64,000 bases of DNA, taken from contig NZ_CP010515.1 in assembly GCF_003431325.1 (NCBI RefSeq), forward strand, positions 1,178,001 through 1,242,000, in the 5' to 3' direction. The stretch is from Acidilobus sp. 7A (lineage in GTDB: Archaea; Thermoproteota; Thermoprotei_A; Sulfolobales; Acidilobaceae). Shown here piece after piece: positions 1 to 64,000 of the stretch. A program made the position numbers and the translations under genes. The first letter of the stretch is position 1, and each line of letters opens with the position of its first letter. The notes under the pieces were generated by a model, which saw only the letters and a program-made list of their open reading frames with translations, was not told where the DNA came from and did not search any database.

Positions 1-407
1 TTGAGTTCGAGGCCACCGATACGTACTTTGCGGTCAGGGCTAGCGGGGGCAGGAGGGCTGAAGCCAAGTTCCTGAGCGGCTCCGGCTCGCTCATATCGCT
101 GGAGGTCAAGAGCCCAGCGAGGGCGACCTACGACTACAGCTACCTTGACAAGGTACTCTCCCTGGCCAAGGTGGCCGAGCAGGTGGAGGTCATGTTTAAG
201 ACTGACAGCCCCGTGGAGCTGAGGTTCGACTCGGCGACCTTCTCGGTAAGGTACATATTGGCGCCATATGCTGCTGGCGCCGAGACTCCTGGGGAGGGCG
301 GCGGGGGAAGGAGAGGGAGGGCGACGAGGAGAAAGGAGGCAGAGGAAAGCGAAGGGACAGAGTCTGAGGAGGGCGACGAGGAATCTGAGGAGTCGCCAGA
401 GGGCTGA
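1..407 (+). CDS. pcn: PCNA sliding clamp, C-terminal part (5' end outside window)
   Basis: Partial gene, open from position 3 to the TGA at 405-407 (about 134 codons). It encodes the second clamp domain of a DNA polymerase sliding clamp, the ring subunit that tethers replication and repair enzymes to DNA. The pattern of YLDKVLSLAK, then V-E-V-MF, then SPVELRF and the closing VRYILAPY strand is typical of archaeal PCNA C-termini. Crenarchaea often carry three PCNA paralogues forming a heterotrimer; I cannot tell which one this is. After APY there is an unusual tail of about 40 residues, first Gly/Arg-rich, then a run of Glu/Ser. PCNA normally ends a few residues after this strand. The last codons and stop coincide with the left end of repeat A1. 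Confidence 0.85.
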   Translation, partial: EFEATDTYFAVRASGGRRAEAKFLSGSGSLISLEVKSPARATYDYSYLDKVLSLAKVAEQVEVMFKTDSPVELRFDSATFSVRYILAPYAAGAETPGEGGGGRRGRATRRKEAEESEGTESEEGDEESEESPEG

Positions 408-660
408 GCTTTTTTACATCAATAGAGATCCTTTACAGTATTATGCCCGCAACATGCTGGGTGGATAACCCTCGCCTGATGGGGCAATGCCCCCAAGGGC
501 TAGGGGGATGGGGAGCCGTAGATGGAAGCCCAGCGGCGCGGGGCTTGACAGCCGCCCATGAGCCTACGCTGATCGCCTATGAGGCGCGGGCGAGGTGGGG
601 TCCCTACGCCCGATCATGAATAAGCTTAAGATGGTTGAGGTGAGGGCGTGGGGCAAATGG
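402..660 (+). repeat. Repeat family A copy 1: TnpB 3'-end/right-end related, MITE-like
   Basis: About 255 bp, also present in reverse orientation at 45036-45290 and 54769-55022. All copies begin GGCTGA (containing the stop of the upstream gene), continue with an AT-rich segment with TTTTT and TATTA, then GC-rich stems, and end CAAACGG (CAAATGG here). The GC-rich part aligns with the 3' end of the TnpB fragment at 20588-20800, and one frame still reads LTAAHEP then ARARWG, matching TAAHEP and ALWARWG there. This copy fills the whole space between the PCNA stop and the convergent ALDH stop, ending exactly at position 660. Confidence 0.75.
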
Positions 661-2088
661 TCAGAAGACGAGTAGGGCCCTCCTTGAGGCAGGCAGCTCA
701 GGGCCCTCGCTGAAGTACCTCGCAGGGTCGCCCACAACGTGACACATTGCCTTAAGCAGCTCAAATGAGTCGTCCCTCCCCCATACCACGGCTCCAGTCC
801 TTGACTTTGCCACAGAGTATGCCGTGCTGAGGCCGCCGTATACTATTACTGAGGTCGCGCTGTTCAGCATTGACACTGTCTGCACGACCTCGGAGCAGTC
901 GTCGTACAGCGACACAGAGATTATAGGTGCCTCCACGTCGCCCCAGAGGATCTCAGCGCCCCGCGGCACTTCGCTCAGCACCACGGGGGACATGTAATTG
1001 CCCTCAGCTCTGGCCTCGCCCAGCGCCCTCGCACCCCTTGACGTTGCATCGCTCACAAGCTTAGCCGCCCTGTCCACAAGCCCCCTCGTCCTAAGGGGTC
1101 CAACGTCCTTACCCTCAAGAGGGTCACCCACGCTGAGCTGGGAGATGTAGTCCTGCATGGAGTCCACCAGGTCCTCCCCAAGGCCCCTTAGGGCCAGGAC
1201 CCACCTGACCGACCCACAGGCCTGACCAGCGTTAGAGACCGCCGACTCTACTACCTTCTTTGCAAGGCCTTCCACGTCCTTAGGCTCAGCGCAGAGAAGC
1301 AGCGCCGCCCTGCCGGAGCAGTTAGCTATAACGTTGCTGAAGCTCCTCCTGAGGGACCTGTACGTGAACTCCCTGCCGAAGAGCACCACCGAGGCCACCT
1401 CCTCAGCCGGCAGGGTCCCATAGGAGCTCGTGTTTATCATTGAGAGGAAGTCGCCGAGGTCCGTCTCCCTCAGCGCCGAGAGGGCGGCTGCCACTGAGGC
1501 TGAGGCCTGCCACGGGGGTTTGACCACGGCCGGCATGCCGTTGGCCAGGAGCGTCGAGGCCCCAGCTATTGAGCCAAAGAAGGGGGATGTGAAGGGGGGC
1601 AGGACGAGCCCTACGCCCTCCCTGACTATAACTTGAGCTGAGGTCCACTCGCCACTTAGATCAAAGTGAGGCCTGCCAGTGGTAGTGGTGCCCCTGGAGC
1701 TCAGGAGCTCCTGCGCCTGAGAGATAAACGACTGAGAGGCCTCCACCTCCTCCCTGGCGTCTGGCAGCCTCTTCCCAGTCTCGGCCGATATTATCTTAGC
1801 TATGACGTCCTTGTAATCATCTATAGTGTCTGAAGCCTCGGCCAGCACCTCAAGCCTGTCAGAGGGCGACATCAGGGAGAGGGCGTCGTACCTTAGGTCA
1901 AAGGCCGCCTCAAGGTCCTGCGTAATTACAACGTAGTACCTGTGGCCCAGCGGCGTCTCAACCCAGACCTTCCTGCCCTGGTCCCTTGACATGCCAGCTA
2001 TCACGTTCTTTATGCCGCGCCCGTCCTCCGTAACTAAGGCGTCATCAATGGACCTCAGGAGGTCAACTACAAGGCTCAAGCTTAACAC
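661..2088 (-). CDS. Aldehyde dehydrogenase superfamily protein, non-canonical
   Basis: NAD(P)-dependent aldehyde dehydrogenase fold, 475 residues from a GTG at 2088. That start lies one base after the stop of the upstream cobalamin gene and behind a GGAGGAG motif; an in-frame ATG at 2145 would overlap that gene by 55 nt. The catalytic-cysteine motif is clear (SNAGQACGS, Cys near residue 291). However, the usual PWN segment reads PPFTSPF, and the usual ELGGK segment holding the general-base Glu reads NCSGRA. Lack of the base is a trait of CoA-acylating aldehyde dehydrogenases, and co-transcription with a PduO-type adenosyltransferase is suggestive, but an altered or inactive enzyme is equally possible. 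Substrate unknown. Confidence 0.7.
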   Translation of the reverse strand: MLSLSLVVDLLRSIDDALVTEDGRGIKNVIAGMSRDQGRKVWVETPLGHRYYVVITQDLEAAFDLRYDALSLMSPSDRLEVLAEASDTIDDYKDVIAKIISAETGKRLPDAREEVEASQSFISQAQELLSSRGTTTTGRPHFDLSGEWTSAQVIVREGVGLVLPPFTSPFFGSIAGASTLLANGMPAVVKPPWQASASVAAALSALRETDLGDFLSMINTSSYGTLPAEEVASVVLFGREFTYRSLRRSFSNVIANCSGRAALLLCAEPKDVEGLAKKVVESAVSNAGQACGSVRWVLALRGLGEDLVDSMQDYISQLSVGDPLEGKDVGPLRTRGLVDRAAKLVSDATSRGARALGEARAEGNYMSPVVLSEVPRGAEILWGDVEAPIISVSLYDDCSEVVQTVSMLNSATSVIVYGGLSTAYSVAKSRTGAVVWGRDDSFELLKAMCHVVGDPARYFSEGPELPASRRALLVF

Positions 2089-2089
2089 C

Positions 2090-2611
2090 TCAGACAGGCT
2101 CCTCCGGGTACCCCATAGCTTTGGCCACGTATACAGCCATAGCAAATAGTGCGCTGCTGAGCCTATTAACTACCTTAAGCGCCTGCGGGTCAACTTTGTA
2201 CTCCCTTGAGGCCCTCACCATTATCCTCTCGGCCCTCCTCATAACAGTCCTTGCCACGTGCAGGGCCGCGGCTGGCACAGGCCCTGAAGGCAGGACGAAG
2301 TTCTTCAGTGGATGCCTGCCGTAGTAGCTGTCAGCCATGTCCTCCAGCTTTCTTAGATCGTCGTCAGTGATGGACCTGATGCCAGAGACTGTGTAGCCTA
2401 CCCTGAAGATGAGCCTCTGAAGGTACTCCAGGTCTGAGAGGACGTCACCCATGTAGCTTGGCACTAGCGAGCGCGCCAGCCCAACGAAGCTGTTGGCCTC
2501 ATCAAGGGCCCCCAGGAGCTCTATCAGCACGTGATCCTTTGGAACCCTCTCCTTTAGCAGGCTGCAGTAAGTGGTTCCGTCGTCACCAGTCCTTGTGAAT
2601 ACGTGAGACAA
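2090..2611 (-). CDS. pduO: ATP:cob(I)alamin adenosyltransferase, PduO type
   Basis: Transfers the 5'-deoxyadenosyl group from ATP to cob(I)alamin to make adenosylcobalamin. The 173-residue length is normal. Seen in order: TRTGDDGTT at the N-terminus (ATP-binding loop), LLGALDEANS near residue 35, and the family signature LPSGPVPAAALHVARTVMRRAER near residues 107-129. The start is TTG at 2611, about 10 nt downstream of the expected transcription start set by a TATA-like CTTATATTAG near 2645-2655, so the message would be almost leaderless. The ALDH-like gene follows one base after the stop, so the two form an operon. It implies a B12-dependent enzyme elsewhere in the genome. Confidence 0.88.
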   Translation of the reverse strand: MSHVFTRTGDDGTTYCSLLKERVPKDHVLIELLGALDEANSFVGLARSLVPSYMGDVLSDLEYLQRLIFRVGYTVSGIRSITDDDLRKLEDMADSYYGRHPLKNFVLPSGPVPAAALHVARTVMRRAERIMVRASREYKVDPQALKVVNRLSSALFAMAVYVAKAMGYPEEPV

Positions 2612-2762
2612 CCCATTGCACCGGCTGCAAAGGAAGGCCAGGACTAATATAAGTGCGCAGCTAACCAGAGCCTAGGGCTGCTAGTTAAAAGATATTCATT
2701 TCAATTCCCTTGACGATAAAAGGATCGTTGCACTACAACGCGGGAACCTTAGGCCCTGGCGC

Positions 2763-4928
2763 TCACGCCGAGATATCATAGTGCATCGTGAGCGGGGTGG
2801 TGGTCGCCGCAAAGACATAGCCCTCCCTGAAGACATAGCTTACCACGGCCATGTACCTGTCCTGAAGCCTCGGCAGGTAGTGCCTCACCTCCTGCGGCAG
2901 CGAGAGCGCCTCGACCTGGGACTCCTCGCTCCTCAGGAGTATCTTTGTGTTGGCCAGCTGGATCACTATGCTGTTCAGGTCCTTCGGGCTGTGTGTACTG
3001 AAGACGAGCCCTATGCCCCTTGACCTGCCCAGCCTGGCGACCTTTGATATCATCGCTGAGATGGCGCTAACCTCCTCCACCTCCTCCTTCGACCTGCCCT
3101 CGCTTGGGAAGAACTGGTGGGCCTCGTCTATGAATATCACTACCTCAGGCGAGTCCCTCTCCCTCCTCCTCCAGGCCTCGTGCTTCCAGGCTATGAGCCT
3201 GTCAAGCATCCTGTAGGCTAGCACCCTGAGCGCCTCAGGGCCGCCCTGGGAGCCCTCAAGGCCCTTCCTAAGGTCAAGGACCACCGGCACCCTAGCGCCG
3301 TTGGCCTCCTTCACTATGGCCTCCCAGCTGGGCTCCTCCAGGACCTCAAGGCCCCTGTCTGTCTCAACAAGTATGTCAACAAACCCCGTGTCCAGGAGCG
3401 ATGAGACCCTCCTGAACAGGGCCTCGAGGGTGCTCCTGTGGGGCATCATTTGAACAATCGTGCCTGAGGTGAACTCTATTGCATCGGCGAGGCCGACCTC
3501 TAGGGTTCCCCCTGAGTCGCTGCGACCTATGAGCCTCTTGCTCGTCAGGTACTTCGTGTCAGCGACTGTCTTGCCAAACAGCTTTCTCCTCAGCTCCCCC
3601 TTGTAAATGGCCACGTAGCTGCCAACAAGCTCCAGGGCCATATTAATTGCCTGCTCGTCCCCGTTGGCTGCGCCCTTCCTGAGCTTTGTAAGGGCGTTGA
3701 GCAGCGCCGCCTGCACAACTTCAAGCGGAGGGTTGAAGCCGAACTCGGCCCTGAACCTCCTCCTTATTGAGCTGAGCGCGCCCCTGGCTAACTCGCTGAG
3801 GCCAGGCATAAGGCTTGAGAGCGAGTCAGCGCCGCTCCTGGTGGTGTCTATAAAGTATGGCACGAGGTCCAGCCTGAAGGGCAGGTCTTGTGCCTCAAAG
3901 TAGCTCAGGCCTGTCTCAGGTGAGACTATGTGTTTAAACGCGCCGCCTGCGTCCCCGCCCAGGAGGGGCGCTATCACGTCAGCCACGTAATCCCTGCCTA
4001 TCTCCTTCATGGCGTCATTGAATGCCTGCCCCTCCCTGGAGGCCCTGGTCTCCATTGTGGCCTGGGCCGTGACTGGGAGCACCACCATAACCCCGGCTGG
4101 AGGCGAGACGCCGGAGTAGACGCCGGAGTATATCTCCCTCGGCTCCGGCTCCCTCTGGGGGCCCATGGGGAGCTGAACAAAGTCGTCGTTAAGGTCTGCC
4201 ACTATCGCAGTGAAGCCAGGCCCCTGTTGGCTGTAGGCCGAGGCTATCATGTTCTTGAGAAGGGTTGTCTTGCCAGCGCCGGTTGTGCCTATTATAAGCA
4301 CGTGGTGAAGGAACGCCTGAAGCGGGAGCTTAACTGGGATCCTGCCGCCCTCTATCAGGCCTCCGGGCGTCGCCAGGCTGCCCAGAGTTACCCCCTCAGC
4401 CGGGAGCGCCAGGAGCTCCCTCAGCGTCTGGGGGGACGGCACTACGACGGGGGCCTGGGGCTCTATGCTCTTTATTGCGGGCCTCGGGGCGCCGTCGCTG
4501 TCCCCCTTCTCAAGGATGAGTTCGCCCTCTATCACGGTGTCCGTCATAAGGCCCCTGGGCTCAACAGCGTTGACTATGGGGCTCACGGGGGGCTGGAGGC
4601 CCATTATGGCAAGCTCGTCCCTCCTGTTGATGGCTGTAACCCTCACCAGGACGAGCCTGAGGTCCTTGGGGTCAACTATGATGAGGTAGTCACCTACCCT
4701 CTGGAACGGCGCCTCCGTCTCGCCGTAGTACGTGGACGGGTCCACGATGAACTCTATTCTTGAGCCCTCCCCCACCTTCACCTCGCCGAACCTGGAGACC
4801 CTCCCAACGACCTTGCCCACGGCCTTCGCCTTATCGTAGGCGGCCGTCAGCATGCGGTCAAGCTTGTCCACCTCGCTCTCTATCGACTTCAGCCTCTCGC
4901 CAAGCTGAAGCTGGCCCCCGTCGGTCAC
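2763..4928 (-). CDS. herA: HerA-family DNA-translocating ATPase, long form
   Basis: FtsK/HerA-type hexameric ATPase that partners NurA nuclease in DNA end processing. Residues about 38-110 look like the HAS-barrel; Walker A GTTGAGKT is at residues 214-221; Walker B IFIDEAH is near 595-602; then RSRGIGLVFSTHSP and an arginine-containing C-terminal region. At 721 residues it is clearly longer than the roughly 500-residue Sulfolobus HerA; the extra length is between Walker A and B. The GTG start at 4928 directly follows the NurA stop (TGA then GTG), so the genes are translationally coupled. No mre11 or rad50 gene is in the window, unlike the canonical four-gene cluster, so this may be a second HerA-NurA pair. 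Confidence 0.82.
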   Translation of the reverse strand: MTDGGQLQLGERLKSIESEVDKLDRMLTAAYDKAKAVGKVVGRVSRFGEVKVGEGSRIEFIVDPSTYYGETEAPFQRVGDYLIIVDPKDLRLVLVRVTAINRRDELAIMGLQPPVSPIVNAVEPRGLMTDTVIEGELILEKGDSDGAPRPAIKSIEPQAPVVVPSPQTLRELLALPAEGVTLGSLATPGGLIEGGRIPVKLPLQAFLHHVLIIGTTGAGKTTLLKNMIASAYSQQGPGFTAIVADLNDDFVQLPMGPQREPEPREIYSGVYSGVSPPAGVMVVLPVTAQATMETRASREGQAFNDAMKEIGRDYVADVIAPLLGGDAGGAFKHIVSPETGLSYFEAQDLPFRLDLVPYFIDTTRSGADSLSSLMPGLSELARGALSSIRRRFRAEFGFNPPLEVVQAALLNALTKLRKGAANGDEQAINMALELVGSYVAIYKGELRRKLFGKTVADTKYLTSKRLIGRSDSGGTLEVGLADAIEFTSGTIVQMMPHRSTLEALFRRVSSLLDTGFVDILVETDRGLEVLEEPSWEAIVKEANGARVPVVLDLRKGLEGSQGGPEALRVLAYRMLDRLIAWKHEAWRRRERDSPEVVIFIDEAHQFFPSEGRSKEEVEEVSAISAMISKVARLGRSRGIGLVFSTHSPKDLNSIVIQLANTKILLRSEESQVEALSLPQEVRHYLPRLQDRYMAVVSYVFREGYVFAATTTPLTMHYDISA

Positions 4929-6167
4929 TCACTCCTCCCCCTCCTCAAGGAGCCCCCTGAGCTCCACCTCGCTCTCATAGCCTATCCTGCCGCCCAGCCC
5001 CATTACTTCTTTGGCAAGCAGGGCTCTTAAGGAGGACGTGAGGGCCTTAGCCCTCCTGTCGCTCATGGAGACGCTCACAGGCTCAAGGCTCTCCCTGGCT
5101 ATGGAGTCTGCGAGGAAGGCCTGGAGCGGGTCAACCCCCACGTCCTCGAGCATGCGCAGCGTCTCCTCAGTGTACTCAAGCCTGTAGACCCTTGACCTGA
5201 CCCCGGGCCTCTGCCAGGCGCTTGGAGTCATCACCACGTACTCCACGACCTTATTGATGCCGTCGCCGCCCCTCGCCATTATCTTAGGCGTCACGTAGAC
5301 TCTGCCCGGCTCCTCAGCTATGCACGAGGACGCGAGCCTCTGCAGTATCATTGAGTCCGTCTCGCTGGAGCCGTCGACGCCGCAGCCATCAAGGAGCCTC
5401 AGGTAGCCGGGCGAGGAGGAGAGCAGGGAGCTCCTCTCGACCCTCTTCACCACGCCTATGACCGGGAAGCCCAAGGACTCAAGGCCCCTCAGGGCCTCGT
5501 ACCTCTGCACCATAAGGCTCCCAACCCCCTTGCCCTGGCTTATGAATATGGGACCGTCAAGCATGACCACGGGCCTCCTGCCCAGCTCGGCGAAGGCCTT
5601 TGCTATCTCCTGCGCCGGGGCCTCCATGGCCCACCTCTCAAGCGAGAGCCTGGCGTAGTTAGCGAGCTGCGATATGAGGGCCTGTGAGATGTCCTGGGGG
5701 GCCGCTGGTACCAGGGCGACGCCCTCCTCCTCGGGGAGCTCGAGGGGGCCGTGGGGTATGACGTAGATGAACGGGGGAGGCGAGGCGCCGCACTCAAGGG
5801 GGCTGTAGAGCGAGGGGTAGTCGCAGAGCTCCACGGGCCCCGGGCCTGATATTGAGAGCGCCGAGATGACGACGTCAGCGTATGGGGTAGCAAGGAGCCT
5901 TGTGCTGGTGTCGATGCCTATGTGAACAAGCTGCCTCAGCGACCTGGGCAGGCCGCGGGGGAAGCCCGGGACAAGCCTTGGAAGGAGGGGCCTTGAGGCC
6001 CCCTCGAACAGCTCCACGGGCCCCCTGTCCTCGTCCCCTGACGCCTCCAGTATGTCTGAGAGCCTGAGCGACCTGCCCCTGGCTCCCTGCCTTGACGCCT
6101 TCCCTGGGTTCATGAGCCCCCTCGCGAGTTTGCCAACAACCTCAGCCGCGGCTGTCGTGGTGCTCAT
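4929..6167 (-). CDS. nurA: NurA-domain nuclease
   Basis: Probable NurA 5'-3' exonuclease/endonuclease acting with the adjacent HerA. Supporting motifs are VHIGIDTSTRLL (first conserved Asp), the PVVMLDGPIFIS strand with a second conserved Asp, and LESLGFPVIGVVKRV, a segment typical of NurA. An acidic cluster and a charged C-terminus follow. 412 residues is slightly long; the first 80 or so, rich in basic and small residues, precede the core. ATG start at 6167, with a strong TATA box about 45 bp upstream. It is first in the operon, and HerA begins on the base after its stop. Confidence 0.75.
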   Translation of the reverse strand: MSTTTAAAEVVGKLARGLMNPGKASRQGARGRSLRLSDILEASGDEDRGPVELFEGASRPLLPRLVPGFPRGLPRSLRQLVHIGIDTSTRLLATPYADVVISALSISGPGPVELCDYPSLYSPLECGASPPPFIYVIPHGPLELPEEEGVALVPAAPQDISQALISQLANYARLSLERWAMEAPAQEIAKAFAELGRRPVVMLDGPIFISQGKGVGSLMVQRYEALRGLESLGFPVIGVVKRVERSSLLSSSPGYLRLLDGCGVDGSSETDSMILQRLASSCIAEEPGRVYVTPKIMARGGDGINKVVEYVVMTPSAWQRPGVRSRVYRLEYTEETLRMLEDVGVDPLQAFLADSIARESLEPVSVSMSDRRAKALTSSLRALLAKEVMGLGGRIGYESEVELRGLLEEGEE

Positions 6168-6207
6168 CGACGAAGCCCTTTTCTACAGTATTAGCGTTAC
6201 GGTAATA

Positions 6208-6218
6208 CCTTATAAAGG
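6208..6218 (-). promoter_or_regulatory. TATA box of the nurA-herA operon
   Basis: CCTTTATAAGG on the minus strand, centred about 45 bp before the nurA ATG, predicts a start site near 6187 and a leader of about 20 nt. The 6219-6437 stretch beyond it has no supportable gene. Confidence 0.55.
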
Positions 6219-6437
6219 GACCCGTGGCCGGATCCGGCAAACCCCAGGCGGAGCTTGGAATAAAGTAATACCATGCCCAGCCCGCACTCAAGGTATGCTC
6301 TGCCGCGGCCGCACTGGCAACTGTATAATTGTTGCAGGCGGCGCCTCAGCGTCAATGGCAGCTCTCAGAGGTAATCAAAGAGCTAGAATACCATAAAATG
6401 TTAAACAACGCCTGTAAAGCGCCTGGCGCGGGGGAGG

Positions 6438-7109
6438 ATGATCTCAGTAGTCACGGCCTCCTACAACGAGGCTGAGAACGTCCCGAGGCTTGCTGAGAGG
6501 CTCAGGGCCGCCCTGGGAGGGCTTGAGCACGAGCTAATCCTAGTTGACGACAGCTCCCCCGATGGGACTGCGGATGTGGCATCCAGGTACTTCGACAGGG
6601 TTATAGTGATGGATCATGCTGGGCAGACCGCCTGCCTGCTTGAGGGCATAAGGAGCTCGAGGGGCGACCTCGTCGTCACCATAGACGCTGACCTAGAGAA
6701 CCCTCCAGAGCTTGTCCCCCTCATGTTGCAGACGGCCAAAGCGATGGGGTGTGACGTCCTCGTCGCCTCAAGGACCGTGCTTCCGAGGCCTCTCGAAATC
6801 GTGGCGTCGTCAACCCTTGGAAGGCTGCTGGGGGTGTCTGACCTCTTCTCCAACTTCAGGGTCTACAGGAAGTCCCTCCTGGCTGACTACGCTCTTAAGC
6901 TTGGGGAGACCTTCGGGTGCGAGCTCCTGGCAGCCTCAAGGCTTAGGGGGGCCAGGGTCTGTGATGTACTGTACAGGCCTCCTCCGAGGAGGCGAAACCC
7001 CAGGATTGGAGGGGCTCTCAGGGCTAACGCCAGGGCCGCAATGGCATGGCTTAAGTGCATGTACTTTTACCTTGGCCTCTCAGCGGCAAAGGGCCTGGTC
7101 TATACATAA
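6438..7109 (+). CDS. Family 2 glycosyltransferase, dolichol-phosphate-mannose-synthase like
   Basis: GT-A fold glycosyltransferase of 223 residues that probably moves a nucleotide-sugar residue onto a polyprenyl phosphate. Seen: SVVTASYNEAENV at the N-terminus, LVDDSSPDGT (nucleotide-sugar binding), TIDADLENPPE with the metal-binding DxD near residue 80, and SNFRVYRK near 140, all in the order found in DPM1-like enzymes. A long C-terminal membrane domain is missing, so it would be a soluble or peripheral protein. ATG start with GGGGGAGG just upstream. It stands alone between the nurA promoter region and a permease gene. Confidence 0.8.
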   Translation: MISVVTASYNEAENVPRLAERLRAALGGLEHELILVDDSSPDGTADVASRYFDRVIVMDHAGQTACLLEGIRSSRGDLVVTIDADLENPPELVPLMLQTAKAMGCDVLVASRTVLPRPLEIVASSTLGRLLGVSDLFSNFRVYRKSLLADYALKLGETFGCELLAASRLRGARVCDVLYRPPPRRRNPRIGGALRANARAAMAWLKCMYFYLGLSAAKGLVYT

Positions 7110-7206
7110 TATAATAAAGTCGCGTTATATTAAGTAATACCCTTTCGGTGGGATAAAAGCTCTTGTAAAGAACTGCCTCATAAACCATTACAATCCATAT
7201 CATAAC

Positions 7207-7216
7207 GTTTTTTAAG
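7207..7216 (+). promoter_or_regulatory. TATA box for the APC permease gene
   Basis: TTTTTTAAGG about 40 bp before the ATG at 7254 predicts a start site near 7238-7240. Flanking sequence from 7110 is AT-rich and has no gene. Confidence 0.45.
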
Positions 7217-7253
7217 GACTGTTTAGTAGAACCCATATTAGTGGTTTAGTGTA

Positions 7254-9131
7254 ATGAGTAGCGAGGAGAGAATTCAGAGGGCCGAGAGCACAGACAGACA
7301 GCTCAGGAGGTCCCTCTCGCTGATAGACGTAACTGCCCTCGTCTTCGGCGCCCTGGTAGGAAGCGGCTGGCTCTTCGCCTCCTACTACACGGCAATGGCA
7401 GTAGGCCCCGCGGCCTTCATTTCATGGATTATTGCGGGGGTGCTCATGCTCTTCGTGGCACTCGCGTTCGCCGAGCTCTCCGCGGCAATACCTAAGTCAG
7501 GGTCTATAGTTAGGTACCCCCAGTACACTCACGGCAGCTTCGCGTCATTAGTCCTCTCATGGTCTTACCTCGTGGCCTCCCTGAGCGTGGCCCCCGCCGA
7601 GGCGATAGCGGTGGTGACCTACCTGGCCATATTCTTCCCATGGCTCTACGCCACCAAGACGACGCCCCTGGGAAGCGTCACGGTGCTCACGGCGCCCGGA
7701 GTCATCATAGCGTTCGCGCTGCTGACAGCGTTCTTCCTAATAAACTACTATGGAGTTAAAATTATGGGCTCCACAAACACGTCCCTGACCTACATAAAGT
7801 TCGTGATTCCCATAGTTACAATACTGCTCCTCCTGGGCCTCGCGCTGCACCCAAGGAACTTCAGCACCCCGTCATTTATGCCCTACGGCACGGCCCCGAT
7901 CATTATGTCGATATCAACCACAGGCATAGTGTTCTCATACCTAGGATTCAGGCAGGGCCTTGACTTTGCTGGTGAGACCAGGAACCCGCAGAGGGACGTG
8001 CCGCTGGGCACGATACTGGGCTTCGTGATGGGCATAATAGTCTATGTCCTCCTGCAGGTCTCGTTCATAGGCTCAATACCTTGGTCAGCCCTCGGCCTCA
8101 GGCCCGGCAACTGGACCGGCCTCTCAGCCACTCCCATCTCAGCTGCCCCATTCTTTGAGGTGGCCAGGCTCTCAAGCTCCTCGGCCCTGAGGTGGTGGAG
8201 CTGGGGCGTCATGCTGGGCGCCATATTGGCCCCCATAGGGACGGGCCTAATTTACATAGGCACTGTGTCAAGGGTGCTCTATGGCATGTCAACAAACGGC
8301 AGCATGCCGGAGACCTTCATGAAGCTCAACAGGCACCGGGTGCCATGGATAGGGCTGCTTATATCGTGGCTTATAGGCGCCCTCTACCTCCTTCCGTTCC
8401 CCTCCTGGGCCTACATAGCCAGCCTGACAGTGTTCGCCACGGTGTTCACGTATACAGTAGGCGGGGCAGCGGTTCCTGCCCTCAGGAAGCACGCGCCTGA
8501 GATAAGGAGGCCGTTCAAGCTCTGGGCGCCCACGGTAATGGGCGGAATAGCCTTCATAGCGGCCTACATGATAGTCTACTGGGCGGGCTTCAGCACCATG
8601 TGGATAGCCGTGCCGCTGGTGCTGGCCGGCCTGCCGATCTTCTACATTTACGTGGCGCCTCGCTGGTACGAGGTCAGCAGGTCCCTAGGCGCTGCCCTCG
8701 GCGTGGCGTACTGGGTGGTGCTCGCCGTCACCACGTACTTCCTGCTGTACAGGGATATAGTGCTGCCCTGGGCCTCGATAAGCTATGGGCCGCTCCCGCT
8801 TAAGCTATCATACCAGGTTGACTTCTGGGCCTTCGTGTTGATCAACCTGCTCACGACGGTAGCCTTCACCTTAGTGGTGTACTCTATGGGCAATGAGGAG
8901 CTGAGGAAGGAGATAAACTCCGGCTGGTGGGTCATAGCTGCCCTCTTCATTGGCATAATTCTCGTGTTCTACGGCACCCTGGGACCCTTCGGATCCAACG
9001 CGCCAATAGGCTACCCCCTCGACGACGTAAGCACAGCAGTGGCGGCAGCAGTGCTTTACGTGTTTGCGCTCATCAGCGCGCGCAGGACTAAGGACCTCGA
9101 GGCCCTGATACAGAGCCTTAAAGGCCCCTGA
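7254..9131 (+). CDS. APC superfamily amino-acid permease
   Basis: Integral membrane secondary transporter of the amino acid-polyamine-organocation superfamily, 625 residues with about 12-14 hydrophobic segments. The first helix carries the broken-helix glycine motif (FGALVGSGWLF) and helix 2-3 the AELSAAIPKSGS signature, both typical of APC transporters. FAGETRNPQRDVP after the sixth segment is also characteristic. The protein is longer than bacterial LeuT-type APC members (about 450-500), with additional C-terminal helices. Substrate cannot be read from sequence; an amino acid is likely for a peptide-degrading organism. Single gene with its own promoter. Confidence 0.85.
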   Translation: MSSEERIQRAESTDRQLRRSLSLIDVTALVFGALVGSGWLFASYYTAMAVGPAAFISWIIAGVLMLFVALAFAELSAAIPKSGSIVRYPQYTHGSFASLVLSWSYLVASLSVAPAEAIAVVTYLAIFFPWLYATKTTPLGSVTVLTAPGVIIAFALLTAFFLINYYGVKIMGSTNTSLTYIKFVIPIVTILLLLGLALHPRNFSTPSFMPYGTAPIIMSISTTGIVFSYLGFRQGLDFAGETRNPQRDVPLGTILGFVMGIIVYVLLQVSFIGSIPWSALGLRPGNWTGLSATPISAAPFFEVARLSSSSALRWWSWGVMLGAILAPIGTGLIYIGTVSRVLYGMSTNGSMPETFMKLNRHRVPWIGLLISWLIGALYLLPFPSWAYIASLTVFATVFTYTVGGAAVPALRKHAPEIRRPFKLWAPTVMGGIAFIAAYMIVYWAGFSTMWIAVPLVLAGLPIFYIYVAPRWYEVSRSLGAALGVAYWVVLAVTTYFLLYRDIVLPWASISYGPLPLKLSYQVDFWAFVLINLLTTVAFTLVVYSMGNEELRKEINSGWWVIAALFIGIILVFYGTLGPFGSNAPIGYPLDDVSTAVAAAVLYVFALISARRTKDLEALIQSLKGP

Positions 9132-9199
9132 CCTTAACCTGCACGAAACTGTAGAACCCTTTTATTTCTTTTTTAACCAGCGCTTTTGCGGGGCTTGGC

Positions 9200-11374
9200 T
9201 TGCCCACGTTCAAATTTGACGAGAGCATGTTCAGGGCAGTTAGCTTCCTTCCGTCGTCCAACAGGGCCTTCGTGGACGGCTGCACAGCGAGCGACGCCGG
9301 AAGAATGTGCTTCTCGCAGGTCAGCGAGAGGGCCATAAGGGTGGCGGAGCCAGGGGCCAGGGACTTCAAGGCCCAGCAACTGAAGTCCCCGGAGCTTGTC
9401 ATAGGCGAGTACAGACTGCAGCTGCTGCCTCACATCAAGGTAACCCGCGGGAGCGTGACGGTTTTTGAAGAGTGGGAGCCTGACGACAGGCTCGTGCGCG
9501 GCGCCAACAGGACGTGGGTGGACCCGCTCTTCGCTGACGTGAGGCCCGCCGAGAGCTGGCTCAACTACCGTACCATAGTTACGGGCAAGGTCACGTGCTC
9601 CGACGGCAGGGTCTGCAGCTCATTCGCCATCTCCCTCAGACCTGGGGAGCCCATCTATGGCCTCGGGGAGCACTTCGGCCACATTAACAAGAGGGGAGGG
9701 GAGTTCATAACGTGGGCCGCCGACGCGCCTTCAACGCCCAGCTACGCCACCTACGTGCCTGTGCCCTTCGTATGGTCACCGAGGGGCTGGGGGCTGCTAG
9801 TTAACACCTACTCCCCGGTTTACTTCGACCTCGGCAAGTCCTCATACGACAGGCTGCTCATAGTGACCAGGGGGCCCCTTGACGTCTACCTGATGTTCGG
9901 CACGCCCAAGGAGATACTGGGGACCCTCTACGACCTGACGGGCCTCCCAAGGGCCCCGCCGCCCAAGTGGAGCTTCGGCTACTGGCAGAGCAAGTGCGCC
10001 TACAACAGCCAGGACGAGGTGCTGGGCGTCGCCAGGGAGCTCAGGGCCAGGGGCTACCCGGCTGACGTGATTCACGTAGACCCGCCGTGGGAGGGGAACT
10101 GGAGGAAGTACAGGTGCGACACCGTAGACTTTGAGTGGGACACGAGCGCATTCCCCGACCCCAAGGGGATGGTGGACGAGCTGCACAGGCTCGGCTTCAA
10201 GCTGTCCCTCTGGATAAACCCATACATAGAGCCCGGCACAAGGCTCTGGTCAAGGCTGGAGAGGTACATGGTCAAGTCGAGGCTTGGCGGCCTCGCGACC
10301 CCTGCAGCTGACTGCCAGAGGAGGGAGGGTGCGGGCATAGTTGACCTGACAGACCCTGAGGGCTTCAATGCCTTCAAGCAGGCCCTCAAGGACCTCGTGC
10401 TCCCTTACGCCGACGTCATAAAGGCTGACTACGGCGAGGCCGTGCCGCCCGAGGCCGACTTCAGGAACGGCATGAGCGGCGAGGAGGCCCACAACTACTA
10501 CCCCGTGCTCTACATGAAGGCGGTGTACGAGGCAACCCTTGAGGCCAAGGGCTACAGCATGGTCTGGGGCAGGTCGGGCAGCACGGGCGTCTGGCAGTAC
10601 CCGCTCAACTGGGGAGGCGACGTGCCGTCGAGCTGGGAGGGCCTGAGGCAGGCTATAAGGGGACTGCTCTCATACCACGCCAGCGGCGCCTTCTTCGCCT
10701 CCTTCGACGTGGGCGGCTTCATAGGAAGGCCTAGCGACGAGCTCTACCTGAGGTTCCTCCAGGCCGGCATTATGGTGAGCCACGTGAGGGCCCACGGGGT
10801 CACAGACAGGGAGCCGTGGAAGTACTCGCCGAGGGAGACCCTGGCGGCCCTTAGGCTGAGGTACAGGCTGCTGCCCTACATCTACTCCGAGTCCTGGAGG
10901 TCCGTAGAGGAGAGGGTGCCGCTGGTGAGGCCCCTGCCCCTCGAGCATCCCGACGACCCCAACGTGTATGACATAGACGACGAGTTCTACCTCGGCTCAA
11001 GCCTGCTCGTGGCGCCCATAGTTGAGGAGGGCCAGCCTGGCAGGAGGGTCTACCTGCCCGAGGGGAGGTGGGTGGACTACTTCACCGGCAATGAGTACGA
11101 GGGAGGCAGGTGGGTGACCATATCTTACGACTCCCTCGACAGGTTCCCGCTGCTGGTCAGGGAGAACTCTGTGATACCGATGCTCGGCGCTGACGTTGAC
11201 CACGTGCCAGAGGGCCGCTTCAGCCCAGTGGAGTTCCACACCTTCAAGGTCGTCGACGCCGAGTACCCATACTACGACGACGGCCTCAGGGCCGCTGTGA
11301 GGTGCAGGGGAGGCAGGTGCTCAGTCGACGGGATGCCAGCCGACGTCAAGTACACCTTTGTCCACCAGAGCTGA
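9200..11374 (+). CDS. GH31 family alpha-glycosidase (alpha-xylosidase/alpha-glucosidase)
   Basis: Retaining glycoside hydrolase of family 31, 724 residues, lacking a signal peptide and so probably intracellular. The nucleophile lies in IKADYGEAVP (Asp near residue 409), and the acid/base in WGGDVPSSWEG (Asp near residue 473). The upstream signatures VIHVDPPW and FKLSLWINPYI are also present. The KxDYGE form and overall organisation resemble archaeal alpha-xylosidases such as Sulfolobus XylS; alpha-glucosidase or isoprimeverose hydrolysis cannot be separated by reading. The start is TTG at 9200, about 40 bp after a TATA-like TTTTATTTC, giving a very short leader. The next gene starts shortly after its stop. 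Confidence 0.85.
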   Translation: MPTFKFDESMFRAVSFLPSSNRAFVDGCTASDAGRMCFSQVSERAIRVAEPGARDFKAQQLKSPELVIGEYRLQLLPHIKVTRGSVTVFEEWEPDDRLVRGANRTWVDPLFADVRPAESWLNYRTIVTGKVTCSDGRVCSSFAISLRPGEPIYGLGEHFGHINKRGGEFITWAADAPSTPSYATYVPVPFVWSPRGWGLLVNTYSPVYFDLGKSSYDRLLIVTRGPLDVYLMFGTPKEILGTLYDLTGLPRAPPPKWSFGYWQSKCAYNSQDEVLGVARELRARGYPADVIHVDPPWEGNWRKYRCDTVDFEWDTSAFPDPKGMVDELHRLGFKLSLWINPYIEPGTRLWSRLERYMVKSRLGGLATPAADCQRREGAGIVDLTDPEGFNAFKQALKDLVLPYADVIKADYGEAVPPEADFRNGMSGEEAHNYYPVLYMKAVYEATLEAKGYSMVWGRSGSTGVWQYPLNWGGDVPSSWEGLRQAIRGLLSYHASGAFFASFDVGGFIGRPSDELYLRFLQAGIMVSHVRAHGVTDREPWKYSPRETLAALRLRYRLLPYIYSESWRSVEERVPLVRPLPLEHPDDPNVYDIDDEFYLGSSLLVAPIVEEGQPGRRVYLPEGRWVDYFTGNEYEGGRWVTISYDSLDRFPLLVRENSVIPMLGADVDHVPEGRFSPVEFHTFKVVDAEYPYYDDGLRAAVRCRGGRCSVDGMPADVKYTFVHQS

Positions 11375-11414
11375 GGCGTTTAACCCCCGCCGAGCGCCTA
11401 GGCGGCCGACGCTC

Positions 11415-12218
11415 ATGGTAATGTCAAAGCGTCAAGAGTCCGCCAACCATGTGCAGGCTGCTGGCGCCAGGCGAAGAGCTCACTTTGATACTGGCGCTAT
11501 CTCGACGCTGATATCTTCATATGCGGCGTCCCTAGTCACCGTACTGGTCCTGGGTCCAGTGAACCCAGTTAGGTTGATCCTTGTGGCTATCCTATTTGCA
11601 CTTAACATTACTAGCCTGACCAGGGTTCACGTCAGGTTAGCGTCAAGGCCCAGGTTAACGGACTACGCGCTCTTCGCTGTTAATGTGGCGCCTTACGCAT
11701 ACCTACTTTACCCAAGGCCGCCGGCTTGGTTAGTCATACCAGCAATACCGCTGGCGTTGTTCATAATCGAGGCGGCCAGGGGGAGGGGCAGGGGCGCCTT
11801 AGCTAACGCTGCCGGCACGGCGCTCATAGCCTCAGCTTACCTGCCATTCTACGCCCTGATGGGTGGAGTTGTGTCGATAGCAGTGCTTTACATGGCCTTA
11901 ACATGGGTAGCCTATCACGCCTTCTCCGCTGTTTACGTTGAGGGCAAGCTACCCTTTAGAAGCGTTAAACCTTGGTTATCCAGCGTGCTGTGGTTCACGG
12001 TTATGCCTCCCCTGGCCGCGTTAGCCATCATCCACCTTAGCTGGTACTTCACTATGCCCCTCATAGAGCCCAGCATAAGGGCAGTTCACGCACTGGGCGA
12101 GGGCAAGATCGACAGAGAGCTGAGGGCTAGGATTAGGAGGATCGGCTTCGGTTCCCTAGCAGAATCGCTGGTGCTGGCGGCGACGCTGCTCGCATTAATT
12201 GCACTCTATGGGCACTAG
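11415..12218 (+). CDS. Polytopic membrane protein, possibly YwiC-like
   Basis: Unrecognised membrane protein, 268 residues from the ATG at 11415; an upstream in-frame start at 11358 would overlap the GH31 gene and add an Arg/Pro-rich stretch unlikely to be translated. About seven hydrophobic segments are seen, with a cytoplasmic-looking loop near the end (GEGKIDRELRARIRRIG) followed by a final helix. The pattern of short helices with Tyr-Pro-Arg loops and a penultimate basic loop recalls YwiC-like integral membrane proteins, but this is a weak family guess. Codon use has more AT than the GH31 gene upstream. Confidence 0.55.
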   Translation: MVMSKRQESANHVQAAGARRRAHFDTGAISTLISSYAASLVTVLVLGPVNPVRLILVAILFALNITSLTRVHVRLASRPRLTDYALFAVNVAPYAYLLYPRPPAWLVIPAIPLALFIIEAARGRGRGALANAAGTALIASAYLPFYALMGGVVSIAVLYMALTWVAYHAFSAVYVEGKLPFRSVKPWLSSVLWFTVMPPLAALAIIHLSWYFTMPLIEPSIRAVHALGEGKIDRELRARIRRIGFGSLAESLVLAATLLALIALYGH

Positions 12219-12376
12219 GGGGCAGACAGCTATGCTGACGTCGGACATGCTTATAGAGGCGTCGAGCCTGTTATGGGCGGCGTTCACACGGCTAAGAAGG
12301 TACAGGAGGACTATGAGGTCGTCTCATTCTAAGCCGCCTCTCCGCTTCTTTATTCCTAGGCCCTGAGGTACCCCAG

Positions 12377-12859
12377 GTGCAGGGCTTGGCTGTCCCGGGC
12401 CATGTGGCCAGGTCATACATTAAGGACTCGAGGGATGAGCAGGTGCAGCCGGCAGGCGTCGACATAAGGCTGGGGGAGGTGATGGAGTTCCTCAATGACG
12501 GCGAGCTGAGGGCGACCTCTAAGAGGCTCCCAGACGTCAGGTCCGTGAGGCCAGTTAACGGCCTCTACAGGCTCCAGCCGGGGGCCTACAAGGTAAGGTT
12601 CCTTGACGTCGTCTCAGTCCCCCCTGACGCCGTAGGCATCTGCTACCCCAGGAGCACGCTGCTCAGGATGGGCATCACCATATCGTGCGCAGTCTGGGAC
12701 CCGGGGTACATGGGGAGGGGGGAGGCCCTCATGATAGTTGCCAACCCCCACGGGGCCGTGATAGAGCAGGGGGCGAGGGTGGCCCAGATGGTGTTCATTA
12801 GGCTTGAGTCAAGGCCGTCCTCGCTTTACAGCGGCTCATACCAGGGCGAGAACCTCTGA
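12377..12859 (+). CDS. dut: dUTP pyrophosphatase / dCTP deaminase family (DCD-DUT)
   Basis: Trimeric nucleotide-pool enzyme that removes dUTP, supplying dUMP and preventing uracil incorporation. 160 residues, the usual size for the crenarchaeal enzyme. Seen: AGVDIRLGEV, the PRSTLLRMGI motif, VWDPGYMGRGE (substrate-binding turn), ARVAQMVFIRLE and a C-terminal SGSYQGENL. The family mixes dCTP deaminases, dUTPases and bifunctional enzymes; length and motif spacing favour dUTPase. GTG start at 12377. Its stop codon is immediately followed by the remnant of a TnpB-type element. Confidence 0.82.
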   Translation: MQGLAVPGHVARSYIKDSRDEQVQPAGVDIRLGEVMEFLNDGELRATSKRLPDVRSVRPVNGLYRLQPGAYKVRFLDVVSVPPDAVGICYPRSTLLRMGITISCAVWDPGYMGRGEALMIVANPHGAVIEQGARVAQMVFIRLESRPSSLYSGSYQGENL

Positions 12860-12962
12860 CCTCCTCCCCGCCCCTTCAGGCTTGCCGTTCATTTTGTCGG
12901 GGCACGCGCCTAACGCGAGCACATTAAAGGGACTGAAGCCCCAAGGTCCTCTACTGCGGCAT
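12857..12962 (-). mobile_element. TnpB 3'-end remnant (family D), abutting the dut stop
   Basis: The stop region reads TCTGACCTCCTCCCCGCCC, nearly identical to 45720-45740, where the reverse strand encodes a recognisable TnpB C-terminus (GGEEV then R). On the minus strand here GGGGAGGAGGTCAG is kept but the frame is broken. This suggests the right end of a decayed IS200/IS605-type element. Confidence 0.5.
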
Positions 12963-13528
12963 AGCGCACAAAAGTGTGTGCTATGGTTGACCCTTGGAGG
13001 GCCCTTCAAGCCCCGGCCTCTGCGCATTCAGCGTGCTCTCTACTTCTCTGCCAGTGTCAGTGACTATCTTGATGAGGTACTCAACCATGCCTTTTATCTC
13101 GTTGAGGTTACTTGAGAGCCGCGGGTACTGCTCAGGGCTCACCCTGTCAGCCTCGACCTTCTCCTTCAACGCCCTTAGGATGCCCTTCACGTACTCTAGT
13201 TCCCTCCCATCCTCAACAAGCCCCTTGAAGGTAAGGCCGGAGTCGGCGTGCAGGCGGGACACGTTGACGCAGTCGTTAGGGCCGAGGTAGCAGCGCTTTA
13301 CCTTCCTGTGTACCGTGCCGTCAGGGGCCTTGCAATATGCTACGCCGTGCACGGCGTAGTAGTAGGTACGGCTGTCCTTCCTGCGCTTTTCAATGTAGAA
13401 GGTACGGCTGTCCGCAGTGAGGGCAGATGTTCCTACCCTTGTCCTGCCCGCCTGCGGCCTCCACCTGCCTCCTCACGTAACTGCAGGCAGCCCAAGTATT
13501 TTATGTCTAGCACACACTTTTATGTGCT
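12963..13528. mobile_element. 566-bp cassette bounded by 20-bp inverted repeats
   Basis: The right end reads AGCACACACTTTTATGTGCT (13509-13528); the left end (12963-12982) is its reverse complement with 2 mismatches. Each terminal repeat is itself an imperfect palindrome. The cassette encloses a broken zinc-ribbon gene on the minus strand, whose stop codon lies inside the left repeat. No transposase is recognised. It may be a non-autonomous element or a gene flanked by two related hairpins. Confidence 0.45.
12981..13476 (-). pseudogene. Frameshifted crenarchaeal zinc-ribbon protein
   Basis: Reads from GTG at 13476 through an N-terminal NICPHCGQP (first half of a zinc ribbon), then hits a stop; the +1-shifted frame continues RTFYIEKRRKDSRTYYYAVHG, then a second Cys region (RCYLGPND), and ends at 12981. 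This arrangement (CPxCG, a stretch rich in Tyr, then CYLGP) resembles a common crenarchaeal family of small zinc-ribbon proteins of unknown function. The break falls where GGACAGCCGTACCT occurs twice, 28 bp apart, so a slippage or duplication event is a plausible cause. An intact downstream reading frame of 123 residues from GTG 13352 might still be expressed. Confidence 0.5.
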
Positions 13529-13987
13529 GTTGGTGTTAAGGGGTAGAAGAAAGACAGCCAGGCCCTCGAGGGCCCATCAGCCTGGTGTTTCCATGTAAAT
13601 TTGCGTGGAAAACGTTGCAGGGGACCACTATGTAAGGCCGCGGCAGGACGTGCCCAGCGACCGCGCCGCCGTCAGCACCAAGGCCTCAGCGCGAGCGCAG
13701 CGCCTCCTCCGCGACCTTCAGCTTGTAGGTAGCGAATGCATAGCGCGGGCTGCGGGAGTTAAACCCGAAGGCCCGCCTTCAGTATAACTTTACCGTTACA
13801 CTGATCACCTTGGCCTCACTGAACTCCCTCGCCTCGACCAGCCCCCTGGCCGCCCTCTCAGCCCCCCACGAAGTTCGGTACCCTGTCGTGGACGGGCCTC
13901 GGAGGGACAGACCGCTCCTCTCGAGGGGGCCCCAGGCGGCCCTCCTTACCCCTGTCCTTCTCAGCCTGAGCCTCCCCTAAGTCCAAC
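13529..13987. other. Gene-free stretch with one strong hairpin
   Basis: No open frame here looks genuine. A two-tier hairpin sits at 13745-13776: GCGGGC pairs with GCCCGC, inside which CGGG pairs with CCCG around loop AGTTAAA. Minus-strand frames give short fragments such as AREFSEAKVISV, consistent with decayed coding DNA of unknown origin. Confidence 0.35.
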
Positions 13988-15376
13988 TTAACCTCCCTCC
14001 GAGAGGTACCTGACCCACTGGGCGGCTATAGAGGCGAGGAGCTGACCTGGGTCCTGCGTTGGGCTCTGAAGCCACGAGAAGACTGGCCCGTTGAACGACG
14101 GTATCAGGTAGGGGTAGGTCTGGGGCACAGTCGGCGGCGTCGCCGTGGCGTTCTCATTAGCTATGAGTATGGCCTTCAGCCACTCCCTCTCGTAAGCGGG
14201 AACTGAGGAGTTTGACATTATCTCAACGTAGGCCTGCCTCGATATGGGCAGGGAGCCCTGAAGGTAGAAGGCCTGCTCCTGGAACTGGGGCGACAGCACG
14301 AACCTAAGGAACTCCAAGGCCAGTCCCTTGTGCTGGCTGTACTTGCTTATCCCGAGGAAGGTGGAGCCTGGCTCGCCGTAGCCGCCAGGCAGGGGGGCCA
14401 TCAGGAGTTGTGAGGCTACGCTGGAGTTTAGGCCCATTATGTCGTTGGCCCACGCTATGGCCCCGGCCACCGAGCCCTCACCGACAAGCTGGGCGAGGGT
14501 GTCATAGCCTATGGCTATATCTGACGGCGATGGCTCGTAACTTACCAGCTCCCTTAGAACCTCCAGGGCGTCAACCCCGGCTGTGCTGTTGAAGCTGGGC
14601 GGAGGGAACGGGTAGCGCCACCAGCTCGGCGCGCAGCCCATAAACATCGTGCCATAGCCAGGCAGCCCAGCTGGGCTACCGCAGTCCAAGGTTGAGTTGT
14701 GAGCGTAGTACCACTCGAAAATCGCCGGGTAGGTGTCTATGAGCTCGTGTGAGGGCTCATCCTCGACAAGGAAGCCGTACTTAACAAGCCCCTTGCCTAC
14801 AAGGAACTTGTCGGCGTCAATTACGGCTGTCCAGTTCTGCCACGTCCACGGGTTAAGCTGCACGTGGTACTCGCTGTAGAACTCCTGCTGCAGAGTTACG
14901 TTGTTGAAGAGCGTAGCGTTGTACGCCAGAAGCTCAACCCACGTCTGGATGGCGACGCCTATGACCTCGGCGCTTCCGTTGCTCAGCTCATAGACTCCGC
15001 CAAACGCCTCCTGGTCCCATATTATGTCGCTCTGGTTGAAGTAGCTCATGTTAAGAGGAACCAGGTATGGGGCTAAGAGCTGAGAGGAGGTCGGTGTGAA
15101 TGTGACTACATCGTACTGGGGGCTGTGGGCCTCGAGGACCGTCAGCTCGTTTTGAACGTAGGAGTTCCAAGGGAACGGAACAACCACTACCTTGACATCG
15201 GGATGCGAGGCCTCGAACTCCTCGGCAGCAAGCTGGACGACAGGCTCTATATCGCTGTAGGTGACTATCACAAGCCGCTGGTTCGCTGAGGGCGCCATGT
15301 GGAGGACCAGCCATCCGACCACCGCAATCACTATCACCAAAATTACAGCTATGGCCAGCAGGGCGCTCCTCCTCAC
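13988..15376 (-). CDS. ABC transporter extracellular solute-binding protein, family 1 (sugar-type)
   Basis: Secreted, membrane-anchored binding protein for an ABC importer, 462 residues. A single hydrophobic N-terminal segment (residues 5-28) follows MRRS and would act as anchor or signal. The mature part has the family-1 pattern: RLVIVTYSDIEPVVQLAAEEFEASHPDVKV, a central region with many aromatic residues, and SQHKGLALEFLRFVLSPQFQEQAF near the C-terminus. It is rich in Asn-x-Ser/Thr sites, as is common for crenarchaeal surface proteins. No permease or ATPase gene is adjacent, so it is an orphan and may use the GlcTUV system at 35.8-38.6 kb or another one elsewhere. A 16-bp palindrome lies 47 bp upstream. 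Confidence 0.82.
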   Translation of the reverse strand: MRRSALLAIAVILVIVIAVVGWLVLHMAPSANQRLVIVTYSDIEPVVQLAAEEFEASHPDVKVVVVPFPWNSYVQNELTVLEAHSPQYDVVTFTPTSSQLLAPYLVPLNMSYFNQSDIIWDQEAFGGVYELSNGSAEVIGVAIQTWVELLAYNATLFNNVTLQQEFYSEYHVQLNPWTWQNWTAVIDADKFLVGKGLVKYGFLVEDEPSHELIDTYPAIFEWYYAHNSTLDCGSPAGLPGYGTMFMGCAPSWWRYPFPPPSFNSTAGVDALEVLRELVSYEPSPSDIAIGYDTLAQLVGEGSVAGAIAWANDIMGLNSSVASQLLMAPLPGGYGEPGSTFLGISKYSQHKGLALEFLRFVLSPQFQEQAFYLQGSLPISRQAYVEIMSNSSVPAYEREWLKAILIANENATATPPTVPQTYPYLIPSFNGPVFSWLQSPTQDPGQLLASIAAQWVRYLSEGG

Positions 15377-15422
15377 ATCAGCTCGCCCTCATAACATGCT
15401 TCCCCTGGCGCGCTTAACGGCT

Positions 15423-15438
15423 TATTGAATTTTCAATA
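15423..15438. promoter_or_regulatory. 16-bp palindrome upstream of the solute-binding protein gene
   Basis: TATTGAA-TT-TTCAATA, perfect 7-bp arms with a 2-bp centre, 47 bp before the gene start at 15376. Its position near the expected promoter fits a transcription-factor operator. GTAAAG/CTTTAC inverted arms follow further upstream. Confidence 0.4.
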
Positions 15439-15595
15439 CACAGCTGCAATGCCTTGTAAAGTTATTGAGTGCCGTGCTTTACTTAGAGCCAAGATAATAT
15501 GCTAATTATCCCACTGGCCATCTCTTGCTGTGCTTACTTTGCTTTAGGACTTTTCCTGCCCAGAGATATACGGGCGTCTAAAGTGAGGCAGGGCC

Positions 15596-16168
15596 TCATA
15601 GGTGCACCACGGCTGGCATCAGTATAGGTATGATAAGGGTTAGAACTACTCCTTGAACCATGCCCTCAAGGCCAACCTCGGGGCCACCATACCTAGTTAT
15701 GACGCCCAGCGTGGTGTCCATTGACGTTGCCCCGCCCATAACCACAGAACCCTCGCCCACGTACCTCTTAAGGAGCGGGAAGAGCGCCAGGGTTATGTCC
15801 TCGCGCAGCTGGTTGCCCACGAAGCCTATCACCCCCATGGCTGGGCTGAAGAGCGAGAGGAAGGGGCCGGTGAACGAGTACCACCCGGAGCCAAGGGCCG
15901 CGGCCACCGCGAGCCTCACGGGCAGGTCGAGGGGTAGCGCTATTATGAGCCCTGCCACGACGTCGCCCACTACTGCAAATGCCGTGAAGGCGAGCCCCCT
16001 GCTCAGGATCCTCCTGCCCGCGGCCGCCAGCCTTCTCCACGAGAGGCCGACGTATATCCCGGCGGTGCCGACTACTATGTAGAGGAATACGTAGGCGTAG
16101 GGCAGCACGAGCTCAGGCCTCGGCCTCAGCAGGGCCCCAACAGCTATGCCTACCGCGAACGCTGTCAC
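15596..16168 (-). CDS. lysO: LysO-like exporter, C-terminal domain protein
   Basis: Membrane protein matching the second half of the LysO/YbjE (DUF340) lysine-exporter family. The signature regions are present: AALGSGWYSFTGPFLS, VGNQLREDITLALFPLL, GGATSMDTTLGVIT and a final helix GVVLTLIIPILMPAVV. In bacteria LysO is one polypeptide of about 300 residues; here the 190-residue core is a separate gene, with the N-terminal part encoded just upstream. The GTG start at 16168 is 4 bp beyond the stop of the upstream gene, with GGGAGGAG inside that gene's end. Substrate is inferred from the family only (lysine and its toxic analogue in E. coli). Confidence 0.75.
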   Translation of the reverse strand: MTAFAVGIAVGALLRPRPELVLPYAYVFLYIVVGTAGIYVGLSWRRLAAAGRRILSRGLAFTAFAVVGDVVAGLIIALPLDLPVRLAVAAALGSGWYSFTGPFLSLFSPAMGVIGFVGNQLREDITLALFPLLKRYVGEGSVVMGGATSMDTTLGVITRYGGPEVGLEGMVQGVVLTLIIPILMPAVVHL

Positions 16169-16172
16169 TGTC

Positions 16173-16484
16173 CTAACTGCTGCCCTTAGCTCCTCCCTCA
16201 GACCTCCTCACCTCCACCTCGGCCAGGTAGGAGCCCAACAGGCCGGGGAGCACAGCTATTGCAATAGAGGCGGCTATCACAGTGGACACCAGCCCGCCCA
16301 GTGAGAGCACCTCGGAGCCCACGACGAGCCCCATCGAGAGCACAAGCGCTATTATGGAAATCGTTGAAGTGACGTCAACGGCCTTTACATTATTAACGCG
16401 CCTGGTGGAGAGGACCACGCCAATGAGAACCCCTGCCGCCAGCGATATGTAAAGTGTCTCCTCCATTGAAAGCACGCTGGGCAC
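16173..16484 (-). CDS. LysO-like exporter, N-terminal domain protein
   Basis: 103-residue membrane protein with three hydrophobic segments, corresponding to the N-terminal part of LysO (about 90 residues before the conserved core). It begins METLYISLAAGVLIGVVLS after a short leader peptide, and ends with a charged tail EVEVRRSEGGAKGSS. It lies directly upstream of the C-terminal domain gene on the same strand, so the two products presumably assemble into one transporter. Both frames are intact with separate ribosome-binding sites, which argues for a genuine split rather than a sequencing frameshift. Confidence 0.65.
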   Translation of the reverse strand: MPSVLSMEETLYISLAAGVLIGVVLSTRRVNNVKAVDVTSTISIIALVLSMGLVVGSEVLSLGGLVSTVIAASIAIAVLPGLLGSYLAEVEVRRSEGGAKGSS

Positions 16485-16620
16485 CTGCGGCCTTAGGCTC
16501 CTTAAGGGGTAGTTAAGCCTTCCGCAACTGTTTCGGTTTTCACATAGTTTTTAAGGTTCAATATATCATCGTGTCTATCGGTGGGATCCCCTGTGAGGGG
16601 TGAAGGGCCTGACGGCTCCC
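16485..16620. other. Leader/promoter region of the lysO pair
   Basis: AT-rich, with TTTTTAAGG near 16548; no gene seen. On the minus strand the expected promoter of the lysO pair lies here. Confidence 0.3.
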
Positions 16621-16772
16621 CCGAGGCTACTCAGGGCGTGGGGCCCCAGGTAACCCTGAGCGCCCCTAAGCCCGATGAAACCCCGAGCGGGGCGCGGGAA
16701 ATAAGGGTGAGACTCTGACCGTAAAACAGTGTGAACTCATGTAGGAGCTGAACCCCTATGAGGTCCTGGCAG
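16621..16772 (+). repeat. Repeat family B copy 1, TnpB 3'-end like
   Basis: About 150 bp, matching 29079-29231 in the same orientation. Shared blocks include TACTCAGGGCGTG, GTAACCCTGAGCGCCCC, CCCGATGA, ACCCCGAGCGGGGCGCGGG, the hairpin GTAAAACAGTG and GTAGGAGCTGAACCCC. One frame reads VTLSAPKPDETPSGAR, which has the look of a TnpB C-terminus. It ends about 40 bp before the stop of the convergent amidohydrolase-like gene. Confidence 0.65.
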
Positions 16773-16811
16773 GCTAGCGTGGGCCTCTAAATATGAAGGG
16801 ACTAGGCCAGA

Positions 16812-17669
16812 TCATGCGTAGCCGAGTCTCCTGTAGAGCTGCACAGCCTCGTGCAGGTGCTTCCTGCCTATCCTCATGTGCTCGCCCATCTCGACAAGTA
16901 TTTCCATCCCAGCTATGAGGCTTTCCAGCGCTGCGTGCGACGTGTATATTCTCCTTATCTCGTCCTCCCCGGCCCTGTAAATCAACATCGCAGGGGGCTT
17001 TGAGGCGTCATAGACAGCTATCTCCGCCGGCCTGTTGGGCTCTATTAGGGCCTCGTCAAGCCCCGCCGTCCTCCTGAGCCGCTGGCTTATCGAGAGGACG
17101 TCGCCCAGGCCGTCCATGACATAGCCTCCTCCGCCCGTGAGCACCAAAAGCCCCCTGTCGCCGTCCTGCACCTGCCCCCCTGGACAGCCCTCGCCCCCTA
17201 TTGTGACCAGGCCCCTCAGTATGGGCTGTAGTGAGAACTCCTCGCTGCAGCTGGGCCTGGCGACCCCGTAAAAGCCCCCTATCCTGCGGGCCAGGCTGAG
17301 CGACAGGGAGGGCGAGAGGCCCTCGACGAGGGCCGTCGTGACCCCCATCATGTGAAGCTCGTAGACCCCTGGCAGTGACGCAGTGAAGAGCTCCTCGTCC
17401 TTCAGCCTCCTGTAGAACTCCATCCTTGCAGTCAGCTTAGGGCGCATGTACCTGAGCGGGTAGGCCGCCACGTCGGCCACGGCCGTCAGGCCGGGCACGA
17501 CGACCCTGCCCTCCCCACCTATGAGGAGGGTGGCGTCCTGTATCTCCTCCGGGGCCGGCTGAGGCCCCACGTCCCTTATTATGCCGTCCTCTATGTAGAC
17601 GTAGGAGTCCTTTATCAGCTCCTTGCCCGTGTAGATAGCCGCCGCGTTTATCAACACAGACAGGGTCAT
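16812..17669 (-). CDS. Amidohydrolase-like protein lacking the metal-binding motif
   Basis: 285 residues. The N-terminus has the amidohydrolase composite beta domain (INAAAIYTGKELIKDSYVYIEDGIIRDVG) and the strand leading to the active site (GRVVVPGLTAVAD). There the usual PGxIDxHxH is absent: no HxH is seen, and later His/Asp ligands are not apparent either. A small end-domain returns (EPNRPAEIAVYD). So the fold appears retained but shortened and metal-free, suggesting a non-enzymatic or altered role. The C-terminal 60 residues (helical, with HMRIGRKHLHEAVQLYRRLGYA) do not resemble the family. Convergent repeat B1 lies downstream. Confidence 0.6.
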   Translation of the reverse strand: MTLSVLINAAAIYTGKELIKDSYVYIEDGIIRDVGPQPAPEEIQDATLLIGGEGRVVVPGLTAVADVAAYPLRYMRPKLTARMEFYRRLKDEELFTASLPGVYELHMMGVTTALVEGLSPSLSLSLARRIGGFYGVARPSCSEEFSLQPILRGLVTIGGEGCPGGQVQDGDRGLLVLTGGGGYVMDGLGDVLSISQRLRRTAGLDEALIEPNRPAEIAVYDASKPPAMLIYRAGEDEIRRIYTSHAALESLIAGMEILVEMGEHMRIGRKHLHEAVQLYRRLGYA

Positions 17670-17803
17670 GTTGCATCAATAACAGACTGTAGGCTTGGAG
17701 TAATTACGTCTGTCGCAGGGGCACTGCTGAGGAGGCGCTACACGTGAAGTTAAAATCGCCGGGCTGCAGGCTAAATGACGGGACGTAAGGGGCCAGAGGG
17801 AGG

Positions 17804-19330
17804 TTGAGCGCAGAGCAGCCGATGACGTACATAGTTGACCTGGACTCCATAATAGATGGCAGCCTCAGGAAGCTCGTGGAGGGCGGCAGGATAGCAGGCA
17901 AGGTCCTGGTGCCAGCCGGGGCCCTGGACTACTTCTACTCCGAGGCTAAGGCGGGCAGGAGCGTGGGCTTCACAGGCCTGCAGGAGCTCGGGAGACTCAT
18001 GAGTGTTACCAGCCCGCAGGTCAGCTTTGAGGTACTTCAAGACATTAAGTTGGAGAACTACGACAAGCTGAAGTTGGCCATAAGGGACTTCGCCGCTAGG
18101 AGAGGGGTAGCCCTCGTAACAAGCGACCCCATCCAGGCCCAGGCCGCTGAGTTCGCCGGGGTCAAGGTGCTTTACACGGGCGCCCCGAGGGAGGGCAAGC
18201 TTAGGTTTGAGGAGTACTTTAATGAAAAAACCATGAGCGTCCACCTGAAGGAGGGGGCCCCGCCCCTGGCTAAAGTTGGAAAGCCCGGCAGCTGGCTCTT
18301 CGTCAAGCTCTCAGACAGGCCGCTCGAGAGGGCGGAGCTGGAGGAGATGTCGAGGGAGATAATTGAGAGGGCCCTGACGAGGAGCGACAGCTTCGTTGAG
18401 ATAGACAGGGTTGGCTCCACAATAGTGCAGCTCAGCGACTACAGGATCATAATAACGAGGCCGCCGCTGAGCGACGGGTGGGAGATAACCGCTGTAAGGC
18501 CTATAGCCAGGCTGCGCCTTGAAGACTACAGCCTGCCAAGTAAGCTCATGGACAGGCTTCTCTCAAGGGCTGAGGGGATACTCATAGCTGGCTCCCCTGG
18601 CGCCGGCAAGACTACCTTTGCCCAGGCCCTTGCGGAGTTCTACGCGTTGAAGGGCAAGGTAGTTAAAACCATAGAGAGCCCCAGGGACATGAGGCTGCCC
18701 CCGACCATAACCCAGTACTCGAAGAACTACGCCGACCTCTCGGAGCTTCACGACATACTGCTGCTCTCAAGGCCTGACTACACGGTCTTTGACGAGATGA
18801 GGGATGATAATGACTTCAGGCTCTACACCGACCTGAGGCTTGCAGGCATAGGCATGATAGGCGTGGTGCACGCCACGGCGCCAATAGATGCAGTGCAGAG
18901 GCTGGCCACCAGGGTCGAGCTCGGCATGATACCGAGCATAGTTGACACAGTAATATTCATAGACAGCGGCCAGGTCAGCAAGGTCTATGAGATCAACATA
19001 ACTGTGAAGCTGCCAACTGGCCTCAAGGAGGAGGAGCTGGCGAGGCCCGTGGTGGAGATCAGGGACTTCCTCAGCGGCGAGCTTGAGTATGAGCTCTACA
19101 CCTTCGGCGAACAGGTCATGGTGATACCCGTGAGCCAGAGGAGGGCAGCGCTCACCGTTGAGGAGAAGGTGGCCAAGATAGTTCCCGGCGCTGAGGCCGA
19201 GGTTAAAGATGGGGCTCTTATAGTTAAGCTCCCGAGAAGGGCCAACATAACAGCCAAGAAGGTCAGGAGCCTCAAGAAGCTGGCCAAGGAGGAGAACCTG
19301 GACCTGAGGTTCGTGCCGCGCGAGGACTGA
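17804..19330 (+). CDS. pina: PIN-domain ATPase (PINA-type)
   Basis: Archaeal PIN domain plus PilT/VirB11-like ATPase plus KH protein, 508 residues. In Sulfolobus islandicus PINA is a hexameric ATPase that promotes Holliday-junction branch migration. PIN domain: residues 1-130 (YIVDLDSIIDGS and ALVTSDPIQAQAAEF with acidic residues). Walker A GSPGAGKTT is near residue 264, the Walker-B-like YTVFDEMRDD near 328, and the C-terminal KH-like segment RRANITAKKVRSLKKLAKEENL near 480-505. The first codon may be TTG 17804 or ATG 17822; GGGAGG lies closest to the TTG. It is convergent with nothing; the E1-like gene follows 55 bp later. Confidence 0.85.
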   Translation: MSAEQPMTYIVDLDSIIDGSLRKLVEGGRIAGKVLVPAGALDYFYSEAKAGRSVGFTGLQELGRLMSVTSPQVSFEVLQDIKLENYDKLKLAIRDFAARRGVALVTSDPIQAQAAEFAGVKVLYTGAPREGKLRFEEYFNEKTMSVHLKEGAPPLAKVGKPGSWLFVKLSDRPLERAELEEMSREIIERALTRSDSFVEIDRVGSTIVQLSDYRIIITRPPLSDGWEITAVRPIARLRLEDYSLPSKLMDRLLSRAEGILIAGSPGAGKTTFAQALAEFYALKGKVVKTIESPRDMRLPPTITQYSKNYADLSELHDILLLSRPDYTVFDEMRDDNDFRLYTDLRLAGIGMIGVVHATAPIDAVQRLATRVELGMIPSIVDTVIFIDSGQVSKVYEINITVKLPTGLKEEELARPVVEIRDFLSGELEYELYTFGEQVMVIPVSQRRAALTVEEKVAKIVPGAEAEVKDGALIVKLPRRANITAKKVRSLKKLAKEENLDLRFVPRED

Positions 19331-19385
19331 CCCTTTACTAATACTCAAAAACCTCGCGGCGCTTGCACCCGCTGGGAAGCCTCTC

Positions 19386-20465
19386 ATGACAGTTTCTGAG
19401 GCCGCGGAGCTCACGCGCAGGTTCTCAAGGGAGGCCCTGGTAAAGGGGATAGGGGAGGAGGGCGTCAGGAGGCTGAGGAGCTCAAGGGTTGCAGTGATAG
19501 GCTGCGGCGCCCTAGGCTCTACTGAGGCAGAGCTGCTGGCCAGGTCAGGCGTGGGGTTCATAAGGGTCGTTGACAGGGACGTGGTTGACTACACGAACCT
19601 GCACAGGACGCACATGGTTGGCGAGGCCGACGCCGAACAGGGGACCCCAAAGGCGACGGCCTGCAGGGACGGCGTCATTAACATAGACCGCTCAATCAAG
19701 GTTGAGGCCATTATAGATGACGTTGACTCCGACAACGTTGAGGACATTGTAAGGGACGTTGACATAATCCTTGATGGCACGGATAACATGGAGACCAGGT
19801 TCCTTATAAATGAGGCCGCTGTTAAGCACGACAAGCCGTGGGTCTACGCGGGCGTCAACTCGTGGTATGGGACAGTTATGTTCATAGAGCCTGGGAGGGG
19901 GGCTTGCCTGAGGTGTCTCATGCCTGAGGGCTTTGAGGGGCGGCAGGCCTCATGCGACGTCATACCTGCCATCGGTACAGTGACGACTATGGTAGGCTCT
20001 ATCGCGGCTAACCTCGCCGTAAGGTACCTCGCGGGCGACAGGCCTGAGCCAGGGGTGCTTTACTCCATAGATGCCAGGGAGGGCTCTATTGAGAAGATCA
20101 GGGTTGAGAGAAACCCCCAGTGCCCGGTCTGCGTCATGGGACGCTACGACATGCTTGCCAGGAGGCCTGCGCTGGGGCTCCTGACCAGGGTCTGTGGGAG
20201 CGAGGCGTTTAAGCTGAGGCTCACAGCTGACGCCCCATCGCCTGAGGAGCTCTCATCGAGGCTCGCGAGCAGGTTTAGCTGGCTCATCTCAAGGCCTAAC
20301 TACGTTAAGGTCATAACTAAGGAAGGCGTAACTGTTACGGTCCTGGGAAGGAGGGTGGTAGTTATAGAGGGCGCGGCAAACGAGGATGAAGCGAGGAAGG
20401 CCTACAACGAGGTCGCCGAGGCGGCTGGCATGCCGGTCCTCGTTGACGCAGCTCCCAGGCCATAG
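19386..20465 (+). CDS. E1-like/ThiF-MoeB-HesA family adenylyltransferase
   Basis: Rossmann-type enzyme of 359 residues that adenylates the C-terminus of a ubiquitin-like sulfur-carrier protein (MoaD/ThiS/SAMP type). Seen: VIGCGALGS nucleotide-binding loop near residues 37-45, RVVDRDVVDYTNLHRT, DGTDNMETRFLINEAA, a zinc site built from CLRC and CPVC, and QASCDVIPAIGTV with a candidate catalytic Cys. The last 120 residues are extra relative to bacterial MoeB (about 250) and have a C-terminal region without recognised features, not a rhodanese domain. It may serve molybdopterin/tungstopterin synthesis, relevant to the AOR at 21.8 kb, or archaeal urmylation-like conjugation. Confidence 0.8.
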   Translation: MTVSEAAELTRRFSREALVKGIGEEGVRRLRSSRVAVIGCGALGSTEAELLARSGVGFIRVVDRDVVDYTNLHRTHMVGEADAEQGTPKATACRDGVINIDRSIKVEAIIDDVDSDNVEDIVRDVDIILDGTDNMETRFLINEAAVKHDKPWVYAGVNSWYGTVMFIEPGRGACLRCLMPEGFEGRQASCDVIPAIGTVTTMVGSIAANLAVRYLAGDRPEPGVLYSIDAREGSIEKIRVERNPQCPVCVMGRYDMLARRPALGLLTRVCGSEAFKLRLTADAPSPEELSSRLASRFSWLISRPNYVKVITKEGVTVTVLGRRVVVIEGAANEDEARKAYNEVAEAAGMPVLVDAAPRP

Positions 20466-20587
20466 AAGCATTAGCCCCAAGCCCCAAACACACCTCTGTA
20501 AGAGATCATCACCTTGTATGATACAATTAAAAGGCGGCCAGGTCATAGCTGTTAATGGTGCGGGCGGACGACCTGGAGGTTAACGTG

Positions 20588-21005
20588 CCGTTTGTCCCCA
20601 GGTGCTCACTCTCATCAGTTTATGGTCGCTCGTCGCGCCTAGGGACCCCCACCTTGCCCACAGGGCCCTTGGGACTCCTGCGGGCTCATGGGCGGCTGTC
20701 GGGCCCAACGGCACGGGGCCCCCATCTACGGGGATCGTGGCCCTCATGCGGCTTGGGGCATGGCCCCCATTGCCGCCAAGGGCCCTTAAAAGGAGGTTAT
20801 AACAGGCTACCGCATCCCTGTGCCAGGTCTCGCCTCCCTTTGAGCAGGTGCCGTGCCTGTCCCTGCCATAGACTATCTTAGCGCCGTGTATAGGGCACTT
20901 CCTTGAGGTGTTCTTAGGATTAACGTAAATCACTGGAACCCCGTACTCCCTCGCCTTCTCCTCAATGGCCCTCTGTACTCCTTTGAAGGCCACTTGGAAT
21001 ATCCT
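20588..21005 (-). mobile_element. tnpB: TnpB (IS200/IS605 OrfB) C-terminal fragment with right end
   Basis: Degenerate C-terminal third of a TnpB RNA-guided nuclease. Seen: FQVAFKGVQRAIEEKAREYGVPVIYVNPKNTSRKCP, then a damaged zinc ribbon (CPIHG and CSKGG replace two CxxC motifs), then WHRDAVACYNLL with the RuvC aspartate. The remaining coding end and the right end align to repeat family A; the terminus CCGTTTGTCCCC (20588-20599) matches theirs. The N-terminal two thirds and left end are missing, cut at a junction with a threonine synthase fragment near 21005-21018. No transposase TnpA is present. Confidence 0.8.
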
Positions 21006-21017
21006 GTGCCTTAGCTG

Positions 21018-21248
21018 ATGGTCCTTAAAGAGGAGCGGCGGGGCCTCGTCCTGATCTCAGATAAGGAGATAGCGGAGGCCACGAAGGACCTATGGTCGAT
21101 GGGGCTCATCGCTGAGCCCACCTCAGCCTCAGCCTACGCTGCGCTTAGGCTCCTCAGGGAGGCCGGCGTCGACGTAAACGACTTCATAGCTGTGCTCACG
21201 GGGAGCGGCCTGAAGTTCTACGACATAGTGGCTAGGCTCCGCACTTAG
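21018..21248 (+). pseudogene. thrC: Threonine synthase, C-terminal fragment
   Basis: 76-residue open frame whose sequence is the C-terminal end of a threonine synthase: EIAEATKDLWSMGLIAEPTSASAYAALRLLREAGVD followed by VLTGSGLKFYD. The PLP-lysine domain and about 300 residues are absent, and the gene begins at the TnpB fragment, so it is a truncated remnant, probably created by the element. Whether a full thrC exists elsewhere in the genome cannot be seen. Confidence 0.75.
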
Positions 21249-21378
21249 CCTTCAGCTCCTCCACACATGCCCTGACGCAGCTTTCGAAGTCAGCCCCGCC
21301 CACTGACCTCTCTGCGCAAGAGTCCCTGCAGACCTCCACTATGTGACCCCTTGTAAAATCGTCGCAGGCGCCCTCCAC
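21232..21378 (-). CDS. Small cysteine-rich protein, twin CX3C, hypothetical
   Basis: Not long enough for standard gene calling: 48 residues from GTG 21378 to TAG 21232, overlapping the end of the threonine synthase fragment. It has six cysteines including two CxxxC pairs (CRDSC and CVRAC), spaced as in helical-hairpin CX3C proteins, and codon use like that of neighbouring genes. A TATA-like CTTTTATTAA lies about 40 bp upstream. No family recognised; a metal- or disulfide-bearing small protein is possible. An overlapping ATG frame at 21391 lacks such features. Confidence 0.4.
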   Translation of the reverse strand: MEGACDDFTRGHIVEVCRDSCAERSVGGADFESCVRACVEELKAKCGA

Positions 21379-21524
21379 CCGGCAGCGCCATCGTGTATTA
21401 TTAGGCTAGTATGTTAATAAAAGTTTGTATACAGTATTACAAGGATATTTCCAGATAAACACCAGGAGAAACCTATTTTAAGCTTCTAGCAATCTATAAA
21501 ATAAATGGCGAAAGGGTGAGAAAA

Positions 21525-21623
21525 ATGGAGAGGGGGTACAGGCAGGCTAACAGGCAGAGCCAGAGGCTAGAGGCTCTAGCGGACGCCTACATAACTGTCC
21601 AGAGGGTTAGGGTCGGCGGGTGA
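21525..21623 (+). CDS. Small basic/polar 32-residue protein, hypothetical
   Basis: ATG 21525 to TGA 21623, preceded by GGGTGAG at a good distance and by the TATA-like CTATAAAATAA about 30 bp upstream. The product is rich in Arg and Gln (MERGYRQANRQSQRL, then ALADAYITVQRVRVGG). No family recognised. The remainder of 21379-21836 shows no convincing gene. Confidence 0.35.
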   Translation: MERGYRQANRQSQRLEALADAYITVQRVRVGG

Positions 21624-21836
21624 CTCGCTCTTTAACTTGCAATTATATTCACTAAGACTTCTGCACTACATTGTCTGTAGTAGGTCTTCTTTCTAACTTT
21701 CCTTAAACTGTTTAGTAGCTGAGCGCGCTCTAAAACGTTGACCCTAAGCGCCTTCAGGCGGCAACAAGTGCACGATGCGTGGCTGTAAGCAAATAAAGCG
21801 GAAGGCCTACGCAAAAGCTGAAGTGGCTTAGAGCGA

Positions 21837-23756
21837 TTAGTCCGCTAGCTTCCCAAGCCTCTGAAGGGACTCCTCGACGTCCTTCATGCCAAGCCTCTCA
21901 AGCGTTGACCTCCTTATGAAGCCCGTCCTAGTGTCCCATCCAAAGGCCTCATAGGCCTCGTCGACAAGCCCTTCAGGGTTCTCAACCTTGAGCCCCTTGG
22001 CGGGCCCCGTGAGTATTGGAGTTATCATCCTCTTCGGCAGCCTGTCGTGCTCCTTCGTGAAGCCCTCCCTCAGGTTAAACGCCCTCTTCAGGTTCCACGT
22101 CCTCTCGCCCGCCAGCAGCACGTCCTGGGGCGTAGTCTCTATGCCTGTGAGCGCCGTGTATATCTTAGCTATTCTCCTCGGGCTCATGACCCCGCTCTCA
22201 GGCCCTGCTGAGTAGAATATGCAGAGGCCGACGTTGTTAAAGGCCTCGCCGTAGCTCGCGAGGACCTTGTAAGCTAGCCCCTTCTTGACGCCCGTCTCTG
22301 AAAGCGCGTCCGGCAGAGGCCACGGGAGGCCGAAGTCCTTGAGGCCAGCGTCCACCTGCATCATGTCATATGAAGGGTATATTGGGTGCACGTGGCAGGC
22401 ACCCCTAGGGGTTATGGCGTACTGTATGCCCAGCAGCTTTGACTCAACCCTTGGGTCGTGGGCCGGGAATTCAAGGCCCTTGACGTGGTTGACTAGCTCC
22501 TCAGCGCCCTTACCTATAGCCTTAGCGGCCCTGTAGCTGCCCTCTGCCAGTACGTTGCCAAACCCTCTCCTGTAAGCTATCATCTCAACTAGCTTCACGT
22601 GAGTCTCAGGGTCGTTCCACTTCAGCTCAATGCCGCCTGTTTCGTCCTTCGTTATAAGCCCCTTCTGGTAGGCCTCCACAGCCCACGCTATCGTGTGGCC
22701 AAGTGATATCGAGTCAAGGCCATAGTTGTTGGCCAGGTAGTTGATCCTTATTATGGCCTCCATGTTATCTATCATGTTCATGGGCCCATTCATGTCGGTG
22801 GTCTCGTACTCTGGGCCCTCGTTAGGGGGCGTGGCAAACGGGCCCGCGGCCACGTAGCTGTACCTGCTGCAACCTATGACGCACGAGTGGCAGGCCCTCC
22901 TCTTTATCATGTAGTTCCTCTCGAGCGCCTCGTGAGAGACCTTGTCGGCAGACTCAAAGTAGCCCGTCTCGAAGTTAGCCGTGGGGAGGGCGCCGGCTGC
23001 GTTAAGGCCCAGGAGACCTCCAATGGTGCCGTGTTGCCCCATAGCCCTCTGGCCTGGGTCGGCCTTTATCCCGGCCTGGGCCTCTAGGGCGGCTGCCATA
23101 AATTCCTCTGGGTTATAGACGTCTATCCCCTCACCGCCGGCCGCCACTATCGCCTTAAGTTTCTTTGACCCCATTACTGCGCCTCCGCCCGTCCTCCCAG
23201 CGGCCCTGTCGTAGTCATTCATTATAGCGGCATACCTGACTATGTTCTCCCCAGCGGGGCCTATGGCTACCACCGAGGCGTCATGCGCGCCGGTGTCCTC
23301 CCTCAGGGCGTCCGTGACCTCGTGAACAGTCATGCCCCAGTACCTCTTGGCGCTCCTTATCTCAGCCCTGCCGCCCTCCATGTAGAGGTAGACCGGCTCA
23401 GGCGACCTGCCCCTGATCACTATGAGGTCGAAGCCGCTGTACTTCATCCAGGCCCCGAACTTGCCCCCTGACCTGGTCTCCCCCCAGCCGCCAGTCATGG
23501 GTGCCTTGAAGGCCCAGTATATGTTGCCGCTCCCCGGCGCCAGGGTCCCCGTGAAGGGACCGGCCGTAGCTATCAAAATGTTATCAGGTGACAGCGGGTC
23601 AACGCCGGGCTGCAGCTCGTCCCAGAGGATCCTCGCGGCATAGCCGAGGCCTCCCATGTACATCTTGACATAGTCAAGCCTCAGCTCCTCGACGCTGGTC
23701 TTCCCTGCGGTAAGGTCAACCCTGAGAACCCTGCCCTTGTAACCGTACCACTTCAA
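21837..23756 (-). CDS. aor: Aldehyde ferredoxin oxidoreductase (tungsten enzyme)
   Basis: Oxidises aldehydes to acids with ferredoxin, using a tungstopterin cofactor and one [4Fe-4S] cluster. 639 residues, within the usual 600-660. N-terminus: GYKGRVLRVDLTAGK, then MGGLGYAARILWDEL; pterin-binding segments include GSGNIYWAFKAPMTGGWGETRSGGKFG. Cluster cysteines: the CxxCxxxC motif in RRACHSCVIGC near residue 280 and a fourth Cys in NVGLCIFYSAG. Which subfamily (AOR, formaldehyde or glyceraldehyde-3-phosphate type) is uncertain. A TATA-like GACTTATACC lies about 35 bp before the ATG. It fits amino-acid fermentation of the type seen in peptide-using archaea. Confidence 0.87.
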   Translation of the reverse strand: MKWYGYKGRVLRVDLTAGKTSVEELRLDYVKMYMGGLGYAARILWDELQPGVDPLSPDNILIATAGPFTGTLAPGSGNIYWAFKAPMTGGWGETRSGGKFGAWMKYSGFDLIVIRGRSPEPVYLYMEGGRAEIRSAKRYWGMTVHEVTDALREDTGAHDASVVAIGPAGENIVRYAAIMNDYDRAAGRTGGGAVMGSKKLKAIVAAGGEGIDVYNPEEFMAAALEAQAGIKADPGQRAMGQHGTIGGLLGLNAAGALPTANFETGYFESADKVSHEALERNYMIKRRACHSCVIGCSRYSYVAAGPFATPPNEGPEYETTDMNGPMNMIDNMEAIIRINYLANNYGLDSISLGHTIAWAVEAYQKGLITKDETGGIELKWNDPETHVKLVEMIAYRRGFGNVLAEGSYRAAKAIGKGAEELVNHVKGLEFPAHDPRVESKLLGIQYAITPRGACHVHPIYPSYDMMQVDAGLKDFGLPWPLPDALSETGVKKGLAYKVLASYGEAFNNVGLCIFYSAGPESGVMSPRRIAKIYTALTGIETTPQDVLLAGERTWNLKRAFNLREGFTKEHDRLPKRMITPILTGPAKGLKVENPEGLVDEAYEAFGWDTRTGFIRRSTLERLGMKDVEESLQRLGKLAD

Positions 23757-23912
23757 ACCGAGGTCCCAGTTATGTGGGTACCCTGCAGGTATAAGTCGCT
23801 ATGCCAATTTTTGTAAGGACTGCTTAACCCTGGCCCCTCCTCGCAGTGAAGGGCGAGGCCTTCGGTTGTAAGCGCATTAACTCCTCCCCTGCACCTACAG
23901 CTGGGAGAGGCC

Positions 23913-24488
23913 TTGGAAGTCTACTTCGTGAAGGGCATGTCTAACTCCTACATAACAAGCGACGGGGTTCTCATAGACGCTGGCGTCAAGTTAAACGACG
24001 TCGTTAAGGTCGCGGAGCAACACGGAATAAAGATAAGGTACCTCTTCATAACGCACTACCACGTTGATCACATCAGGTACGCCGCTGACATCGCCAAGGC
24101 CCTTGGCTGCGCAGTAGTGGCGCCGGAGCTGGACTCCGACGTGGTGGAGGGCAGATCAAGGCCTCCAGGGGGCCTGGCAGGCCTCCTCCACTCCCTAATG
24201 CGTGTGAAGCCTGTTAAGGCTGACGTGAAGGTTAAGGATGGTGATGAGGTGGAGGGATACAGGGCCTTGGCAGCCCCTGGCCACACGCCTGGCAGCACGG
24301 CCTATGTGAAGGAAGGAGCTATGTTCAGCGGCGACGCCGTGCTCAGCTCAAATGGGAGGCCTGTGTTGCCTCCAAAAAGGTATAACTTTGACCAACATAG
24401 GGCTGAGGAGAGCTTCAGAAAGCTCCTAGACCTAAAGCCTAAGGTTATATACCCCGGTCATGGGACGCCTATAAAGTTCATGCCCTAA
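23913..24488 (+). CDS. Metallo-beta-lactamase fold hydrolase
   Basis: 191-residue protein with the binuclear-metal motif THYHVDH near residues 48-54, followed by AAPGHTPGST (third His), FSGDAVL (bridging Asp) and a final YPGHGTPI. This is the glyoxalase II/MBL hydrolase arrangement. Substrate unknown. It starts with TTG at 23913; MSN at residue 9 is an alternative start. It is a single gene between divergent AOR and convergent SSB, and may hydrolyse a thioester or similar substrate. Confidence 0.8.
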   Translation: MEVYFVKGMSNSYITSDGVLIDAGVKLNDVVKVAEQHGIKIRYLFITHYHVDHIRYAADIAKALGCAVVAPELDSDVVEGRSRPPGGLAGLLHSLMRVKPVKADVKVKDGDEVEGYRALAAPGHTPGSTAYVKEGAMFSGDAVLSSNGRPVLPPKRYNFDQHRAEESFRKLLDLKPKVIYPGHGTPIKFMP

Positions 24489-24578
24489 AGCTTAAAGAAT
24501 AGCCATAGGCCATTTGGCCTAGGTCGCCCCGAATAGTGAAGCGCCGTTATAATGGTTTAGAGGATGGAACCGCTTTGA

Positions 24579-24989
24579 TTAAAACCTGCGGCTCCTTCTG
24601 CCCCCGAAGCCTCCCCTAGCTCCGAAGCCTCCCCTGGGCCGGGACTCCTCAACCACCTTGTCGGAGAGATTGTTGGAGGTGTTCACGTTCTCTATTTGAA
24701 CGTCGGACTCCCTCATAGTGCCCTCCCTGCCAAGGTTCAGCCTCATGTGGCCCTTGAAGGTACCCACGAAGCCGTTCCTTACGCTTATCACAGCGCCAGG
24801 CCTTACGGCCTCTATGTTCTTGTCCCATAGCGTCATGACTATGCTCCCAGTCTCGTCGCCTACCAGGGCGTCCGCAACCCTGTGAGTCATGCCATCCCTT
24901 CCGCTCACGCTCCTTGGCTCCTCAACCTTGACAACCTTCACTGTGAGGCTGTCAACGTTGATGCCAGGAGCCAGGTCCTTAACCTGCAC
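24579..24989 (-). CDS. ssb: Single-stranded DNA-binding protein (crenarchaeal OB-fold SSB)
   Basis: 136-residue single OB-fold protein with a flexible Gly/Arg/Phe-rich C-terminal tail. VKVVKVEEPRSV, GDETGSIVMTLWD, AVISVRNGFVGTFKGHMRLNLGREG match crenarchaeal SSB (Sulfolobus SsoSSB-like). The tail, with RGGFGARGGFGGRRSRRF, resembles the basic end of other crenarchaeal SSBs, which interacts with partner proteins. GTG start with overlapping GGAGTG. A TATA-like AGTTTAAAAC lies about 30 bp upstream. 24990-25338 otherwise holds no gene apart from promoters. Confidence 0.87.
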   Translation of the reverse strand: MQVKDLAPGINVDSLTVKVVKVEEPRSVSGRDGMTHRVADALVGDETGSIVMTLWDKNIEAVRPGAVISVRNGFVGTFKGHMRLNLGREGTMRESDVQIENVNTSNNLSDKVVEESRPRGGFGARGGFGGRRSRRF

Positions 24990-25338
24990 TCCTTATTACC
25001 GCATAGCTGGTTCTTCAGGGGGTTTTAAACTAAGATGAAGGATTAGCGCGAGTACCTGTTCTTTATAAAGAGATATTCGATAACCTGCAAGTGGTGTGTC
25101 TACATCAAAGCCCCTGTCTCTCTTTTTAGCAATGGGCGACCCTTCTGACACTGAGGACTTCATAAGGTAGCTATTGCATATCACCACGTCTTCAGTGACG
25201 GGGTAGGTTGCCAATTAATCACGGCATGGACAAAAGCTTAAGATCTTATGCTAGGGGGCAAACCTTTCTTTATTTTATCTATACAACGTATCCCGGCGCG
25301 CAAAACTTTAATTTGCCCCCTTTGACGCCTCACATTGA
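24990..25338. other. Intergenic stretch between ssb and tRNA-Val
   Basis: A 72-codon minus-strand frame at 24996-25214 does not resemble a protein: it would read through the ssb promoter and end just upstream of the ssb start. A tRNA promoter (AACTTTAATTTG, 25304-25315) is the only other element I see. Confidence 0.4.
25304..25315 (+). promoter_or_regulatory. TATA box for tRNA-Val
   Basis: AACTTTAATTTG is centred about 30 bp before the mature tRNA 5' end, the normal crenarchaeal distance. Confidence 0.5.
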
Positions 25339-25413
25339 GGGCCCGTAGTCTAGATTGGTTAGGACGCCGCCCTCACACGGCGGAGGTCGCCGGTTCAAGT
25401 CCGGCCGGGCCCA
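25339..25413 (+). tRNA. tRNA-Val (anticodon CAC)
   Basis: 75-nt cloverleaf. Acceptor GGGCCCG pairs with CGGGCCC; anticodon stem CCGCC/GGCGG holds the loop CTCACAC, giving anticodon CAC (valine GTG codons); the T arm is GCCGG-TTCAAGT-CCGGC. The D arm has the usual GGTTAGGA region. Discriminator A at 25413. CCA is not encoded, and no intron is present. Confidence 0.95.
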
Positions 25414-25609
25414 CTACCTTGCCTATCAACTCTTTGCTAGCGACAATCCATGTCGTAGTGCTTAAGAGCATGTCTAGGCTAATAACGTCAGCTCCTAGCC
25501 CTTGGCTAGCCTGCAGAAGTAAATAAATAAGCCGGGGGAGCCTTAAGATGCGGGGATGAAGAGGGTCTCATTCAGGCTAACTGATGGCCGAAGCGCTCTT
25601 CACCGACCC

Positions 25610-26878
25610 TCATGCCATGTTCTCAAGCTCCCTGAACATGTAGGCTGAGCCCCCCAGGAGGAGGCCAGCTATTACATATGTGTAGCCGAAGCCTATCCTG
25701 TTCGCCAGGAAGCCTGAGGCCAGGGAGCCGGCGAAGAAAGCTGAGCCTGTCAAGGTGCTGTAGAGCCCAAGGCCCCTTCCCTCGCTCGAGCCCTTGAGGA
25801 CCTCAAACACCATGATGTTTGACGCGGTGTAAAACGTCGCAAAGGCTATGCCCGCGGCCAGAGGATAGAGCGTCAGCCCCGTGCCCAGCAGGTAGGCCTG
25901 GGAGCCCGCCAGCCTCGTGGCTACCCCTATGCCTATGTAGGAGGCCCCCCTGGTCAGGAGCGCCCTGAAGCTGGCCCTCGCGTTGTTCCCTGAGCTCGAG
26001 ATCAACCTGGGCGCCAGCTGGTAGCCCAGTGCCTGCGCCGCCATCCCAGCAGATATGACCACAAAGACCTCGGTGCTGCTGAGCCCTAGCGCTCTCAGCC
26101 CATATGGGTAAAGGGTGTTAAATATGCCGGACGACACGTAGAAGACTGTTATGGCAAGGAAGAGCGTGGGGATGTAAGCCGCTGGGCTCCTTCCCAGCTT
26201 TAGGAGCCTCAGGGGCTTGAAGGTGCTCCTGGTCGGTAGCCTAAGGAAAAACATCGGCACGACCCTGAGCCTCACCAGGAACCCCTCAATGACGTGGAGC
26301 AACGACTCCCTCTCAAACCGCACTGCTGACCTGGGTACTGCCCGGAGGGACCAAGCCACGGAGGCCGCCGTCACGGCTGCCATTATCTCATCCAGAGTTC
26401 TCGCGCGCAGGAACCCTGAGAGCGCGGCGGCACCTACGTCGCCTGCAAGGTAACCTACTGATGAGAGCATGTTGTACCTCGAGTACGCTGAGCTCCACCT
26501 CGGCTTCTCTATGGTGTCCATTATAAGGACGCTGACAGCCATACCAACGGCTGAAGAGAAGAGGGAGGCTGAGGCGTAGTACGCGGCCACCTGGGCCGTT
26601 GAGCTGGCGAAGGAGAGGGCCAGCAACGATAAGAAGGTGCCCAGGAGGCCAGCCAACAGAACTCGCTTCCTGTCATACCTGTCGAGCGCAAAGCCCCACA
26701 GTATTGAGGCCAGCATCGAGGCCGCAGTGCCAGCGGACATTGCATAGCTGACGCCAACAGCCCCTCCCCTGAGGTCATAGATCTCAAGCGTCACCAGGGT
26801 CGAGAGGGGACCCATTGCTATGTTGAACGGTATCAGCGACGCCATCCAGTCCTTGGAGTTCAAGTCCCTTCCCGTCAC
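25610..26878 (-). CDS. Major facilitator superfamily transporter
   Basis: 422-residue integral membrane protein with about 12 hydrophobic segments and a central loop. The loop between helices 2 and 3 reads GFALDRYDRKRVLLAG, the conserved MFS motif A (GxLaDrxGRrxxl). A second copy of the pseudo-symmetric motif appears in the second half near FLANRIGFGY. Substrate cannot be inferred; its overall layout resembles drug or sugar exporters of the DHA type. It shares an upstream TTTAAAG with the divergent TenA-like gene. Confidence 0.8.
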   Translation of the reverse strand: MTGRDLNSKDWMASLIPFNIAMGPLSTLVTLEIYDLRGGAVGVSYAMSAGTAASMLASILWGFALDRYDRKRVLLAGLLGTFLSLLALSFASSTAQVAAYYASASLFSSAVGMAVSVLIMDTIEKPRWSSAYSRYNMLSSVGYLAGDVGAAALSGFLRARTLDEIMAAVTAASVAWSLRAVPRSAVRFERESLLHVIEGFLVRLRVVPMFFLRLPTRSTFKPLRLLKLGRSPAAYIPTLFLAITVFYVSSGIFNTLYPYGLRALGLSSTEVFVVISAGMAAQALGYQLAPRLISSSGNNARASFRALLTRGASYIGIGVATRLAGSQAYLLGTGLTLYPLAAGIAFATFYTASNIMVFEVLKGSSEGRGLGLYSTLTGSAFFAGSLASGFLANRIGFGYTYVIAGLLLGGSAYMFRELENMA

Positions 26879-26932
26879 ATATATGCTGGCCCTCTTTAAA
26901 GCGCTGGCGAGGTGTGACCTCAGGGGAGCTCT

Positions 26933-27541
26933 GTGGGCAGCGTAATTGATGACCTTAGGGACTACGTATCGGACCTAACAGCCCAAGTGGAGAGCGCCCT
27001 CGTCAACGCAAAGCTTGACGTTGAGACACTCAGGAGGTTCACGCTGAACGAGCTCTACATAGCACCCTACGACTACAGGGCGCTCTCGCTCTTCGTACCC
27101 AAGGCGTCAGCCGATGATGAGGTGGACTTCGTCAGCGGCCTCCTAGAAGGAGGGCCTAGGTGGACGCGCAACCTAAGGCACCTTGCGGAGGAGCTAAAGG
27201 TAACCTACAGGCCTGAGCTGGTGAGCCCCGAGGCCGTGGGCTACACTCACTTCCTCACCTGGCTTGGCATTAACGGCAACCTTGGCGACCTGGCGGTCTT
27301 TGTCGGAGTCAACTTCAGGTCGTTCTGCGTCAACACATCTAGGCTCGCGAACCTGGCGGAGGACCTCGGAGTCAGGTCGGCGAGCTTCCTAAGGTGCAAG
27401 GGCGTCAACGATGAGAGGGAGAGGCTGATCGATGCCATAGCTGAGAGATATGCGAACGATCTAAGCATGTATAGGCACGTCGCGAGACAGGCTCAGTACT
27501 ACGAGCTAGCCTTCTGGAGGCATGTCGCAGGGCTGCGCTGA
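26933..27541 (+). CDS. Hypothetical helical protein, possibly TenA/PqqC-like
   Basis: 202-residue, mainly helical, predicted soluble protein, transcribed divergently from the MFS gene. Long amphipathic helices, a Tyr-Thr-His-Phe-Leu core (GYTHFLTWLGINGNLGDLAVFVGVNF) and the terminal YRHVARQAQYYELAFWRHV give a four-helix-bundle feel similar to the TenA/thiaminase II, PqqC and heme-oxygenase-like fold. The catalytic cysteine of TenA is not placed with certainty. GTG start at 26933. Function not known. Confidence 0.5.
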   Translation: MGSVIDDLRDYVSDLTAQVESALVNAKLDVETLRRFTLNELYIAPYDYRALSLFVPKASADDEVDFVSGLLEGGPRWTRNLRHLAEELKVTYRPELVSPEAVGYTHFLTWLGINGNLGDLAVFVGVNFRSFCVNTSRLANLAEDLGVRSASFLRCKGVNDERERLIDAIAERYANDLSMYRHVARQAQYYELAFWRHVAGLR

Positions 27542-27884
27542 CAACAGATCCAACCATCAGTATAGTTAATACCAGGCTATTAAAAGCATTTATTAAAAAG
27601 AGCATCTTATTTAGTCTAACATCTTTTAAACTCAGGGAGCTAGAGCACGCAGAGGGATCAAAAATGCCCTGCAAGACCAAGAGTGCTAAGAAGCAGAAGG
27701 AGCAGGGCCAGAGCTGAGGCACGTTTGCCCTTTATCAATCATAGCATTGCATTATTTTCATATGCTCTAGGATGGGGGATAAGACCATATAATATCGTCG
27801 TCATTTTATTAGACGTGAACCTTAAGACGCGCGGAGCTGTGCTATACGTAAAAACTGCCTTGGGCATCTCTCTGTAGGACCACC
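27542..27884. other. Intergenic stretch with a possible 17-residue peptide
   Basis: AT-rich. ATG 27664 to TGA 27717, behind GAGGG, would encode a lysine-rich 17-residue peptide (MPCKTKSAKKQKEQGQS). No other gene is seen. The poly-A/T regions probably hold promoters for the decarboxylase gene. Confidence 0.2.
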
Positions 27885-28997
27885 ATGGATCTCAGCGAAA
27901 TAATGACAAGGTTGGCTGAGGTGGCCAAGTCCGTCCCCGTGCACTACAGGGACGGCCTCCTGGGCTCTATGACCACGCAGCCGCACCCTATAGCTAAGGT
28001 TGCCTTTGACATGTTTCAGAACCTTAATGCTAATGATCTGGACCTCTACGAGCCTATCAGGGAGCTCGAGCAGGAGGCCATAGAGGAGCTGGGCAGCTAC
28101 GTGGGCTGCAGTGGCTGCAGGGGCTACATAACCAGCGGCGGCAGCGAGTCAAACTTAGCGGCCCTCTACCTCGCAAGGGAGCACGGCCTTGAGAGCGTCT
28201 ACTACACGGCCGCCGCACACCACTCCGTAGCGAAGGCCGCCAGGCTACTGAGGATGAAGGCGATAAGCGTCGGCATGAAATCATACAAAATGGACGTCGA
28301 CTCCCTTCGCTCCCTTTGTAGGGTGAACGGCCCAGGGGTCGTAGTGGTAACTGTCGGCACTACGTCGATGGGCCTCATAGACCCGGTTGAGGAGGTCTCT
28401 GAGGCCGCGGAGGAGTGCGGCTCCATCGTACACGTAGATGCCGCCCTTGGAGGTCTCGTGGCCCCGTTCATATACCCGGGGAGAAGGTTTGGCTTTGAGA
28501 ACAGCTCGGTAATGAGTGTCACCCTTGACCCCCACAAGCTGGGCCTGGCACCTCTCCCTGCCGGAGGGCTCATAGTCAGGGATGAGGGCTGGCTGAGGCC
28601 CCTTTACTTTGAGGCCAACTACTACCCTGCTGGGGTCCAGCTGGGCCTCCTTGGCACCAGGAGCGCGGGACCCATAGCTGCCACGTGGGCCATAACCAAG
28701 TACATGGGCAGGGAGGGCTACGCGGCGCAGGCGAGGGAGCTCATGAACAGGACCCAGCGCCTAGTTAAGGGCGTTAAGGGGCTCGGCCTTAAGATGCCCG
28801 CTGAGCCCGAGGTACCCGTAGTCTGCATCGAGAGGGATGACGATGTGAGCCTCCTCAGGGCCCTCAAGTCAAGGGGGCTCTACGCCTACAGGTGCGGCCT
28901 CGTCAGCGGGCTAAGGGTTGTAGTCATGCCGCACGTAACCGATAAGCTGATAGATAAGTTCATAAGGGCCCTCGGAGAGCTTACGCGCTCTAGCTAG
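27885..28997 (+). CDS. mfnA: PLP-dependent decarboxylase, MfnA type (aspartate/tyrosine)
   Basis: Group II pyridoxal-phosphate decarboxylase of 370 residues. Seen: YRDGLLGSMTTQPHPIAKVAFDMF (N-terminal family motif), GYITSGGSESNLAALYLARE (PLP phosphate binding), VHVDAALGG (Asp to the PLP ring nitrogen), and VTLDPHKLGLAP with the PLP lysine near residue 223. Archaeal MfnA enzymes make beta-alanine from aspartate for coenzyme A, or tyramine from tyrosine. In a non-methanogen, the beta-alanine/CoA role is more likely. The sequence also resembles sphingosine-phosphate-lyase-like members. Single gene ahead of repeat B2. Confidence 0.85.
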   Translation: MDLSEIMTRLAEVAKSVPVHYRDGLLGSMTTQPHPIAKVAFDMFQNLNANDLDLYEPIRELEQEAIEELGSYVGCSGCRGYITSGGSESNLAALYLAREHGLESVYYTAAAHHSVAKAARLLRMKAISVGMKSYKMDVDSLRSLCRVNGPGVVVVTVGTTSMGLIDPVEEVSEAAEECGSIVHVDAALGGLVAPFIYPGRRFGFENSSVMSVTLDPHKLGLAPLPAGGLIVRDEGWLRPLYFEANYYPAGVQLGLLGTRSAGPIAATWAITKYMGREGYAAQARELMNRTQRLVKGVKGLGLKMPAEPEVPVVCIERDDDVSLLRALKSRGLYAYRCGLVSGLRVVVMPHVTDKLIDKFIRALGELTRSS

Positions 28998-29078
28998 GCC
29001 CTTGCACCTTCCGTGGCTGTTTCAATTTTTCATATAGGTATAGAGTGTCATTGCAACCAACGCCTACAGGAGGTATGT

Positions 29079-29231
29079 GACCGAGTACTCAAGGTGTGAG
29101 GTCCCCGGGGTAACCCTGAGCGCCCCCAGGCCCGATGAGACCCCGAGCGGGGCGCGGGGGAACAGGGGTGAGGTGATGACTGTAAAACAGTGAACCCGTG
29201 TAGGAGCTGAACCCCTCTCCAGGCCTGGCAG
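29079..29231 (+). repeat. Repeat family B copy 2, TnpB 3'-end like
   Basis: Pairs with 16621-16772 (same orientation). One frame reads VTLSAPRPDETPSGARGNRGEVMTVKQ-stop, kept open here but frameshifted in copy 1, consistent with decaying coding sequence of the TnpB C-terminus type. Contains the hairpin ACTGTAAAACAGT. Its right end CCTGGCAG directly abuts the stop codon of the convergent malic enzyme gene (29232). Confidence 0.65.
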
Positions 29232-30590
29232 TCACATGGGCATTGATATTAGGCCCCTGTCTATCAGCGCGTCTATCTTCTGCCTGACGGTGCCGATTAT
29301 CTCCCTGGCCCTCTCCAGCTCCTCCCTGTAAGGTGTCGTCCTCCTGGCGACCCCCTCCTCAACAGCTTTAACTGCTATGGCAGCTGCAACCCTCGGGTAG
29401 ACCTCCCACTCCTCCATGGTCGGAAGTATCCTGCTTTCGCTTATGCCCCCGTTCTCCTCGGCAAATCTCGCGAGCTCATAGGCTGCCGCCACGGCCATCG
29501 TGTCAGTTATGGTCTTCGCCCTCACGTCAAGGACCCCCCTGAAGACGGCTGGGAACACGAGGCTGTTGTTGACCTGGTTTGGGAAGTCGCTCCTGCCGGT
29601 AGCTACTATCCTCGCCCCCGCCTTCTTCGCCTCCGAAGGCCATATCTCGGGCACTGGGTTGGCGAGGGCGAACACTATGGCGTCCTTGTTCATCCTTGAC
29701 ACCCACTCGGGCCTTATGGTGCCGGGCCCTGGGGCCGAGGCGGCAACGACGACGTCGGCCCCCTCGAAGGCCTTTGAGACGGGGGCATCTGATGGGAGGC
29801 CCCCTCCACCGGTCTCAATGGCCATCCGGTACTGATAGGGGTCTGTGAACATCAGCTTGTCTATGTCCTTCATCTCAGGGTGAAGAATGCCGTATTTATC
29901 AACCACGACTATATGTGAGGTCTTCACGCCCACCGCCTTTAGCAGCCTGTAGAAGGCCGTGTTGGCAGCCCCAGCGCCAAATATTACTATCCTCACGTCC
30001 TGAAGCCTCTTGCCTACGACCTTGAGGGCGTTCGTGAGGCCCGCCAGCTCTACGGTGGCGGTCCCCTGCTGGTCGTCGTGCCACACGGGTATGCTGAGCT
30101 TTGACCTGGCCTCGTCAAGTATGGTGAAGCACTTGGGCTTCTCTATGTCCTCGAGGTTTATGCCGCCGAAGGAGGGCTCTATGAGCTGGAGAAGCTCAAC
30201 GAACTTAGCGACATCGCTGGCCCTGTGCACAATTGGCACGGCGTCAACGCCTCCCAGGTACTTGAAGAGAAGCGCCTTCCCCTCCATCACAGGGTAGGCG
30301 GCCTCGGGGCCCACCTTGCCGAGACCGAGGACTCTGGTGCCGTCGCTGACCACGGCGATGGTGTTCCACCTTGACGTGAGCTCGAAGGAGAGGTCAGGGT
30401 CCTTGCTTATGAGCTTGCTGACTGCGGCAACCCCGGGCGAGTACCAAACGGCGAAGTCCTTCATGCCCCTGACCGGCACCTTGGGCAGCACCTCTATCTT
30501 GCCGCTGTAGAACCTGTGCATGTTAACGCTGATGGTATACCATTGGTCTGAGGCCGGCTCTCCCTCTGACACTTCAGCCACTCTCCTCAC
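29232..30590 (-). CDS. maeB: Malic enzyme (decarboxylating malate dehydrogenase)
   Basis: Oxidatively decarboxylates malate to pyruvate with NAD(P)+, linking the C4 pool to pyruvate. 452 residues, the short archaeal/bacterial form without a phosphotransacetylase domain. Seen: FAVWYSPGVAAVSK (catalytic Tyr), GKVGPEAAYPVMEGKALLFK (catalytic Lys), NLEDIEKPKCF (metal-binding acids), VWHDDQQGTATV, and GAGAANTAFYRLL (Rossmann nucleotide loop). The ATG at 30590 is preceded by AT-rich DNA with a possible promoter. Coenzyme preference is not determined. Confidence 0.9.
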   Translation of the reverse strand: MRRVAEVSEGEPASDQWYTISVNMHRFYSGKIEVLPKVPVRGMKDFAVWYSPGVAAVSKLISKDPDLSFELTSRWNTIAVVSDGTRVLGLGKVGPEAAYPVMEGKALLFKYLGGVDAVPIVHRASDVAKFVELLQLIEPSFGGINLEDIEKPKCFTILDEARSKLSIPVWHDDQQGTATVELAGLTNALKVVGKRLQDVRIVIFGAGAANTAFYRLLKAVGVKTSHIVVVDKYGILHPEMKDIDKLMFTDPYQYRMAIETGGGGLPSDAPVSKAFEGADVVVAASAPGPGTIRPEWVSRMNKDAIVFALANPVPEIWPSEAKKAGARIVATGRSDFPNQVNNSLVFPAVFRGVLDVRAKTITDTMAVAAAYELARFAEENGGISESRILPTMEEWEVYPRVAAAIAVKAVEEGVARRTTPYREELERAREIIGTVRQKIDALIDRGLISMPM

Positions 30591-30680
30591 GAAAAACGTG
30601 TACTGGCAAGTTTTTCTGCTTTTCCATTACATGTTATTTTATAACTTAAAAACAAATAAAAATGTTATTAGAGCTCCTGC

Positions 30681-32321
30681 TTAAGCCATGCTGTTGGCTG
30701 AGCGAGAGAATATCACTGTAGTTGTTGGACTGAGGTAGCCTTTGAGGAGGCCTCCGCTGAGCTGCGGCTGATACTTTGGTATGACCCAGTACTTCATGAG
30801 TGGCAAGTATATCAGCCCTGAGACAGTAAATGAGAGCAGCCAGGAGCCGTCGAATAGCAGCGCGTGGTACGGTAGAGGCGCATAGATCAACAGCGCCACA
30901 ACTACGAACGTTATTACGGCAGCAGGGTTTATGCCGTGCCAGTACCTGAACATGCCGTCGCTCCTGAACACGTCTGCCAGGTCGAACTTGAACCTCCTTA
31001 TGATAGCATAGTCAAATATTATGACGCCCTCTATGCTGCCCAGCAGGCCCCCGTAGGTCAGGAGCCAGTTCTGGATGTAGCTGTAGGCGTTGCCGTAGTA
31101 GCTCCAGGCCCCTATACCTATGCCTATGGCTATAAGGGCCAGGGAGCCCTTGAACCAGCTCATGTACTTCGGGAAGGTGTTAGCTATGTCATACGCTGGG
31201 CCGACTGCGTTGGCGAAGGCGTTCACCAGGAAAGTAGCCAGTATTATAGATAGCAGCACGAAGTAGGCCAGCGGCCTGGCCATGTGGAGCGAGGCGAGCA
31301 CCACGGGGTCCCATATGGCCTCGCCATAGAGCTTATATGCGGCTGAGGTGGTCATAACCGAGAGCGCTGCCACCACAAGCATGAGGAAGGGCATCGCCGC
31401 CTGCCCGTAGGCATGGGACCTCTGCGACCTCGCAAACCTGGTATAGTCAGGCATCGTTAAGGCCATTGTGGCCCAGAAGGCTATGTTGGCGTTGAGGAAT
31501 ACTAGGAGGCCGAGCCACGTGAAGTGGCCTGTGGAGGCCAGCGCCGAGAGGTTGACGGACCAGTTGGCGGCCGACATGAAGTAGACCCAGAGCGTAAAGA
31601 AGGCCGCCATCACTATGGGCCCCCCTACCCTTGCGAGCCACCTGAGCGCTGGCTGGGACTTCACTATGGGTGACAGGTAGAACGCTAAGATCTGTGCGCC
31701 TATCACCGCCGCAAAGGTGGCCCAGAATATCGAGGGGAAGTCCTTCGCGAGCACGAAGGGGTAGTCCGAGAAGTGGGCCACAGTGTAGGCTATTGACGAG
31801 GCCTTGCCTGTCGAGATGGCGTAGATGGCGGTTGCGGCCTCAGTAATGATGTAGCTCTCTATGCCCCACCAGCCGGCCCCTATGACGGCCCTGACCCAGC
31901 TCGGGAAGATCGCACCGTAGGTGCCCCACCTGGTCCTCGTCAGCTGGGGCTCAGCTATGCCGTACCTGGCTCCTCCGTGGGACTGTATTAGCATTGGAAC
32001 TAGCACTATGGCGTTCCCTGCGAAGACCGTAAGTATAGACTGCAGCGGCGTCAGGCCATAGATGAGGCCTATGCTCGCAAGCGTCCACGAGGGCACTATG
32101 AAGGCCATGGAGACCCATATCAGGAAGTAAGTTATAGCGCCCCAGTTCCTGCCCGATATGGGCACGGGGTGTACGTCAGGGTTCCAGAGGGAGCCCTCGT
32201 GAGGGAACCCCCTGGTCAGCTCAACCTGACCCCTGCCCGGGTCGTACCTAGTTATTGAGATGGTGTCAAACTCAGGAGTGTCTGACCCTCCAGCTGACGG
32301 GCCACTCAGTTCCCTAGCCAA
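30681..32321 (-). CDS. NCS1-family nucleobase/cation symporter
   Basis: 546-residue transporter with about 12 hydrophobic segments of the nucleobase:cation symporter-1 family (cytosine, uracil, allantoin, hydantoin, thiamine). The early segment NPDVHPVPISGRNWGAITYFLIWVSMAF and the GARYGIAEPQLTRTRWGTYGAIFPSWVRAVIGAGWWG region carry the family signature. Upstream is an unusually long non-coding region. Substrate unknown. Its end faces the malic enzyme gene in the same orientation, 90 bp away. Confidence 0.82.
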   Translation of the reverse strand: MARELSGPSAGGSDTPEFDTISITRYDPGRGQVELTRGFPHEGSLWNPDVHPVPISGRNWGAITYFLIWVSMAFIVPSWTLASIGLIYGLTPLQSILTVFAGNAIVLVPMLIQSHGGARYGIAEPQLTRTRWGTYGAIFPSWVRAVIGAGWWGIESYIITEAATAIYAISTGKASSIAYTVAHFSDYPFVLAKDFPSIFWATFAAVIGAQILAFYLSPIVKSQPALRWLARVGGPIVMAAFFTLWVYFMSAANWSVNLSALASTGHFTWLGLLVFLNANIAFWATMALTMPDYTRFARSQRSHAYGQAAMPFLMLVVAALSVMTTSAAYKLYGEAIWDPVVLASLHMARPLAYFVLLSIILATFLVNAFANAVGPAYDIANTFPKYMSWFKGSLALIAIGIGIGAWSYYGNAYSYIQNWLLTYGGLLGSIEGVIIFDYAIIRRFKFDLADVFRSDGMFRYWHGINPAAVITFVVVALLIYAPLPYHALLFDGSWLLSFTVSGLIYLPLMKYWVIPKYQPQLSGGLLKGYLSPTTTVIFSRSANSMA

Positions 32322-32754
32322 AATGCCTTCTCTCGCCTGTTACTTAGGTTATTTATAAGCGTTTCTGTAGTGAGGGCGGGGGTGCCTTAAGGCAATCTGT
32401 ATCGTGGACGGGACTACCGCCTAAGCCATGATCGCACCTCTTGAACAAGTTACCTATGTCATGCAAAGCAGCGTCGCACACCCAAGGCCTACGCCAGCTC
32501 TCAGCAGGCTGTGACTCTAAGCCTACGATACCTTAAGGCGTTGAGGTTCTGATCCGTTACAAGGCACCCACGTAAATTTATAGAAAGTCTAAACCTCTAG
32601 ATCAAGTTCGTCTATCTAATGCAGTGCACCTAACTTTGAATAGCCCTATGCAGAGCTCAATAGATCGACCAGTAAGCCCTACGGTCGAATGCATGGAACC
32701 TAGCAGCTCTATTAGTAATTTACTAAATATTTTGAATCTAAAAATAACACATAA
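32322..32754. other. Gene-free AT-rich stretch upstream of NCS1 and the RNA candidate
   Basis: No open frame of interest. It contains the NCS1 promoter (TTATTTATAAGC near 32349-32360 on the plus strand) and a candidate TATA box TACTAAATAT (32721-32730) positioned about 27-30 bp before the structured element at 32755. Confidence 0.35.
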
Positions 32755-33019
32755 CCTGGGGGCCTCCGGCTAGAGCAGTCGCCAGGCGCCTCTAGGTGAG
32801 CTTCTTGGATGGTGTTACCTGCGCTCTCTCGAGGCCGGGCCCAGGGACTGCAGGTAACACGCTGAGGGCAGCGGGGGCCTGGGTCAGGGCCCTGACAGCT
32901 AGCTGGCGCGGGGCCCTGCTCACTTCCAGGCAGCAACAGCGTATTACCAGGTGGCCTGTAGCCCTCCGCGCCAGGCCAGGTACCTTAAGCCGCCGTGTGC
33001 TACTGCGGCCTCCATCAGG
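32755..33019 (+). ncRNA. Candidate structured non-coding RNA with closed terminal helix
   Basis: Base composition jumps from AT-rich to GC-rich at 32755. The 5' end CCT-GGGGGCC can pair with the 3' end GGCCTCC-ATC-AGG (ten pairs, three-base bulge), closing a 265-nt RNA. Inside are a perfect 11-bp stem GTGTTACCTGC (32812-32822)/GCAGGTAACAC (32850-32860), a 6-bp stem CTAGAG/CTCTAG (32770-32775/32790-32795), and the palindrome TCAGGGCCCTGA near 32886-32897. A TATA-like TACTAAATAT lies about 27 bp before and T-rich DNA after. It is not a recognised SRP, RNase P or tRNA gene. Confidence 0.4.
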
Positions 33020-33509
33020 TTGCTTAACTTTTCACTAACATTTTTGATTTGGAGTTAACGCGCACTTAACTCGCCCCCAGCCTTGGGCTGCCTATCGTTT
33101 AACTGGAGTTAAGTTCAGGTCCTTGACCTCCAGGTTAACCCATGTGGCCCGGCCCGCCGGGGCCGGCGCAAGGTCAGCAGTCGGCTCACAGCCCCTGATG
33201 GGGATCCCATGGTAGCCCAGCCGGGCTGCGGCCGGAGCCCCCTGCAGGGCAGCCTGCTAAGGACGCTTGCCATCCTAACGGCATGTGCAGCCTCAAGTGT
33301 AGCCATCTATAGACCTGTAGGTTTACTGGCCGGTTAACTAACCTATTGACAAGCCCGCGTATCAAACAGAAGGCCGCAGAAGGCCCCGCGTGGGGCCTAA
33401 GCTCTTTAGCCTAAAGACCCTTACAGCCCGCAAGTGCCTAGGCAGCCGACAAGCCCTTACAGCTTAACCCTTTTCATCTTCCGCGCGAGCCGCTGCCTAG
33501 GGTGCAGGC
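33020..33509. other. Gene-free stretch with a cluster of TTAAC palindromes
   Basis: Contains repeated TTAAC/GTTAA motifs, including TTTAACTGGAGTTAAG (33098-33113 region) and GGTTAACC (33134-33141). No gene is convincing; a minus-strand frame at 33115-33306 has no protein character. Confidence 0.35.
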
Positions 33510-33890
33510 GTGAAGTTTGGAAGCTCCTCCGAGGTCCCAGCGCAGGACGTCTCCCAGCTGCTCCCTGGCACGAGGGGGGTCTACGTCCAGTGGCTCGTGA
33601 GCAGGGCTGACGGCTCGGAGAAGATTGCCCTGAGGAGGTTCCTGGTCAAGCCGCATGCCATCATGCCTTATCACAAGCACAAGTACGTGGAGGCTGTCTT
33701 CATGCTCAGGGGCAGGCTCAAGGTTAACATAAACGGCATTGAGAGGGTGCTTGGCCCTGGGGACTTCTTCTACACGGGGCCCTATGAGCCCCACAGCATA
33801 GAGAACCCCTCTGACGAGGAGGCAGAGTTCATCTGTGCCATCAGCTATGAGGACGACATGTCCCTTCAGCCGGTGGAGCGGGGGCCTTAA
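33510..33890 (+). CDS. Cupin-domain protein
   Basis: 126-residue single-cupin protein. Metal-site motif 1 reads HKHKYVEAVFMLRGRLKVNING (the H-x-H with Glu), and motif 2 GPGDFFYTGPYEPHSIENPS with its histidine. Such small archaeal cupins can be sugar isomerases, dioxygenase-like or sensor proteins; the metal-binding triad is complete so an enzyme is possible. It starts ATG/GTG at 33510 and is followed by an inverted repeat and the sugar ABC operon, which suggests a carbohydrate-linked role. Confidence 0.75.
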   Translation: MKFGSSSEVPAQDVSQLLPGTRGVYVQWLVSRADGSEKIALRRFLVKPHAIMPYHKHKYVEAVFMLRGRLKVNINGIERVLGPGDFFYTGPYEPHSIENPSDEEAEFICAISYEDDMSLQPVERGP

Positions 33891-33924
33891 TGGCGCCACT
33901 TCTTTCAAAAAGTTAATAAGAAAA

Positions 33925-33948
33925 CCTATTTTTAGTTTCATAAATAGG
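33925..33948. promoter_or_regulatory. Inverted repeat between cupin and glc operon
   Basis: CCTATTT (33925-33931) and AAATAGG (33942-33948), perfect 7-bp arms. Could be an operator of the glc operon or an end-of-transcript hairpin after the cupin. Confidence 0.3.
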
Positions 33949-33987
33949 AGTTAACGAGTTATTTAAAAGCGTTAGCGGCGCTATGCC

Positions 33988-34028
33988 TTTAATTATAACC
34001 GTAAAAAGCCTAGCTTCTATAGAGAAGC
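33988..34028 (+). promoter_or_regulatory. glc operon promoter with overlapping inverted repeat
   Basis: TATA box TTTAATTATAA (33988-33998) predicts a start near 34018-34022. Directly over that point lies GCTTCTATAGAGAAGC (34013-34028, arms GCTTC/GAAGC), where a repressor would block initiation. Confidence 0.45.
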
Positions 34029-34043
34029 CTGCGGTGTGGAGCG

Positions 34044-35639
34044 GTGCACACCTCTAGGCGTTCTGTAAGTGGTACAGTAATAGCTATAATCGTGATTGTA
34101 GTAGTTGTAGTGGCTGCGGTAGGAGGCTACGCCGCCTACCTGGCCACCAGGCATCACCCTGTGACAACTACGACGACTACAACTACGACGACGACTACTG
34201 TAACGACTCCCGTAACTACGACAACTACCACGCCGGTAACGTCAGTTACGTTCTACACCTGGTGGTCAACTGAGGGCAAGATAGCGCTGAACCACTTCAT
34301 ACCTGTGTTCGAGCAGTACAACCCGCCGTACACGGTCTCCCTTGAAATAATACCCGGTGCCGGCGGCACCAACGCGAAGTTCACAATAGTTGGCATGATG
34401 GAGGCTGGAAAGCCTCCGGCCGCCTTCCAGGTGCACTTCGGCCCTGAGATGGCGTCCTACGCGCTGATAACCTCACCTAAGGACTTCGTCAACTTCACCC
34501 CAATAGCAGTTAAGATGGGCCTGTGGACCGGGGCCGTCACCGAGGCCCTCCTCAGCGGCACATTCAATGGCAGCATGCTCTCAATGCCAGTGAACGTGCA
34601 CAGAGGGGACCTGCTATACATCAACATAAAGCTGCTCAGGGAGTATAACCTGCCCCTGCCCACAAACCTCAGCACCCTGATATACGACACCGTGCAGCTG
34701 GCGCAGCACGGAGTGACGCCCTGGATGGTTCCAGGGGCTGATGGCGGCTGGGACCAGCTCAACCTGTGGGAGGACATATTCCTGTCCCTCGCAGTTCAGA
34801 AGTATGGCCTAGCCGGCGGCGCTAGGCTCTACAATGAGTTCGCCTATGGCACTATAGACCTTGCTAACACCTCAATACAGCAGCTCATCAACGAGACTGA
34901 CGAACTCTTCGTCAACTTCACCTCATATGATTACCCAGGCTGGCAGAGCCTGACCTGGACCCAGGGGCTGAGCGACCTGATAGAGGGCAATGTGGCCTTC
35001 CAGGCGAACGGGGACTGGCTCACTAACTACGCCTACGACTTCTACAACGTAACAACGTACCCAGCAGTTGAGCCCTACATAAGCTGGCCCAACGTGACCG
35101 TCGTCGTTGAGCCGTTCCCAGGGACCAACGGCACCTATGCCCTAGTGATAGACTCCGTTGGCGTACCGCAGCCCTACCCGACCACCGAGGCAGGCATAAA
35201 GCTGGCTGAGTTCTGGGCCTCCTACCTTGGGCAGGAGACCTGGACTAAGTGGAAGGCCACAACCTACTGGAAGAACGCCACGGACTACTTCAACACCCCA
35301 GAGCAGTGGTGGAGTCACGAGCAGCTGGTGAGCACGCCTGCCGACCAGTTCGTGTACCAGCTCTCCGACGGAGGCCTCTTCGATGACGTCTTCGGCTCCT
35401 GGATAGCGCAGCTGCTGGCACTGCAGGAGACGGGCTCCGCCTACATACCTGCATACAACGCACAGCTCGCCTCACTAGTTCACAGCGAGTGCAATGACTG
35501 GGTTGCCGCCGGCAAGATAGGCCTCGGCTACCTGGGCATAGCAGGGCAGCCGTTCGCCGGCTACGTGCCGCCGTGGGTCATAGTGCCAGGGTACTACTTC
35601 AACTCAAGCTACGTCTGCCCGACCTACACTCTCCCATGA
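34044..35639 (+). CDS. glcS: Sugar ABC transporter substrate-binding protein (GlcS-like)
   Basis: Extracellular binding protein, 531 residues, anchored by one N-terminal hydrophobic segment (residues 9-33) and joined by a Thr/Val/Pro-rich linker (about residues 42-68, many consecutive Thr) to a family-1 sugar-binding domain. TFYTWWSTEGKIALNHFIPVFEQYNPPYTV and the repeated aromatic pockets resemble Sulfolobus GlcS (glucose). The linker is encoded by an ACT/ACG trinucleotide tract. The GTG start is preceded by GGTGTGGAG. The downstream permeases and ATPase complete the importer. The exact sugar (glucose, galactose or mannose) is not determined. Confidence 0.87.
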   Translation: MHTSRRSVSGTVIAIIVIVVVVVAAVGGYAAYLATRHHPVTTTTTTTTTTTTVTTPVTTTTTTPVTSVTFYTWWSTEGKIALNHFIPVFEQYNPPYTVSLEIIPGAGGTNAKFTIVGMMEAGKPPAAFQVHFGPEMASYALITSPKDFVNFTPIAVKMGLWTGAVTEALLSGTFNGSMLSMPVNVHRGDLLYINIKLLREYNLPLPTNLSTLIYDTVQLAQHGVTPWMVPGADGGWDQLNLWEDIFLSLAVQKYGLAGGARLYNEFAYGTIDLANTSIQQLINETDELFVNFTSYDYPGWQSLTWTQGLSDLIEGNVAFQANGDWLTNYAYDFYNVTTYPAVEPYISWPNVTVVVEPFPGTNGTYALVIDSVGVPQPYPTTEAGIKLAEFWASYLGQETWTKWKATTYWKNATDYFNTPEQWWSHEQLVSTPADQFVYQLSDGGLFDDVFGSWIAQLLALQETGSAYIPAYNAQLASLVHSECNDWVAAGKIGLGYLGIAGQPFAGYVPPWVIVPGYYFNSSYVCPTYTLP

Positions 35640-35656
35640 TTTAAATAAATAAGTGA

Positions 35657-35684
35657 CTTTTCTAATCTTTTTCTTGTTTTTTAA
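35657..35684 (+). terminator. T-rich terminator after glcS
   Basis: CTTTTCTAATCTTTTTCTTG followed by TTTTTTAAACC is a poly-U type archaeal terminator. Partial termination here would give an excess of binding protein over permease mRNA. Confidence 0.45.
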
Positions 35685-35759
35685 ACCTTTCAGCTAGCCA
35701 AAGGTGTGTTTATAACCCCCTATAGCTCATCTCGCTTAAGTAGAGGCGAGAGGGCTTCT

Positions 35760-36680
35760 ATGAAGAAGGGCCATGGCGAGGAAGCTAAAGCCAAAACTAA
35801 GGAGGGGAAGGGTATCGGCAAGAGTTACATTCAGCTGGGCCTTATGGTGTTGCCTACCCTCTTCTTCAGCGCGTTCCTTATCTACATAGTTGCTTGGAAC
35901 CTGTGGCTCTCAACGCTTAACTGGTCGCTGCTTCACAGCAAGCCCTCCTTCGTTGGTTTTGGAACGTACGCAGCCGTCTTTAAGGGCCTCTTCTTTAAGG
36001 TCTCCATTTACCATTCAATGATATTCTCCATTGGCCTGGTGGCCATAGGCGACGCCGTCGGCCTCCTGCTGGCTGGCCTTCTGTACTACCTTCCTAACAC
36101 CCAGCGCGCCGTCTACCTCTCAATCTTCCTCTACCCGATTGCCATTTCTATGGCGACCAACGGCCTCATATGGGACTGGCTCTTTAACCCAGAGCTCGGC
36201 TTCGGCTGGCTCACGTCGCACATAGGCCTACCCCGCCTGAACCCGCTGGCAACGGCCACCTCCACGACGCTTTCTATGTTCCTTGTGGAGTTTTGGGCCT
36301 ACACAGGCCTCGCCGTGCTGTTCTACCTCGCCTCCTTCATGAGCGTTGACAAGTCCATAGTTGAGGCGGCAAGGATAGACGGCGCTGGTGGCTCTAAGAT
36401 ACTCTTCAGGATACTTGTGCCAAACTCCATGAACGGCTTCATCGTTGCGACCGCGCTACTCTTCCTCTTCTCCTTCAGGATGTTCAGCCTGCCATTTGTA
36501 ATAGGTGGAGGACCTACGAACCTGGACCTCATGACGCTGGTTGAGTACGTCTATTACCAGTTCTACACGGAGTTCTTCAGCGAGTCAGCGGCCGCCTCGA
36601 CAATTATCACTGCAATAGCGGCGGCCGTCATTATACCATATGCTGTTTATGGCATCAGGAAGTGGGTAATGAGGGGGTGA
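35760..36680 (+). CDS. glcT: Sugar ABC transporter permease (GlcT-like)
   Basis: Inner-membrane subunit, about 306 residues from ATG 35760; an upstream in-frame start at 35706 would lie in the promoter region. Six hydrophobic segments are seen. The EAA cytoplasmic loop that contacts the ATPase is clear: VEAARIDGAGGSKILFRILVPNSMNGF, near residues 200-225. The protein begins with a basic lysine-rich cytoplasmic N-terminus. It belongs to the family MalF/UgpA type and pairs with the next gene. Confidence 0.88.
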   Translation: MKKGHGEEAKAKTKEGKGIGKSYIQLGLMVLPTLFFSAFLIYIVAWNLWLSTLNWSLLHSKPSFVGFGTYAAVFKGLFFKVSIYHSMIFSIGLVAIGDAVGLLLAGLLYYLPNTQRAVYLSIFLYPIAISMATNGLIWDWLFNPELGFGWLTSHIGLPRLNPLATATSTTLSMFLVEFWAYTGLAVLFYLASFMSVDKSIVEAARIDGAGGSKILFRILVPNSMNGFIVATALLFLFSFRMFSLPFVIGGGPTNLDLMTLVEYVYYQFYTEFFSESAAASTIITAIAAAVIIPYAVYGIRKWVMRG

Positions 36681-36685
36681 TGTAA

Positions 36686-37537
36686 ATGGCCTCATACAGG
36701 ACTAGGCTCGCTAAGTATGTGATCCTCCAGCTGGTTGGCGCGATTGCGATAATATTCTGGCTCACACCCCTTTACGCCATGTTAATTGACGGCTTCAAGA
36801 CAAACTTTGAGGCTACTGTAACGTCAGTGTTCCAGCCGCCTGTAAGGCCTACGCTATCTGCGTACATAGCTGTCTGGAACAGCATGAAGTTGCCTCTGAT
36901 TAACAGCCTGATAGTAACGGTCCCGGTCACGCTGCTCTCGGGGGTACTTGGAACTATGGGGGCCTACTTCTTCTACGTGCTCGGGGAGAAGCACCCAATA
37001 GTAGGCAACACCGGCTTCTCAGTGATATCCCTGGCCACGTTCCTCCCCGTGGAGTCAGTGTTCCTGCCGCTCTACCGGTTCGAATACGCCTCGCACATGG
37101 TGAACACCTACTGGGGGCTGATGTTTGCTTACCTGCTCTTCTACATCCCCACCGCGGCGCTCCTCATGTCAATATTCATGCCAGTGGTGCCCAGGTACCT
37201 GATAGAGGCGGCAAGGATAGACGAGGCCGACCACTGGACCATTTTCTGGAAGGTCGTGTTCCCCCTTATAGTGCCTGGCTTCCTTTCAACGCTGATCTTC
37301 GTCTTCGTTATGTCGTGGAACAACTTCTTCCTGCCGCTCACCCTGACCACGACGCCATCTATGAGAATGGTGCCCGTGGAGGAGAGGTACTTCACTGGCG
37401 GCTATGGAACCCTTTACAACGAGACCTACGCCGCCGCCGTTCTAGCCTCAATAGTGCCCCTGGCAGTCTTCATAGTCCTCGGAAGGTACTTTATACGCGG
37501 GCTCGCCGCCCTGGGAGGCGGAGCTAAGGGGGTGTAA
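36686..37537 (+). CDS. glcU: Sugar ABC transporter permease (GlcU-like)
   Basis: 283-residue second permease (MalG/UgpE type) with six membrane segments. The EAA loop is IEAARIDEADHWTIFWKVVFPLIVPGFLSTLIF near residue 170-200. Its start is 5 bp after the glcT stop, so the two permeases are co-translated. It ends GLAALGGGAKGV and glcV begins three bases later. Confidence 0.88.
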   Translation: MASYRTRLAKYVILQLVGAIAIIFWLTPLYAMLIDGFKTNFEATVTSVFQPPVRPTLSAYIAVWNSMKLPLINSLIVTVPVTLLSGVLGTMGAYFFYVLGEKHPIVGNTGFSVISLATFLPVESVFLPLYRFEYASHMVNTYWGLMFAYLLFYIPTAALLMSIFMPVVPRYLIEAARIDEADHWTIFWKVVFPLIVPGFLSTLIFVFVMSWNNFFLPLTLTTTPSMRMVPVEERYFTGGYGTLYNETYAAAVLASIVPLAVFIVLGRYFIRGLAALGGGAKGV

Positions 37538-37539
37538 CC

Positions 37540-38643
37540 ATGGCGTCGGTGAGAACAGAGAACCTCAAGAAGATATTCAAAAAGAGCAAGTCAGAGGTCC
37601 ACGCAGTTGACGGCATAACCCTCACAATACCGGACGGACAGGCCTTCGGGGTCCTCGGCCCCAGCGGCCACGGCAAGACAACATTCCTGAGGCTGGTGGC
37701 AGGCCTTGAGGTCCCAACTGACGGCAACATCTACTTTGACGATGACCTTGTGTCAGCCCCCGGGAGAATTGTAGTCGAGCCAGAGCACAGAGGCATAGCC
37801 ATGGTGTTCCAGCTCTGGGCCCTCTACCCTAACATGACAGTTTACGACAACATAGCCTTCCCGCTCCGCAACGCCGGCGTGCCCAAGAGCGAGGTAGACA
37901 AGAGGGTCAGGGAGATAGCTGAGGAGCTCGGCCTCACCAGGGTGCTTGACCACTACCCTAGGGAGATAAGCGGGGGCCAGATGCAGAGGACAGCAATAGC
38001 GAGGGCCCTGGTAAAGAACCCAAGGGTGCTCCTGCTCGACGAGCCCTTCAGTAACCTGGACGCTGCCATGAGGGACGGGGCCAGGGCCCTGGTGAGGAGG
38101 ATCCAGAGGGAGAGGAAGCTGACCACGATAATAGTGTCCCACGACCCGGCGGACATATTCTCAATAGCAGAGGTGGCAGGGGTCATAATTAACGGCAAGC
38201 TAGTGCAGGTGGCCCCGCCAACTGAGATATATGACAAGCCAGCCAATGAGACGGTGGCAAAGCTGGGAGGCGATATAAACGTTATAGATGTCAAGGTCTC
38301 TGATGGGATTATTTACATCTCAAACTCGGTCAAGCTGCCGTCGCCGATCCCCAAGCTGGAGGGTAAGTTCAGGCTCGGAATTAGGCCCGAGGACCTCATG
38401 TTGAGCGACTCGACAGACGCGCCTGGGATGACCCTAGTGGGCAGGTTTAAGGTGAAGGTTTCAAGCTACGTCGCTGGCATATTTAGGACCCTAGTCTCGC
38501 CAACCGACGATGACTCCATAGAGATACTTGTTAACACCAATGGTTACGTAGAGCCAGGGTCTGAGAAGAACCTGCTCGTGAGGCTCCCTAAGGTTAAGGT
38601 CTTCAGTGAGAAGGGCGAGAGCCTGACGTTGGCCAGATCCTGA
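37540..38643 (+). CDS. glcV: Sugar ABC transporter ATP-binding protein (GlcV-like)
   Basis: 367-residue ATPase with an N-terminal nucleotide-binding domain and a C-terminal MalK-type regulatory OB domain. Seen: Walker A GPSGHGKTTFLRL near residue 41, Q-loop MVFQLWALYPNMTVYDNIAFPLR, signature ISGGQMQRTAIARALVKNPRVLLLDEPFSNLDA with Walker B and D-loop, H-loop IIVSHDPADIF, and C-terminal FRLGIRPEDLML. Note GHGKT where GSGKT/GCGKT is usual. It drives sugar import through GlcT/GlcU. Confidence 0.9.
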   Translation: MASVRTENLKKIFKKSKSEVHAVDGITLTIPDGQAFGVLGPSGHGKTTFLRLVAGLEVPTDGNIYFDDDLVSAPGRIVVEPEHRGIAMVFQLWALYPNMTVYDNIAFPLRNAGVPKSEVDKRVREIAEELGLTRVLDHYPREISGGQMQRTAIARALVKNPRVLLLDEPFSNLDAAMRDGARALVRRIQRERKLTTIIVSHDPADIFSIAEVAGVIINGKLVQVAPPTEIYDKPANETVAKLGGDINVIDVKVSDGIIYISNSVKLPSPIPKLEGKFRLGIRPEDLMLSDSTDAPGMTLVGRFKVKVSSYVAGIFRTLVSPTDDDSIEILVNTNGYVEPGSEKNLLVRLPKVKVFSEKGESLTLARS

Positions 38644-38675
38644 CCTCAATGTAAGCTTTAAGCCTCAAATGCCAG

Positions 38676-38749
38676 AAGCTTTTGTAGTGATGTAACGACG
38701 GTAAGCTGAGCGACAGGCGATGAAGAGCGTTCACCCTTACTGAAGCTTT
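38676..38749 (+). ncRNA. Candidate C/D box guide sRNA
   Basis: Between glcV and the L7Ae gene: C box GTGATGT (38687-38693), a 12-nt guide, D' box CTGA (38706-38709), a 7-nt spacer, C' box GCGATGA (38717-38723), a 16-nt guide, D box CTGA (38740-38743). AAGC/GCTT outside C and D can form the terminal stem. This order and spacing match archaeal 2'-O-methylation guides. C and C' boxes deviate by one base each from the RUGAUGA consensus. Targets would be complementary to AACGACGGTAAG and AGCGTTCACCCTTA; I could not test for matches in rRNA or tRNA. Confidence 0.5.
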
Positions 38750-38847
38750 GCACTATTGTGAGCCTTCTTTTATGTCATCGGTTTCCCTCGTTATCTTTTT
38801 AATCCCAAGTCCCCGCAGGTCCCCTGAACCCAGGAGGAGGATGAAGG

Positions 38848-39231
38848 GTGTCGAAGCCCGATTACGTGCTGTTTGAGGTCCCAGACGACCTAGCTGAGGA
38901 CGTGTATAAGCTGGTTACGAAGGCCAGGGAATCTGGCAAGTTAAAGAAGGGCACAAATGAGACTACGAAGGCTGTGGAGCGCGGCGTTGCAAAGCTAGTT
39001 GTAATAGCCACTGACGTCGACCCGCCTGAGATAGTTGAGCACCTGCCGTTGCTCTGCGACAGCAAGAAGATACCGTTCGTCTACGTCCCAAGCAAGAAGA
39101 GGCTTGGGGAGGCCGCCAAGATAGACGTGGCGGCGGCCAGCATAGCAATTGTTGACCCAGGCGAGGGGGCGGAGGACCTCAAGAAGATAGTCGACAGGGT
39201 CAAGGACCTTAGGGCTAAGTCCGGCAAGTGA
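38848..39231 (+). CDS. rpl7ae: Ribosomal protein L7Ae
   Basis: 127-residue kink-turn RNA-binding protein, a component of the large ribosomal subunit, of C/D and H/ACA guide RNPs and of RNase P in archaea. The core [58 protein letters not shown] is present. It begins with GTG behind GGAGGATGAAGGG and leads the ribosomal operon 12 bp before rps13. The candidate C/D sRNA is about 100 bp upstream, so the RNA and its protein partner may be linked. Confidence 0.93.
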
Positions 39232-39243
39232 GGTAAGTAAGGC

Positions 39244-39765
39244 ATGCCAAAGGGTGAGCCTGCAACCTTTACTCAGGTCGTAAGGATAGCCAACACCGAC
39301 GTGCCCGGTGAGGACACGCTAATCTACGGCCTTTCAAGGATTAAGGGTATAGGCTACACCACGGCGCTTGCCATAGCAAGAAAGCTTGGCGTAGATCCTA
39401 CCACGCACATAGGGTACCTGCCCCCCGACCTCCTGAAGAAGCTCGAGGATGCCATTAACGACCTGACGCGCCTTAGCCTGCCCCCGTGGCTTTATAACAG
39501 GAGAAAGGACTATGAGACGGGCCAGGACAAGCATCTAGTTGGCGCAGAGCTGATGTTTGCAGCGAGACACGACATAGACAGGGAGATAAGGATGAGCTCG
39601 TGGAAAGGCGTTAGGCACAAGCTGGGCTATAAGGTGAGGGGTCAGAAGACCCGCACAACCGGCAGGACTGGTATGACAGTAGGTGTCAAGAGAGCAGCTG
39701 CTCTCCCAGGCGCTGGAGGAGAGGGCGGCAAGGTGAGTGGCAGTGGGGGATCCCAGGAAAAGTAG
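39244..39765 (+). CDS. rps13: 30S ribosomal protein S13
   Basis: Archaeal S13, a small-subunit head protein that contacts the tRNA. 173 residues. [35 protein letters not shown] is the helix-hairpin-helix region; [23 protein letters not shown] is the rRNA-binding motif. A Gly/Ser-rich tail of about 25 residues after the core is extra. It overlaps the S4 gene by about 23 nt, typical of the compact operon. Confidence 0.93.
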
Positions 39766-40276
39766 GCGTAGGTGGATAAGCCCAGGACATCCATGGATTA
39801 AGGACAGGCTCCAGCATGAGCTGGAGCTGATAGGAAAGTACGGGCTGAGGAACAAGAAGGAGGTCTGGATAGCTGAGTCAGTAGTCAGGAACTTCAGGCT
39901 CAGGGCGAGATCGCTGCTGGCCTTGCCAGAGCAGGAGAGGTCCACAGCTGCTAAGAGCCTGCTCGACGCCCTCTACAGGCTTGGGCTCGTCGGCAAGGAC
40001 GCCGTGCTAGACGACGTCCTGGGCCTCACGGCCGAGAACGTCCTCGAGAGGAGGCTCCAGACGCTGGTCTATAGGAAGGGTCTGGCGAAGACCCTGCACC
40101 AGGCAAGGCAGATGGTAGTGCACGGCCACATAGCCATTAATGGAAGGCGCGTCACCAGTCCAGGCTACCTGGTGCCTCGCGACGAGGAGGACAAGATAGA
40201 AATAGCCCCAGGGAGCCCGCTGAGGGCGGCCCAGGAGCAGCAGGTGGGTGGTCAGAGTGTCGCTCAGGGAGCTTAA
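39743..40276 (+). CDS. rps4: 30S ribosomal protein S4
   Basis: Archaeal S4, 178 residues from GTG 39743 (GTG GGG GAT CCC, reading M-G-D-P), which matches the conserved [11 protein letters not shown] beginning; a GTG at 39737 is possible but less likely. The S4 RNA-binding domain appears in the [44 protein letters not shown] region. The stop lies inside the S11 gene start. Confidence 0.93.
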
Positions 40277-40652
40277 GTGGGGCGTGGCCCACATCTACAG
40301 CAGCTTCAACAACACCATAATACACATAACAGATATGAGTGGCGCCGAGACGGCGGCAAGGGTATCAGGGGGCATGGTGGTTAAGGCTGACAGAGAAAAG
40401 CCCTCGCCCTACGCAGCTATGATAGGTGCTGCCAGGGCCGCCCAGACAGCGATGGACAGGGGAATATCTGCCATCCACATAAAGGTGAGGGCCCCTGGAG
40501 GCCATGGACCTAAGACGCCTGGGCCCGGCGCCCAGGCTGCAATAAGGGCCCTGGCCAGGGCCGGCTTCGTAGTAGGCAGAATAGAGGACGTGACCCCAGT
40601 ACCCCACGACACCACAAGAAGGCCAGGCGGCAGGAGAGGAAGGAGGGTCTGA
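40248..40652 (+). CDS. rps11: 30S ribosomal protein S11
   Basis: Archaeal S11 of the small-subunit platform, 134 residues. Signatures: [59 protein letters not shown] and [24 protein letters not shown] at 40248 (M-V-R-V) or 40257 (M-S-L-R) are both possible starts. The gene overlaps S4 by 29 nt. Confidence 0.93.
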
Positions 40653-40738
40653 GGGGGCCTACCACCTTTGCTATTTTATTTTCTGCATTATTTAAAATAC
40701 TTTAAGCTTTTCCTCTCGCGCTGAAGCCCTTTCGACAC

Positions 40739-40748
40739 CCTTAATAAC
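40739..40748 (+). promoter_or_regulatory. Candidate TATA box before rpoD
   Basis: CCTTAATAAC, about 33 bp before the ATG, in the 128-bp AT-rich gap that separates S11 from rpoD. GGAG precedes the start codon. A second AT-rich TTTAAAATAC sits at 40691. Confidence 0.4.
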
Positions 40749-40780
40749 TGAGCGACCTTTCTAACTGCAGGGAGAATGCA

Positions 40781-41641
40781 ATGGCTGAACAGAAGGTCGA
40801 CATAGTGGAGCTCAGCGGCAGCAGAATTACTGTTACCATGGAGGGCTTCCCAGTGGCCTACGGCAACGCTCTAAGGCGCCTCGCGCTGTCGGATGTCCCC
40901 ACAATGGCTGTCGACTTCGCGTACTTCTACGACAATGAGAGCAGCGTCTATGATGAAATCATAGCGCACAGGCTGGGCCTAGTGGTCCTCAAGTCTGATG
41001 AGGCCCTGAGGAAGTACGGCCAGCCCGAGGAGTGCGCTGGCGCCAGCGAGAGTGACTCCCACTGCTACGCCCAGGTCTACCTTGAGTACGAGGTACCTCC
41101 AAGCTCCTCCAGCGGCGTTTACGTTAAGGCCTCAGACCTTAAGATCTCAGACCCCGACGTGAAGCCAGTCTACCCAGACACCCCTATAGTTTACCTGGCC
41201 CCGGGCCAGAGGATACACTTAGCGGCCTACGCCAGGCTCGGGAGGGGCTACGAGCACGGCAAGTGGAGCCCAGCCGCAGTGTCGGTCCTCAGGTACTCAG
41301 TCTTCGTTGACTTCAACCCGTCAAAGATGACGAAGGAGTGCCTGGACTGCATCTCAGCCTACCCCGACCTCCTCAGGGCCGCTGAGGAGGGTAAGCCGGG
41401 AAGGCTTGAGCTCAGCTACAAGGAGAACACCAGCGCGCTGAGGTACTGCGAGTCCGAGGCCTGTAGGGGGGCGCTGAGCGTCACCTACGATCCCTCAAAG
41501 CTCTACCTGACCGTTGAGTCTACAGGCGCGCTGGAGCCAGCAAGAATTATATGGGAGGCCACCAGCTGCATAACCAGAAAGACAGATAAGCTGTTAAAGG
41601 AGCTCGATGAGGTGCAGGTTGCGGAGGCTGAGCAGAAGTGA
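40781..41641 (+). CDS. rpoD: DNA-directed RNA polymerase subunit D
   Basis: Archaeal RpoD, homologue of bacterial alpha and eukaryotic RPB3, which dimerises with RpoL for polymerase assembly. 286 residues, close to the Sulfolobus length. [25 protein letters not shown] is the alpha-like motif. The ferredoxin-like insertion carries Cys 187 and 190, plus 223 and 228 (CLDC and CESEAC), so an iron-sulfur or disulfide role is possible although the spacing differs from the C-x2-C-x2-C type. Cys 84 and 95 form another possible pair. Translationally coupled to rpl18e. Confidence 0.92.
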
Positions 41642-41994
41642 GGAGGGTCGTAACAACAAACGAGGCGCTGCACGAGACTCTCAAGGCGCTCAGGTCGAAG
41701 GCCAGGGAGAGGCCGGTGTTGGACAGGGTCGCTGAGCTGCTCTCAAGGCCTGCTAGGAGGCGCCCCGAGGTCAACCTGAGCAAGATAAACAGGTACGCCT
41801 CTGACGGCGACATAGTGCTGGTGCCAGGCAAGGTGCTGGGGTCCGGGAGGCTGAACAAGAAGGTGACCGTTGCAGCTTTCACTTTCTCGGCCGGGGCAGC
41901 CGAGAAGATAGCTTCGGCCGGCGGAAGAATTTTAACCCTTAGAGACGCGGTCAGCGAGGTGCAGGACTACAGCAAAGTTAAGATAATAGTGTGA
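41638..41994 (+). CDS. rpl18e: 50S ribosomal protein L18e
   Basis: Archaeal/eukaryotic L18e (L15-like fold), 118 residues, of the large subunit. [55 protein letters not shown] is the conserved core. GTG start at 41638 overlaps the rpoD stop (GTGA). Followed by L13 12 bp later. Confidence 0.92.
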
Positions 41995-42006
41995 GGTGCG
42001 AGCGGC

Positions 42007-42462
42007 TTGCAGACTCAGGCTAACGTTGAGGAGCTGGTGATCGATGGCAGCGGCGCCATATTGGGCAGGCTGGCCTCCTACGTAGCTAAGCAGCTACTCA
42101 GCGGCAAGAGCGTTATAATTGTCAACGCTGACAAGGTCGCTGTAAGCGGTAACCCCACTAGGCTCGTGCAGTTCTACAGAAGCACGGTGCTCAGCGTCAA
42201 GTCACACCTGTCCGAGAAGTGGAGGCCCAAGAGGGCCAGGAACCCGCAGCTGCTGGTCAGGAAGGCCGTGAAGGGCATGCTGCCCAAGAACGACAAGGGG
42301 AGGGAGGCGCTCTCAAGGCTGAAGGTCTTCGTGGGCGTGCCAAAGTGGCTCTCAAATAAGGCTCCCCAGAAGCTGCCCGATATCATGACCGTGGAGAAAC
42401 TAACAAAGTCTAAGTACGCCACACTCGCAGAGATAGCCAGGCAGCTAGGCTGGTCAGGGTGA
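42007..42462 (+). CDS. rpl13: 50S ribosomal protein L13
   Basis: L13, 151 residues. The motif VIDGSGAILGRLASYVAKQLLSGKSVIIVNADKVAVSGNPTRLVQFY is the universal N-terminal half; KAVKGMLPKNDKGREALSRLKVFVGVP is the archaeal type C-terminal half. TTG start at 42007. Its stop overlaps the region where rps9 begins. Confidence 0.92.
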   Translation: MQTQANVEELVIDGSGAILGRLASYVAKQLLSGKSVIIVNADKVAVSGNPTRLVQFYRSTVLSVKSHLSEKWRPKRARNPQLLVRKAVKGMLPKNDKGREALSRLKVFVGVPKWLSNKAPQKLPDIMTVEKLTKSKYATLAEIARQLGWSG

Positions 42463-42467
42463 TATTC

Positions 42468-42959
42468 ATGGCTGAGCAGGCTGGCCAGGGGAGCAAGACG
42501 GAGCAGGTAGGACAACAGGTGCTGATATCTATTGGCAAGAGGAAGACAGCCACAGCAAGGGCATATATAAGACCTGGGAAGGGGCGCGTGAGGGTTAACG
42601 GTATCCCCATAGAGATATGGCCTGTTGAAGTGGCCAGGCTCAAGATGAGCGAGCCTCTCATAATAGCCGGCGATGCGGTAAGAGGTCTTGTCGACATAGA
42701 CGTCAGTGTGAAGGGAGGAGGCTTCATGGGTCAGGCCGAGGCCGTCAGGATGGCAGTTGCTAGGGGTCTTGTTGACTTCTTTGAGAAGTGCGTCGCAAGC
42801 AGGGACAGCTGCGACCAGAGCAAGGCGATTGCGCAGAAGTTGCGCAACCTCTACATGGAGTACGACAGAACTATGCTTGCTGGCGACCAGAGGCGCACGG
42901 AGCCCGAGAAGTACATGAGGTACAGCGCTAGGAGGAAGTGGCAGACCTCCTACAGGTGA
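42468..42959 (+). CDS. rps9: 30S ribosomal protein S9
   Basis: S9, 163 residues from ATG 42468, behind GGTGAT; an upstream GTG at 42459 is in frame but would add MIF residues not typical of the family. Core: SIGKRKTATARAYIRPGKGRVRVNG, and the C-terminal R-R-K-W-Q-T-S-Y-R tail that reaches the P-site tRNA. The N-terminal Gln/Gly-rich extension of about 20 residues is extra. Confidence 0.92.
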   Translation: MAEQAGQGSKTEQVGQQVLISIGKRKTATARAYIRPGKGRVRVNGIPIEIWPVEVARLKMSEPLIIAGDAVRGLVDIDVSVKGGGFMGQAEAVRMAVARGLVDFFEKCVASRDSCDQSKAIAQKLRNLYMEYDRTMLAGDQRRTEPEKYMRYSARRKWQTSYR

Positions 42960-43204
42960 TAGTTTTGCTTCCACCTGTAAGGTGCATGACCTGTGGCGCC
43001 CCCCTTGGGCACCTCTGGGAGGAGTTCCGCAGGAGGGTAGAGGCTGGGGAGGACCCTGAGAAGGTCCTTGACAGCCTAGGAGTTTATAGGTACTGCTGCA
43101 GGAGGACCCTCTACACCAGCATCGTTTATATAGAGCAGGTCGCAAGCTACAGCACAGTAAGGCTGAACAGGCTCAGGGCTGAGGGTAGGGTGAGCGAGGA
43201 GTGA
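42956..43204 (+). CDS. rpoN: DNA-directed RNA polymerase subunit N
   Basis: Zinc-binding subunit RpoN (RPB10 homologue), 82 residues from GTG 42956, which overlaps the S9 stop. Start selection rests on [22 protein letters not shown] at the usual N-terminal place. The zinc site is CMTC and YRYCCRR (CX2C and CC). The end overlaps rps2 by 4 nt. RpoK, which follows rpoN in many archaea, is absent here. Confidence 0.93.
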
Positions 43205-43881
43205 GTGAGGACAGGGAGGAGCCATCTGAGGAGAGGGTTGTCGAGGGCCAGCAGATAAGCGAGGCTGAGGAGCAGGGCCTGCTGGTCCCCTCGGAGCTCT
43301 ACAAGAAGGCCGGCGTAGTATACGGCACGCAGATATGCACCAAGTACATGAGACAGTTCGTCTACAAGGTTCTCCCAGACGGCTTCTACCTACTTGACGT
43401 TAAGAAGATAGACGAGAGGATAAGGATAGCAGCGCGCTTCCTGGCCTCCTTTGACCCCGCTAAGATAGCTGTAGTTGTCACCAGGATCTACGGTCAGAAG
43501 CCTGTAACCACCATGTGCGAGAAGCTCGGCTGCAAGGCCGTCGTTGGGAGGATAGTGCCAGGGATCTTCACGAACCCAAAGCTTGACATATACGTAGAGC
43601 CAGAGGTCGTGGTTGTCACAGACACTAGGACCGACAGGCAGGCAGTCGTTGAGGCCTCGAAGATAGGGGTCCCCGTAGTGGCCCTCGCGGACACGGACAG
43701 CAGGATTGAGGACGTTGACCTAATAATACCTGCTAACAACAAGGGAAGGAGAAGCCTAGCACTTGTATATTACCTTCTGACAAGGGAGATCATGAGAAGC
43801 AGGGGGCTGCTACAGCCTGGTCAGGAGCCCCCGTTCACGTATGAGGACTTCATGGCCGGCAAGGTAATCGAGGGACAGTGA
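43201..43881 (+). CDS. rps2: 30S ribosomal protein S2
   Basis: Archaeal S2/SAe protein, 226 residues. After a Glu-rich N-terminal 35 residues come [55 protein letters not shown], then [11 protein letters not shown] and [33 protein letters not shown] start overlaps the rpoN stop (GTGA). The last gene of the ribosomal cluster. Confidence 0.93.
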
Positions 43882-43990
43882 TAAAAGCGTCGCTCGTCCT
43901 CTGTTCTATTTTATAGTTAAACTGTCCATGTCATTGTTGTATACCTTAAGGTCTAGCTTTAGCATAGGAGCTTGGGGCTCCTGCTCGCCT

Positions 43991-44275
43991 TTACAGCTCG
44001 CACTTGCTCCTGAGCACCGCCAGTATATCCCTTATGCTCTCTGTCTCCTGAACTATAGCTAGCAGCTTCCCTGCGCTGCGCTCCTCCTTGGCCATCTCGC
44101 TGGCCGTGCGCTCGACCAGGTCAAGTCTTATCATTACTAGGTCTATCAGCTCGCGCGGGGTCCTTGAGTGCAGGTCCTCCAAAGTGGGCACCCCCTTAAG
44201 ACTGTTAGGTAAGGCTAACATAAAACGCTGCAATTGTTGAGCATTCCTCGTGTCACTAATTAATTTCGTGCTCAA
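43991..44275 (-). CDS. Hypothetical helical protein
   Basis: 94 residues, mostly predicted helix with alternating charged and hydrophobic residues (RELIDLVMIRLDLVERTASEMAKEERSAGKLLAIVQETESIRDILAVLRSKCEL). A start further in at MLALPNS is possible. No family recognised; it looks like a coiled-coil or helical-hairpin protein. The region upstream to 44460 is AT-rich without a gene. Confidence 0.5.
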   Translation of the reverse strand: MSTKLISDTRNAQQLQRFMLALPNSLKGVPTLEDLHSRTPRELIDLVMIRLDLVERTASEMAKEERSAGKLLAIVQETESIRDILAVLRSKCEL

Positions 44276-44466
44276 TGATATGCACTACTACAAAGCTTAG
44301 GAGCTTGCAATACACGAGACAAACAAAAGCTATTTAGATATTTTAAATAATGTTGTGAGGACGACGTTGTTTTTATCAATTTTATTTAACTTACTAACTT
44401 ATTAATCACCAATTTAGCGATGCGCTTATTGAAGCCTTAAACAGAGGCGCTGTGTGTGAGGTGGAG
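44276..44466. other. Gene-free AT-rich stretch
   Basis: Divergent promoter region between the hypothetical gene and the AdoMetDC hairpin. Nothing further seen. Confidence 0.3.
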
Positions 44467-44519
44467 GTCCCTAGGCGTGACCAGTGAACACCAACTAATG
44501 AGGGTAAGCGCCTAGGGGC
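44467..44519 (+). promoter_or_regulatory. Long-range hairpin upstream of AdoMetDC
   Basis: CCCTAGGCG (44469-44477) and CGCCTAGGG (44509-44517), extended by a G-C and a U-G pair on the outside, give an 11-bp stem with a 31-nt loop. It lies 70 bp before the start codon, upstream of the TATA-like CTTAAAAGGA (44531-44540), so whether it is in the transcript is uncertain. Confidence 0.4.
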
Positions 44520-44587
44520 GGACGGCAAAGCTTAAAAGGATAGGGGGTTTAACACTTTGCAGGGCCTTTAAATAGGGGGTGGGGGCT

Positions 44588-44974
44588 ATGGAGAGCTTGA
44601 CGCAGGAGAGGCTACCAGAGGACACACCAAGGGTCATTGGGCGCCACGTGTATGGAAACCTCAAGGGATGCCGCAACTACGATGCCCTGACAAACCCTGC
44701 CGTAATTGAGAGGGTGCTCCGCGAGGCCGGCAGGGTCGGCAGGATGACAATACTTGACGTCAAGAGCTGGAAGATAGGTGAAGGCGTAAGCGCCGTTGCG
44801 ATAGTCCTTGAGAGTCACATAACAATACACACGTGGCCGGAGTACAGGTTTGCTACCGTAGACGTTTACGCCTGCGGGTCGCAGAGCAACCCTCTTAAGG
44901 CCTTCAACTACATAGCTAAGGTGCTGGAGCCTGAGGACGTCGTAATGGGCTCCGCCGACAGGAGCCTGGAATAG
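44588..44974 (+). CDS. speH: S-adenosylmethionine decarboxylase, pyruvoyl type
   Basis: Self-cleaving pyruvoyl enzyme making decarboxylated AdoMet, the aminopropyl donor for spermidine. 128 residues, the usual size of the small bacterial/archaeal class. VYGNLKGC; SWKIGEGVSAVAIV; cleavage Ser in LESHITIHTWPEYRFATVDVYACG, which then becomes the pyruvoyl group. This is the AdoMetDC rather than ArgDC paralogue by overall resemblance; the paralogue lies at 55 kb. ATG start chosen over GTG 44579 because GGGGGTGGGGG precedes the ATG. Confidence 0.85.
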   Translation: MESLTQERLPEDTPRVIGRHVYGNLKGCRNYDALTNPAVIERVLREAGRVGRMTILDVKSWKIGEGVSAVAIVLESHITIHTWPEYRFATVDVYACGSQSNPLKAFNYIAKVLEPEDVVMGSADRSLE

Positions 44975-45035
44975 GTCCTTCTGCGGCCCGTTTCCCTTCC
45001 CTGAAGAGGTTTTTGAACTAAGATCGCCCGACAAG

Positions 45036-45290
45036 CCGTTTGCCCCTCGCCCTCACCTCAATCATCTGCTTATTCACTATCGAGCGCGGGACCCCCACCT
45101 CGCCCGCGCCTCATAGGCAATCAGTGTGGGTATCATGGGCAACCGTCAGGCCAGCGGCGGGGGCATCTACGGCCCTCATCCCCCTCGCCCTTGGGGCAGC
45201 GCCCCCATCAGGCGAGAGGTCATCCACTCAGCCTGTTGCGGACGTAATATTATATAGTGATTTCCTATTGATGTGAAAAAGGGTTCAGCC
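45036..45290 (-). repeat. Repeat family A copy 2
   Basis: Reverse-orientation copy of the 402-660 element. Starts at GGCTGA, which contains the stop codon of the NifX-like gene, and ends CAAACGG at 45036, about 60 bp from the AdoMetDC stop. Very close match along the full length, including CGCCTGATGGGG and CGAGGTGGGGGTCCC. Confidence 0.75.
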
Positions 45291-45659
45291 CGCCTCCTTT
45301 AGAAGGGCTGGGATCTCTGAGATCTTATCAACGAAGACTCCAACGAGCACCCTCTTTCCTAATGACTGTAAGCCTTCAACCATGATGGGCCCCATGCGGA
45401 ACGCTATAACGACATCAACGTCTTTTAGCGCCTGCAACACGGCTAGGTGCCACCGCGCATGCTCAGGGTCAGTCTCATGCTCCTCATGTGCGCCGTGCCT
45501 TTTGTGCTCATGACGAGGGTGCTCAACGTTAACAGTGCGGCACTCCCTGTTGATTATGTTGCCGCTGCTATCGTCCACTTCTAGCACCAGGAAGAGCCCT
45601 GACCTAGGCCCATGAGGTGACATGCCTATGCAGTCATCAGTGGGTAAAGCCACCTTCAT
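45285..45659 (-). CDS. NifX/dinitrogenase Fe-Mo cofactor family protein
   Basis: 124-residue protein of the NifB/NifX iron-molybdenum cofactor-binding family, a small alpha/beta fold that carries metal clusters. KVALPTDD at the N-terminus, a His-rich insert (HPRHEHKRHGAHEEH) at residues 46-60, and AFRMGPIMVEGLQSLGKRVLVGV in the second half. The His-rich insert might bind a metal. No nitrogenase gene is near, so a general Fe-S or metal-carrier role is likely, as for other archaeal members. ATG start. Confidence 0.8.
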   Translation of the reverse strand: MKVALPTDDCIGMSPHGPRSGLFLVLEVDDSSGNIINRECRTVNVEHPRHEHKRHGAHEEHETDPEHARWHLAVLQALKDVDVVIAFRMGPIMVEGLQSLGKRVLVGVFVDKISEIPALLKEAG

Positions 45660-45705
45660 ATTCTCACGTGTATCGAATAAGCGAATTAAATTTAAAAACC
45701 TTAGC

Positions 45706-45963
45706 TTATACTGAAGGGCGTCTGACCTCCTCCCCGCCCTGAAGAGCGAGGGCTCCCTTAGGGCGGCTCATAGGTTCGCGGTTTACCGCCTTCACCTTCA
45801 TCACCTCAAGGCTGGCGGGCGCATATGCGCCCGCCCCGCTCGTCCAGCGGCAGGCCATGGGCTGGGCCTTCAGCCCTTTACCCCTACCCCTCGCCAGGGT
45901 TGCCCTCCTCCCCTCCCCCAGCTCCCAGGGGCTCGGGGATATGTGGGGCCCCTGTTGGGGCAT
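45706..45963 (-). pseudogene. tnpB: TnpB C-terminal remnant (family C)
   Basis: 85-codon minus-strand frame ending KAVNREPMSRPKGALALQGGEEVRRPSV, a C-terminus common in IS200/IS605-type OrfB. The RuvC and zinc-ribbon regions are missing. The 45720-45740 block TCTGACCTCCTCCCCGCCC is shared with the remnant at 12857. It lies 47 bp upstream of the NifX-like gene. Confidence 0.65.
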
Positions 45964-46277
45964 CCCCTTGCGGGGACACTATTTGCTTCATGCAACTTTA
46001 AGTGCTCAGATGTTCTATGTTTTACCCCGCCCCTGGAAGGGGCGAGGCTTGCCTCCCACTTTTGTCAACGCTAAAGGCCTTGCAGGCCCCCATAGCAGAA
46101 GGGGGCTTTTTAGTGCGGTCTCACACGGGTTTGATGCTGAGCACTATTTTGATCACAACGCGACAGGGGACTAAGCGGGCACCCTGCGGTATAAAGGCTG
46201 TGTAAGCTCAACGGGACGCTGCCTAAGTTGTGCTAAGCCCTGGCCTTAGAAGCGCACACTACATAGCCGTGCTCTGC
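45964..46277. other. Gene-free stretch with mobile-element hairpin
   Basis: Contains CGCCCCTGGAAGGGGCGAGG (46027-46046), a hairpin of the type at IS200/IS605 ends, and GC-rich short fragments. Nothing coding is recognised. Probably more of the same degraded element. Confidence 0.4.
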
Positions 46278-46790
46278 TTAGCCTTGTAGTATCTGCTTTA
46301 TCTTATCAAGGCTCTCCTTCAGCTTGCCGTTCTCGGCCGTTAGCTGCTCCACCTGCCTCTTTAGGTCGTTTATTTGCCCCTCATACATTTCCTTGCACCT
46401 CTCCTCATTTATATATGGAGCTATATTCACACTGTCAAACACTAGCTTCTTCTCAGCCTCGTCGAAGTGAAGGGTAACAGTTATCCTAACAAGGTCAAGC
46501 TTGCTGAGCTTCCTCTTCTCAACTATCTCATGGTAGAGCTCCTTGTTGAGCTGGGCTATGTCCCTTATAATGACGTCCTTCGGAATGTACTTGCCCAGTG
46601 CTACGAGGGCCACCCTCCTAAGCTTGTCGGCGTACCTCGCGGCTATTATGACACCCGTCGATATCTGGTACTTGTTAGCGCCTAGCACGGAGCCCCCGGC
46701 TACTGTCACCTCGTACTCCTCGGCCCTCTCGAGGTCCCTGGACACGCTCTCGTCGTGAGAGGGCCCTTCGGCGCTCACATGACCCACCAC
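46278..46790 (-). CDS. Conserved crenarchaeal protein, DUF2258-like
   Basis: 170-residue protein. Central ANKYQISTGVIIAARYADKLRRVALVALGKYIPKDVIIRDIAQLNKELYHEI resembles a small uncharacterised crenarchaeal family (DUF2258 type, from memory; weak). C-terminal 35 residues form a coiled coil (MYEGQINDLKRQVEQLTAENGKLKESLDKIKQIL) with leucine heptads, suggesting dimerisation. Its upstream neighbour, 32 bp away and on the same strand, is the threonine-synthase/winged-helix protein, and the two may be co-transcribed. Function unknown. Confidence 0.5.
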   Translation of the reverse strand: MVGHVSAEGPSHDESVSRDLERAEEYEVTVAGGSVLGANKYQISTGVIIAARYADKLRRVALVALGKYIPKDVIIRDIAQLNKELYHEIVEKRKLSKLDLVRITVTLHFDEAEKKLVFDSVNIAPYINEERCKEMYEGQINDLKRQVEQLTAENGKLKESLDKIKQILQG

Positions 46791-46822
46791 TTTTTAAAAT
46801 AAAGTTAAAGGCTCTTAAGCTT

Positions 46823-47953
46823 TTATGTGTTGAAGTTTTGCTCGCCAGCCTGACCGTCACAGAGCTCATATACCTTAACCTTTCTGCTGCCCTCCATTGT
46901 ATAACGCGCGCAGACCGTGCCACTTAGCTCAAGGGACCTCAGGGCCGAGTAGACCCCCCTTAGGGTGTATTGCGACATCTCCTTCCATATGCTATAGGCT
47001 GTGAGACCTCCCCTCCTCGACAGCAGGCTTATTATCATGCTTCTGAGCATCGTTGTGCCCCCTACCTTTGTCTTCCTCTGTAGCGACCTCCTGAGGCTCC
47101 CAGTGATTAGTGCGATGCCGTTACCTTCGACGGCGGCATATGAGTACGCCGAGGCCGCCAGGAACTTCATGTAAATGCCCCTTTTGGCCAGCCTTACCTG
47201 CGACTTCACGACCTCCTCCGGCTCTATCTCAGCTAACCTGATAGACTTTGACAGGCCGAGCATTGATGGCGTGGGGCTCCCCTTCACTATTACAGCGACT
47301 ACCTCAAGAGGGGGCGAGCCAACAAGCTCGTCTAGGCCTTCTGCGACTGAGATTGCTAAAAGCCCTGATGAGGAGGGCACGTAAACGGCCTCCGCCCTCG
47401 GCTGCGCCTCAGCGAGCTCAAAGGCTATAGTCTTAAGGCCCTCGACGCTAAGGGGGTTCTCGTAGTAGAGGTCTGGGGCGGCGTCAAACTCTATGGAGCC
47501 TCCTAAGGACGCTATTTCCACCACATCATATGGGTCGAGGCTCTGGGGGTCTGCCACAACCGAGATGGCAGAGCCCGCCAGTCTGGCGTAAAAGGCCATA
47601 GAGTAGGCGAAGTCGCTCTCGTACCTGACCCTGTAGATATCCCTGACTATGTTGCTCACGACAGCCGAGGAGGCCCTGTCAGCGTAGCTCCCAGTTGGGT
47701 TCCTGGTCTCCAGCTTGCTCATGACCTCGCCTATCTTCACAAGTGGGGTCAGGCCTTCGCCGTAGCTTACAACTCTCGCTGGCTTTACTGCCATCATATT
47801 GACGTAGCGCCACATGCTGGCGTAGCCGCTATTGACGTCGAGCCTAACTTCATGACACTTGAACATGAGCGGCGACCCGCACCGAGGGCAGCGCATCATG
47901 TTATGATCATCTGAAACAAATCCGCACCTGGGACAGCGGAGCTCGCACCTCAT
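46823..47953 (-). CDS. Threonine-synthase-like protein with zinc ribbon, no PLP lysine, C-terminal winged helix
   Basis: 376 residues. N-terminal zinc ribbon (CPRC and CPRC; Cys 7/10 and 22/25). Then a threonine-synthase fold: LTPLVKIGEV, and the PLP motif position NPTGSYADR, where Ala 91 replaces the Lys of the usual SFKDRG. VPSSSGLLAISVAEGL and GIALITGSL match later parts. From residue about 295 to 365 comes a winged-helix domain (RSMIISLLSRRGGLTAYSIWKEMSQYTLRGVYSALRSLELSGTV). It can hardly bind PLP covalently, so a ligand-sensing transcription factor is likely. It diverges from the acyl-CoA synthetase gene at 48081. ATG start. Confidence 0.65.
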   Translation of the reverse strand: MRCELRCPRCGFVSDDHNMMRCPRCGSPLMFKCHEVRLDVNSGYASMWRYVNMMAVKPARVVSYGEGLTPLVKIGEVMSKLETRNPTGSYADRASSAVVSNIVRDIYRVRYESDFAYSMAFYARLAGSAISVVADPQSLDPYDVVEIASLGGSIEFDAAPDLYYENPLSVEGLKTIAFELAEAQPRAEAVYVPSSSGLLAISVAEGLDELVGSPPLEVVAVIVKGSPTPSMLGLSKSIRLAEIEPEEVVKSQVRLAKRGIYMKFLAASAYSYAAVEGNGIALITGSLRRSLQRKTKVGGTTMLRSMIISLLSRRGGLTAYSIWKEMSQYTLRGVYSALRSLELSGTVCARYTMEGSRKVKVYELCDGQAGEQNFNT

Positions 47954-48017
47954 CAGGGCGCTACCTCCTGCTGCGACGTCGGCTAGCCCTTAATGCTTGT
48001 ACATGCTGTAGACATTA

Positions 48018-48035
48018 ATATATACATTCATGAAT
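48018..48035. promoter_or_regulatory. Divergent promoter/operator between regulator-like gene and acyl-CoA synthetase
   Basis: TATATA-like ATTAATATATAC (48014-48025) and the perfect 10-bp palindrome ATTCATGAAT (48026-48035). They sit midway in the 127-bp divergent gap before the ATG at 48081. Another short palindromic core, TACA-TGC-TGTA, is at 48000-48010. Confidence 0.45.
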
Positions 48036-48080
48036 ATAGTGTAGAAATTCTGGCCCACCATAAGTTTAATGTGTGAGATT

Positions 48081-50063
48081 ATGTCAACTGACGGAATAGG
48101 GGGTAAGGCAATACTGATCCCCCCGCAGGTCTCCTACCTAATCGCCCAGGCCGAGAAGGACCCCACAGCCTTCTGGGAGTCTGTTGCAAAGGAGGAGACA
48201 AACCTAATCTACTGGAAGAGAACGTGGGACAAGGCGTTTGAGTGGGAGCCAGGGAAGCCCTACAGGTGGTTCGTAGGCGGCATAACGAACGCCCACTACA
48301 GCCACGTAGATTACCCCATCGAGAAGGGATTTGGCAACAAGGCCATTTACATCTACGAGAACGCGGAGCTCGGCGTAACCAGGACGTATACCTTCCTGCA
48401 GTTCGACGACATGGTCCGCCGCTACGCAGCTGCCATGAGGGCCCTCGGCGTGAGGAAGGGCGACAGGGTGCTCCTCTACATGCCCACCAGAGTTGAGGCC
48501 ATAGCGGTGCTTCACGCCGCCGCCAGGATAGGGGCTATCGCTACATCCGTTTACGCTGGCTTCTCAGCAATGAGCCTCAGGGATCGCATAGAGCTCACCG
48601 GGGCCAAGGTCATCTTCACGCAGGACTTCAACGCAAGAAGAGGTAAGCTGATAGACCTCAAGGGGGTGGTTGATGAGGCCCTCAGGTCAATGGAAAGGAC
48701 CACGGTTGAGAAGGTGGTGGTGCTTAAGTCTGAGTACACCGAGAAGGAGCCCCAGATGCAGGGCAACCGCGACATGCTCTTTGAGGAGTTCCTTGCAATG
48801 AGCAAGGAGGGATCGCCTGACGTTGAGTGGGTCGAGTCCAACGAGCCCCTGCTCATAACTCCCACCTCCGGCACTACCGCAAAGCCTAAGCCTGTTGTTC
48901 ACAAGCACGGCCCCTTCCAGGTCCACGTGGTCACAATGGGCAGGTGGGTCTATGACCTCGGCCCTGAGGACACGTGGTTCATAACTAGCGACGTGGGCTG
49001 GCAGGCGGGCGTCAGCTACATGGTCTGGGGCGTTCCAGTATTTGGGGCTACAAGCATTGTTTACGACGGCACCCCTGACTACCCAAGGCCTGACATGTGG
49101 TGGGATGTCATAGAGCGCAACAGGGTCACGAAGCTATGGATATCGCCCACAGGCATAAGGCTGCTGAGCAAGTACGGCACGGAGTACGCAAGGAAGCACG
49201 ATCTCTCGAGCCTGAAGGTGGTCTTCAGCGCAGGGGAGCCCCTGAACCCTGAGCCCCTGAGGTGGCTCATGAACGACGTCCTTGACGGGAGGGTGCCGGT
49301 GATAGACCACTACTGGCAGACCGAGACCGGAGGGCCAGTCGTTGGAAACCCCTACGGCATACAGATGATCCCAATAAAGCCAGGCAGCGCCGGCATACCT
49401 TTGCCTGGCATCCTAGGCATGGTAGTTAACGAGGAGACGGGACAGCCGGCGAAGCCGGGAGAGAAGGGGGTCTTCGTGGTAAGGAACCCATTCCCAGGGT
49501 ACACCTCTGAGCTCTGGCAGGACTACCAGTGGTACCTCAGGTCCTACTGGGAGGCAAGGCCGCAGCTCAAGGGCATAATATACTCCGGCGACGCAGCCAT
49601 GGTCGACGAGGACGGCTACATATGGTTCCTCGGGAGGGCTGACGACGTTATAAAGATATCAGCTCACAGGATAGGCACGTTTGAGCTTGAGAGCGCCCTG
49701 GTCTCACACCCGGCAGTCGCAGAGGCCGCAGTGATAGGCGTGCCAGACCCAGAGAGGGGGCAGGTGGCCGTTGGCTTTGTGGTGCTCAAGGAGGGCTACA
49801 GGCCCAGCGAGGAGCTGAAGAGGGAACTCATAGAGCACGTGAAGAAGACCTTCGGCCCCATAGCGGTCTTCAAGACAATAGAGATCGTTAAGGCCCTGCC
49901 CAAGACTAGGAGCGGGAAGATAATGAGAAGGGTCATCAGGGCGGTCTACCTTAATGAGCCGCTCGGAGACGTGTCAACACTTGAGGATGAGAGCGAGGTG
50001 GAGGAGATCAAGAGAGCCATAGAGCAGTTCAAGAACGCCATGAAGGAGAGCGGCAGCGCTTGA
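48081..50063 (+). CDS. acs: Acetyl-CoA synthetase-like AMP-forming acyl-CoA ligase
   Basis: 660 residues from ATG 48081 (GTG 48069 in frame). Forms acyl-CoA from an organic acid, ATP and CoA through an acyl-adenylate. Seen: ITPTSGTTAKPKPVVHKHG (the P-loop-like adenylation motif), ITSDVGWQAGVSYMVWGVPVFGATSIVYDGTPDYP, VFSAGEPLNPEP, HYWQTETGG, YSGDAAMVDEDGYIWFLGRADDVIK, and the catalytic lysine in LPKTRSGKIMRR. The WQTE motif and length match acetyl/propionyl-CoA synthetases; 3-hydroxypropionyl-CoA synthetase is possible. Confidence 0.88.
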   Translation: MSTDGIGGKAILIPPQVSYLIAQAEKDPTAFWESVAKEETNLIYWKRTWDKAFEWEPGKPYRWFVGGITNAHYSHVDYPIEKGFGNKAIYIYENAELGVTRTYTFLQFDDMVRRYAAAMRALGVRKGDRVLLYMPTRVEAIAVLHAAARIGAIATSVYAGFSAMSLRDRIELTGAKVIFTQDFNARRGKLIDLKGVVDEALRSMERTTVEKVVVLKSEYTEKEPQMQGNRDMLFEEFLAMSKEGSPDVEWVESNEPLLITPTSGTTAKPKPVVHKHGPFQVHVVTMGRWVYDLGPEDTWFITSDVGWQAGVSYMVWGVPVFGATSIVYDGTPDYPRPDMWWDVIERNRVTKLWISPTGIRLLSKYGTEYARKHDLSSLKVVFSAGEPLNPEPLRWLMNDVLDGRVPVIDHYWQTETGGPVVGNPYGIQMIPIKPGSAGIPLPGILGMVVNEETGQPAKPGEKGVFVVRNPFPGYTSELWQDYQWYLRSYWEARPQLKGIIYSGDAAMVDEDGYIWFLGRADDVIKISAHRIGTFELESALVSHPAVAEAAVIGVPDPERGQVAVGFVVLKEGYRPSEELKRELIEHVKKTFGPIAVFKTIEIVKALPKTRSGKIMRRVIRAVYLNEPLGDVSTLEDESEVEEIKRAIEQFKNAMKESGSA

Positions 50064-50099
50064 CGCCTTTTTAGTTCACTAGGGTCGGCTTAAAGCCCC

Positions 50100-51191
50100 T
50101 CACTTTGCAAGGCTTAGCGGCAGCGGCTTTTTTGAGGGCTTAACTATCAGCGCGTCAAACACGAACGCAAGGCCTACGAAGAAGAACGAGACATGCGCGT
50201 TAAACGGCCATAGCAGCGCCGCAATGGCCTGAGACACGTAGGGGGTAAGGTTGTATCTTCTAGCCGAGGACCAGCCCATGATGACCGGCAGCATCATGGG
50301 TACATGTATTAAGACAAACATAGTTATAATGCCCAGCGTCACGGCGTGGATTATGACGAGAAGGCCCAACTTAATGGCTACGGACACCAGTAATGTGATC
50401 CCAACGGCTAGCAGCGCCGCGAATGCAAAGACGTGACCGTAAAGGAAGTAAAGCGTGCCGCCGCGAGCTGCGGGCGAGGGCGAGGCCTTGGCCTTAGCAT
50501 AGTACCTCCTTAAGCTTCCGCCCCTGAAGGCGGGCACGGAGACTATCATCGAGGCCCCTAGGAGGGCCTCCACGAGCTTAGGCTCACCAAGTAGGGCCAG
50601 CGCTGCTGCAGCGCTTAGGAAAACAAAGGTAAGTCCTGTCAAGGCCTTTGATGATGTATCGCCAAAAGTTGAGGGGAACGTGTGGAGGGTCACCGCAAAG
50701 ATTGCGCCAACAGCCTCTATAACTATGAAGATAAGCGCCATCTGAAACAGGTCACGCACTGACGCCCCTATAATTACCAGCCCGGCCAGCGCCTGCGTGT
50801 AGCCAAGCATGGCCACAGATAGCCTGACGTCCCACCTCCTCAGGGCGTAGACAGAGAGTGAGGCCAGGGAGGCGCCAAATATTATCAAGGAGGCCCCCAG
50901 AGGGGCTGTAGGACCCCCTAGCGACGCCGCGAGGCCAGCCGCCGCGACAGCGAAGGCCAGGGCTGAGGTCAGGTACTCCAGAGCCCTGGCAGTCCTAGAG
51001 CCCCCCTTTAACGACGAGGTAGCGTAAGCCACGGCCACGCCGGCTATGAAGGTCGGCAGGACGGCCTCGAACATTAGCTTCGCGTGGTAAAGAGCCAACC
51101 CGGCCGTAACCACATAGAGGGCCGCTATGAGCTCCGCTATTGAGAGGTAGGTCAGGGTCCTGGCGGTCAGCCTCGTGAACCTCGACGGCAT
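50100..51191 (-). CDS. Polytopic membrane protein, possibly NnrS-like
   Basis: 363 residues with about 11 hydrophobic segments and few charges, resembling NnrS-like or heme-binding oxidase-related membrane proteins by the segment GLLVIIHAVTLGIITMFVLIHVPMMLPVIMGW, where His residues lie within helices. Function unknown. It begins 15 bp after the stop of the MBL gene on the same strand and so may form an operon with it. ATG start. Confidence 0.5.
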   Translation of the reverse strand: MPSRFTRLTARTLTYLSIAELIAALYVVTAGLALYHAKLMFEAVLPTFIAGVAVAYATSSLKGGSRTARALEYLTSALAFAVAAAGLAASLGGPTAPLGASLIIFGASLASLSVYALRRWDVRLSVAMLGYTQALAGLVIIGASVRDLFQMALIFIVIEAVGAIFAVTLHTFPSTFGDTSSKALTGLTFVFLSAAAALALLGEPKLVEALLGASMIVSVPAFRGGSLRRYYAKAKASPSPAARGGTLYFLYGHVFAFAALLAVGITLLVSVAIKLGLLVIIHAVTLGIITMFVLIHVPMMLPVIMGWSSARRYNLTPYVSQAIAALLWPFNAHVSFFFVGLAFVFDALIVKPSKKPLPLSLAK

Positions 51192-51205
51192 AGCGCATCG
51201 CCCTA

Positions 51206-51925
51206 TTAAAACTCCACCCAGTCGCCTGCCAGGACCTCCCTTGACTCGATGCCAAAGGAGCTAGACTCCCTCATCACAAGGCTGCCGCTGCAGTGTAGCG
51301 GCACCAGCACCTTAACTCCTAGCGACGCGAGGGCCTCAAGCTCTGATCTAACCCCCTCGGGCGGGCTCCACGCGAGGTGAAGGCCACCTATGACTGCAAA
51401 GGGTCTCACGCCAGTGTCGTTAAGCGCCTTTGCAACAATCTTCGAGGGCCCTGGGTGGGAGCAGCCGTGAACAGTCACTAGCCCCCTCCCTTTCAAGTTG
51501 ATGGCAAGCGCCTGCTCATATGGAGGACCGTACTGCTGCGAGAGGAGGAACGCCCCTGGGAGCACCTCGCTCCCAGTTACGACCCTCTTGGCGCTAAGCC
51601 CCAGGTCCTCTATGGCCCTCTCGAGACGCCATGAGGCCCCGGCTGGTATAAGCACAGGGGCCCTGGTCCCAGACCTGGCCAGAGCTGCAAGGCCCCCTGT
51701 ATGGTCAAAGTGCTCATGAGATATTATTGCGAGGTCAACCGTTGAGAGGTCAACTCCCATGGCTGATGCGTTAGACCCTAACGTGGTGTCAGAGGAGCCA
51801 GCGTCAAAGAGCAGGCGCCACCTCTCGCTTTCAATATAAAGTGAAAGGCCGTACTCGCCCCTTAAGCCTGCCCTAGGTTTCTCGTCAACCAGAACTCCGA
51901 CCCTTAGCTTATTTATGGAGTCCAT
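51206..51925 (-). CDS. MBL-fold protein, dihydropterin/RFAP-synthase-like class
   Basis: 239 residues. Metallo-beta-lactamase signature SHEHFDHTGGL near residue 68, then LVTVHGCSHPGPSKIV and AVIGGLHLA. This group resembles the MBL proteins annotated as 7,8-dihydropterin-6-methyl-4-(beta-D-ribofuranosyl)aminobenzene-5'-phosphate synthase; enzymatic role is unproven for most members. Expected metal ligands (HxHxDH and later His) are present. It is upstream of the NnrS-like membrane gene on the same strand. Confidence 0.7.
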   Translation of the reverse strand: MDSINKLRVGVLVDEKPRAGLRGEYGLSLYIESERWRLLFDAGSSDTTLGSNASAMGVDLSTVDLAIISHEHFDHTGGLAALARSGTRAPVLIPAGASWRLERAIEDLGLSAKRVVTGSEVLPGAFLLSQQYGPPYEQALAINLKGRGLVTVHGCSHPGPSKIVAKALNDTGVRPFAVIGGLHLAWSPPEGVRSELEALASLGVKVLVPLHCSGSLVMRESSSFGIESREVLAGDWVEF

Positions 51926-51967
51926 AACGTGTCCCGCTTTTATCTAATTGGTGCTGGCAACATATAT

Positions 51968-52459
51968 CTATATCTGCTTATCACAATGGTGAGGTTCTCC
52001 ATGTATCTGCTCCACAGCGTGCTTCACCACAGGCGTCAGTATATCAAGGGCTAGCCTCATGGCTGATGGGCTGCCTGGAACTACAACAACTAGGGACTGT
52101 CCAACGACAAAGGCCGAGACCCTGCTCAATATAGCCTCGTACCCCACCTCGTCAAGGCTCTTGAGCCTGAATATCTCGCCGAAGCCAGGCAATTCCTTTG
52201 AAGCGAGCTGCTTCACTACATCGTATGACAGGTCCTTGGGCGAGGGTCCAGTGCCTCCGCTAACTAAGACGACGTCGGCGCGTGACACAGCGTCAAGTAC
52301 AGAGGACCTTATAGTGCTGGCATCGTTCGGAACTACGGTAGCGAACACGAGCTGGCGGCCCTCCTTCGCCAGCCTCTCCTTTACTAACGGCGTCACCTCG
52401 TCCCTCTTCTCCCCCCTGTAGACGTGATCGCTAGTCACAACGAGGCCGAAGCTGACCAT
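51968..52459 (-). CDS. moaB: Molybdopterin adenylyltransferase-like MoaB/MogA
   Basis: 163-residue MoaB/MogA fold protein. Activates molybdopterin by adenylation before metal insertion. FGLVVTSDHVYRGEKRDEVTPLV, VVPNDASTIRSSV and VLVSGGTGPSPKDLSYDVV (the GGTG motif) followed by VVVVPGSPSAM are characteristic. Tungsten-dependent AOR at 22 kb needs the same cofactor pathway. Its GTG/ATG start is at 52459. Followed on the same strand by the MBL gene. Confidence 0.88.
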   Translation of the reverse strand: MVSFGLVVTSDHVYRGEKRDEVTPLVKERLAKEGRQLVFATVVPNDASTIRSSVLDAVSRADVVLVSGGTGPSPKDLSYDVVKQLASKELPGFGEIFRLKSLDEVGYEAILSRVSAFVVGQSLVVVVPGSPSAMRLALDILTPVVKHAVEQIHGEPHHCDKQI

Positions 52460-52536
52460 TCGGATCCCCCTACGCCCCTCGCCTAGGTAAGCTTATAATA
52501 ATTTAACCAACGCATTCTACGTGGGACAACGCCTTG

Positions 52537-53358
52537 ATGGAGCTGGTGTCTCCCCCAGGAGTGAAGGCGCATGTAGGCGTTATAGGCGGCTCTGGGCTCT
52601 ACGAGGCCGGCATCCTGAAGAACCCTGTTGAAGTAAAGGTGAACACCCCCTACGGCGAACCCAGCGACTACATAACAGTAGGGGAGGTAGAGGGCGTCAA
52701 GGTGGCCTTCCTGCCCAGGCACGGGAGGGGGCACAGGTACCCGCCCCACATGGTTAACTACAGGGCAAACATTTGGGCTCTCAAGGCCCTTGGTGTGAGG
52801 TGGGTCATAAGCGTCTCAGCAGTGGGCAGCCTGAGGGAAGAGATGAGACCTGGTGACATAGTTCTGCCTGAGCAGTTCATAGACATGACTAAGGGGAGGA
52901 GGTACACGTTCTTCGACGGCCCCGTAACGGTCCACGTGAGCATGGCGGACCCGTTCTGCAAGCACCTTGTTGACGAGCTCTATAGCAGCGCCGCCAGGCT
53001 TGGCTACAGGGCCCACAGGGGGGCCACATACGTCTGCATAGAGGGCCCCAGGTTCTCAACCAGGGCTGAGAGCAGGGTCTGGAGGGACATCTTCAAGGCC
53101 GACATAATAGGGATGACTCTGGTCCCTGAGGTTAACCTGGCGTGCGAGGCCGAGCTGTGCTACGCTACCCTGGCCACGGTCACTGACTATGACGTCTGGG
53201 CTGAGCACCCAGTGACGGCCGCCGAGGTCGCTAAGGTCATGGAGGAGAACACTGAGAAGGCCAGGAAAATACTTTACGACGTAATACCTCGCTTGGCGAC
53301 TGAGCCAGAGGTGTCCCGCTGCAGCTGCTGTAGGGCGCTCCAGAATGCTATCCAGTGA
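52537..53358 (+). CDS. mtnP: S-methyl-5'-thioadenosine phosphorylase
   Basis: Purine nucleoside phosphorylase fold enzyme cleaving methylthioadenosine, the by-product of spermidine synthesis, to adenine and 5-methylthioribose-1-phosphate. 273 residues from ATG 52537. [72 protein letters not shown], and [32 protein letters not shown]-terminal CSCC resembles the disulfide-rich CxC motif of Sulfolobus MTAP II, which stabilises the enzyme. TTG 52534 is an alternative start. Confidence 0.9.
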
Positions 53359-54196
53359 CGTTGAAAATCAGGTGAAGGAGGCTATAGAAGCCGCCGGCAG
53401 CGTGCAGAAGCCAAAGCTACTTGACGACATGCTCATAACCTACTCCTATGACTCGCTCCCAGCGGCCAGGGCCCTCTATATATCACTCGTATCGTCCGGC
53501 GTCAGGGTGGCGCTAGCCTCGCACACAGAGGCCTCGACGCTCATAATTCCCTACCGCGACGTTGGCGAGGTCGTAGTGATGTCTGTTAGCTCCAAGGACA
53601 GCAGGGCGATCAGGGTCGCTGAGGAGGCGGCTATGATGGGGACCCTGACGTACTTCGTTGCGCCACCCATGGACGAGACCCTGGAGGCCAGGCTCTCCAG
53701 GCACGATAACCTTGAGAGGCTCGTCGTAAGCCCGCGGGCGCCGCTCTTGACTATGATGGCTGCCGCAACCCTCTGGTCGAGCGACTTGAAGGGGCCCAGG
53801 GGAACCAGGCTAAGGGCTGAGGTGGCGGACATCAACAACTCTATTACATGGGTGCTGTCAAGGTATGGTAAGGAGATAGGGGAGGCCTCCAGGCTCAGCA
53901 ACTTCACTGCCCTTTATGGGCCCTCCCTCGCGCCCGGCTCCCTCTACCTCTGCAGGGTCTGCGCGGATAGGTGCAGGGACACCATATCAATGGATGAGCC
54001 AGACAGGCTGTCCAAGGTAGGTGACGCACTGGTGCAGATGATAAGCACCGTCGAGGAGCACGACTACATGGACGTAGAGCTTGAAATTAGGCTCAGAAGG
54101 CTCAGTCGCGTGAAGCTCGAGTTCAACGTTGACCCTATCACAGCCAACCTTTACGCCGCGATAGCCGCCTCACTCATAGGGGGTAGGACCGCTTGA
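53345..54196 (+). CDS. SIS-domain-like protein
   Basis: 283 residues, overlapping the end of mtnP by 14 nt. The segment [37 protein letters not shown] is similar to sugar-isomerase (SIS) domains, which recognise phosphosugars. A later part has CRVCADRC, a possible metal site. Catalytic function unknown. The overlap with mtnP and with Pth2 suggests co-transcription of three unrelated genes. Moderately rich in Ala and Arg. ATG start. Confidence 0.55.
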
Positions 54197-54567
54197 TGCG
54201 CCATCAGATGAAGCAGGCCATAGTGCTCAGGAGGGACTTACAGATGGGCAGGGGGAAGGCGGCCGCCCAGGCGGCCCACGCGGCCTGCGACGCCGTCGTG
54301 CAAATAGTGAACGGCGACAACAGGCAGTGGTCAGAGTGGCTTCGCGAGTGGCTCTCACAGGGCCAGAAGAAGGTCGTGCTTAGGGTGGAGAGTGAGGATG
54401 AGTTGAACAAGGTTTACTCTGAGGCCGTGTCACTGGGCCTCCCAACTTCAATAATAGAGGACGCTGGACTCACCCAGCTGCCGCCAGGCACTAAGACAGC
54501 TGTAGCGGTGGGGCCTGCCCCCTCAGAGCTCGTGGACAAGGTCACTGGAAAGCTGAAGCTTTATTGA
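54196..54567 (+). CDS. pth2: Peptidyl-tRNA hydrolase, Pth2
   Basis: Releases tRNA from peptidyl-tRNA that drops off ribosomes. 123 residues from ATG 54196, overlapping the SIS stop (TTGATG). Core motifs: QAIVLRRDLQMGRGKAAAQAAHA, QKKVVLRVESEDEL, IEDAGLTQLPPGTKTAVAVGPAP; these are the archaeal/eukaryotic Pth2 hallmarks. TTG 54193 is an alternative start. The downstream AT-rich region has no gene. Confidence 0.92.
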   Translation: MRHQMKQAIVLRRDLQMGRGKAAAQAAHAACDAVVQIVNGDNRQWSEWLREWLSQGQKKVVLRVESEDELNKVYSEAVSLGLPTSIIEDAGLTQLPPGTKTAVAVGPAPSELVDKVTGKLKLY

Positions 54568-54768
54568 TAAGATATAGTAAACGCTTAACTCAAAAGCGTG
54601 AAGGACCACATCAGAAGGCATCTGAAGCTCTTACTAAACGCAGGGCTATACATTTTGCAGAAGGCGCTTCATGCTCTTACCAAGATAAAGACCGCGAAAG
54701 GCTTTAATATATTTAATAATATAAATTTTAATTAAATATGACCGGGCTTCGTCCGGAGGGCGCAGCAC
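54568..54768. other. AT-rich gene-free stretch
   Basis: No gene. Contains an extreme AT block (TTAATATATTTAATAATATA, 54702-54721) and a hairpin CCGG-GCTTCGT-CCGG (54742-54756) next to repeat A3. Confidence 0.35.
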
Positions 54769-55022
54769 CCGTTTGTCCCTCGCCCTCACCTCAATCATCT
54801 GCTTATTCACTATCGAGCGCGGGGACCCCCACCTCGCCCGCGCCTCATAGGCAATCAGCGTGGGCTCATGGCGGCTGTCAGGCCCAGCGGCGGGGCATCT
54901 AAGGCCCTCATCCCCCTCGCCCTTGGGGCAGCGCCCCCATCAGGCGAGGGGTCATCCACTCAGCCTGTTGCGGACGTAATACTATATAGTGATTTCTACT
55001 GCCGTGAAAAAGGAATTCAGCC
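54769..55022 (-). repeat. Repeat family A copy 3
   Basis: Reverse-orientation copy of the 402-660 element, very close to copy 2, including CAATCATCTGCTTATTCAC and CAGCCTGTTGCGGACGTAAT on the plus strand. Starts at GGCTGA covering the ArgDC stop and ends CAAACGG at 54769. Confidence 0.75.
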
Positions 55023-55490
55023 TACAGGCGCTGCCTTGGCAGCCTCTGCCTTGGCCTCCCTCCTCTTCACAACGATGACAGGACTTGAGGCCGGGAACTG
55101 AGTTCTGTCAGCATAGTTGTACGTGTAGTACTCAGGCCTGAGCCTCTCCAGTATCACCTCAAAGGCCTTCTCAGGCCTCGTGTGCTCGCCGCAGGTGTAC
55201 GCGTCAACTGTGGCGTAGCGGTACTCAGTCCAAGTGTGGACAACTATGTGGCTCTCATTGACCAACGCTATAACTGAGACTCCTCCCTTCTGGCCTCCTA
55301 TCTTCCAGCTCATTATCTCTATCAGCGTGGCATTGGCGGCCTTGACGGCATCAAGCACTGCCTGACGCACTAGGTTCTCGTCCTCTGCTACCTCCCTGGG
55401 TATCCCGTACAGGCTTCCAAAAACATGCTTACCTATTATATAGTCCCTCACAGCCTCTCCTTCAGGGCTACTTGACACTTTCCAGATCAT
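55017..55490 (-). CDS. Arginine decarboxylase, AdoMetDC-derived pyruvoyl type
   Basis: 157-residue paralogue of the AdoMetDC at 44.6 kb. KHVFGSLYGIPREVAEDENLVRQAV and SWKIGGQKGGVSVIALVNESHIVVHTWTEYRYATVDAYTCGEHTRPEKAF, with the cleavage Ser in NESHIVVHTW. In crenarchaea one such paralogue (Sso0536 in Sulfolobus) decarboxylates arginine to agmatine; the YGxPREV block and long C-terminal tail here look like that class. That assignment is by memory of the family. A basic, Ala-rich tail of about 20 residues follows the core. Its stop lies in repeat A3. Confidence 0.72.
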   Translation of the reverse strand: MIWKVSSSPEGEAVRDYIIGKHVFGSLYGIPREVAEDENLVRQAVLDAVKAANATLIEIMSWKIGGQKGGVSVIALVNESHIVVHTWTEYRYATVDAYTCGEHTRPEKAFEVILERLRPEYYTYNYADRTQFPASSPVIVVKRREAKAEAAKAAPVG

Positions 55491-55703
55491 GCCCTCCTTA
55501 GGGCCTGTTACCTCGCTTAGCGTGGAGGCTTAATAAACTATTCTGGCCCTGCCTGAGGTAATCAAACATAGATTTAGACTAATAAAAATACCATTTTATT
55601 CATTGCAATTCAAAATCTTTCTAAAAATGAAAATAATATACGTAATGTACTGGGTAACCTTTTTTAAGTTCTAAGCAAACTAGCAAAAGCTTTGGGTCTG
55701 AAC

Positions 55704-56132
55704 ATGCCGGAGGAGGATGACGCGGAGCTAAGGAAGATACTTGAGAGGAAGAAGGCTGAATATGTCGCCCAAGCTCTCCCAGGCACAGGACTGCAAGGCT
55801 CAGGGGAGCAGCTTGTGGCCGAGCTTAACGACTCCACCTTTGACAGCTACATAAGCTCCCACAGGGCCGTTGTCGTTGACTTCTGGGCCCCGTGGTGCGC
55901 GCCGTGCTTCCTAATATCCCCAATAATAGACGACCTGGCGGCCCAGCATCGCAAGATAGCCTTTGCCAGGGTCAACGCTGACGAAAGCCCTGAGACGGCC
56001 TCGAAGTACTACGTTATGAGTCTGCCAACTGTCATGTTCTTCCTTGACGGCCAGGAGGTAGACAGGGTTGTAGGCGCTGTGCCCGAGGATGTGCTGGAGG
56101 AGAGGGTGCAATGGCTAGAGTCAAGGCTTTGA
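55704..56132 (+). CDS. trx: Thioredoxin-like protein with N-terminal extension
   Basis: 142 residues from ATG 55704 (TTG 55692 in frame). A 38-residue charged N-terminal extension (EEDDAELRKILERKKAEYVAQAL) precedes a thioredoxin domain with active-site WCAPC (FWAPWCAPCFLISPIIDDLA), and the conserved SLPTVMFFLDGQEV with cis-proline. It reduces or exchanges disulfides in the cytoplasm; WCAPC is an uncommon variant of WCGPC. Overlaps the next gene by 22 nt, suggesting a functional link. Confidence 0.85.
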   Translation: MPEEDDAELRKILERKKAEYVAQALPGTGLQGSGEQLVAELNDSTFDSYISSHRAVVVDFWAPWCAPCFLISPIIDDLAAQHRKIAFARVNADESPETASKYYVMSLPTVMFFLDGQEVDRVVGAVPEDVLEERVQWLESRL

Positions 56133-56743
56133 TGCTAGGCATTGACTCCCTAACCTACAAGTACTTCATGAAGTGCAACTCCAGGAACCTGCTCACGCTG
56201 CTGGACACCACGTTCAGGGGGGTCACAGAGAACAGGACTCTGCAGAGCCCTGCGTCAGCGTGGCTAACAGTCCTGACAGGCGAGGAGACCCAGACCCAGG
56301 GCTTCCTGTTGAAGGCCCCCGAGCTCCCACTCGTGTCGGAGACCAGGGCCACACTGATTAATGTACCCCTCACGAACCCAACCCTGGGGAGCCCCAGCTT
56401 TGCCATGGACTCTAGTACCAGCGCTAAGGAGGAGGTGGATAGCGTTGTCAGCGCCGTCCTCGAAGCCCTGGACTCAGGGCCAGTTATAGCTGCTATAACT
56501 GCCCTTGAGAGGCTGCCTACACCGGACCCGTGCCCGATCTACAGCGTGATAGACTCTGCGGCGAGGAAGCTGGTCCTGGCTGCTGACGAGTTCATAGTGT
56601 TCTCCCCCTACGGCCCTAGGACCGCTAATGGCTACGACCCCTACGGGGTTTACCTGGCCAGCAAGCCCAGGCCCAACGAACATGAGACTGTGAAGCTCTG
56701 GGAGATAGGGCGCATATTCAGCATAATGGCTGGCAGGGACTAA
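56111..56743 (+). CDS. Alkaline-phosphatase-superfamily-like small protein
   Basis: 210 residues. VKALMLGIDSLTYKYF at the N-terminus resembles the metal-binding GxDG of type I phosphodiesterase/nucleotide pyrophosphatase proteins; SPASAWLTVLTGEE is in the place of the nucleophile-containing PTWSSFLTG, and SKPRPNEHETVKLWEIGRIFSIMAG resembles the family C-terminal end. The DHG and HxxD metal ligands typical of the family are not seen, and it is about half the usual size, so it may be inactive or divergent. Co-translated with thioredoxin. Confidence 0.5.
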   Translation: MARVKALMLGIDSLTYKYFMKCNSRNLLTLLDTTFRGVTENRTLQSPASAWLTVLTGEETQTQGFLLKAPELPLVSETRATLINVPLTNPTLGSPSFAMDSSTSAKEEVDSVVSAVLEALDSGPVIAAITALERLPTPDPCPIYSVIDSAARKLVLAADEFIVFSPYGPRTANGYDPYGVYLASKPRPNEHETVKLWEIGRIFSIMAGRD

Positions 56744-56793
56744 AAGCTAATAACAAAAGATTTAAAATAATTAAAATTAAATCTAGAAAAAGG

Positions 56794-59700
56794 CTAGAGC
56801 CTTTTGCCGACCTGTGCGCCAGCAAGAGCGGACGCGAAGGCCACAGCAGCGAGCAGCGCCACGTATATTATTGAGGGTGGCGCGCTGGCCCTTGCCTGCG
56901 CGTTAGCTTGCTCCACGCTCCCCAGCTCGGCTGTGTACTCCTGCGCCTGCGGAAGCAGCGCCTGTGCGCCGGTTGGCGCCGTAAGGGCAGGCGACGCCAG
57001 TGCCTGTGAGCCTATTGGCACCGTCGTAAGGGCGGCAGGCGACGTGTGGGACCCTGAGAGAACGCCTGAGGCCTCAGAGGACAGGGCCGATATCTCGTAG
57101 GCCCCATGTATCGCGGCGTACCTCATTAGGGCCTGCCCAACCGGGTCAGGCACCGCCTGCGGGCTCACGTAGGTGGGGAACTGGACCGGGTACAGGTTGT
57201 TTGCGGCCGCGTCCTCTCCAGACACAAACACGTACCACGGGCCAGCCAGGCTGTAGAGGCCCTGCGGGCCGAAGGCCGTCATGGACGAAGTGTAGACCGA
57301 GGGTATGTAGAACTTGCCCACCCACTCGCCAAGCGAAGCGTTGTACTGCAGCGGCACGCCAACGGAGAAACCGTATGACATGAGGTAAGGTGCGTACTGA
57401 GCCGGAATTGCGGTAGCTATAAACGTGCCCTGGGTCACTGGGGTGCCGTTGGCGTAGGTTATGTTAGCGAACACGTTCAGCCACAGGCCCTCTATCGTGT
57501 AGTAGGCGCTCTGCACAGTGGCGCTGAGCTGCTGCGGCGCCACGTAGAACGACTGGTTGAGATAGCCGAACAGCGGCCCTGTGCTGCTGTTCTCCTCGCT
57601 CACGAAGACAGCGTCGTACCAGCCCGGCGGCATGGATGGAGGCACCACGAAGTACCCTATCTGGTAGCCCAGCCGTGGGGCAGGGGCTGGCTGCAGCGGC
57701 ACCTGCTTCACCAGGGTTCCATTAAGGCTGTATATGTCCACGTAGACCTGGCTCGTGAACTGGCCAAAGCCGAAGGGGTCTATAACTTGTGCCAGGAACG
57801 TGAGGCTCTGGCCGGCCGTTACGCTCGGGGTTCCGTCGTTCAGCGGCGTTATCACGCGGCCAAGCAGTACCATCTCGCCGAAGTAGACGTACTCATAGGC
57901 CGCGCCGTCAACCTTGCCGTTAGGAGCTGTTGAGTAGACGTACATTATGTAGGCGCCCTGCGGGTCTGGGTACGGCAGCATTGCTGTGCCCTCGTAGAGG
58001 CCTGGCTCAGTAGTGTTAGGCAGCAGGGTTGCGTTGAAGTAATTAATGCCGTCGTGGTAGAAGGCTGCAGTGAGCGAGGGCACGGTCATCGGCGTGCCGT
58101 TGGGGTAGATCGCGTAGACCTCTACCTCGAACGGCTCATTCACGGGTATCGATGGGGCGTAGGGGTACGGTGTAGGCGCTATTATGGTTAGCCCTGTCCC
58201 TATGTAGACGTCCGTGGCGCCCGTGCCGCTGAGCCCTGCGGAGGTGCCGTTGACCACTATTGTCCACACGTTAGGCGGCAGCCCCTCCTCGACAGTCACG
58301 TTGCCAACCCAGTAGGTGCCGTTGAAGGTCAGGGGCACCTCCATCGCGAGGCCCTGCGTCGTGAAGACGTAGGCGTTGAACTTGCCCTGCGTCACCGGGG
58401 TCCCGTTGGGGTACCGTATGGCTGCGACGACCTGGAAAGTGCTGTTATACATGTACCAGGCGTACATGGCGCCGGGCTGATACGTGGTCACAGCTATACT
58501 CAGCGAGGGGAAGCGCGTCAGCTCGTACTTTATTGCGTAGGCCAGGAGGCCTGCGTTGGGGGAGCCCAGGCCTGTCACCAGGTTATACCCCGGCTTCGCA
58601 AGGTACTTGCCGTTGTAGCCGAAGGTTATCTGGTGGAACGCCATGTTGTACAGCGTCTGGTTCCTGTATATATCGTACAGCAGCGGGTTGAGGAGGCCGA
58701 GCTTCACGCCTAGGTAGCCGTCTATGTCAGCTGTTATGCCGGCCCACAGCGGCGACGCCAAGCTAGTGCCGCCTATGACTTGCATCTGCCCATCTACGAT
58801 CTCAACGAAGCCAGTGTAGGGGTTGGCGTCAGCGGCCACGTCTGGCGTTGTCCTGAAGAAGCCCTTGACGACGCCGTACTGATACCACGGCTTCGGGAAG
58901 AGGCTCGAGTAGCCGCCCGTAGAGGCAACCTCGGAAGTTCCATCGAGTGGGCTAACGGACCAGGCGGTCTCGTAGCCGTAGGTGCCCGTCGAGTTGAGGA
59001 ACTGTATTGAGCCCGAAGTAACGTTGACGAAGAGCGTCGTGCCTCCCACTGCTGTGACGAACGGCGATGACGACGGGAACAACACCGCGCCATAGGTGGT
59101 TGGGGTGGCGTCAAAGGCCCCCTCGTCGCCGGACGAGGCAAAGAAGCTTATCCCTTCGGCCGCGCCAAGGGCGAAGTAGTAGTCGGCAAACGGGTAGTTA
59201 AGGGTGAAGGCAGGGACTGTTGTGTAGACGCCCGACATACCTATGAGGTTCTCTGGCAGGCCCCAGCTCATTGAGACGACGTCCGCTAGGTCCGTGCTAA
59301 CCACGTAGTCAACAGCCTCAAACAGCGCGTTATCAGGGTTCGCCGCTATTATCAGGTATATGTGGGCGTACGGCGCCATGCTCTGAGCAGCCTCAACATC
59401 AAGTGCCGTCTCTATGTCCCAGCCAGTGAGGTAGCCAAGCGACGGGTGATACGGCCCTATCGGTATTATCGTCAGATTTACGGGCGGCAGGTTGAACATT
59501 GCGTCAAACTCGGCTAGGTCCTGGTATATGAGTGGGTCACCGTAGGCGTCTATTATGGCTATTGAGGCCCCCTCGCTGTACTGCATAAGGTCTGTCACGT
59601 TATAGGCCCCCTCGAAGTCAGCCGGCGTGTAATATGTGTAAGCCGAGGCCACCTGCTGGGGCAGCGCTGGGAGGCCGCTGAAGTTGGCCGGCATGAACGT

Positions 59701-60258
59701 GTAGTGCTCTATCCTGCCTGCTACTATGAACTGCGGCTTGAAAGCCGTCCTGTTAGTCAGGCCAAGCACTAGGGTGCCCTGCAGGGCCCCTGGTATCCTC
59801 GGCATGCCGCTCGGGGCGTAGTAGACTGCGCCGTCAGGCGACCTGTAGAGGTCCAGCTGTACCCCAAACACCTTCTCAACCACGTAGGCGGGCGCCTGAG
59901 CCATGACTGACAGCCTGTCAGGGCTTAGGTAAGTAATCGTGAATCCGCTCTCCTTGAGGAAGTTCACTATGGCGTCGAACTCCTCCTGGGAGGGCGCGAA
60001 GAGGCTGAGCACCTGGCTTCTGCTGAGCGGGCTCAGCTGGTGCTCGGAGACCTCCTGGGCCACCAGCATAAGCTCGTTGAGGCTCCTCGGGGGCAACAGG
60101 ATGGATATGCTGACGACTGCGTTAGGGCTGAGCTGGCCCAGCTCGGAGCCCTGCAGCGGGGGACCATAATAGCTCACGCCCTGGGCCCTCGCCACCCTTA
60201 CGCCAGGAAGCGCAAGGCTCGTCGAGGCCAGCAGGAGGACCAGTAGAAGGAAGACCAA
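56794..60258 (-). CDS. Secreted S53 (sedolisin/kumamolisin) peptidase, membrane-anchored
   Basis: 1154 residues. N-terminal signal peptide (about 1-25), then the prokumamolisin activation domain (residues about 60-170; YVVEKVFGVQLDLYRSPDG). Catalytic domain: Glu and Asp in WDIETALDVEAAQ near residue 284, oxyanion Asp in SSGDEGAF near 376, nucleophile Ser in GGTSLASPLWAG near 499, and YNLVTGLGSPN. After it come about 550 residues of beta-rich repeated domains (segments such as YPNGTPMTV, with many aromatic and Asn/Thr residues), and a C-terminal membrane helix with basic end. This large acid protease would act on the cell surface. TTG start at 60258. Confidence 0.85.
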   Translation of the reverse strand: MVFLLLVLLLASTSLALPGVRVARAQGVSYYGPPLQGSELGQLSPNAVVSISILLPPRSLNELMLVAQEVSEHQLSPLSRSQVLSLFAPSQEEFDAIVNFLKESGFTITYLSPDRLSVMAQAPAYVVEKVFGVQLDLYRSPDGAVYYAPSGMPRIPGALQGTLVLGLTNRTAFKPQFIVAGRIEHYTFMPANFSGLPALPQQVASAYTYYTPADFEGAYNVTDLMQYSEGASIAIIDAYGDPLIYQDLAEFDAMFNLPPVNLTIIPIGPYHPSLGYLTGWDIETALDVEAAQSMAPYAHIYLIIAANPDNALFEAVDYVVSTDLADVVSMSWGLPENLIGMSGVYTTVPAFTLNYPFADYYFALGAAEGISFFASSGDEGAFDATPTTYGAVLFPSSSPFVTAVGGTTLFVNVTSGSIQFLNSTGTYGYETAWSVSPLDGTSEVASTGGYSSLFPKPWYQYGVVKGFFRTTPDVAADANPYTGFVEIVDGQMQVIGGTSLASPLWAGITADIDGYLGVKLGLLNPLLYDIYRNQTLYNMAFHQITFGYNGKYLAKPGYNLVTGLGSPNAGLLAYAIKYELTRFPSLSIAVTTYQPGAMYAWYMYNSTFQVVAAIRYPNGTPVTQGKFNAYVFTTQGLAMEVPLTFNGTYWVGNVTVEEGLPPNVWTIVVNGTSAGLSGTGATDVYIGTGLTIIAPTPYPYAPSIPVNEPFEVEVYAIYPNGTPMTVPSLTAAFYHDGINYFNATLLPNTTEPGLYEGTAMLPYPDPQGAYIMYVYSTAPNGKVDGAAYEYVYFGEMVLLGRVITPLNDGTPSVTAGQSLTFLAQVIDPFGFGQFTSQVYVDIYSLNGTLVKQVPLQPAPAPRLGYQIGYFVVPPSMPPGWYDAVFVSEENSSTGPLFGYLNQSFYVAPQQLSATVQSAYYTIEGLWLNVFANITYANGTPVTQGTFIATAIPAQYAPYLMSYGFSVGVPLQYNASLGEWVGKFYIPSVYTSSMTAFGPQGLYSLAGPWYVFVSGEDAAANNLYPVQFPTYVSPQAVPDPVGQALMRYAAIHGAYEISALSSEASGVLSGSHTSPAALTTVPIGSQALASPALTAPTGAQALLPQAQEYTAELGSVEQANAQARASAPPSIIYVALLAAVAFASALAGAQVGKRL

Positions 60259-60322
60259 AAGGACTTTACCCGCACTAAGGCCACCCCTTACAGCTAGCTG
60301 TTTTTACTGTTACTCTAAAGCT

Positions 60323-60333
60323 ATATTTAAGGT
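60323..60333 (-). promoter_or_regulatory. TATA box of the S53 peptidase gene
   Basis: CCTTAAATATA on the minus strand, about 65-75 bp before the TTG start, predicts a leader of about 44 nt. Confidence 0.45.
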
Positions 60334-60488
60334 TTGCTACCAACAACTTACTGCAAGCAGAAAAAGCTTTACAAACACTGATGATTGTCACCAGAGGCTT
60401 CTATTAGCAACCTTTCCTGCGGCGCTAACGCTATTTACTCCGCCAGCTAGATTTCCACAGCAGCTTAAGGGGGCGCGAGGAGCTAAGG

Positions 60489-60914
60489 TTGACGAGAACG
60501 CTGAGCATGCTGACCTTTAAGAGGAAGTACCTGAACTTGATACTGAGTGGGAGGAAGAGGAGCACCATAAGGCTCGGCAGCTTCCAGGTCAGGGAGAAGT
60601 ACCTCAAGGTAGTGAGCTCCGGCAGGCCTGTAGCCGTCGTGCAGGTTGACAGGGTTATTCATAAGAAGGTCAAGGAGCTCACCGACGAGGACGCAAGGCT
60701 TGACGGATTTAAGGGGCTTCCCGAGCTGTTTAGGGAGCTGAGGTCCATCTATGGTGACTTCCTGCTCGATGATGACGTGACCATTATCACGTTCACCCTA
60801 AGGAGGGTGCTGGAGGGGATACATGACGCAGGCGGCTCGGCCAGAGGCTATGGAGCTGACGAGGGCGCGAGAGGCGCAGCCGCAAGGGCGAGGAAGGGGA
60901 GGCCGCTGCGCTAG
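60489..60914 (+). CDS. ASCH-domain protein
   Basis: 141 residues. ASCH fold: LSMLTFKRKYLNLILSGRKRSTIRLG (conserved basic loop), VAVVQVDRVIHKKVKELTDEDARLDGFKGLPELFRELRSIYG. ASCH domains bind RNA or act as RNA amidohydrolases. The C-terminal 30 residues are Gly/Arg/Ala-rich and may bind nucleic acid. TTG start at 60489 with GGAGC upstream. Single gene with independent promoter. Confidence 0.8.
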   Translation: MTRTLSMLTFKRKYLNLILSGRKRSTIRLGSFQVREKYLKVVSSGRPVAVVQVDRVIHKKVKELTDEDARLDGFKGLPELFRELRSIYGDFLLDDDVTIITFTLRRVLEGIHDAGGSARGYGADEGARGAAARARKGRPLR

Positions 60915-61017
60915 GGGGCCGCGTCAAGAGGGCGCGCCAGCGCGGCGCCTTTAAGCTTTGACGACGGAGGAATATTATTAAGCTTCAAAAGTCCATGTAA
61001 ATGAGGTGCAGCTACTC

Positions 61018-61851
61018 ATGGAAACTCCAAGGGTGAGGACCTACATACCTGGTCTTGACGAGATACTCTACGGTGGCATACCCGATAGGAACGTAGTCAT
61101 GATATCAGGGGGGCCTGGCACAGGCAAGTCAATAATGGCCCAGCAGTTCATCTACAACGGCCTCGTCAGGGGTGAGCCAGGCGTTTATGTTGCCCTCGAG
61201 GAGCACCCGAGTTCCATAAGGAGGAGCTTCAGGCACTTTAACTGGAACATAGACGAGTACGAGAAGAACGGCACATTCGCCATAGTGGACGCTTTCACCA
61301 CTGGCATAGGTGCCGCCGCCCAGAGGGAGAGGTACATCGTCAAGAGTCTAGATGACGTCTCCGAGCTAGCTGATGTCATAAGGCAGGCAATTAAGGACAC
61401 GAAGGCTAAGAGGGTTGCCATAGACTCGGTGAGCACCCTTTACCTCTCGAAGCCTGCAACGGCCAGGGGCACCGTGATGGCCCTCAAGAGGATAGTGTCA
61501 GGGCTTGGCTGCACGGCGTTCTTCGTGAGCCAGGTCTCCGTGGGCGAGAGGGGCTTCGGGGGCCCAGGGGTTGAACATGCTGTGGACGGAATAATAAGGC
61601 TGGACCTTGACGAGATCGAGGGAAGGCTCTACCGCTCCATAATAGTCTGGAAGATGAGGGACTCAAAGATATCAATGATGAGGCACCCGATGGACATAAC
61701 CGACAACGGGATAGTTGTCGCGTGGGACAAGTACCTTAGGGTAACCCCTAGCTCAATTTCTATAGAGGATCTGCCTAAGGAGGTAGTCAACGAGATGAGA
61801 AGATTCATAGGCAGGGAGACGGAATCCAGAGGTAACAAAGGGTTAGAGTAA
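61018..61851 (+). CDS. KaiC-like RecA-superfamily ATPase
   Basis: Single-domain KaiC-type ATPase, 277 residues from ATG 61018 (GTG 61006 in frame). [36 protein letters not shown] holds Walker [14 protein letters not shown] holds Walker [30 protein letters not shown] is the typical C-terminal part. Such archaeal single-domain KaiC-like proteins are common and mostly of unknown function, possibly in signal transduction or motility. It is preceded by CTTCAAAAGTCC, and AGGTG lies near the GTG. Confidence 0.82.
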
Positions 61852-61984
61852 TGATACATATCTAAACTCAAGATGCATCGTTCAACCACAAGGGGCCCTC
61901 GCCTGAAGCCGAGCCCCATAGGTATCAAACAAAGTAATTCTGTAGATAAAACCGCTAGACCACGCAAGGCTCGTTAGAAGGGGC

Positions 61985-64000
61985 CTAAAGAGCCAGGAGC
62001 CCGTGCACTAACATCCAGACGCCGATACCTGCGTTGGCGGCGACTATCATAGGCGCGAAGACCACCGAGAGCGTGTTGAGAACCTTTATCAGGGGGTTCA
62101 TCGAGGGGCCCGTGGTGTCCTTGAATGGGTCACCCACCGTATCGCCTACCACGGCCGCCTTGTGGGCCTCGCTCCCCTTACCACCCAGCCTCGGGTCAAG
62201 GTTAGCCTCTATGTACTTCTTGGCGTTGTCCCAGGCCCCGCCAGCGTTAGACATGAGAAGCGCCCTCGGAACGCCTACAAGTATGGCGCCCATTATGAGA
62301 CCTGCTATGGCCTGCCAACCAAGCAGGAGGCCTACAGCGATAGGTGATATTATAGCCACCAGCACTGGCATCATGAACTCCTGCAGGGCCCTCCTGGTGG
62401 CAATGTCTACGACCCTAGCGTAGTCCGGCTTCTCCTTCCACTCCATTATGCCGGGCCTCTCCCTGAACTGCCTCCTTATCTCCTCAACTATCTCCATGGC
62501 GGTCCTGCCCACGGCGCCGAGGGTCCTGCTGGCTAGCACATAGACTACTACGGCACCCACTAGCGCGCCTATGAGGACGTTCGGGTTTATTATGATTATG
62601 CTATTTATTAAGTCTACAGGGCCAGACACGTACTTAGCTGCCACGCTTATGACCTCGAATACGAAGCCTATGAAGAGCACTAGCGCCGCCATGGCTGCAC
62701 TGCTTATCGCGTAGCCCTTCGTCGTGGCCTTGGTAGTGTTGCCCACAGCGTCAAGCACGTCCAGCCTGTCCCTGACCTCCTCCGGAAGGCCTGCCATCTC
62801 GGCCACGCCAGCCGCGTTATCGCTGACAGGCCCGAAGGAGTCTGCAGTTATTATTATTCCTGCTACGGAGAGGAGCCCCACTGAGGCGAGGGCCGTTCCA
62901 TAGATGCCCGCGAGGAAGCCCGAGTAGCTGCTCAGCAACGATGATGAGACCAGGTCCTTGAAGGCGAAGAACCCCATGGCATAGGTCACACCGAGCACTA
63001 GCGCTATAATGAGTATCACAGGTATGGCACTTATTAAGCCGTAGGAGTAGCCAGTCACTATCACGGTCGCGGGGCTTATCAGAGCCTGGTTCGCTATTTC
63101 CTTCACAGGCTTATAGGTGTAGTGGGTGTAGTACCCTGTTAGAGCCAATACTAGGGGGGCCAGTATGGCTCCGAGCGACGCTGCAAGCGGGGCCAGTAGA
63201 GCCACGGATAGCCCAAGGCCCCTCAGAAGGAAGTAGCTGACTATGAAGAACAGCACTATTGAGATTCCTATGGTCTCATATATGTCATAGGATATTGCTG
63301 TCAGCGGGTGCTGCGACCCCCTCAGCCTGAGCATTGCTATGCCAGCGAACGTGGCCAACAGCGCTATGGCGCCGTAAAGTATGGGCAGCACTACGAGCTG
63401 AGGGTAGCTGCTGGACCAACCCATAACCCAGGCCAGGAATATTGCGCCAGTCACTATAACTATGTAAGACTCGAAGACGTCAGCTGCCATTCCTGCGACG
63501 TCACCGACGTTGTCACCAACGTTGTCGGCTATGACACCTGGGTTCCTTGGGTCGTCCTCTGGTATGCCCTTCTCAATCTTGCCTACCAAGTCAGCGCCCA
63601 GGTCAGCTGCCTTAGTATATATGCCTCCGCCGACCCTCATGAAGAGCGTCACAAGGCTTGCCCCAAAGGCCATCGATATGAGGGCCAGCGCCCAGGAACT
63701 AGGCAGGGCATGAATGAAGCCGATATAGAGGACGCTTATAAGGAGCAGCGCTATGCCAGCTAGTGAGAGGCCCATCACTGCCCCAGCGCGCCAGGCGAGC
63801 CTGAGCGAGTGGAAGACGCTGTTCCTAGCTGCCATGGCGGCCCTTGTTGCCGACCTGGTAGTTACGTACATCCCTAAGTATCCAGCTAGCATAGAGCCCG
63901 CTGCCCCTACTATGAAGGCGGCGGCTGAGGAGCCTCCCAGGGCATAGCTGTGATCTGCATAGGAGATACCTACGGCTATTATTATTGCAAGCACCACTAA
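61985..64000 (-). CDS. hppA: Membrane-bound proton-translocating pyrophosphatase (start outside window)
   Basis: About 670 residues visible; the N-terminal 40-50 residues lie outside the window. Pumps protons across the membrane using pyrophosphate. Seen: GGGIYTKAADLGADLVGKIEKGIPEDDPRNPGVIADNVGDNVGDVAGMAADVFESY (substrate site) and DNAAGVAEMAGLPEEVRDRLDVLDAVGNTTKATTKGYA. GNTTKAT, with Lys where K+-dependent enzymes have Ala, marks the K+-independent class. The second substrate motif AAVVGDTVGDPFKDTTGPSMNPLIK is at the end. About 15 membrane helices. Its stop faces the KaiC-like gene. Confidence 0.92.
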   Translation of the reverse strand, partial: LVVLAIIIAVGISYADHSYALGGSSAAAFIVGAAGSMLAGYLGMYVTTRSATRAAMAARNSVFHSLRLAWRAGAVMGLSLAGIALLLISVLYIGFIHALPSSWALALISMAFGASLVTLFMRVGGGIYTKAADLGADLVGKIEKGIPEDDPRNPGVIADNVGDNVGDVAGMAADVFESYIVIVTGAIFLAWVMGWSSSYPQLVVLPILYGAIALLATFAGIAMLRLRGSQHPLTAISYDIYETIGISIVLFFIVSYFLLRGLGLSVALLAPLAASLGAILAPLVLALTGYYTHYTYKPVKEIANQALISPATVIVTGYSYGLISAIPVILIIALVLGVTYAMGFFAFKDLVSSSLLSSYSGFLAGIYGTALASVGLLSVAGIIITADSFGPVSDNAAGVAEMAGLPEEVRDRLDVLDAVGNTTKATTKGYAISSAAMAALVLFIGFVFEVISVAAKYVSGPVDLINSIIIINPNVLIGALVGAVVVYVLASRTLGAVGRTAMEIVEEIRRQFRERPGIMEWKEKPDYARVVDIATRRALQEFMMPVLVAIISPIAVGLLLGWQAIAGLIMGAILVGVPRALLMSNAGGAWDNAKKYIEANLDPRLGGKGSEAHKAAVVGDTVGDPFKDTTGPSMNPLIKVLNTLSVVFAPMIVAANAGIGVWMLVHGLLAL

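Follow-up and report, generated by a model that had tools for sequence, protein, structure and literature searches.

Regulators derived from cofactor enzymes

Bacterial transcription factors of the MocR/PdxR group (GntR-type) join a PLP-enzyme fold to a winged helix and control pdxST together with genes of vitamin B6 salvage and uptake; MocR proteins are reported to be absent from Archaea (PMC5320631). Archaea, too, offer precedents for such a turn from vitamin enzyme to regulator, namely RbkR, which is listed as a bifunctional regulator and enzyme, and proteins of the ThiN type, ThiN being a domain of both repressors and enzymes (PMC8305020). The open-licence literature that we searched describes no archaeal regulator of B6 or pdxST genes, and reports neither a lysine-less, fold-type-II counterpart of MocR/PdxR nor a regulator derived from threonine synthase.

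The gene and its protein

The window, that is, the whole 64,000-nucleotide stretch analyzed here, spans positions 1178001-1242000 of the 1,539,049-bp genome of Acidilobus sp. 7A (genome G000, 99.94% complete). It contains the following gene, whose product we compared with the systems above.

46823..47953 (-): gene for the lysine-less PALP-wHTH regulator, an ORF of 376 aa with an ATG start
47864..47941 (-): N-terminal zinc ribbon, residues 5-30, with Cys7/10/22/25 invariant or nearly so in relatives
47099..47824 (-): degenerate fold-type-II (threonine-synthase-like) domain, residues 44-285, from Pfam PALP, AlphaFold and Foldseek
47681..47683 (-): codon 91 (Ala), the Schiff-base lysine position in the joint alignment, motif NPTGSYADR
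46859..47062 (-): C-terminal winged helix-turn-helix (wHTH), residues 298-365, from models and a C-terminal profile

PALP is the sole Pfam domain that scores above cut-off in this protein (58.8 bits; cut-off 35), and the best NCBIfam model, PRK05638 'threonine synthase' (NF004170), gives 97.6 bits, under its cut-off of 421. An AlphaFold model built from 51 relatives (mean pLDDT 92.7, pTM 0.90) was compared with the PDB using Foldseek; the top matches of the full model are without exception threonine synthases or further enzymes of fold type II (2zsj, E 7e-15). Modeled alone, the last 83 residues form three helices and a beta-wing (H-H-H-beta-beta, pLDDT 86), the arrangement of a PadR-like DNA-binding domain. 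In structure searches the hits of this domain model include PadR in complex with its operator DNA and further wHTH proteins, and the C-terminal profile also recovers Fur, PadR and AphA chains by sequence. Pfam PadR scores above cut-off in longer relatives only, not in the short form to which the window protein belongs.

The protein shares fold and sequence ancestry with the threonine synthase ThrC (2zsj, 1uim, 6nmx), as judged by Pfam PALP, the AlphaFold and Foldseek results and the tree described below, and its zinc ribbon is short and N-terminal, as in archaeal ThrC-like paralogs. Unlike ThrC, it has an extra C-terminal wHTH, and the NPTGSFKDR motif has Ala91 in place of the Schiff-base lysine. 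The initial annotation had already recognized the missing lysine, the zinc ribbon and the winged helix, all of which are borne out; its statement that the rest of the fold is kept is right only in part. The N1 Thr persists, but in the short form the O3' Asn is altered, and so is most of the phosphate loop. PLP chemistry is not expected of a protein without the Schiff-base lysine, nor is threonine synthesis from phosphohomoserine. Lysine-bearing fold-type-II paralogs are encoded elsewhere in the same genome, one of them with a zinc ribbon and an SFKDR motif (L002).

How far, then, does the likeness to described regulators go? Like MocR/PdxR, the window family joins a PLP-enzyme fold to a winged helix, and control of B6 genes is predicted for it here from gene linkage and an operator. 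MocR/PdxR proteins, however, have a fold-type-I aminotransferase domain preceded by an N-terminal GntR wHTH, an architecture that the window protein does not have; its family is of fold type II, with a C-terminal wHTH and an N-terminal zinc ribbon. MocR moreover retains the PLP lysine, which the window family lacks. With RbkR and regulators of the ThiR/ThiN type the family shares the principle of an archaeal cofactor-enzyme domain fused to an HTH and, as predicted here, regulating the genes of its own vitamin, but the enzyme fold and the vitamin are different, the HTH is at the opposite end and a key catalytic residue has been lost.

Distribution of the family and loss of the lysine

A profile made from 18 orthologs was run over 214 genomes of the order. 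The short form is present in 50 of these and is separated by a clear score gap from other PALP proteins (at least 198 bits, and at least 370 for intact copies, vs. at most 160 for the next class). Long relatives of 410-490 aa with the same architecture are found in the order and across the phylum. The Schiff-base column of the joint alignment holds Lys in 12 of 12 unfused paralogs and in 0 of 85 wHTH-fused members, where it is replaced mostly by A or S in the short forms and by R or a hydrophobic residue in the long forms. This is the search for the same domain order in other crenarchaea that the initial annotation had called for, and the lack of any lysine-bearing wHTH fusion among the 85 proteins supports its idea of an ex-enzyme turned DNA-binding regulator.

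In the tree, every lysine-less fusion of the order falls on one side of a single branch (SH-aLRT 94), and the short forms are a clade (99) nested among the long forms. The long forms retain most PLP contacts (O3' Asn in 30/38, first P-loop Gly in 36/38, N1 Thr/Ser in 36/38); the short forms retain the N1 Thr/Ser and one loop Gly (each 47/47), their remaining contacts being altered. Because the tree and the aligned contacts point this way, loss of the lysine and gain of the wHTH are read as one joint event in this family, and the ex-active-site pocket has probably been retained for a ligand, with less strict conservation in short forms. Binding of B6 by the short form, that of the window included, is a prediction and uncertain, because the phosphate loop and the O3' Asn are altered.

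The long form has a bearing on current annotation. Model NF004170 gives 695 bits (cut-off 421) for L054:7618-8925 (-), a lysine-less wHTH fusion with the motif SFRDR that adjoins ECF genes. Judged by such matches, NF004170/PRK05638 describes the long form of this same regulator family, and the name 'threonine synthase' given to its lysine-less matches is a probable systematic misannotation, one that RefSeq at present applies to long-form relatives.

Broken regulator copies occur at L142 (genome G129) and L141 (G123), the former next to a pdxS gene that retains an operator site. Genome G059 carries two regulator genes (L046, L048), each with its own pdxST.

Gene neighborhoods

The window's regulator gene is flanked by the following features.

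46278..46790 (-): gene for a ThermoDBP-related protein (PF10015), downstream neighbor, adjacent in 6 loci of the regulator family
48026..48035 (no strand): palindrome ATTCATGAAT, real but probably not an operator
48069..50063 (+): acetyl-CoA synthetase-like gene, divergent, probably an unrelated neighbor

The initial annotation proposed that the protein is a local repressor of the divergent gene, named there as an acyl-CoA synthetase and more closely described by Pfam (ACAS_N and AMP-binding) as acetyl-CoA synthetase-like, acting through ATTCATGAAT. The two genes do diverge with a palindrome between them. However, the synthetase gene is adjacent to the regulator in just 2 of 51 short-form loci. 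The 64-kb window contains 71 perfect palindromes of 10 bp, and ATTCATGAAT, which is one of them, is at chance level and is not seen upstream of the regulator ortholog in G003, whose locus has the same divergent gene order. Moreover, another, conserved operator exists, and we regard a local repressor of this kind as very improbable. Within the genus, the synthetase gene lies between the regulator and the next shared gene in two of four genomes and is absent there in the other two.

The ThermoDBP-related gene is not thought to be part of the regulator system. A multi-pass membrane protein gene at 50100-51191 (-) of the window (c21), for which there is no Pfam or NCBIfam match, adjoins the regulator or lies one gene off in all four genomes of the genus. 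As candidate targets, these genus-level neighbors (c21, a metallo-beta-lactamase, the ThermoDBP-related protein and an MTA phosphorylase) were rejected; they show no linkage outside Acidilobus/Caldisphaera-type genomes.

A different picture emerged when the 51 short-form loci were fetched and their neighbor genes clustered. In 30 of them pdxS and/or pdxT, identified by Pfam (SOR_SNZ 321 bits, SNO 152 bits), are directly adjacent to the regulator, and in a further one (L049) pdxS is three genes away. In the short-form locus L130 the regulator adjoins, instead of pdxST, an ECF cassette (S component PF07155, A-A', T), and the same cassette adjoins it in 7 of the 9 long-form loci of the order; further long-form/ECF pairs are L160-L166. 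Among 20 long-form loci taken from across the phylum, the regulator adjoins an ECF S component in 11 and pdxST in two.

PdxS proteins encoded in regulator-linked operons score 305-323 bits against PF01680, and unlinked archaeal PdxS proteins score higher (325-340 bits). On these scores the regulator-linked PdxS proteins are a subfamily that has diverged and that accompanies the regulator.

A palindromic operator

The upstream regions of pdxS in regulator-bearing relatives have in common the palindrome TATTGAACGTTCAATA. In 37 aligned sites it is followed by A-rich bases and, at constant spacing, a TTAWWW box; its place is thus immediately 5' of the TATA box, where it overlaps or adjoins the BRE. 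Comparison of 25 pdxS promoters showed the site, with 0-3 mismatches of 14, in 9 of 9 from regulator-bearing genomes and in 0 of 16 from others (Fisher p 5e-7). Genome-wide, YTGAACGTTCAR was found in 36 of 50 genomes with the regulator and 17 of 164 without (p 8e-17). By our own count there were 43 sites in the regulator-bearing genomes vs. 4 for a reversed control pattern, and 19 vs. about 35 in the genomes without regulator. Phylogenetic redundancy inflates the p-values of these operator tests; the presence/absence contrasts, and sites unlinked to the regulator, are the stronger evidence.

On our reading, about 39 of these 43 immediately precede pdxS, the gene of an ECF S component, a transport gene of the APC, MFS or ABC type, a class-V aminotransferase gene or the regulator gene itself. 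Sites unlinked to the regulator, whose gene is then on a different contig or at another place in the genome, precede pdxS in G033, G066, G141 and G146, the ECF S component in G043 and G114, and APC and MFS genes in G000, G007, G019 and G026. No exact site occurs in 14 of the 50 regulator-bearing genomes, several of which have versions with 1-3 mismatches. The operator was described from the short-form/pdxS context, and long forms may use another.

For four sites of the regulator-bearing group no B6 target is evident (G059 C84, the second site of G118, G125 C98 and G001 C11). The last of these, the operator-like GTTGAACGTTCAAC at G001:C11:23879, lies between a fused ABC permease gene and an SBP_bac_1 gene in a relative without pdxS, and may be due to chance or mark a further transporter. 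Exact TTGAACGTTCAA occurrences in Ignicoccus-like and other regulator-less genomes are isolated and apparently chance.

Does the regulator itself bind this palindrome? We infer that it does, because the two co-occur. A different, co-occurring regulator could be the binding protein, the window-family protein having another B6 job such as PLP storage or delivery; the pairing comes from co-occurrence only, and sites and gene share a phylogeny. That said, the protein has its own wHTH and sits in the regulated operon, and the match between gene and site at pdxS promoters is complete in both directions, so that we judge this alternative unlikely, and markedly so.

A second alternative dispenses with DNA binding altogether. 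Winged-helix folds sometimes mediate protein contacts, and with pdxST in the same operon in many genomes the protein might be a pseudoenzyme that serves PdxST or ThrC, for instance as a chaperone or an allosteric subunit. Against this, the regulator is retained, always with its wHTH, in genomes without pdxST, its presence predicts a palindromic site at promoters, and that site stands at a fixed distance from the TATA box. We give such a non-DNA-binding role hardly any credence.

Predicted targets in the Acidilobus genome

The window's regulator shows no linkage to B6 genes; a role in B6 supply is ascribed to it because of its orthology and the sites found genome-wide. Genome-wide searches showed that both pdxS and the PF07155 S component are absent from this genome. 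It has exactly two operator sites, at 794223 and 792719, with the sequence CTGAACGTTCAG; a point against them is that the flanks of these Acidilobus targets are rich in GC and the TATA is weak. One site lies 5' of the gene for a permease of the APC family (G000:C1:792778-794142, -); the other is between this gene and an MFS transporter gene, just upstream of the latter. The APC permease gene is preceded by a class-V aminotransferase gene (L219:5732-6892, -; G000:C1 about 794231-795391). APC orthologs in G002, G007, G019, G026, G033 and G066 have the palindrome at the same place, exact or with few changes. In G003, G007, G019 and G026 the aminotransferase gene is followed by the site and then by the MFS transporter gene; G001 has a site before the aminotransferase gene as well.

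These sites fall where other B6 genes are missing. Among 46 relatives that are at least 90% complete, 16 have pdxS only, 20 the ECF S component only, four both and six neither; pdxS and the S component thus tend to be mutually exclusive. The six with neither (G000, G001, G003, G007, G019, G026) are exactly the Acidilobus-/Caldisphaera-type genomes with APC/MFS sites.

The interval 47800-48100, which takes in the start of the window's regulator gene, has no TTGAACGTTCAA-like site, the best match having 6 of 14 positions mismatched, and because its own gene has no such site the regulator is probably not directly autoregulated. A regulator encoded within a pdxST operon would be.

Vitamin B6 as the probable common theme

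PdxS and PdxT make PLP. For the other recurring targets, the clues come from solved homologs. The sole credible one for the ECF S component is HmpT (4hzu_S, E 1e-8), whose Glu41 is conserved in the archaeal protein and whose His84 is replaced by Lys. The substrate that co-purified with HmpT is pyridoxamine (PMC4860826).

The class-V aminotransferase has its best solved matches in 2z9u-2z9x (E 1e-50). The deposit labels the chain aspartate aminotransferase; we take it to be the pyridoxamine-pyruvate aminotransferase of M. loti. The structure paper on that enzyme is among the works cited in PMC9309667. The archaeal protein is accordingly a candidate, by homology, for a pyridoxamine salvage enzyme, and could also be of the serine- or alanine-glyoxylate type. 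In G142 and G146 an ABC solute-binding protein (L227:2262-3635; L229:1-356), with the operator just upstream of its gene, matches ferric solute-binding proteins and P5PA, a PLP-binding solute-binding protein (PMC8427247); it is a candidate component of an archaeal ABC transporter for PLP or another form of B6. Transporters of the APC and MFS families have a wide range of substrates, which counts against assigning these members to B6. The ECF, aminotransferase and solute-binding protein clues are each weak alone; with pdxST they point to one vitamin.

The initial annotation had suggested amino acids or phosphohomoserine as ligands. In that case the protein would regulate amino-acid metabolism as a sensor of threonine, serine or phosphohomoserine, and pdxST would come under its control only as PLP demand tracks amino-acid metabolism. 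Its ancestry from threonine synthase fits this, as do an aminotransferase gene and a gene of an amino-acid permease family among the targets in the window's genome. The targets found, however, are known or putative B6 supply genes: pdxST, the HmpT-like ECF transporter, the P5PA-like solute-binding protein and the pyridoxamine-pyruvate-aminotransferase-like gene recur, and no threonine-pathway gene was found among the roughly 39 interpretable sites. An amino-acid sensor is therefore unlikely.

A probable B6-responsive transcription factor

The family, the lysine loss, the wHTH, the gene linkage, the operator and its promoter position were computed directly. A MocR/PdxR-like B6 regulon is strongly suggested by them, and we consider it quite likely that the window protein is a transcription factor of vitamin B6 supply, built on a fold-type-II PLP-enzyme scaffold, that acts at TATTGAACGTTCAATA and senses a B6 vitamer. 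In the mechanism we propose, a single event would have deprived a threonine-synthase-type fold-type-II PLP enzyme of its Schiff-base lysine and given it a C-terminal winged helix. The resulting regulator, probably a dimer, would bind the palindrome abutting the BRE/TATA of target promoters, and its ex-active site would most likely hold PLP, another B6 vitamer or a PLP-amino acid adduct, non-covalently. The bound vitamer would report B6 sufficiency, upon which the supply genes would be turned down. The predicted targets are pdxST where present and otherwise an HmpT-like ECF transporter or an ABC binding protein; in the window's genome and its Caldisphaera-type relatives they would be the APC permease and the MFS transporter beside the pyridoxamine-pyruvate-aminotransferase-like gene, transporters that we infer to carry B6.

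The initial annotation considered the protein a likely repressor. At a site next to the BRE/TATA, such as this operator, an archaeal factor may repress or activate, and the protein may do either: it could block TFB or help to recruit it. We give PLP co-repression a slight edge over activation by the apo form.

Implications

On balance we lean towards a wider reading, in which a non-catalytic B6 sensor fused to a wHTH evolved once and became a general B6 regulator of many Thermoproteota, its operator exposing unrecognized B6 uptake systems (APC, MFS, HmpT-like ECF and P5PA-like ABC) as well as archaeal pyridoxamine salvage. This would be a second, independent PLP-enzyme fold turned transcription factor, here without the lysine that holds PLP, and it raises the question of how a cofactor is sensed without a covalent anchor. 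For most prokaryotes, the B6 transporters are acknowledged to be a gap in knowledge (PMC9997740). An operator common to the candidate transporters would expose several of them at once, in cultivable thermophiles.
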